The notes beneath the pieces were generated by a model that had not been told where the DNA came from, searched no databases, and saw only the letters and a program-made list of their open reading frames with translations. Source: a virus. From it: DNA of 22,075 nucleotides. The stretch is from positions 1 to 22,075 of the IMG/VR virus record IMGVR_UViG_3300022934_000225, one strand, 5' to 3'. Both the position numbers and the translations under genes were made by a program. This document shows positions 1 through 22,075 of the stretch, in pieces; positions within the stretch are counted from its first letter, which is position 1; each line of letters opens with the position of its first letter.

Positions 1-264
1 GCAGACGGTGGCATTACTGTAATCCACTGGCGTTGCGATGGCGTAGACGGTGATTACTCTGCGTCTAGCTATGGCACAACTAGCCACACACCAGATGCGG
101 ATGCGGATGGTTTCATTGCTTACGATAGCGTAACAGAAGCCAACTGCATTGCATGGGCGCAAGCCGAAGCAAACCAAGCGGATGTCGAGGCGGCGATTGC
201 TGCTAAGATTGAAGCTGACAAAACCCCAACCAGCGCAGCGGGAGTACCGTGGGCGGCTGAATAA
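1..264 (+). CDS. C-terminal part of a phage tail-region protein (5' end outside window)
   Basis: An open frame runs from the first base to a TAA at 262-264, giving the last 87 residues of a protein. The visible part begins with ADGGITVIHWRCDGVDGDY, a short beta-rich segment. A helical, acidic stretch follows (AWAQAEANQADVEAAIAAKI), and the end is TSAAGVPWAAE. This arrangement resembles a small domain (DUF7936-like, from memory) that recurs in structural regions of T7-like and cyanophage-type genomes. Its biochemical role is not known to me. It is followed 19 nt later by another small gene with its own ribosome binding site, so it belongs to the tail/structural operon. The start and full length cannot be judged. 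Confidence 0.8.
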   Translation, partial: ADGGITVIHWRCDGVDGDYSASSYGTTSHTPDADADGFIAYDSVTEANCIAWAQAEANQADVEAAIAAKIEADKTPTSAAGVPWAAE

Positions 265-283
265 CACACAGAAAGGAAATCAA

Positions 284-487
284 ATGACTGAAGAAAAAAA
301 GGTCATTACGATTGACGATGTAGAATATACGGAAGATCAACTGTCGGATCAGGCAAAAATGTGCATTAACCACATTAATAGCTTAGATCAGAAAATCGGC
401 AGCGCAGAGTTCAACTTGGATCAGTTGCGCGTAGGCCGCAACGCATTCATGGATATGCTCAAGAAAGAGCTACCAGAAGAAAGCTAA
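284..487 (+). CDS. Small phage protein, DUF6447-like (67 aa)
   Basis: I chose the ATG at 284 because GAAAGGAAA lies just upstream. An in-frame ATG further upstream at 149 would overlap the preceding gene for over 100 nt and encodes a basic stretch unlike the rest. The 67-residue product begins MTEEKKVITIDDVEYTEDQL and continues as a helical segment with regularly spaced Leu/Ile. The 'I-D-D-x-x-Y' opening followed by a two-helix pattern matches my memory of DUF6447, a family common in cyanophage and other marine phage tail regions. Function is unknown. The family call is from recognition, not a search. It sits 3 nt before the next gene. Confidence 0.78.
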   Translation: MTEEKKVITIDDVEYTEDQLSDQAKMCINHINSLDQKIGSAEFNLDQLRVGRNAFMDMLKKELPEES

Positions 488-490
488 AGC

Positions 491-1333
491 ATGACCGCAT
501 ACTACGTCCAGCCAGAGCCAAGCGCAGCAGGCGGCGAAGCCTACTGGCTGGAAGGGTATGCGGTAGGCGATGCCAAGTTTGCCGCGGCGCAATCTGACGG
601 CACAAGTACAACGCTGATTGCGTCATCTCGCGTAAAGGAAACGGGCTTACGCGCAGACGGCACCTCATCATCACTATTCGGCGGAAACCGCGTCGTCGCT
701 GGCGCACTTGTTCAGGAGCCAGTGACGGCAACTGTGACAGGCGTTACGCGCGTGCGGCAAGGCTCGATACGCGCGGATGGCGCAAGCACTACGCTGATTG
801 CCTCTGTGCGCGTGCGCAATCCTGCCGCGATCTCACAGTCGCGCTACGTCCTCGCGGATTACTGGGAGGCGGGATACGCGGACTACGGGCAAAACTCAGA
901 CGTCCGCATCGGAGCCAACGTCACGAGGGACAGCGGCATACTCTCGGAGGCGGACGCGACGACGCTCATCGGCGTTACGCGCAAGCGTCAGGTCGGCGTT
1001 CTGTCAGAGGCAGATGCGACGACGCTTGCAGGCGCAGGTGTCACGCGCACAAACATTGGCGTTCTCAGCGACGTGCAGGCTGAGTTTTTAGCGGGTGCTA
1101 ATGTTACATATAACAATGTTGTGATATCATTAGCCACGTCGACTACGTTTGGCGCATTGTCTCGCAAGTGGACGCGGTTCACGCCAATTGATGAAACATG
1201 GACTCTAGCTAGTGATGTTGATAAAACGTGGATAGATGCAGACGATGTGTCTGAATCGTGGACGGATGCCGCAGACGTCAGCGAGCTGTGGACGGAGGTC
1301 GACGACACGAGCGAGACGTGGACGACACAGTGA
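491..1333 (+). CDS. Repeat-rich virion/tail protein (280 aa)
   Basis: The product is built from internal repeats. Residues ~30-110 carry copies of 'DGTSTTLIASxRV' (also 'DGTSSSLFGGNRV' and 'DGASTTLIASVRV'). Residues ~150-190 carry 'LSEADATTLxG' twice. The last ~47 residues are five decapeptide units with a central Trp-Thr/Ile (DETWTLASDV, DKTWIDADDV, SESWTDAADV, SELWTEVDDT, SETWTTQ). There are no enzymatic motifs and no membrane segment. Repeats like these suit a beta-structured fibre or decoration protein, and the position between tail-region genes agrees with that. The start at 491 lies 3 nt after the previous stop, with purine-rich AGAAGAAAG upstream. Family not recognised; the structural role is inferred from context. 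Confidence 0.75.
   Translation: MTAYYVQPEPSAAGGEAYWLEGYAVGDAKFAAAQSDGTSTTLIASSRVKETGLRADGTSSSLFGGNRVVAGALVQEPVTATVTGVTRVRQGSIRADGASTTLIASVRVRNPAAISQSRYVLADYWEAGYADYGQNSDVRIGANVTRDSGILSEADATTLIGVTRKRQVGVLSEADATTLAGAGVTRTNIGVLSDVQAEFLAGANVTYNNVVISLATSTTFGALSRKWTRFTPIDETWTLASDVDKTWIDADDVSESWTDAADVSELWTEVDDTSETWTTQ
1190..1330 (+). repeat. In-gene decapeptide repeat tract (five Trp-centred units)
   Basis: About 30 nt per unit, encoding five roughly ten-residue units at the C-terminus of the 491-1333 protein. Each has a Trp at the fourth position and an Asp-rich end. The DNA is diverged between units although the peptide pattern holds. This suggests selection on the protein repeat rather than a recent duplication. 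Confidence 0.65.
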
Positions 1334-1337
1334 CGAA

Positions 1338-1366
1338 TAGACTAAATACGATAACCTCTATATAAT
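1338..1366 (+). promoter_or_regulatory. Sigma70-type promoter before the fibre gene
   Basis: TAGACT (1338-1343), a 17-nt spacer, and a perfect TATAAT (1361-1366) sit in the 57-nt gap between the genes at 491 and 1391. This is one of the few real gaps in the structural block. The gene downstream has a strong AAAGGAG (1378-1384) before its ATG. Only sequence likeness supports it. Confidence 0.5.
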
Positions 1367-1390
1367 GGGGCAAAGTTAAAGGAGCCTCGC

Positions 1391-2326
1391 ATGGCAGACA
1401 CAACGACAACAACTTACAGCTTAACGAAGCCAGAAGTCGGCGCGTCTGCCGACACTTGGGGTACAAAGCTAAACGCAAACCTTGATACTATCGACAACCT
1501 TCTTGACGGCACGACGGCTATCGCGCCAAACCTAACGGAGGGGTCGTGGAGCGTTGGCGGCACTGCAATTACGTCCACGGCGGCAGAGCTGAACTTGCTA
1601 GACGGCGTCACTGCGACGACTGCCGAGATTAACTTGCTAGACGGCGCCACAACAGCCACGTCGACAACGATTGCAGACGGCGACCGCGTAATCGTAAACG
1701 ACGCAGGCACGATGGTGCAAGTTGCCATGACAGACTTGGCCACGTACTTCACCGGCGACATTACAACGGTAGGCGCGTTAGACAGCGGAAGCATCACATC
1801 AGGATTCGGCGCAATCGACAACGGATCGTCCAACATCACGACAATTGGCACGATTTCGTTTGGCACTTTAACAGATGCAACCACAAGCGTGACGTCAATT
1901 AAAGACGAAGACGACATGGCGTCTGACGACGCGTCCGCGCTGGCAACGCAGCAGTCGATTAAGGCTTATGTCGATGATCAGTCAGTTACGAAGACATCTG
2001 GCTCTGCGCCGTATCTAGGAGCTAGAGCCTTTGTTTATGTCGAAGATGGCAGTGACGCAGAAAACACTTACCACGGCCAAAACATTGCGTCTGTCGTTAA
2101 AAACAGCACAGGTAATTACACGATAACTTTCACAACAGCTATGCCAGATGCAAATTACGCAATTTCAATGGGGCCAAATGCTCAAGGTTTGGGCACAAAC
2201 AACGGTTACGGCATGATGATGGGTATTTTGGACAAATCTGCTGGCTCGTTTCAAGTTCAAGCTAGGCGCGTAACAGACCACGACATTTTTGAAGCAATGC
2301 AATTTAGTTTTGTGGTTTTCGCATAG
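1391..2326 (+). CDS. Tail fibre protein (311 aa)
   Basis: A Thr/Asp-rich fibre-like protein. The N-terminal ~50 residues ([20 protein letters not shown]) match the widespread attachment-type start of phage fibre proteins. Next come near-duplicate units [15 protein letters not shown] and [15 protein letters not shown] around residues 60-95, typical of marine phage fibres. The segment [17 protein letters not shown] near residue 185-200 is a common trimerisation/neck motif in such fibres. The last ~105 residues (from [16 protein letters not shown]) form a separate tip-like domain, encoded by DNA clearly richer in A/T than the stem. Receptor binding by the tip is inferred. AAAGGAG seven nt before the ATG supports the start, and a TATAAT-containing promoter lies upstream. 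Confidence 0.82.
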
Positions 2327-2335
2327 GAGTACGCT

Positions 2336-3814
2336 ATGCCTCTGGTAAAGCTAGACATACCAGCCGGCGCGGTACGCAATGGCACAGAATACGAAACAGG
2401 CGGACGTTGGCGCGATATGTCACTCGTCCGCTTTTACAATGGCGTCCTCCAGCCAATCAACGGGTGGCGCAAACGCGTCGCCAATCAGCTTACCGGCATC
2501 CCACGCGCAATGCATACGTGGCGCGAGAACGATGGCACACGTTGGTTAGCTGTCGGCACGAACTCTAACCTGTACGCGTTTGAGGCTGGCAACACGCTCA
2601 GCGACATTACTCCAGCATCGCTAACAGCAGGCTCCGCCACGCAAACTGGCTCCGTAGGCTACGGCGTTGGCGCATACGGCGACGACGAGTGGGGCGCTCC
2701 GCGTCCAGAGGCATCCACAACGCTTGTGACGCCAGCGGCGGCGTGGAGCTTAGACAACTGGGGTGAGTACCTCGTAAGCGTTTTATCTAGCGACGGACGC
2801 ATGTTTGAGTGGGACTTAACGTCTGGCACAGCGTCTGTAATTTCTAACGCGCCTGTCGGCGTTGACGGGGTCATCGTAACAGAAGAGCGCATCATCTTTG
2901 CGTTAGGCGCGCAGAACGATCCGCGTCGCATCGATTGGTGCGACCAAGAAAACAACACAGTGTGGACTGCGTCGGCGACGAACCAAGCCGGCAACCAGAT
3001 ACTGGCGACCAACGGCAAGATCGTCACCGGCTCCAAGGTGCGCGGCGGTACGCTGATCCTAACAGACATCGATGCACACTTGGCCACATACTTAGGCCAG
3101 CCGTTCGTGTATCGCTTTGACCGCGTAGGCACCGGCTGCGGCGCTGCGTCGCAGGGCTGCGTCGTGCAAGTTGACGTAGGGGCAGTGTGGATGGGTCGAG
3201 ACGGTTTCTGGGTTTACGACGGTGCCGTGCGTCCGTTGGAAAGCCCAATTGCTGACTACGTGTTCCGCAATCTTAACGAAAGCCAGATCACGCGCGTGAC
3301 GGCGTTCAACAACTCCAAGTATGGCGAAGTGTGGTGGCTGTATCCAAGCGGAGACAGCAACGAGTGCAATCGCTACGCCGCGTGGAGTTACCGCAACAAT
3401 ACGTGGACAATCGGCGAGCTAGATCGCACCGCAGGCACTGACGGAGGCATCTTCGGCCAGCCTATTATGGTAACAGCGGACGGCTACGTTTACGATCACG
3501 AGGTTGGCTGGAATTACGACGGCAGCGATCCGTTCGCTGAGACGGGGCCAATTGAAATCGGTCAAGGTGATAACTTGGCCGTGATTACGCGCCTCATACC
3601 CGACGAGCGCAACTTAGGCGACGTCACGGCGACGTTCACGAGCCGCTTGTATCCGAATGCAGACGAGAGCACGCACGGGCCGTTTACGCTTACCGCTGAG
3701 ACGGATGTGCGCTTTACTGGTCGGCAAGTGAAGCTAAAGGTGACGGGCGCCAAGAACAGCGACTGGCGTGTCGGCGACATGCGCGTTGACGTGAAGCAGG
3801 GGAGCAAGCGATGA
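2336..3814 (+). CDS. Large tail / head-tail stabilisation-type protein (492 aa)
   Basis: The N-terminus (MPLVKLDIPAGAVRNGTEYE, then GGRWRDMSLVRFYNG) matches a conserved start I know from podovirus-type tail proteins annotated as tail or stabilisation proteins. The rest contains many Trp/Gly-rich segments (W-x-V/S-Y-R-N-N-T-W near residue 350, 'DNWGEYLVS' near 140, 'VWMGRDGFWVYDG' near 283), suggesting a beta-propeller-like fold. No catalytic motif is seen. By position it may join tail hub to fibres, comparable to P22 gp10, but sequence identity to that protein is not claimed. The start at 2336 has TAGGAG upstream. Its stop overlaps the next gene by ATGA (3811-3814), indicating translational coupling. 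Confidence 0.7.
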   Translation: MPLVKLDIPAGAVRNGTEYETGGRWRDMSLVRFYNGVLQPINGWRKRVANQLTGIPRAMHTWRENDGTRWLAVGTNSNLYAFEAGNTLSDITPASLTAGSATQTGSVGYGVGAYGDDEWGAPRPEASTTLVTPAAAWSLDNWGEYLVSVLSSDGRMFEWDLTSGTASVISNAPVGVDGVIVTEERIIFALGAQNDPRRIDWCDQENNTVWTASATNQAGNQILATNGKIVTGSKVRGGTLILTDIDAHLATYLGQPFVYRFDRVGTGCGAASQGCVVQVDVGAVWMGRDGFWVYDGAVRPLESPIADYVFRNLNESQITRVTAFNNSKYGEVWWLYPSGDSNECNRYAAWSYRNNTWTIGELDRTAGTDGGIFGQPIMVTADGYVYDHEVGWNYDGSDPFAETGPIEIGQGDNLAVITRLIPDERNLGDVTATFTSRLYPNADESTHGPFTLTAETDVRFTGRQVKLKVTGAKNSDWRVGDMRVDVKQGSKR

Positions 3815-5235
3815 AGAAGCTGCCAGTTGCCGGCCCAACGTATGACTATAAGCTGGAAAACATCCGCAACGACATCATTGAGCAGGAGTTGGCGCTTTGT
3901 TTGAAGAAGCGTGAGAACGTCTACCTAGATGAAGACGTGCAAGTGAAGTACACGGATGCGAGCGGCACTGAGTACACATTTGGCCAAGTAACCGAGGACA
4001 CCGTGTCCTTGCAGACGGATGTCACGACGTTGCAGTCTGACTTTACGACGTTAGACGGCGAAGTTACGGCGAACGCTACGGCGGTGTCCGGCTTAGAGAC
4101 GCGCGTCACAAGCGCAGAGGGCAGCATAACTGCGAACGCAACGTCGATCACGTCGCTTCAGTCTGATCTAACGACGGCAGAGGGTAATATTACGGCAAAC
4201 GCCACTGCGGTGTCATCACTTGATACTCGAGTAACGACTGCCGAGGGTAACATTACATCACAGGCATCTGATATAACGACATTGCAATCTGACTTGTCTG
4301 CGCTGGACACAGATGTAACGACGAACGCCACTGCGGTGTCTTCTCTGTCAACTCAAGTGTCTAGCATTGATGGAGAAGTGACTTCGCTTTCGTCTGACGT
4401 TACAAACTTGACAACCACGGTCGGAAGCAACACGACAAACATTAGTACGAACACTAGTTCAATTAACGGCATTGAGGGCAAGTACGCCGTCAAAATTAAC
4501 AACAATGGCCATGTATCCGGCTTCGGCTTAATTAGCACGGCCAACAACGCGACGCCGACAAGCACGTTTACAGTCACCGCAGACGCGTTCAAGATCGTCG
4601 ACACAAGCGGCGCGGCTACGCCAGCAGCACCGTTTAGCGTTTACACGTCTTCACGCACCGTAGACGGCGTTACCGTGCCGGCAGGCGTTTACATGGAAAA
4701 CGCCAACATCACCGCGGCCAACATTAAGACGCTAGACGTTGACGTGATTAACTTGGACGGCGTGACGCTAGATACGAGCGGCGGTCAGTTGATTGTAAAA
4801 GATGGAGGTGTTGATACCGTCAAACTTGCATCAGATGCAGTCTCATCTCAGTCTAAAACTTTTGTTTCTTCATTTAGTATTACATCTAGACCAACATTTG
4901 GACAAACAGTTGCGTCTTTGAATGTATCTGGAGTATCTGGTGATAAGTTTTTATGTATTGGAACGGTAAACTATTTTGGCTTGCCAGTTGCGGACGATGG
5001 CGATTTTTTCGCGGGTTATATATTCTTAAATAATGTATCTACAGTTTATCTAGACAGACATGGGTATGGCTATGATTTTACACAAAAAGGCGGGTTTACT
5101 TTAGCTGGTATAAACACCTTAAATACAACTGGATCGTCTATCCCGTTAGATTTTAGGATTTTACAAAATGGAAGTGGTAACACTTCAGCAAGTGTTTTTT
5201 CTATCCACTTACAAGCAATAAAACTTGAGAGGTAA
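3811..5235 (+). CDS. Tail fibre / host-specificity protein with coiled-coil stem (474 aa)
   Basis: Residues ~65-215 are a long repeated stem of units such as 'TTLQSDLTTAEGNITANATA', typical of trimeric coiled-coil fibre shafts. Residues ~225-320 (YAVKINNNGHVSGFGLI, TSTFTVTADAFKIVDTSG, VPAGVYMENANITAANIK) match the DUF1983 / lambda gpJ C-terminal type of host-specificity domain. The final ~140 residues form a distinct, probably jelly-roll tip. From about nt 4800 the DNA becomes A/T-rich with different codon choice (many TTT, AAA, TTA), and this continues into the next gene. That points to exchange of the tip module. It overlaps the previous gene by four bases. Likely role: adsorption. Confidence 0.82.
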   Translation: MKKLPVAGPTYDYKLENIRNDIIEQELALCLKKRENVYLDEDVQVKYTDASGTEYTFGQVTEDTVSLQTDVTTLQSDFTTLDGEVTANATAVSGLETRVTSAEGSITANATSITSLQSDLTTAEGNITANATAVSSLDTRVTTAEGNITSQASDITTLQSDLSALDTDVTTNATAVSSLSTQVSSIDGEVTSLSSDVTNLTTTVGSNTTNISTNTSSINGIEGKYAVKINNNGHVSGFGLISTANNATPTSTFTVTADAFKIVDTSGAATPAAPFSVYTSSRTVDGVTVPAGVYMENANITAANIKTLDVDVINLDGVTLDTSGGQLIVKDGGVDTVKLASDAVSSQSKTFVSSFSITSRPTFGQTVASLNVSGVSGDKFLCIGTVNYFGLPVADDGDFFAGYIFLNNVSTVYLDRHGYGYDFTQKGGFTLAGINTLNTTGSSIPLDFRILQNGSGNTSASVFSIHLQAIKLER

Positions 5236-5239
5236 ACCT

Positions 5240-5626
5240 GTGATCAACTATGTTATATACGATACATCAGGTCACATAATACGTTGCGGCACTTGTCCGG
5301 ATGAAGTAAGTCAAGTGCAAAGCGAAAATGAATTTCAACTCAATGTAGATTGGCCGCCTGATATTGAAAACTATGTAATTTCTAACGGTCAACTAACTAG
5401 AAAGCCTGAGAGCGAAATACTAGCTTACCAAAATTCTAAAAGTTTAGATGATCTAAGAGCCTTAAGGGCTGTGAAGCTAAAGTCTTCCGACTGGACGCAA
5501 GCCGCCGACAGTCCGCTCTCCGACGCTAAGAAGGCGGAGTGGGCGACGTACCGTCAGCAGCTCCGCGATTTACCCGCTAACACGTCCGATCCTGCCAACC
5601 CAACATGGCCTACGCCTCCGTCCTAG
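5240..5626 (+). CDS. Tail-fibre / tail assembly chaperone-like protein (128 aa)
   Basis: I place the start at GTG 5240, because GAGAGG (5227-5232) is well spaced from it. A TTG at 5225 in the same frame has no comparable site and overlaps the fibre gene. The C-terminal half (LRALRAVKLKSSDWTQAADS, then PLSDAKKAEWATYRQQLRDL, ending WPTPPS) is the hallmark of the Phage_tail_APC type (PF16778-like, from memory): a short helix pair ending in a Trp-Pro motif. The N-terminal half is A/T-rich like the preceding fibre tip, and the composition changes back near nt 5470. Fibre tips and their assembly partners are often exchanged together, which fits this boundary. Confidence 0.78.
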   Translation: MINYVIYDTSGHIIRCGTCPDEVSQVQSENEFQLNVDWPPDIENYVISNGQLTRKPESEILAYQNSKSLDDLRALRAVKLKSSDWTQAADSPLSDAKKAEWATYRQQLRDLPANTSDPANPTWPTPPS

Positions 5627-5630
5627 CCAA

Positions 5631-6083
5631 ATGAGTAATAATGTTATACAATTCAGGCAAGCGCCAAAAGTGAGGGTGTTACCGGCCGTCCCAGAATGCT
5701 TAGACGAGTTTCTGGATGACGCCATAAAGCTACTCACGCCGGCGATACGACGTCAGGAGCATAACGCCACCGTTGAGGACGTTATAGAAGACATACGAGG
5801 TGGAGGTGCAGTCTTGTGGTGCATCTACCTAGAGGACAAGTTGACCGCGGCGCTGACGACATGCGTTGTGAAACACCCTCGAAGGACTACCCTGAAAATT
5901 GAGTTTATGGGCGGCACGCAGATGGACGAGTGGATGAACGAAACGATCGCAACGCTTTCAGAGCTTGCAAAGCGCGCGGAGCTAGATGGCATCGAGGCGG
6001 ATGGCCGCAAGGGATTTGACAAATATGTAGGCGCGTCGCCGTTTCGCGAAGTCTACAGACACTACGAGATGGAGTTGCTCTGA
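5631..6083 (+). CDS. GNAT-like acetyltransferase-fold phage protein (150 aa)
   Basis: The 150-residue product alternates beta and helix segments: an N-terminal helix with acidic patches, a central hairpin (AVLWCIYLEDKLTAALTTCV), then KIEFMGGTQMDEWM and a long helix to FDKYVGASPFREVYRHYEME. The order strand-strand-helix with a C-terminal 'F-x-x-x-Y-x-x-Y' resembles the small GNAT-like proteins found next to internal virion proteins in podoviruses (T7 gp13 occupies a comparable place). No clear acetyl-CoA loop (Q/R-x-x-G-x-G/A) is visible, so enzymatic activity is doubtful. The stop and the next ATG share one base (TGATG, 6081-6085). Moderately sure of the fold, unsure of the role. Confidence 0.6.
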   Translation: MSNNVIQFRQAPKVRVLPAVPECLDEFLDDAIKLLTPAIRRQEHNATVEDVIEDIRGGGAVLWCIYLEDKLTAALTTCVVKHPRRTTLKIEFMGGTQMDEWMNETIATLSELAKRAELDGIEADGRKGFDKYVGASPFREVYRHYEMELL

Positions 6084-6916
6084 TGAGTACTACGAAAACC
6101 ACAACAAGTAAGATGGATCCAATCCAGCAAGAGTTTCTTCAAGAAACGCTTCTTCCGTTTGCCCGCGAAATTGCTGGCACGCCATATGAGTCATACACGG
6201 GAGAACGTGTCGCCGGATTGACGCCACTACAGCAGCAGGCGATTTCTGGTTATGGGGCGCTCTCACTACCTAGTGAGCTTGCGACAGCATCTGGCATTGT
6301 GGAAGACGTCGCGACAATGACACCGGAGGAGCTGTCAGCTCAGCGCGCGCAGTACGCGCAAGAGTACACCGACTTAATCATGGATCCGACGCGCGCACGC
6401 TTGCTTCGCGAGCAAGACATCGCCCGCTCAACCGAAGCTGGCCAGATGACACGAGCGCTTGGCGGCGCAGGATTTGGCCTATCGCGCCGCGGAGTTGCCG
6501 AGGGCGAGCGCGAGGCAGCGCGCGACGTTGCAGTGCGAGAGCTGGAGGCGCGCATCGCAGGCCAAGGGCTAGACTATGGCACGCAGCGCCTGATGTCAGA
6601 CATCGGCTTGCGCACGGGCGCAGCGGGTCAACTTGCCGGACTTGGCATGACGGGGCTAGGTGCGCAAACAGACATCTTAGGTCGCCAGATGGGAGCTGGT
6701 GAAGCGGTGAGAGCGTTAGATCAGGCGCGCTTGGATGTGCCTTACGAGGATTACCTTGCGGCAATGCAATATCCGCTTACGCAGTTTGGCGTACTTACTG
6801 GCGCCGGTCAGGCGTTCCCTGCGGGCCTTGGAACGAAGAGCGAGAAAAGCCCGCTGACGGGAACACTCCTTGAAACTGGCGCTAAAATTGCTGGCGTTTA
6901 CTACGGCATACCGTAA
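6083..6916 (+). CDS. Internal virion / ejection-type protein (277 aa)
   Basis: A helical Ala/Gly/Arg-rich protein. After a short polar start it reads FLQETLLPFAREIAGTPYES and YTGERVAGLTPLQQQAISG, an opening I know from virion proteins of many environmental podoviruses. The middle (residues ~95-200) is rich in Arg, Ala and Glu with 'GGAGFGLSRRGVAEGEREAA', and the end is Gly/Ala-rich. No catalytic motif or signal peptide is seen. It is the first of three consecutive large helical proteins before the end of the structural block, the usual place of DNA-ejection (T7 gp14-16, P22 gp7/16/20) proteins. That assignment is positional inference. It overlaps the previous gene by one base. Confidence 0.7.
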   Translation: MSTTKTTTSKMDPIQQEFLQETLLPFAREIAGTPYESYTGERVAGLTPLQQQAISGYGALSLPSELATASGIVEDVATMTPEELSAQRAQYAQEYTDLIMDPTRARLLREQDIARSTEAGQMTRALGGAGFGLSRRGVAEGEREAARDVAVRELEARIAGQGLDYGTQRLMSDIGLRTGAAGQLAGLGMTGLGAQTDILGRQMGAGEAVRALDQARLDVPYEDYLAAMQYPLTQFGVLTGAGQAFPAGLGTKSEKSPLTGTLLETGAKIAGVYYGIP

Positions 6917-6947
6917 GTAGGCGCACCAACAATATAGGAGACATACA

Positions 6948-7952
6948 ATGGCTATGCCACGCGATCCAGACACAGGCTTACCTATTATACCAATTCTAGC
7001 GCCAGAGGTTCCCGTTGAGGAGCAGACAAATATATTCCCAAACGGTTTTCCAACCGCGGATGACCCATCATTAACAGTTCCGACAGGTGATCCTTTGGTT
7101 GAGCCAATTCCCGCGAGCATGCCCACTCGTGATCCGCTTGTGGCGACGATGAACCCCAACGCTACTGTTGAGCTGCCGCCGGCAATGAGGACGATTTCTC
7201 AGGCAATACCGACAGACCCGTTTGAAAACTTATCGAAAAACCAGAGACGTGCATTAGCGTTTATGGCTTTGGCAGACGCTGGTGCATCAATACAGGGTCG
7301 AGAGGGTGGCAACTTTCAGGCGCTATTAGGTAGCTACACTGAGCGCGCCGACATGGAGCGTAAGCGCCAAGCAGCCGTAGCACGTCGAGAGGAGTTAGAG
7401 CGTCTTACTGGAGGTATTTCTAGTGGCAACATGAATCGTCAAGCGATTATTAATGCTATGGCTACGGGTTTGATTGACGGGCCAACTGGCACAGCAATGC
7501 TCGCTGAGCTTGAGCGCAAGTCAGGCGTGTCGCAGGAAATCGCGGGCAAAGAAATGATGATTGGTCAGATTGACGCGTTGTTGTTTGATCCGGCGCTCGG
7601 TAAAGCGCTAGGCATAGAGGGCTTCTTGCGCACACCGTTTGCAGAGCTTGGTTTGGATACTGAGACAGCTCGAGTAAAAGCTCGCATTGATCAAATTAAA
7701 GGCGGTGCGTTCTTGCAGGCGTTTGAGAGCTTGAAGGGCGGCGGCCAGATTACGGAACTCGAAGGCCAAAAAGCCGAGGCGGCTCAGTCTCGCTTAAACA
7801 CAGCTCAAAGCGAGGAAGACTTCAAAGACGCCCTTAGAGAGTTTAGGTTCTACATCAACCAAGGTATCCGCCGACTAAATGGTGAGGAGATACCTCCCAA
7901 TACTCTCTATGAACCTGAAGCAGCCGAAAGCGATCCGCTAAACATTAGATAA
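6948..7952 (+). CDS. Internal virion protein (334 aa)
   Basis: Residues 1-90 are Pro/Thr-rich and look disordered (PDTGLPIIPILAPEVPVEE). From residue ~95 the protein is helical: NLSKNQRRALAFMALADAGA, then a charged coiled stretch near 130-150. The C-terminal third contains ARVKARIDQIKGGAFLQAFE and LKGGGQITELEGQKAEAAQS, a segment I recognise as recurrent in internal virion proteins of aquatic phages, and ends near IRRLNGEEIPPNTLYEPE. TAGGAG upstream supports the ATG at 6948. There is a 31-nt gap from the previous gene and an 11-nt gap to the next. A role inside the capsid or in DNA ejection is inferred from context and neighbours. Confidence 0.72.
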   Translation: MAMPRDPDTGLPIIPILAPEVPVEEQTNIFPNGFPTADDPSLTVPTGDPLVEPIPASMPTRDPLVATMNPNATVELPPAMRTISQAIPTDPFENLSKNQRRALAFMALADAGASIQGREGGNFQALLGSYTERADMERKRQAAVARREELERLTGGISSGNMNRQAIINAMATGLIDGPTGTAMLAELERKSGVSQEIAGKEMMIGQIDALLFDPALGKALGIEGFLRTPFAELGLDTETARVKARIDQIKGGAFLQAFESLKGGGQITELEGQKAEAAQSRLNTAQSEEDFKDALREFRFYINQGIRRLNGEEIPPNTLYEPEAAESDPLNIR

Positions 7953-7963
7953 AGGGCATACCG

Positions 7964-10177
7964 ATGGCCACTATACAGCAACTGCGCCAGCAATATCCTC
8001 AATATGACGACATGAGCGACGAAGAATTTGCAAAAGCGTTTCATAAAAAGTTTTACTCTGACTTAGATTTTGATGATTTTTCTCAGCGCATCGGACTAAC
8101 GCCAGCCATGGCGCCGTCAGGCACTGAAATCGTTGAAACGTTTGAGGACGGCGGGCGTATAGTCAGGAACATTGAGACTGGCCGCGAGACGTTTATGTCC
8201 GATAGGTACACAACAAGCGACCCGCAGCGCATCGCAGAAATCCGCGCGGCGCAAGGTCGTGCAGGCGAAGTTTACAAGCGCGGCATGGCCGAGGACATCA
8301 TTAGCCAACTAGGGGAAATCCCGTCACGCGCAGCGAGCGCAATCAAGGGCGTTCCGTTCGTTGGCTCATATATTGACGAGCTAATCGGCACAGTAAGCCC
8401 AGAGGCCGCACAGGCGACGCGTGCAGCGCAGGAAGCGCGCGAGATCGTTGCTCCAGTCACAACTGGCGTTTCCCGCGCTGGTGTGGGCTTAGCGACAGCC
8501 ATACCGGCCGCCCTTGCGGCGCCCAGCCTTGCCGTCGCGCCGCTTGGCACGACGCTAGGCGGCCGTGTTGCAGCAGGCACAGCAGGTGGACTTACGCTCG
8601 GCGGCCTTGAAGGCTTGGTTTACGGTGCAGGCGAAGGCCGTACCCGCGAGGAGCGCAAGGCTGCGGCGGAGCAGCAGGCAAAGACAGGCGCTGCCATCGG
8701 CGGCATCCTCGGGCCAGTTGGGCCGCTTGTGGGCGGAGCCATTGGAGGCGCGTCTGGGCGTCGTGTTGCGGCGCCAGCCCGTAAAATAGGCCAAGAGATT
8801 CAGACAAAAGGCGAAGCGCTTGAGCTACTCAGCGCAGCGGCGCGCATGGATGAGCCAGTTGCGGCGGAGGCAATGCAGCGTGCGGGGCAGTATGCATCGC
8901 TCGGCCAAATGGGCCCAGCCACACGCAATCTTCTTGATCTCGCTGCGTCGTCTACAAGTGAAGGCGCTGCAATCGCACGGCGCAATATCGACGAGGTCGC
9001 AGGCCAAGCCGGCGAACAATTTAGCACGCTGCTTGATACGTCATTCGGAGGCCCACAGGCGGCGCAGGCAATTGAAGACACGTTGATGCAGTCAACCGCA
9101 GGCCAACGCAGTGATCTTTACGACGAGGCATACGAGCAGGCGATTGACTACTCTTCGCCGATTGCTCGAGAGCTTGAAGATTTGCTAGAGGGAGTAGACG
9201 CGCCAATCATAAGAAACGCGGAAACTTTAATGAGGCGCGAGCGTCAACCGTCCTCGCAGATATTGGCGCAACTTGATGAGGCTGGCAATGTGATCGGCTT
9301 TGACACTTTGCCAGATGTACGTCAGATTGATTACATCACACGCGCGCTTAATAACGTGAGCCCGACGGCGCCACCTGAAGATAAGAACTCAGCTCGCGCT
9401 CTGGCGTCTAAAATCAGAAAGTCGCTCGATCAGCTAGTGCCAGAATATCGCACAGCCCGCGACTTAGCGGGTGACGTCATTAGTATTCGAGATGCACTAG
9501 ACCTCGGGACAAACGCATTTAAAACAGGCACGACACGCTACGACTTGGCTAAGGCGATGGACGGAATGTCAGACGCAGAGGTGGGTGCGTTAAAGCAAGG
9601 CGTCCGCAGCTACATTGATGAAATCATGGCTAATGCTAAAATGTCACTAACTGATCCAGCGCAAGATGCCCGCGAGGTTATCAAGCCACTTAAGGACATG
9701 GCGTCACGCGCTGGTCGCGAGAAACTTAAAACAATCCTTGGCGGTCAAGCTGATGACTTTATCCGCCAGCTCGACGAAATCTATTCCGCTATGTCAATGC
9801 GTGCGAGCGTTGCGCAGCAGAGTAAGACGGCAGTCCGCACCATGGCTAAAGAAGCAGCCAAGGAGCGCATTTCGCCTACTATGGGCGAGCTAATGGGCGA
9901 ACGCGGGCCAGTGACTGGAGCTTTCGAGGCGCTGAGACGTCAGGCGTCAGAAACGCCGTCACAGCAGCGTGCGTTCGAAATGCTAATGGGTGAAGTCGCG
10001 CAGCCTCTGGCGCGCCAAGCAGACCTCACAGAGCTTATGCGCCAGATGCAATCCCTACAGCGTGCAGCTCCCCAGCTACAACGCGGACGCGACATTTACG
10101 AAGCAGGGAAGCGCATGGGCACTTACGGCGCCATCGGGCTAACGCCTGCGATGCAAACGTTAATTGGGCCTCGCTAA
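7964..10177 (+). CDS. Large DNA-ejection / internal virion protein (737 aa)
   Basis: The start (TIQQLRQQYPQYDDMSDEEF, AKAFHKKFYSDLDFDDF) is a conserved N-terminal motif of large internal virion proteins in podoviruses. It is followed by an 'ETG...F..DRY' beta segment. Residues ~165-265 are Gly/Ala-rich and hydrophobic (GLATAIPAALAAPSLAVAPL; GAAIGGILGPVGPLVGGAIGG), suited to insertion into the host membrane during ejection. The remaining ~470 residues are helical and charged. No transglycosylase Glu-containing motif is evident, so I do not call a muralytic domain. Its stop overlaps the end of a minus-strand gene (10174-10177). It is the last + strand structural gene. Confidence 0.75.
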   Translation: MATIQQLRQQYPQYDDMSDEEFAKAFHKKFYSDLDFDDFSQRIGLTPAMAPSGTEIVETFEDGGRIVRNIETGRETFMSDRYTTSDPQRIAEIRAAQGRAGEVYKRGMAEDIISQLGEIPSRAASAIKGVPFVGSYIDELIGTVSPEAAQATRAAQEAREIVAPVTTGVSRAGVGLATAIPAALAAPSLAVAPLGTTLGGRVAAGTAGGLTLGGLEGLVYGAGEGRTREERKAAAEQQAKTGAAIGGILGPVGPLVGGAIGGASGRRVAAPARKIGQEIQTKGEALELLSAAARMDEPVAAEAMQRAGQYASLGQMGPATRNLLDLAASSTSEGAAIARRNIDEVAGQAGEQFSTLLDTSFGGPQAAQAIEDTLMQSTAGQRSDLYDEAYEQAIDYSSPIARELEDLLEGVDAPIIRNAETLMRRERQPSSQILAQLDEAGNVIGFDTLPDVRQIDYITRALNNVSPTAPPEDKNSARALASKIRKSLDQLVPEYRTARDLAGDVISIRDALDLGTNAFKTGTTRYDLAKAMDGMSDAEVGALKQGVRSYIDEIMANAKMSLTDPAQDAREVIKPLKDMASRAGREKLKTILGGQADDFIRQLDEIYSAMSMRASVAQQSKTAVRTMAKEAAKERISPTMGELMGERGPVTGAFEALRRQASETPSQQRAFEMLMGEVAQPLARQADLTELMRQMQSLQRAAPQLQRGRDIYEAGKRMGTYGAIGLTPAMQTLIGPR

Positions 10178-10356
10178 GACTTAGCCGCGCGCTTCTTCGG
10201 CGCCGGCTTCGCTTCGTTTAGCTTATCAATTTCAGCGGATTGATCTTGGATCAGGGTCGCGGCTTTTTCGCATGAGCGGAACAGCGCCAGCATGTTGTGT
10301 ACACGGTGCGGCTGGTTCAAGATGCGGACGAGTTCGCGTTGTTCTTCAGTTAGCAT
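10174..10356 (-). CDS. Small basic-tailed protein, unknown (60 aa)
   Basis: Reading on the minus strand, CGGAGGATTACCC precedes the ATG at 10356, a strong ribosome binding site. The product MLTEEQRELVRILNQPHRVH is helical, with a middle coiled segment (KAATLIQDQSAEIDKLNEAK) and a Lys/Ala-rich basic tail (PAPKKRAAKS). It could bind DNA or a partner protein, but nothing specific is recognised. Its last four bases overlap the end of the + strand ejection gene, so the two converge tail to tail. A promoter-like TTGCTT-N18-TAAAAG lies upstream on the same strand. I think it is a real gene because of the binding site and its isolated control region. Confidence 0.68.
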   Translation of the reverse strand: MLTEEQRELVRILNQPHRVHNMLALFRSCEKAATLIQDQSAEIDKLNEAKPAPKKRAAKS

Positions 10357-10384
10357 GGGTAATCCTCCGTTAAATGCTAGTTAA

Positions 10385-10414
10385 CTTTTAACACGCATAG
10401 GGATTGTAAAGCAA
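10385..10414 (-). promoter_or_regulatory. Minus-strand promoter for the 60-aa gene
   Basis: Reading the minus strand: TTGCTT (rc of 10409-10414), 18 nt, then TAAAAG preceded by TGT (TGTTAAAAG, rc of 10385-10393). It resembles the two + strand TTGCA...TGTTAACAA promoters in this window, with one extra spacer base. It lies back to back with a + strand promoter-like element starting at 10404. Confidence 0.4.
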
Positions 10415-10432
10415 ATCGGAACTAAATATAGT
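10404..10432 (+). promoter_or_regulatory. Promoter-like element before a possible small RNA
   Basis: TTGTAA (10404-10409), a 17-nt spacer, TATAGT (10427-10432). The -10 has 5 of 6 consensus bases and the spacing is ideal. No start codon with a binding site follows, and an intrinsic terminator ends at 10511, so transcription from here would give a ~73-nt RNA. Confidence 0.45.
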
Positions 10433-10438
10433 GTACTG

Positions 10439-10511
10439 GAATGCACAGGACACACCATGTTCCTCATTCGCCTCCCTGTACTGCCCTGCGCGAAAGCGTG
10501 GGGCATTTTTT
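10439..10511 (+). ncRNA. Candidate ~73-nt phage small RNA
   Basis: A start ~7 nt after TATAGT and an end at the T-tract of the 10482-10511 terminator would give a ~73-nt transcript. No credible open frame lies inside. A small internal hairpin (GGACA/TGTTCC around 10448-10463, one bulge) precedes the terminator stem. Between them, CTCCCTGTACT (10472-10482) contains an anti-Shine-Dalgarno CTCC. It can pair with AGTACAGAAGGAG (10547-10559), the ribosome binding site of the next gene. It may act in trans or, on read-through RNA, as a leader hairpin. Prediction only. Confidence 0.4.
10482..10511 (+). terminator. Rho-independent terminator with GAAA tetraloop
   Basis: TGCCCTGCGC (10482-10491), GAAA loop, GCGTGGGGCA (10496-10505), then six T (10506-10511). 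The 10-bp stem is complete with two G.U pairs. It would end transcription of the structural operon, or the possible small RNA, just before the next promoter, whose -35 starts at 10513. Confidence 0.85.
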
Positions 10512-10541
10512 CTTGCATATGTGTTAGCACAATGTTAACAA
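10512..10541 (+). promoter_or_regulatory. Composite promoter/operator, copy 1 (CTTGCA-N12-CAATGTTAACAA)
   Basis: TTGCAT (-35, 10513-10518), 17 nt, TAACAA (-10, 10536-10541) with a TGT extension. The block CAATGTTAACAA contains the palindrome TGTTAACA. An identical 18-base pattern at the same spacing lies at 14072-14101, before another gene block. The first gene's ATG follows 25 nt later. Repeated use upstream of two transcription units makes a shared regulator or polymerase likely. Confidence 0.6.
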
Positions 10542-10566
10542 GAGGAAGTACAGAAGGAGAATCAAA

Positions 10567-10815
10567 ATGAAAATCTGGAAATATAAAAGACCGTGCGAAT
10601 GGTGCGGCAACAATCCCAAAAGAGACATTACTAATTATTCTGGCGATAAACCTTATAGCGGTAACATGCAAGTCATCTGGTCAGACAGTTGGAAAGACAA
10701 TCACAGAGCATCGCTTTGGGATGGTGAAAGCTACAAGCATAAGCATGATTATTTCTGCTCAGACAAATGCGCAATCGCTTATGCTGAAACAGTTGCAGAG
10801 GGAGAAAACACATGA
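10567..10815 (+). CDS. Small putative zinc-binding protein (82 aa)
   Basis: First gene after the composite promoter, with AAGGAG (10554-10559) seven nt before the ATG. Four Cys in two pairs, Cys10-x2-Cys13 (RPCEWCGNN) and Cys64-x3-Cys68 (YFCSDKCAIAYAE), form a treble-clef or MYM/TRASH-like zinc-binding pattern. His58 and His60 lie just before the second pair. The middle is Trp/Ser/Asp-rich. Such small zinc proteins are often early phage regulators or host-takeover factors, but no exact family is recognised. Its stop overlaps the next start (ATGA, 10812-10815). Confidence 0.75.
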   Translation: MKIWKYKRPCEWCGNNPKRDITNYSGDKPYSGNMQVIWSDSWKDNHRASLWDGESYKHKHDYFCSDKCAIAYAETVAEGENT

Positions 10816-11045
10816 CTTACGATATCACAACTGGCGAATACGTCATCACACCGCAGGAGCGCATGGAGCAACTGGTTGACCGCATCAAGAAGCGCCTGAT
10901 TAAGATTGAGCGCCTAAACGAGGTCAGAGGCGTGCGCTGGAGCGGCCATAGCGCAGACATTGGCATGGAGCAGGCATTGCTCTCAGACGACCGCGCAGAG
11001 CTGCGCCAGCTACAGAAGGAGCTTGGAATAGATGTCACTGTCTAA
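10812..11045 (+). CDS. Small helical protein, unknown (77 aa)
   Basis: Four-base overlap with the preceding gene. The product is two amphipathic helices: residues ~14-37 (ERMEQLVDRIKKRLIKIERL) and ~55-72 (ALLSDDRAELRQLQKELGI), joined by 'RGVRWSGHSADIGME'. No Cys, membrane segment or enzyme motif. A helical hairpin like this suggests a dimerising or partner-binding protein. It belongs to the short + strand run of small genes from the promoter at 10512. Function unknown. Confidence 0.72.
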   Translation: MTYDITTGEYVITPQERMEQLVDRIKKRLIKIERLNEVRGVRWSGHSADIGMEQALLSDDRAELRQLQKELGIDVTV

Positions 11046-11127
11046 CGCACTACTGATCACTCTGTGCGCCCTAGCGGGCGCCTCAGTGGCACGCATGTTC
11101 GAGATGCTAGTAATGGGGGTAATGTAA
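11032..11127 (+). CDS. 31-residue membrane peptide, unknown
   Basis: An ATG at 11032 is preceded by GAAGGAG (11014-11020), well matched to a ribosome binding site inside the end of the preceding gene. The peptide MSLSNALLITLCALAGASVA continues to RMFEMLVMGVM. It is almost wholly hydrophobic, enough for one membrane helix. It overlaps the gene before it by 14 nt and shares its TAA with the ATG of the next gene (TAATG, 11125-11129). This is the coupling used by its neighbours and supports a real gene. Possible small inhibitor or membrane-active peptide; function unknown. Confidence 0.55.
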   Translation: MSLSNALLITLCALAGASVARMFEMLVMGVM

Positions 11128-11417
11128 TGAGCTTCACTTGGCCAAAGGGCGTGGCGCCTACGGAGGAGCGTTGGCTAAAGTGCCTGCACCATTTGTACGC
11201 AACGTGCGCTATCGAAAACAAGATTTTGCAGAAAAAGGTAAACCTAACAAACGCGCAGCGTGCAGCCGGTCTAAAGGGTGGCCGCAGGCGCAACGAGCGT
11301 CACTATCAGACGATTAAGGAGATGGCCGCGCAGGGCTACAACAACGACCAAATTGCGCGAAGGTTAGATATAACGCGGCAGCGGTTATACGAGTTTCGAT
11401 CTAAGCATAAAATATGA
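11127..11417 (+). CDS. Helix-turn-helix DNA-binding protein (96 aa)
   Basis: I chose the ATG at 11127, which overlaps the previous TAA and has GGGGGT upstream. A frame open from 11064 would overlap the 31-residue peptide and lacks a binding site. The C-terminal third, IKEMAAQGYNNDQIARRLDI then TRQRLYEFRSK, is a resolvase/transposase-type helix-turn-helix ('A..G.....IA..L.I....Y.'). A basic linker GLKGGRRRNERHYQ precedes it. The N-terminal ~55 residues are helical with two Cys. Likely an early regulator. It is followed directly by an intrinsic terminator, so it closes the transcription unit that began at 10567. Confidence 0.75.
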   Translation: MSFTWPKGVAPTEERWLKCLHHLYATCAIENKILQKKVNLTNAQRAAGLKGGRRRNERHYQTIKEMAAQGYNNDQIARRLDITRQRLYEFRSKHKI

Positions 11418-11420
11418 TAT

Positions 11421-11444
11421 AAGGCTCCTACGGGAGCCTTTTTT
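11421..11444 (+). terminator. Rho-independent terminator with TACG tetraloop
   Basis: AAGGCTCC (11421-11428), TACG loop, GGAGCCTT (11433-11440), TTTT (11441-11444). A perfect 8-bp stem closed by C(TACG)G, a UNCG-type very stable loop. It lies 4 nt after the HTH gene and abuts the ATG at 11445 of the HNH gene. Confidence 0.88.
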
Positions 11445-11801
11445 ATGGAGGACGTAGCCATTCCCTATGCCGATAAGGAGCGCCGGAAGGCGTATAATAA
11501 AGAGTATCGCAAAAAGTATTACCAAAAAAACAAAAGGAAAATCCAAGACCGAATCAACAGCTATCGCCGCAAGAAGCGCAAAGAGTATCGTGAGTGGAAG
11601 GCAACTCTTTCGTGCGTCAAGTGCGGCTTCTCCCACCCAGCAGCGATAGACTTTCATCACGTCATAAAAAGCGATGACAACCAACGCGTCACCGAGCTTG
11701 TCCGCAATGGTCGGTTCGGCGCGGCTCAGAAGGAAGCATTGGAGCGTTGCATCGTTCTATGTGCAAACTGTCATCGAATACTTCACGATGAAGATAAGTA
11801 A
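11445..11801 (+). CDS. HNH endonuclease (118 aa from ATG; possible ATT start at 11460)
   Basis: The zinc/HNH core is clear: Cys57-x2-Cys60 (SCVKCGF), IDFHHV with His71-His72, and CIVLCANCHRILH with Cys106-x2-Cys109, Asn108 and His110/His114. The N-terminal 50 residues are very basic (YADKERRKAYNKEYRKKYYQ), usual for free-standing phage HNH/homing nucleases. The start is uncertain. The ATG at 11445 touches the terminator T-tract and has no binding site. GGAGG (11447-11451) lies 8 nt before an in-frame ATT at 11460, which would give the family-like start (M)PYADKERRKAY. It sits between a + strand terminator and the end of the minus-strand operon, a typical place for a selfish nuclease insertion. 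Confidence 0.85.
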   Translation: MEDVAIPYADKERRKAYNKEYRKKYYQKNKRKIQDRINSYRRKKRKEYREWKATLSCVKCGFSHPAAIDFHHVIKSDDNQRVTELVRNGRFGAAQKEALERCIVLCANCHRILHDEDK

Positions 11802-11802
11802 A

Positions 11803-11822
11803 CGGCCAAATGCTACTGGCCG
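11803..11822. terminator. Possible bidirectional terminator hairpin between convergent genes
   Basis: CGGCCA (11803-11808), 8-nt loop, TGGCCG (11817-11822). It lies between the converging HNH gene and the minus-strand lysis operon and includes the stop of the last lysis gene. The T-tracts are poor (TTTACTT on the minus side), so termination would be weak. Only position and the perfect 6-bp stem support it. Confidence 0.4.
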
Positions 11823-12022
11823 CAAATTCTTTCGAACGTCTCGTTGTGTACGATCGTATCGGTCAATAATCCGCGGTCGTACTGCATCAAAATGTCCACT
11901 GTATCGCTCGACTTAAACATATGCGGCTTAGCGAGATCGCAGTAGCTACCGCCCGTTATCGTTGCGCACCCACTTAGAAGCACGCTTAGCAAGCCCAGTG
12001 TCATCAAGAGCTTCAACTTCAT
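11813..12022 (-). CDS. Outer-membrane spanin-type lipoprotein (o-spanin / Rz1-like, 69 aa)
   Basis: Starts at ATG 12022 after AAGGAG plus a 7-nt spacer. Residues 1-18 are a short signal peptide (MKLKLLMTLGLLSVLLSG) ending in a lipobox LLSG-Cys19, so the mature protein should be lipidated and anchored in the outer membrane. The mature part is short, with GGSYCDLAKPHMF and IVHNETFERICG, a pattern I know from lysis cassettes of other phages. Its 5' end overlaps the i-spanin gene by 77 nt in another frame, the classic Rz/Rz1 overlap. It is the last gene of the lysis operon. Likely fuses inner and outer membranes at the end of lysis. Confidence 0.78.
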   Translation of the reverse strand: MKLKLLMTLGLLSVLLSGCATITGGSYCDLAKPHMFKSSDTVDILMQYDRGLLTDTIVHNETFERICGQ

Positions 12023-12188
12023 CTTCTATCTCCTTAGCCTTCATAATATCTTCAAGACGTTTATCTTTGATTTCGTATTCAAGATCGTGGCGTCCATCCG
12101 CCTTACCGCGGAAGTACACGGTGACAACGGCCACAAGTGCGGCGCCCACGATCCACAGGTACATCTTCAGTCTGGCCAATATAAACAT
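11946..12188 (-). CDS. Inner-membrane spanin-type protein (i-spanin / Rz-like, 80 aa)
   Basis: A single N-terminal membrane helix (residues ~8-26, KMYLWIVGAALVAVVTVYF) is followed by a short charged helical periplasmic domain (KDKRLEDIMKAKEIEDEVEA) and a basic end. This is the topology of Rz-type i-spanins, though shorter than lambda Rz. Its ATG shares a base with the amidase stop (TGATG, 12186-12190). The downstream lipoprotein gene starts inside it in a different frame. The pair would link inner and outer membranes. Alternative: a generic small membrane protein. The overlapping lipoprotein makes the spanin call the better one. Confidence 0.72.
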   Translation of the reverse strand: MFILARLKMYLWIVGAALVAVVTVYFRGKADGRHDLEYEIKDKRLEDIMKAKEIEDEVEALDDTGLAKRASKWVRNDNGR

Positions 12189-12844
12189 CAGCGGTCGCCC
12201 TTATTCCACTTCTTCAGGCGCTCCATATCGACCACTCCTAACGCTACCATACCCACCAGAGCGAACACTCCCATCAAGGCCAGCTTCTGCCACTCTAGCC
12301 CACCGATAACACCAACAAGGGGTGTAGCGGCAGACGTAACCTTTGCAATGGTTGATGCCTGTACCGTCTTCGACTGGATGATACGCGTCTTCTGTTTTTT
12401 GGGTTCCGGTTCTGCGTTGCTGAGCCATGCTGACACCTCGAAGCAGGGGCACATCTTTGGAGACACGGAATTGTGCCCAATGATTGTAGCGATTGCGGGG
12501 TACTCCATGCGGAGCTGTGCAATCAGCCGGCGTAATGCGCGATCTTGTTGAGGCGTAAAGTGCTCTTCGAACTTATCGTCCTGAGAGCCACCGTGTCCGC
12601 CCCATAATGCGATGCCAACTGATGTTTTGTTATATCCCTTCGCGTGCGCGCCAGACTTTTCAATCGGGCGCCCCTCCGTAACCGTGCCGTCGCGGTCAAT
12701 GAGGTAATGGTATCCAATGTCTGACCAGCCGCGGTCTAAGTGCCAGCTCTTACACTCAGCCATCTTGTCTTCCGCTGATCTGCTCTCCCACCACTCCGCG
12801 CGTGTCGCAGTGCAGTGAACTATGATCGTGTCTATTTTCCGCAT
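12188..12844 (-). CDS. N-acetylmuramoyl-L-alanine amidase with C-terminal membrane segment (endolysin, 218 aa)
   Basis: T7-lysozyme-like Amidase_2. Counting from the ATG at 12844, the zinc ligands are His10 (IIVHCTAT), His124 (IIGHNSVSPK) and Cys132 (KMCPCF), with Lys130 at the place of the T7 catalytic Lys. 'DIGYHYLIDRDGTVTEGRP' and 'GYNKTSVGIALWGGH' complete the family pattern. AGGAGG lies 10 nt before this ATG; a TTG at 12853 is too close to it. Unlike T7 lysozyme (about 150 aa), residues ~140-218 add a linker and a hydrophobic segment (KLALMGVFALVGMVALGVVD) before a basic tail, so it may be membrane-tethered. It cleaves peptidoglycan at the MurNAc-L-Ala bond. It overlaps the holin-like gene by 13 nt. 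Confidence 0.9.
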   Translation of the reverse strand: MRKIDTIIVHCTATRAEWWESRSAEDKMAECKSWHLDRGWSDIGYHYLIDRDGTVTEGRPIEKSGAHAKGYNKTSVGIALWGGHGGSQDDKFEEHFTPQQDRALRRLIAQLRMEYPAIATIIGHNSVSPKMCPCFEVSAWLSNAEPEPKKQKTRIIQSKTVQASTIAKVTSAATPLVGVIGGLEWQKLALMGVFALVGMVALGVVDMERLKKWNKGDR

Positions 12845-13083
12845 GTCTTGCAAGCCTCCTTCTTGGCTGGCGTTACGTTAACAGATGACTTGCTATTTGT
12901 ATATATGCCGAAGAAGCCCGCACCGGCGCCCACGATGACGCTGACGAAGGCGCTCTGGGCGTTTGTGGGCATGTCGAGCGCCATAAACCAAGTCGTCGTC
13001 TGATAGAACGCCACGCCGTACAGCGTAATAATCATGCGCGGCCAGATGCGCCACTTGTCGAGCCATTCAGGTGTTATCGGCAT
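12832..13083 (-). CDS. Holin-like two-helix membrane protein (83 aa)
   Basis: Two hydrophobic helices: residues ~13-36 (WPRMIITLYGVAFYQTTTWF) and ~41-61 (AQSAFVSVIVGAGAGFFGIY), followed by a polar Lys/Cys tail (PAKKEACKTCGK). The segment 'WFMALDMPTNAQSAFVSVIV' closely resembles small holins in other phage lysis cassettes. It lies directly before the amidase gene on the same strand and overlaps it by 13 nt, as expected for a holin-endolysin pair. It would form membrane lesions that trigger lysis. The ATG at 13083 overlaps the end of a 36-residue gene, so translation is probably coupled. Confidence 0.78.
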   Translation of the reverse strand: MPITPEWLDKWRIWPRMIITLYGVAFYQTTTWFMALDMPTNAQSAFVSVIVGAGAGFFGIYTNSKSSVNVTPAKKEACKTCGK

Positions 13084-13177
13084 AATGTTCTGCGATCCTC
13101 TTGTTTGTGGTGATGATGATCACCCTGCCACTGGCGTCGTAGACGACGTATTTTCCGTTTTGCTCTGCAATCACCAC
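13067..13177 (-). CDS. 36-residue protein in the lysis operon, unknown
   Basis: A short frame starts with tandem GTG codons (13177-13172) that overlap the stop of the preceding gene, and ends 17 nt inside the holin-like gene. The peptide reads VVIAEQNGKYVVYDASGRVI then IITTNKRIAEHYADNT. It alternates charged and beta-branched residues like a small beta-hairpin plus helix ('NGKYVVYDASGRV'). That regular, protein-like pattern plus exact overlap at both ends suggests a real gene bridging what would otherwise be an 87-nt gap in a gapless operon. No strong binding site; re-initiation from the upstream stop is likely. Function unknown. Confidence 0.6.
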   Translation of the reverse strand: MVIAEQNGKYVVYDASGRVIIITTNKRIAEHYADNT

Positions 13178-13638
13178 TTACCCATGTACTGGCCAATGTA
13201 ATACAAGCCAGCCACGCATGTGGAGAACGCCACCGTGATTGCCAGTGCCATCGCGATCTGCTCGTTGCGTTTCTCTCGCGCCTTCATGGCCGCCTTCTTC
13301 GCCTCGGCGCGCTGCGTGCGCACCTTGGCTTCATAGGACACCCAGCGATCCCATGTGCCACTCGGCGCGTAGAGCCGGCACCAGCTCTCGAGTTCGGAAC
13401 GCTTGGCGCGGATGTCTTCAAGTGCTTGGAACTCTTCCCAGTCGCCTTCCTCGCCGCCTGTGATTGCAGTTAGCGGGCTTTTCTTCTTACGATCAACGGC
13501 GGACTTTATGTCCTCCTCGGCCGACAGAAACTTGCCGATTGAACTCATAAGGTTGGCGGTTTCTTTTCCGTTAGAGAGCGCGGTACGAATCACAGAATAC
13601 GCTGCGTTCGCGGCGGCAATGGATTCCAGTATGGCCAT
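13171..13638 (-). CDS. Membrane-anchored helical protein of the lysis region (155 aa)
   Basis: Begins MAILESIAAANAAYSVIRTA followed by 'LSNGKETANLMSSIGKFLSA', a start I know from proteins next to lysis genes in several aquatic phages. The middle is charged and coiled (residues ~75-125), and the C-terminus has one membrane helix (residues ~127-149, IAMALAITVAFSTCVAGLYY) ending GQYMGKW. The topology, a large cytoplasmic helical domain with a C-terminal anchor, could suit a holin regulator or a virion-associated factor. No enzymatic motif. Its ATG at 13638 lies 2 nt after the stop of a 52-residue gene. Confidence 0.72.
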   Translation of the reverse strand: MAILESIAAANAAYSVIRTALSNGKETANLMSSIGKFLSAEEDIKSAVDRKKKSPLTAITGGEEGDWEEFQALEDIRAKRSELESWCRLYAPSGTWDRWVSYEAKVRTQRAEAKKAAMKAREKRNEQIAMALAITVAFSTCVAGLYYIGQYMGKW

Positions 13639-13640
13639 AA

Positions 13641-13799
13641 TCAGACATTCCTAAACTCCGCACACGGCTCCCACAGCGGCTGATATTTTGTTAAATTATA
13701 CTCTATTTCTGGTGAAGAATAAACGCAGACAATCACGGGCACTGGCCCTGCTGGCATGATGACCCACGTCAATGTAACGTGGATCAAAACCCAAAGCAT
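13641..13799 (-). CDS. 52-residue secreted or membrane protein, unknown
   Basis: ATG at 13799 overlaps the previous stop (TAATG), and the frame closes 2 nt before the next ATG, so it exactly fills a 160-nt space. The peptide starts MLWVLIHVTLTWVIMPAGPV, a hydrophobic segment that could be a membrane anchor or signal sequence. It continues VCVYSSPEIEYN and ends WEPCAEFRNV. Cys25 and Cys46 could form a disulphide. The coupling at both ends and the protein-like sequence argue for a real gene. I recall similar short 'LxW...W.PC.EFR' peptides beside phage lysis genes but cannot name a family. Confidence 0.65.
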   Translation of the reverse strand: MLWVLIHVTLTWVIMPAGPVPVIVCVYSSPEIEYNLTKYQPLWEPCAEFRNV

Positions 13800-14026
13800 T
13801 ACTTTCTCAATGCTTGTTCAATGTTGTCTAGTTTTTGAAAGATGGCTTTTATGGTTTCTTTCATCTCTTTCATCTCACGATCGTGCGCGGTCTTTTCCAC
13901 TTCATACTTAGACTTTAACACAGCAATCTCCGTATCATGCTTATTTAAGCGTGTATGCATAAGCCACACAAACGCCACTAGGGGCGCCACAAGCCAACGC
14001 AGAATAGGCTCAATCATATCCAGCAT
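13799..14026 (-). CDS. Small membrane protein with coiled-coil tail (75 aa)
   Basis: I chose ATG 14026 because GAGG lies 6 nt upstream of it (rc of 14033-14036); an in-frame ATG at 14056 lacks such a site. Residues ~6-24 (EPILRWLVAPLVAFVWLMHT) form one membrane helix. The remaining ~50 residues are a long charged helix with heptad-like spacing (HDTEIAVLKSKYEVEKTAHD, EMKETIKAIFQKLDNIEQAL). Its domain order is the reverse of XhlA-type proteins. It is the first gene of the minus-strand operon and is coupled to the next gene by TAATG. Possible lysis accessory or antiholin-like role, inferred only from position. Confidence 0.7.
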   Translation of the reverse strand: MLDMIEPILRWLVAPLVAFVWLMHTRLNKHDTEIAVLKSKYEVEKTAHDREMKEMKETIKAIFQKLDNIEQALRK

Positions 14027-14071
14027 GTCTAACCTCAAGAAACTTTTTACCAACATAACACATGCAACCCA

Positions 14072-14101
14072 CTTGCACCATAATCACTTCAATGTTAACA
14101 A
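14072..14101 (+). promoter_or_regulatory. Composite promoter/operator, copy 2 (CTTGCA-N12-CAATGTTAACAA)
   Basis: TTGCAC (-35, 14073-14078), 17 nt, TAACAA (-10, 14096-14101), with the palindrome TGTTAACA. It matches the element at 10512-10541 at all 18 fixed bases and in spacing. It lies 22 nt before the RHH gene, in the 97-nt divergent gap to the minus-strand lysis operon. A weak extended -10 for the lysis side (TGTTATGTT, rc of 14052-14060) is also present in this gap. Confidence 0.6.
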
Positions 14102-14123
14102 AGTGTGAAAGACGGAGGACTTT

Positions 14124-14291
14124 ATGTACAAACTCAAACAAATTGGCCCACGTATTCGTGAGCAAGTGTACGACGCGCTGCACAGTTACAGCGCAATGAC
14201 ACGGCTATCCATGTCAAAGATAGTCGAGGACGCTGTAAAGGATTACTTGCAAAGACAAGGCTTTGAGGTGTCTGATGATCATCGGAGTTGA
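14124..14291 (+). CDS. Ribbon-helix-helix (CopG/Arc-type) regulator (55 aa)
   Basis: GGAGG (14114-14118) lies 5 nt before the ATG. The peptide has the ribbon-helix-helix layout: a short basic/beta start (MYKLKQIGPRI), helix A (REQVYDALHSYSAM), a turn with 'TRLSMSKIVEDAVKDYLQRQ' as helix B, and a short acidic tail. The 'S-x-S-K-I-V-E-D-A-V' stretch is the usual signature. At 55 residues it matches the size of such dimeric repressors. It is the first gene behind the second copy of the composite promoter, so autoregulation through the TGTTAACA palindrome is a reasonable guess. It overlaps the resolvase gene by 17 nt. Confidence 0.75.
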   Translation: MYKLKQIGPRIREQVYDALHSYSAMTRLSMSKIVEDAVKDYLQRQGFEVSDDHRS

Positions 14292-14721
14292 TTGTGGATA
14301 CCGCACTGGCGGTGTGGCCATCGTCGGCGGCGACTGGGCAGAGGTTCACGACTTGCCAACATACGAAGAAGGCGGCGTCGACGTCGTGGCGTTGATGGAC
14401 ATATTAACGTCGGTCGAGCGCGTGGATCACATCTACATCGAGAAACAGCAGGCCATGCCAAAGCAGGGCGTGTCATCCACGTTCAAACTTGGATACGGGT
14501 TCGGTCAGATCGTGACGACTTGCGCGCTATCACGCTCGCCATATACGCTGGTAACGCCTAACAATTGGAAGCGTTCGCTTAACCTACCGCGCGACAAGGA
14601 CGCCGCACGTAGGCTGGCGCAGCAGTGGTTTCCGGATTTAGCTAGCCAGCTTAAACGCAAGAAAGACGAACACCGTGCGGAGGCGCTTCTTATAGCGCTG
14701 TACGGAAGGGGGAAGAACTAA
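14275..14721 (+). CDS. RuvC-like Holliday junction resolvase (148 aa)
   Basis: RNase H-fold resolvase. Acidic residues are at Asp6 in the first strand (MIIGVDCGYRTGGVAIV), Glu56 in 'HIYIEKQQAM', and a C-terminal cluster KKDEHRAEALLIA (Asp131, His133, Glu136). 'FKLGYGFGQIV' and 'VTPNNWKRSLNL' are also typical of phage RuvC-type enzymes. The ATG at 14275 follows GAGG by 6 nt; a TTG at 14263 is less likely. It cuts branched DNA during recombination and before packaging. Its stop shares a base with the exonuclease start (TAATG, 14719-14723), so the two are coupled, which suits a recombination module. Confidence 0.88.
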   Translation: MIIGVDCGYRTGGVAIVGGDWAEVHDLPTYEEGGVDVVALMDILTSVERVDHIYIEKQQAMPKQGVSSTFKLGYGFGQIVTTCALSRSPYTLVTPNNWKRSLNLPRDKDAARRLAQQWFPDLASQLKRKKDEHRAEALLIALYGRGKN

Positions 14722-15515
14722 TGCCAGTTAACTACGATATGCCAAACGAAAGCTACCACCAACTGCACCACCTATCGTCGTCAGGCGCAAAGACGATCGC
14801 GCTGCAATCGCTGGCCGATTACAAGCACGGCGAGCGTAAAGAGACGACGGCGATGCTGATGGGTTCGGCGGCGCACACGCTGACGTTCGAGCCGCATCTC
14901 GCAGATACAATCTGGGAGTGGGGCGGCAGACGTGCAGGCAAAGAATACAACGAGCTGAAGGAGAGCGCAGACGCTGCCGGTGCGATCATCTTAAACACGC
15001 AGGAGTACGACAAGGTGCACCGCATGGCGGAAGCCGTCAGAGTTAATAGCGCGGCCGCTGAGTTGCTCTCCGGTAAACTTGTGTGCGAGGCTAGCATATT
15101 AACGACAGACGCGCTCACAGGCGTTGACATGCGCGCACGTCCTGACGGGTGGCGCACAGACATCGCGTGCCTGTTAGACTTGAAGACGACGATCGATCCA
15201 TCGCCAGAGGGCTTCGCAAAGCAGGCGGCAAATTTGGGCTATCACATACAGGAAAGCTGGTATCGTCGCGTGATGGAGCTTGACGGGCATGAGGTAGATC
15301 GGTTTATCTTTATAGCTGTCGGCAAAGACGCACCATACAAAGTAGGTATTTACGAACTCGACACCGAAAGCCTTAACGAAGGCGATGCGGCTGTCCAGTA
15401 CGCGCTAGAGCAATACGCAATAGCGCAAGCAAACGACGACTGGGGTTACGATTACGGAGAGTTAACTACGATCCGCATTCCGCCTTGGTCGTTTAAATTT
15501 ACTCAGGCAAATTAA
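14721..15515 (+). CDS. RecE/PD-(D/E)XK-type exonuclease (264 aa)
   Basis: A phage recombination nuclease with a PD-(D/E)XK core. 'MLMGSAAHTLTFEP' near residue 46 is the conserved N-terminal motif with His52. Glu123 (VCEASI) and Asp142 (RARPDGW) follow, then Asp153-Leu-Lys155 (CLLDLKTT) as the D-x-K catalytic end, and 'YHIQESWY' with Gln177. This is the pattern of the PDDEXK/DUF3799-type exonuclease VIII relatives. It would resect double-stranded ends 5' to 3' to produce 3' tails for annealing. Length agrees with the family (about 250-300 aa). It is followed 16 nt later by the SSB-like gene, its probable partner. Confidence 0.87.
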   Translation: MPVNYDMPNESYHQLHHLSSSGAKTIALQSLADYKHGERKETTAMLMGSAAHTLTFEPHLADTIWEWGGRRAGKEYNELKESADAAGAIILNTQEYDKVHRMAEAVRVNSAAAELLSGKLVCEASILTTDALTGVDMRARPDGWRTDIACLLDLKTTIDPSPEGFAKQAANLGYHIQESWYRRVMELDGHEVDRFIFIAVGKDAPYKVGIYELDTESLNEGDAAVQYALEQYAIAQANDDWGYDYGELTTIRIPPWSFKFTQAN

Positions 15516-15531
15516 GTCAAGGAGACACATT

Positions 15532-16110
15532 ATGCCAATTTCATTCGGATCAACTGACAGCGAAAACACCGGCGTTTACATACGCGGCAACCTACCGCAA
15601 AATCGTTGGTGGGCTAAGACGGAGGCAGGCGATGAAGTTATCGACATGGATCGCGGCTTTGCGATCGACATTAAAGACGTTACCTTCGGGTGGCTTCACA
15701 TCGACATCGGCGTCCGCGACTGGCAGCCGTGGCCGTCGCCAGCTCAGCGCACTGAGAAGCCAAGCGAAAGCCATAAGCAAGGCTTTAGCGTCAATTGCTG
15801 GCTCAGTGATGGGCGCGCTGCGGAGTTTTCTGGCAATTCATACGGACTGGGCCAGTTTATTGCGAAGCTGTATAACCAAGCTGAGACAATGCCGGAGTTC
15901 ACTGCTGGCAAAGTTCCGGTCGTTCAAGTGACGTCGACAACGCCTGTCGTAGTAGGCAAAGGCACGTCGTATGACGTCGGCTTCAACATCCGCACATGGA
16001 TCGACAAGCCCGCGGCAGACGCTGCACCGGAAGCGCCTGTGGCAGCGGCGCCAGCTCCTGCACCGGAGCCAGCGGCGGCACCAGCCGGAGACAATAACTT
16101 CGGGTTCTAA
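15532..16110 (+). CDS. Single-stranded DNA-binding-like protein (192 aa)
   Basis: AAGGAG lies upstream of the ATG at 15532. Residues 1-135 are beta-rich with aromatic residues at intervals (NRWWAKTEAG, FGWLHIDIGVRDWQPWP, QGFSVNCWL), as expected for an OB-fold. The C-terminal ~35 residues are an Ala/Pro linker (APEAPVAAAPAPAPEPAAAP) ending in an acidic-aromatic tail DNNFGF, like the DDDIPF tail of bacterial SSB that recruits partners. It lies between the exonuclease and primase-helicase, where phages keep SSB genes. No family name recalled with certainty. Role: cover single strands during replication and recombination. Confidence 0.72.
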   Translation: MPISFGSTDSENTGVYIRGNLPQNRWWAKTEAGDEVIDMDRGFAIDIKDVTFGWLHIDIGVRDWQPWPSPAQRTEKPSESHKQGFSVNCWLSDGRAAEFSGNSYGLGQFIAKLYNQAETMPEFTAGKVPVVQVTSTTPVVVGKGTSYDVGFNIRTWIDKPAADAAPEAPVAAAPAPAPEPAAAPAGDNNFGF

Positions 16111-16121
16111 CAAATGTAATA

Positions 16122-16147
16122 ACGTGGGGCGCTGCGGCGCCCTACGT
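16122..16147 (+). promoter_or_regulatory. Stable intergenic hairpin with UNCG-type loop
   Basis: ACGTGGGGCGC (16122-16132), loop TGCG, GCGCCCTACGT (16137-16147): an 11-bp stem with one G.U pair, closed by C(TGCG)G. No T-tract follows on the + strand, so it is not a standard terminator. It lies in the 59-nt gap between the SSB-like and primase-helicase genes and could act as an RNA-processing or stability element, or as an attenuator. GGGGAAA just before 16170 is the binding site for the next gene. Confidence 0.55.
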
Positions 16148-16169
16148 ACAACGACGCACGGGGAAACGA

Positions 16170-18362
16170 ATGTCAGAAGCATATTTTAACAAGGTCGTCG
16201 ATGGAGCAGTAGGCGATGTCATCGCGTCCATGAAGGGCGGCAGAAACGAAAACCTAAACAAAGCAGCATTCTCAATCGGCAGGCACGCGCATATGTCTCC
16301 GGCCAACATTGACGCGGCCATCCTGCAACTGCACGCGGCGGCGCGTAAGATCGGGCTCAAGGATTTCGAGATAAAGTCAACTATTGGCAGCGGCTTTAAA
16401 CGCGGAGGCGAAAACCCAAAGCAGCTCGAGAACTCGGATATACAGCCGTATATACCAAGTGAGCTGGAGCGCTTGGTTACACGTCTGGCTAGTAAAGACT
16501 TAATCATACGCGACGAGGAAAGCCGCAGAGACAAAGTAAAGAAGGCGCAGGAGGCGTGGGAGCGCGCTGTGCCGATCACAAGAGAAAACTTAGACGCGGT
16601 AAAGCCTGCGCTGCTTTACCTCAACTCACGCGGCCTCAGAGCGAGCGCAGCGGTCAACGTGGCCAAGTTTAGCCCTAACGTCTACGACGGGCCGGCTATT
16701 GTCTTCGCGGCGACAACTCCGGAGGGCGAAATCGAGGGCATCCAGAGCGTGCTCATAACGCCAGAGGGAAAGAAGCGCGAGGTTAACGGCATTGCAAAAT
16801 ACAGTAGGGGCGTCATTGCCGGAAATGTAATGCAAATCGGCGAAACGCAAGGCGAAAAGCCAATCGTCATTGTCGAGGGGCCGGAGGACGCGCTCAGCAT
16901 ACGGCAGGCAGCCAAAGACGATGCGGCGGTGATCTGCACCTTCGGTAAGGCGGGAATGGCAACGTACACGCCTCCACGCGCCTCAGACGTGACGATATGC
17001 GCAGACCCTGACCTCGACATCGAAAAATGCGTCGACGTCCTCAAGGGAGATGGGAGCACGCAGGTGCACGTCATTCGCTTCGACCGGCTAGACGCGGAAA
17101 ACGTCAAAGACGCAAACGACTATTTACGTGAGGCTGGCGAAACAAAGTTGCGTGAGGCGCTGGCCACTGCGAAACTCTATGAAGAGGCCAAGCAGATACA
17201 GATGGAGACGGACTATCAGTGGCCAACTGAGTTCGAGGTAATCGACCCATCGTTAATTCCACGCCGGCGCTGGGTGTACGGCAAGCACTACATCCGCGGA
17301 TACGTCAGCGTACTGGCGTCGCAGGGTGGCATCGGTAAGACGTCCATGCAGCTTGTAGAGGGCGTGGGCGTAGCGATCGGACAAGCGCTCCTAGAGGAGG
17401 AGGTGCACGAGCAGTGCAACGTCTGGATCATCAACGGCGAGGATCCGCTGGAGGAAATGCAGCGCCGCCTCGCGGCCGTCTTTATGCACTATGACATCAA
17501 GCCAGAGCAAATACGTGGGCGCCTGTTTCTCGATGCGGGGCGTGACCTCGACATACAATTTGCGAAGCAGACGCGTGACGGTATTCTGACCGACCAGAAA
17601 AAGCTGGAGCTTATGGTGGAGCGCATAAAGAAAAACAAGATAGGGTTGGTCATCATTGACCCGTGGGTTGGCTTCAACGACATCAACGAAAACGATAACG
17701 TCGCCATGAACGCGGCGGTCGCAGCCGCTCGCTGGATCGCAGACCAAACCGACGCCGCGGTCGTGCTAACGCACCACATCCGCAAGACAAACGGCGAAGA
17801 CGCAACAATCGACAGCGTCCGCGGCGCCGGATCGTTGATCGGTGCAGCGCGCGCAGCCCGCGTCATCAATCGTGTTAGCCAAGAAGACGCGATGAAGCTA
17901 GGCGTGTCGGAGCATGAGGCGCTCGGCATATTCCGCGTTGACGACGGCAAGGCAAACCTCGCACCGCCGGCCGCAAAGGCGCTGTACCGGCGTATGCACG
18001 GGGTGGAGCTGCCAAACGGTGAATACGTGGGCGTCTGCGTGCCGTTCAAAATGCCAGACTTGTTCGACGGGGTGAGCGCCAGAAACGCGATGGAGGTGCA
18101 GCGTCTCATCGGGGCGGCCGCGGATCGCGGAGAGCCAATGCGCGCAGATGCACGCGCCAAGTCGTGGGCGGGCAATGCGGTGGCCGTCGTGCTCGACCTA
18201 GACTTGGACAAGCAGCACGAGAAGGCGCGCGCAAAGGCGATCCTGAAGAAGTGGATCGAGACAAACGTGCTTAAGGTGGAAGAGTGGCCAGATAAACGGC
18301 AGGGGCGGGACGTGCAGTGCGTCGTCGTCGGGGAATGGATTAACGCGTCGGAGGTAGGGTGA
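16170..18362 (+). CDS. TOPRIM primase-RepA-type helicase (730 aa)
   Basis: Bifunctional replication protein. Residues 1-80 (RNENLNKAAFSIGRHAHMSP, GLKDFEIKSTIGSGFKRG) resemble the PriCT-type helical domain. 'ALLYLNSRGL' near 148 begins the primase core. The TOPRIM domain has Glu236 (IVIVEGPEDAL) and Asp279-Pro-Asp281 (ICADPDLD). The helicase half has Walker A G386-G-I-G-K-T-S392, 'VWIINGEDPLEEMQRRLAA' (RepA/AAA_25 signature) and Walker B with Asp497 (GLVIIDPW), then 'VVLTHHIRK'. It would make primers and unwind the fork. There is no N-terminal zinc ribbon. The largest replication gene here; no DNA polymerase gene is seen beside it. The stop shares a base with the next ATG. Confidence 0.9.
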   Translation: MSEAYFNKVVDGAVGDVIASMKGGRNENLNKAAFSIGRHAHMSPANIDAAILQLHAAARKIGLKDFEIKSTIGSGFKRGGENPKQLENSDIQPYIPSELERLVTRLASKDLIIRDEESRRDKVKKAQEAWERAVPITRENLDAVKPALLYLNSRGLRASAAVNVAKFSPNVYDGPAIVFAATTPEGEIEGIQSVLITPEGKKREVNGIAKYSRGVIAGNVMQIGETQGEKPIVIVEGPEDALSIRQAAKDDAAVICTFGKAGMATYTPPRASDVTICADPDLDIEKCVDVLKGDGSTQVHVIRFDRLDAENVKDANDYLREAGETKLREALATAKLYEEAKQIQMETDYQWPTEFEVIDPSLIPRRRWVYGKHYIRGYVSVLASQGGIGKTSMQLVEGVGVAIGQALLEEEVHEQCNVWIINGEDPLEEMQRRLAAVFMHYDIKPEQIRGRLFLDAGRDLDIQFAKQTRDGILTDQKKLELMVERIKKNKIGLVIIDPWVGFNDINENDNVAMNAAVAAARWIADQTDAAVVLTHHIRKTNGEDATIDSVRGAGSLIGAARAARVINRVSQEDAMKLGVSEHEALGIFRVDDGKANLAPPAAKALYRRMHGVELPNGEYVGVCVPFKMPDLFDGVSARNAMEVQRLIGAAADRGEPMRADARAKSWAGNAVAVVLDLDLDKQHEKARAKAILKKWIETNVLKVEEWPDKRQGRDVQCVVVGEWINASEVG

Positions 18363-19114
18363 TGAAAAGCGTAATAGCAGTTTGGTTCTCTTGTGGCGCG
18401 GCAAGCGCAGTGGCGGCGCACTTAACAATAAAGAAGTACGGCGACTTATGCGACGTGCGTGTCATCAATAATCCCGTGGCCGAGGAGGACGAGGACAACA
18501 GACGCTTCCTGCACGACGTCGAGGATTGGATTGGCCAAAAGATTGAGATATGCACGAACGAAAAGTTTCCGAGCGCATCGGCAGTGGACGTGTGGGCGAA
18601 ACGCAAGTTTATGTCTGGCGTTGCCGGCGCACCATGCACACTCCTGTTAAAGAAGGAGGCGAGGCAGCAATGGGAGGCGAAAAACCATGTCGACTTTCAT
18701 GTGTTAGGCTTCACCTCGGAGGAAGAGCAGCGGCATGAGAGGTTCATACGCACTGAACGTGAGAACGTATTGCCAGTGCTAATCGATGCTCAGTACACAA
18801 AGTTAGATTGCTACCAGCTTTTACGCGCTAACGGGATAAAGCCGCCGCGCGTTTACGAGATGGGCTATCCCAACGCAAACTGCATAGGATGCGTGAAGGC
18901 ATCGTCTCCGACATACTGGAACCACGTCAGAAAGGTGCACCCAGACGTGTTCGAGGAGCGTGCCAGTCAATCACGAGAGCTTGGTGCAAAGTTAGTGCGT
19001 GTAAACAATCAGCGTATATTCTTGGACGAGCTGCATCCGGATGCAATTGGAAAGCCAATGAAGAATTTGGACTTCGAGTGCGGCTTGTTCTGCGAGGAGT
19101 GGAAAGAAGAATGA
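18362..19114 (+). CDS. PAPS reductase/ATP-pyrophosphatase-like protein (250 aa)
   Basis: N-terminal PP-loop-like 'VIAVWFSCGAASAVAAHL' (Ser10-Cys-Gly-Ala-Ala-Ser15), a variant of the SGGxDS loop. Then come 'DVRVINNPVAEEDEDNRRFL' and 'SASAVDVWAKRKFMSGVAGA', which recall adenine-nucleotide alpha-hydrolase proteins of phages. The C-terminal half has Cys174-x2-Cys177 (NCIGCVKASS) and Cys240-x3-Cys244 (ECGLFCEEW), a possible metal or Fe-S site. GGAGG at 18350-18354 supports the ATG at 18362. Proposed roles range from sulfur transfer to DNA modification (DndC-like), but none is shown here. The reductase name is a family label only. Confidence 0.75.
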   Translation: MKSVIAVWFSCGAASAVAAHLTIKKYGDLCDVRVINNPVAEEDEDNRRFLHDVEDWIGQKIEICTNEKFPSASAVDVWAKRKFMSGVAGAPCTLLLKKEARQQWEAKNHVDFHVLGFTSEEEQRHERFIRTERENVLPVLIDAQYTKLDCYQLLRANGIKPPRVYEMGYPNANCIGCVKASSPTYWNHVRKVHPDVFEERASQSRELGAKLVRVNNQRIFLDELHPDAIGKPMKNLDFECGLFCEEWKEE

Positions 19115-19350
19115 GCCGTCACAGCCAGAAATCTAAGCAGCGTCATCCCGACGCGCCGCGGGAGCACTTTGAGGTGGCGCACATAACATTCGAGATTGCG
19201 CCGGACGCAAAGACGTTCGCGCTCATAGCTGGGCAGGCGTACAGCGCAAAGGATCGCAGGCCGCTGTTCAGCGCGCACATCGAAAAGGGCATGAGCGAGC
19301 AGCTACGTGAGCTGGCGTTCAGGCTCAGACAATTGGAGAGGGAGCTATGA
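19111..19350 (+). CDS. Small protein, unknown (79 aa)
   Basis: The ATG at 19111 overlaps the preceding stop (ATGA, 19111-19114). A frame open upstream inside the PAPS-like gene is not needed. The product has a basic start (MSRHSQKSKQRHPDAPREHF), a beta segment (EVAHITFEIAPDAKTFALIA), then 'GMSEQLRELAFRLRQLEREL', a charged helix. No Cys or membrane segment. Four-base overlaps at both ends tie it to the PAPS-like and VRR-NUC-like genes. Function not recognised. Confidence 0.7.
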   Translation: MSRHSQKSKQRHPDAPREHFEVAHITFEIAPDAKTFALIAGQAYSAKDRRPLFSAHIEKGMSEQLRELAFRLRQLEREL

Positions 19351-19772
19351 CTAGACCCATTTACGAAACCGCCGAAGACCGCAACAACGAACGCCGCCTC
19401 GCGGCAAAGATCGAAAGGCATTACGGGTGCATCCTGTCAAAGATGCCAATGAAGCTGAGCCTAGACTTCATGGCGATGCGCGACGGAAAAGCGGTCGCGT
19501 TCATCGAAGCCAGACAACGCAAGATCGCGATGAACACGTATCCGACGTACATGCTGTCGCTCTACAAGGCAATGCAGGCGCGCGCGCTCACGATGACGAC
19601 GGGGCTGCCGTGCTTCCTCGCCGTGCAGTGGACGGACAAAGCCGGCATCGCGAAGCTGCCGCCAGCGCACGAGGAGATGCACGTGGAAATGGGCGGCACG
19701 ACGCGACGAGACGATCCACAAGACATCGAGCCTATGGTACACTTCGACATAGCTAACTTTAAGGAGCTGTGA
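19347..19772 (+). CDS. VRR-NUC-like nuclease (141 aa)
   Basis: Helical start (ETAEDRNNERRLAAKIERHY), then a PD-(D/E)XK-type core: 'LSLDFMAMRDGKAVAFIEAR' with Asp40 and Glu54, followed by Arg56 where a Lys is usual (E-x-K). Then 'NTYPTYMLSLYKAMQARALT' and 'LPCFLAVQW', which match the helix and strand after the active site in phage relatives of this family. The Lys-to-Arg change at the active site may reduce or alter activity. Four-base overlap with the previous gene; AAGGAG near its end serves the next gene. Likely a DNA-processing accessory in the replication block. Confidence 0.7.
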   Translation: MTRPIYETAEDRNNERRLAAKIERHYGCILSKMPMKLSLDFMAMRDGKAVAFIEARQRKIAMNTYPTYMLSLYKAMQARALTMTTGLPCFLAVQWTDKAGIAKLPPAHEEMHVEMGGTTRRDDPQDIEPMVHFDIANFKEL

Positions 19773-19774
19773 CA

Positions 19775-20029
19775 ATGACACTGCCAATGCCAATACGTGA
19801 AATCGAAGAAGACGAAAACAAGCTGGAGCTTGGACGCATTGTATGGGACGAGGAAATCGGAGGCGCCGCGATTGAGTGGTGCGCAGATGAGATGCCAATG
19901 ATGTCATCAGCGGGTGATGACGTGGCATTCGTGATGGAGGTGCTTCAAGGCATCGATACCGACGTGATGATGGCCAAGGCGCTCAATTTGGCGTTGTTGA
20001 GAGAGGGGTCGAATGGCACTTTGCATTAG
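19775..20029 (+). CDS. Small acidic protein, unknown (84 aa)
   Basis: AAGGAG (19761-19766) is 8 nt before the ATG at 19775, so I prefer it to the GTG at 19769. The product is acidic: LPMPIREIEEDENKLELGRI, then IEWCADEMPMM, DDVAFVMEVLQGIDTDVMM, and a short Leu-rich end. No motif recognised. It closes the replication block and is followed by the repeat-rich non-coding region. Confidence 0.65.
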   Translation: MTLPMPIREIEEDENKLELGRIVWDEEIGGAAIEWCADEMPMMSSAGDDVAFVMEVLQGIDTDVMMAKALNLALLREGSNGTLH

Positions 20030-20178
20030 TTCCTCAGTTTCCTCAGTTGAACTGAGGTAGAGTGAGGAAGTGAGGTAAAAGAGGCCTAAATTAGTTCCTC
20101 CTCAGTTGTTACGTATATATACGTAACTGAGGAGGTAACTTAGGACTAAGGTAAAAGTAACTGAGGAAAGTGGAGGAG
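20026..20178. repeat. CTGAGG/CCTCAG dyad cluster (candidate origin, operator or packaging site)
   Basis: A gene-free stretch with six exact copies of CTGAGG or its complement CCTCAG (20032, 20041, 20052, 20100, 20127, 20161) and two more TGAGG (20063, 20071). Two large dyads: CCTCAGTT-G-AACTGAGG (20041-20057), and CCTCCTCAGTT (20097-20107) paired with AACTGAGGAGG (20125-20135) around a 16-base palindrome TACGTATATATACGTA (20110-20125). 'AGGTAAAAG' also occurs twice. The arrangement is like iterons plus an AT-rich unwinding core, or an array of operators. It lies between replication genes and the terminase block. Confidence 0.8.
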
Positions 20179-20185
20179 TTTTGAC

Positions 20186-20779
20186 ATGGCAAAGAAGGGA
20201 AAGCGTTCGCTGGCTAACTATAGGGAAGTGAAGGCGAGAGGGACGTTGAATAGTGAGGGGACGAAGATCAGTGCTGGCGTGTGGGGTCAGTTGCGTCCGC
20301 TCGATGAAAAGGCAAGAGAGAAGATCGCGAAGTGGGGTGACACGTTGCCGGACTTAGTGTCGCCGGATTTAGCTGGACGCTTCGAGGCGGCTTACGAGGC
20401 GCTTAAAGAGCGTGTGGATGCAGATGACGTGGTCGGCACCAATCAGATCGCAACGCAGCTTATGAGGGCGTGGGACGTCTTGGAGAAGGCAGCGGAGGAT
20501 GCAGGGCACAAGCCGCTGCCGCCGCACGCGTACTGCGTGGAGATCGATGACGTGATCGTGTGCTTCGCATTGCACGGGTGGGCGGAGCTGCGGAAGAAGT
20601 ATCCAAGCTGGATCGTGTACAGCTTCGAGGACGCTGCACGCGTGATCAGATTTGACTGGACGGAGACTTTCCTGAACAATGCATTCAACGCGTTTCCGAA
20701 TGCAAAGGTAACGCGGATGGTGCGTGACGGAGACGATCGCATCAACTGGGATTTAGGTGGAGATGAAATACCATGGTAA
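20186..20779 (+). CDS. Unknown phage protein with SSB-like acidic tail (197 aa)
   Basis: GGAGGAG just upstream supports the ATG at 20186. Residues 1-20 are basic (MAKKGKRSLANYREVKARG). The middle is helical (KAREKIAKWGDTLPDL; GTNQIATQLMRAWDVLEKAA), followed by a beta-rich part (HAYCVEIDDVIVCFALHGWA, YPSWIVYSFEDAARVIRF). The last residues, NWDLGGDEIPW, are an acidic-aromatic tail like that of SSB proteins. Family not recognised. It is the first gene after the dyad cluster and overlaps the next gene by 7 nt, so it may act at that site or in DNA metabolism. This is inference. Confidence 0.72.
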   Translation: MAKKGKRSLANYREVKARGTLNSEGTKISAGVWGQLRPLDEKAREKIAKWGDTLPDLVSPDLAGRFEAAYEALKERVDADDVVGTNQIATQLMRAWDVLEKAAEDAGHKPLPPHAYCVEIDDVIVCFALHGWAELRKKYPSWIVYSFEDAARVIRFDWTETFLNNAFNAFPNAKVTRMVRDGDDRINWDLGGDEIPW

Positions 20780-21051
20780 CGAGAGAAGAGATACTGGCGA
20801 TAGCAGAGGGCGTGATCAGTGGGGAGCGCAACAAGGATTACGGGGACGCAAAGGATAACTTTGAGACGATCGCAGCGTTGTGGTCGTCCTATCTGGATCA
20901 CGACTTCACAGTAGTGGACGTGGCCAACATGATGATACTGATGAAGATAGCACGCAGTAAGACGTCGCCGCGGAAGCAGGATCACTGGGTCGACATCTGC
21001 GGCTATGCAGCATTAACAGGAGAAATTGTGAGCGATGGGCGAGATCGGTAA
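20773..21051 (+). CDS. DUF6378-like phage protein (92 aa)
   Basis: The product MVTREEILAIAEGVISGERN, KDYGDAKDNFETIAALWSSYL, then VVDVANMMILMKIARSKTSP and 'DHWVDICGYAAL' matches a widespread phage family I know as DUF6378 (pattern 'I..GdR...YG.p..NF..IA.lW..yl......DVa.mm...KiaR......D..vD..GY'). The function is not established. The ATG overlaps the previous stop by 7 nt, and its end overlaps the small terminase gene by 17 nt. Confidence 0.8.
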   Translation: MVTREEILAIAEGVISGERNKDYGDAKDNFETIAALWSSYLDHDFTVVDVANMMILMKIARSKTSPRKQDHWVDICGYAALTGEIVSDGRDR

Positions 21052-21475
21052 GACGAAGTTAGCGGCTGTCGAGGCAGTCGGTGAAGACGAGATACTGGAA
21101 CGCATTGCATCTGGTACGAGCATGCAGCAGATGTGCAAGGAGCTGAACATAGGTACGAAGCTCTGGTACAAGTGGCTGGACAGCGTGAAGGGCAGACGTG
21201 AACGTTATAATGCAGCTCAGGCAGAGGCTGCGCACTTCTTCGCTGACAGAGCTGTGCAGACTGCGCAGAGCGCAGAGCCAGCGACGGTAAACGTAGCGCG
21301 CTTGCAAGTGGACACCGACAAGTGGATCGCGTCTAAGCTGAACGCGCAGTACGATACGAGACAACGTGACGTCGCAATCAACATCAGCGTGAATGACTTG
21401 CACGCGCAGGCTGCGGCGTTACTTGGAGACGTGATAGAAGGCGACGCGGTGGAGGTAGAAGATGACGACGTTTAA
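21035..21475 (+). CDS. terS: Terminase small subunit (146 aa)
   Basis: An N-terminal helix-turn-helix (residues ~19-48: EILERIASGTSMQQMCKELN, LWYKWLDS) is followed by a long helix with Arg/Ala (RRERYNAAQAEAAHFFADRA). The signature VARLQVDTDKWIASKLNAQYD comes next, characteristic of small terminase subunits of many phages. The end is acidic (DAVEVEDDDV). It would recognise the packaging site and recruit the large subunit, whose gene begins 470 nt downstream. AGGAG at 21018-21022 supports the ATG. It overlaps both neighbours (17 and 14 nt). Confidence 0.85.
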   Translation: MGEIGKTKLAAVEAVGEDEILERIASGTSMQQMCKELNIGTKLWYKWLDSVKGRRERYNAAQAEAAHFFADRAVQTAQSAEPATVNVARLQVDTDKWIASKLNAQYDTRQRDVAINISVNDLHAQAAALLGDVIEGDAVEVEDDDV

Positions 21476-21632
21476 CGAGGTAAAGGTAATCGAGATTACT
21501 GAGCACGAAGATGGCTCTGCCACGCTGAGCTTGGACATATCGAAAGAGCTTTACGCGTTCTTCTTTGAGCACGGCTTTCGTCAGGTGTTGATGCGTGCTC
21601 TCGAACAGGAGCAGGCTCGTGATGACGAGTAA
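21462..21632 (+). CDS. 56-residue protein between the terminase genes, unknown
   Basis: GGAGG (21451-21455) is 6 nt before an ATG at 21462 that overlaps the terS stop by 14 nt. The peptide MTTFNEVKVIEITEHEDGSA, then TLSLDISKELYAFFFEHGFR and 'QVLMRALEQEQARDDE', has a beta-hairpin then helix pattern with acidic ends. I recall similar short 'G.a.l.ldls.e....f...Gf...l..al' proteins near phage terminase genes, but no named family. The binding site, overlap and protein-like pattern make it a confident small gene. Confidence 0.72.
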   Translation: MTTFNEVKVIEITEHEDGSATLSLDISKELYAFFFEHGFRQVLMRALEQEQARDDE

Positions 21633-21838
21633 TTGGCGAATCCACGCATCGGCGCAGCACCGCGCATGCGTGCGCGCGGATAACAGAACGAGCGTTCAAT
21701 TACAATCGCTTGACACTACATCTTGTGCCATTGCGTTATTTGCATGGCTCGCTGGCGCGTGGCATCGCGCAAACGCCTTATTTATATGCCGCATGCAAGA
21801 AGTGGAATTTAACATAATCGACATTATCGGAGTGACCT
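21633..21838. other. Intergenic region between terS block and terL
   Basis: No convincing gene. It holds an 18-nt perfect alternating purine/pyrimidine run (21661-21678), a perfect -35 hexamer TTGACA (21710-21715) without a good -10, and an AT-rich stretch near 21780-21830. An open frame 21622-21948 crosses it, overlaps both neighbours and follows a CAGGAG. Its composition and codon use (CCC) are unlike nearby genes, so I do not call it. Confidence 0.5.
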
Positions 21839-21943
21839 ATGCACTCAGCGCAAATGACCCCCCCCTTCGATTCGGCGGGCGGGTGCAAATGCAAAGGACG
21901 TCCCCACGCACCCCCACCCCCGTACCCCGTAAACAGGTGTTAA
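21839..21943 (+). CDS. Possible 34-residue Cys/Pro-rich peptide before terL
   Basis: GGAG (21829-21832) lies 6 nt before an ATG at 21839. The frame stops one base before the terL ATG. The peptide MHSAQMTPPFDSAGG, then CKCKGRPHAPPPPYPVNRC has a Cys-x-Cys pair and a Pro run. The C-tracts of this region give Pro codons CCC, rare in neighbouring genes, so the frame could be fortuitous. The binding site and exact fit before terL argue for it. Low confidence. Confidence 0.35.
   Translation: MHSAQMTPPFDSAGGCKCKGRPHAPPPPYPVNRC
21902..21928 (-). promoter_or_regulatory. G-quadruplex-type motif upstream of terL
   Basis: Four C-tracts on the + strand: 21902-21905 (4), 21911-21915 (5), 21917-21921 (5), 21925-21928 (4), with loops of 5, 1 and 3 bases. 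The minus strand therefore has four G-tracts fitting the G3+N1-7 rule. A further C8 run is at 21858-21865. It lies 17-43 nt before the terL ATG. Confidence 0.6.
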
Positions 21944-21944
21944 C

Positions 21945-22075
21945 ATGATCCCGCAAAAAAAATCCCACGAAAACCCGTTTATTACGTTAATGCGTCGCTA
22001 CCGCGATGATCCGGTTGCCTTTGCCCGCGAGGTCATCGGCATCGAGCCTGACGAGTGGCAAGTGGAGCTCTTAGA
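21945..22075 (+). CDS. terL: Terminase large subunit, N-terminal part (runs off the window)
   Basis: The 43 complete residues start MIPQKKSHENPFITLMRRYR, then AFAREVIGIEPDEWQVELL. The latter is the typical entrance of large terminases: 'F...v.g..pd.WQ' with the adenine-contacting Gln (Q motif) before the Walker A. The rest, including ATPase and nuclease domains, is outside the window. AGGT is the only binding-site-like sequence upstream, so translation may depend on coupling from the preceding frame. It would power DNA packaging with terS. Confidence 0.85.
   Translation, partial: MIPQKKSHENPFITLMRRYRDDPVAFAREVIGIEPDEWQVELL

Follow-up and report, generated by a model that had tools for sequence, protein, structure and literature searches.

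What does the dense cluster of short inverted repeats between the replication and terminase genes of this uncultured phage do, and which protein reads it? In the window, i.e. the whole stretch of 22,075 nucleotides analysed here, the array is located between an 86-aa ORF (19769-20029) and a 197-aa ORF (20186-20779), and the genes around it run on a single strand, toward DUF6378 and then an Sf6-type small terminase (TerS). A longer gap with C-rich runs is present at 21633-21943, just 5' of the apparent large terminase start, as a possible place for a packaging signal.

The repeat array and its layout in relatives

An earlier note on the window described six copies of CTGAGG/CCTCAG, two dyads and a palindromic core, and all of these are borne out. 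The 11-bp arms of one dyad pair 20097-20107 with 20125-20135, the second dyad is also present, and the core, GTTACGTATA directly followed by TATACGTAAC, is AT-rich in the window. Four near-copies beyond the six occupy the gaps between them. The features of the array are given below, with offsets counted from the palindrome centre.

20032-20037, minus strand: iteron 1, CTGAGG, offset -86, a position filled in 35 of 52 representative relatives
20041-20046, minus strand: iteron 2, CTGAGG, offset -77
20052-20057, plus strand: iteron 3, CTGAGG, offset -66
20062-20067, plus strand: iteron 4, near-copy GTGAGG, offset -56; its N base co-changes in relatives
20070-20075, plus strand: iteron 5, near-copy GTGAGG, offset -48
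20100-20105, minus strand: iteron 6, CTGAGG, left arm of the central dyad, with the outward extension CCT (20097-20099) also co-changing
20108-20127, no strand: palindromic core GTTACGTATATATACGTAAC, candidate opening site
20127-20132, plus strand: iteron 7, CTGAGG, right arm of the central dyad, with the outward extension AGG (20133-20135)
20139-20144, plus strand: iteron 8, near-copy CTTAGG, offset +21
20146-20151, plus strand: iteron 9, near-copy CTAAGG, offset +28
20161-20166, plus strand: iteron 10, CTGAGG, offset +43
20186-20779, plus strand: 197-aa protein, function not assigned; the array lies directly upstream in 52 of 52 representatives

In a Markov-1 simulation, 1 of 150 windows contains six copies of any one hexamer inside 145 nt. 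Compared with shuffled sequences, folding of the central arm has z = -6.9. The cluster is not due to chance, because dozens of relatives keep the array with fixed spacing.

On the whole, about 200 IMG/VR relatives have 4-10 hexamer copies at the same intergenic site, with a layout usually fixed around the palindrome. A scan with the 197-aa protein gives 72 of the IMG/VR relatives, and the upstream region, where available, has the same layout as the window with other words, such as AACTGAGG, AACTGTGG, AACTGCGG, GGTGCGG, AGTGAGG and AGTGGGG. Further loci were added by scans with the primase-helicase, and 52 representatives with less than 97% identity were retained. The general word is (C/G)TG-N-GG, where N is A, T, C or G depending on the lineage; copies within one phage nearly all carry the same word, while between lineages all switch jointly, unpaired single iterons together with paired ones. 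The layout consists of two inverted copies, three direct copies, an inverted pair about the palindrome and then direct copies, at offsets of -86, -77 and -18 (inverted) and -66, -56, -47/48, +9/10, +21 and +43 (direct). Each of the 52 representatives has 4-10 exact copies, which surround a palindrome that is AT-rich in most cases; across lineages its palindromy is conserved and its sequence is not. At least five of the nine offsets are filled in 39 of the 52, and the other 13, with two or three filled, are all from the clade with Thr711 (within L132-L163), in which the central spacing differs and the left five copies largely stand at the usual one. The cluster ends at most 67 nt from the start of the 197-aa gene in 52 of 52 and lies 0.2-1.7 kb 3' of the primase-helicase stop. 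Thus repeat number and spacing, whose comparison among relatives the earlier note had proposed as a check, are conserved.

Several single loci are also noticeable. In contig IMGVR_UViG_3300028388_000646 (L024, identical to L081) the left half of the cluster is absent, by deletion or by an assembly fault. A PAPS-reductase-like gene lies between primase-helicase and array in the window (18359-19114) and in few relatives only. Contigs G001, G003, G004, G006, G007 and G008, of 35-38 kb, have identical ends of 59-141 nt, which suggests complete circular or terminally redundant assemblies. A search of GTDB genomes yielded no relative and hence gives no hint of a host. In the phage isolate collection there is no close relative, and the matches, all weak, are confined to the helicase part; for the strongest of them, Rhizobium phage RHph_X2_26, the 11 kb examined contain no array of this kind.

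Covariation of the repeat word with two residues

The variation of the word across lineages identifies the partner protein of the array as the primase-helicase, whose features are as follows.

16170-18362, plus strand: 730-aa primase-helicase, the proposed initiator, with DUF7146 and Toprim_3 (primase part), an AAA_25 RecA-type ATPase and a predicted C-terminal winged helix
18075-18341, plus strand: predicted C-terminal winged-helix origin-recognition domain (residues ~636-724; AlphaFold2)
18153-18155, plus strand: Arg662 codon
18300-18302, plus strand: Gln711 codon, predicted wing tip

The AAA_25 match has E = 1.3e-34 (Pfam), and residues 375-612 match RepA of RSF1010 (PDB 1g8y) with E = 1.8e-8, in agreement with a RecA-type RepA fold. 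No Pfam family covers the C-terminal domain. From an alignment of 41 sequences, AlphaFold2 predicts helix-helix-helix-strand-wing-strand, with mean pLDDT of 83-91 per 10-residue block over model residues 51-130 (pLDDT 36 for the C-terminus predicted without an alignment), and places Gln711 at the tip of the wing and Arg662 immediately before helix 2. Foldseek finds winged-helix proteins among its matches, which are weak (best E = 0.01).

When the primase-helicase alignment is sorted by word class, two tracking positions emerge. Residue 711 predicts N (Gln with A, Asp with C, and Ala, His or Thr with T), and the first base of the word can be told from residue 662 (Arg with C, Gln with G). The rule was fixed in writing before further relatives were fetched, and it held in the first new set, including the previously unseen word GTGTGG; His was absent from the rule as originally written and was learnt from this set, and Thr as the partner of T is found in one clade only. 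Every later locus follows the rule except one lineage with N=G, which was itself known beforehand. Predictions made ahead of time for another held-back set are correct for both residues in 32 of 32 loci, at least four of these being contigs already sampled.

To be strict about relatedness, each of the 52 representatives was also predicted solely from sequences less than 80% identical to it. In this cross-clade test residue 711 gives N correctly in 38 of 39 cases (51 of 52 at a looser cut), the next best among 488 variable columns reaching 71%, and residue 662 gives the first base in 52 of 52, the next best column reaching 92%; no other column of the protein comes close in predicting the word. 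The one case that fails is the GTGGG[GA] lineage (L068-070 and L109), whose words, GTGGGG and GTGGGA, were assigned by hand. This lineage keeps Gln711 and has Ala at residue 708, a position occupied by Asp, Glu or Ser elsewhere, so that residue 711 cannot be the whole of the code.

Among six neighbouring proteins, the best columns for N reach 67% in TerS, 73% in the 197-aa protein, 67% in RuvC, 75% in the exonuclease, 70% in the SSB-like protein and 83% in DUF6378 (18 rows), while the PAPS reductase, PDDEXK and 86-aa proteins had too few representatives for this test. Of the binding candidates listed in the earlier note, the primase-helicase therefore stands, its residues tracking the word, while TerS and the 197-aa protein, in which no residue tracks it, do not. 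A tree that uses only the columns as far as residue 640, and so leaves out the C-terminal domain, has 13 changes of N and 13 of residue 711, together with 5 of the first base and 5 of residue 662. The independent-pairs test gives 9 of 9 for N=T (p = 0.004) and 6 of 6 for N=C (p = 0.03); for N=A (4 of 5) and the first base (5 of 5) the number of pairs is too small. Overall, the residue-word covariation supports the view that the repeats are recognised by their cognate initiator.

The origin reading and its rivals

From these comparisons we consider the cluster to be, very probably, the replication origin of the phage, an iteron array that would be recognised by its own primase-helicase. The earlier note had likewise suggested an origin, and the covariation together with the conserved layout lends support to that suggestion. 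Its proposed GC-skew check gives no such indication: over ten genomes of 35-38 kb the skew never changes sign, and in most of them it shows no more than a local peak close to the cluster.

As for the mechanism, the predicted winged helix would bind every iteron as duplex DNA, with residue 711 at the wing tip reading the variable base N and residue 662 reading the first base of the word. All copies change jointly because one protein has to read every copy. The iterons, 9-11 bp or about one helical turn apart, and the two inverted central sites may serve as nuclei on which RecA-type helicase rings assemble. These rings would then open the palindromic core by melting or extruding it, after which the Toprim part would prime and a host polymerase extend. 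In the ten 35-38 kb genomes no match is found to the PolA, tyrosine integrase, ParB or protelomerase families, and the absence of PolA, the only polymerase family searched, fits reliance on the host polymerase.

The covariation of the sequences is evidence of recognition; it would be just as strong for an autoregulatory operator recognised by the same domain, and by itself it cannot tell operator from origin. The array is moreover directly upstream of the 197-aa/DUF6378/terS operon, which it could control as an operator read by the winged helix of the primase-helicase, with replication starting elsewhere. We regard this as unlikely: a helicase that carries a site-specific DNA-binding domain of its own would naturally serve in initiation, no sigma-70-like promoter is seen at the array in a consensus scan, and the ten full-size contigs hold no second comparable iteron cluster.

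The other rivals are less probable still. With an Sf6-type TerS encoded 0.85 kb downstream, the array might be the pac site bound by this protein, and the earlier note had pointed to packaging as well; none of the TerS residues tracks the word, however, the best column giving 67% for N against 98% for the primase-helicase column in what is an indirect test, and we give this reading very little weight. Hardly more credible is a role of the words as priming sites that the primase domain would read in single-stranded DNA. The covarying protein is indeed a primase-helicase, but the covarying residues belong to the predicted C-terminal winged helix, outside the Toprim part, and the words stand in both orientations around a palindrome at helical-turn spacing. 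Inverted repeats about a palindrome, with strong predicted folding, would also suit a plasmid-type partition site, a hairpin-telomere site or a structured RNA, all of which we find highly improbable. The missing integrase (tyrosine recombinase), ParB and protelomerase matches, 0 of 10 genomes, argue against the partition and telomere forms, and the co-change of unpaired iterons with paired ones is a further point against this group of readings. In an Rfam search for such an RNA no match was credible, the matches being below threshold.

Known systems and switching of the word

The replication origin proposed here has parallels in several known systems. The alpha protein of phage P4 has a primase of the AEP type, a helicase of the SF3 type and a winged-helix origin-binding domain in one polypeptide; the chain studied here has the same three kinds of part, the winged helix being predicted, while its Pfam domains are of other types. 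RSF1010 has a separate iteron-binding protein, RepC, and a primase, RepB'. Its RepA is the protein matched above, whereas functions split over separate proteins there are all in one protein here. In SaPI Rep helicases the C-terminal domain reads iterons downstream of the protein's own gene, and the SaPI/SCCmec Rep/Cch initiators, with iteron origins, are helicases carrying DUF927 or Primase_Cterm/D5-type modules (PMC7581432). This resembles our case, where the covarying residues 662 and 711 lie in the predicted C-terminal domain; unlike there, Pfam finds AAA_25 (RecA-type), Toprim_3 and DUF7146 without DUF927 or D5/Primase_Cterm, and variable genes occupy the 0.2-1.7 kb between the primase-helicase gene and its putative origin downstream. 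In PLE RepA of Vibrio cholerae satellites, the initiator DNA-binding domain and the origin iterons also covary, and only cognate pairs work (PMC8263062); there, whole domains are swapped among few types, while here single residues track single bases and the switches appear to occur in place. For the iteron-related domain of geminivirus Rep, amino acid-base pairs were inferred comparatively by Arguello-Astorga and Ruiz-Medrano 2001, as far as the account in PMC12548392 describes it, which is the same kind of residue-base inference between initiator and iterons, made on an unrelated protein of ssDNA plant viruses with rolling-circle replication. The possibility of a new type raised in the earlier note holds for a variant only, a self-recognising iteron origin as such being already known. 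Within a limited literature search, in which an earlier description of the phage group may have been missed, what is new is the combination of Toprim, RecA-type motor and predicted winged helix in one chain, and the clean tracking of single bases by single residues.

Some close pairs show how the word changes. L117 (GTGAGG) and L197 (GTGTGG) have flanks 94-99% identical and primase-helicase DNA 94-95% identical; about 10 word bases differ, and most spacers match. This looks like a change in place and not a wholesale replacement, with recombination as the alternative. In the L197 array, 3' of the primase-helicase, one GTGCGG site stands among the GTGTGG copies and is probably left over from an older word. 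L165, with Gln711 and GTGAGG, is nested in the Thr711/GTGTGG clade, and it differs widely from L163 across the array. It is conceivable, although we hold it only tentatively, that the group runs naturally diversified, mutually exclusive origin-initiator types, set by two residues against two base positions, whose whole arrays of about ten sites have been switched in place repeatedly within near-identical flanks, the driver being conflict, e.g. with co-infecting relatives, satellites or origin-directed nucleases.

The initiator-origin match is readable from sequence alone, because two residues of the primase-helicase predict letters of all the repeats. An initiator and its probable origin can thus be assigned without culture, for uncultured tailed phages without a close relative in the isolate collection searched. 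The analysis gives a nearly one-residue/one-base recognition rule, in which the Gln-A and Asp-C pairings are familiar from DNA-binding proteins. It also gives a natural record of a protein and about ten binding sites changing specificity jointly, a long-standing question which is now testable by point mutants, and cognate origin-initiator types could be typed straight from metagenomes.
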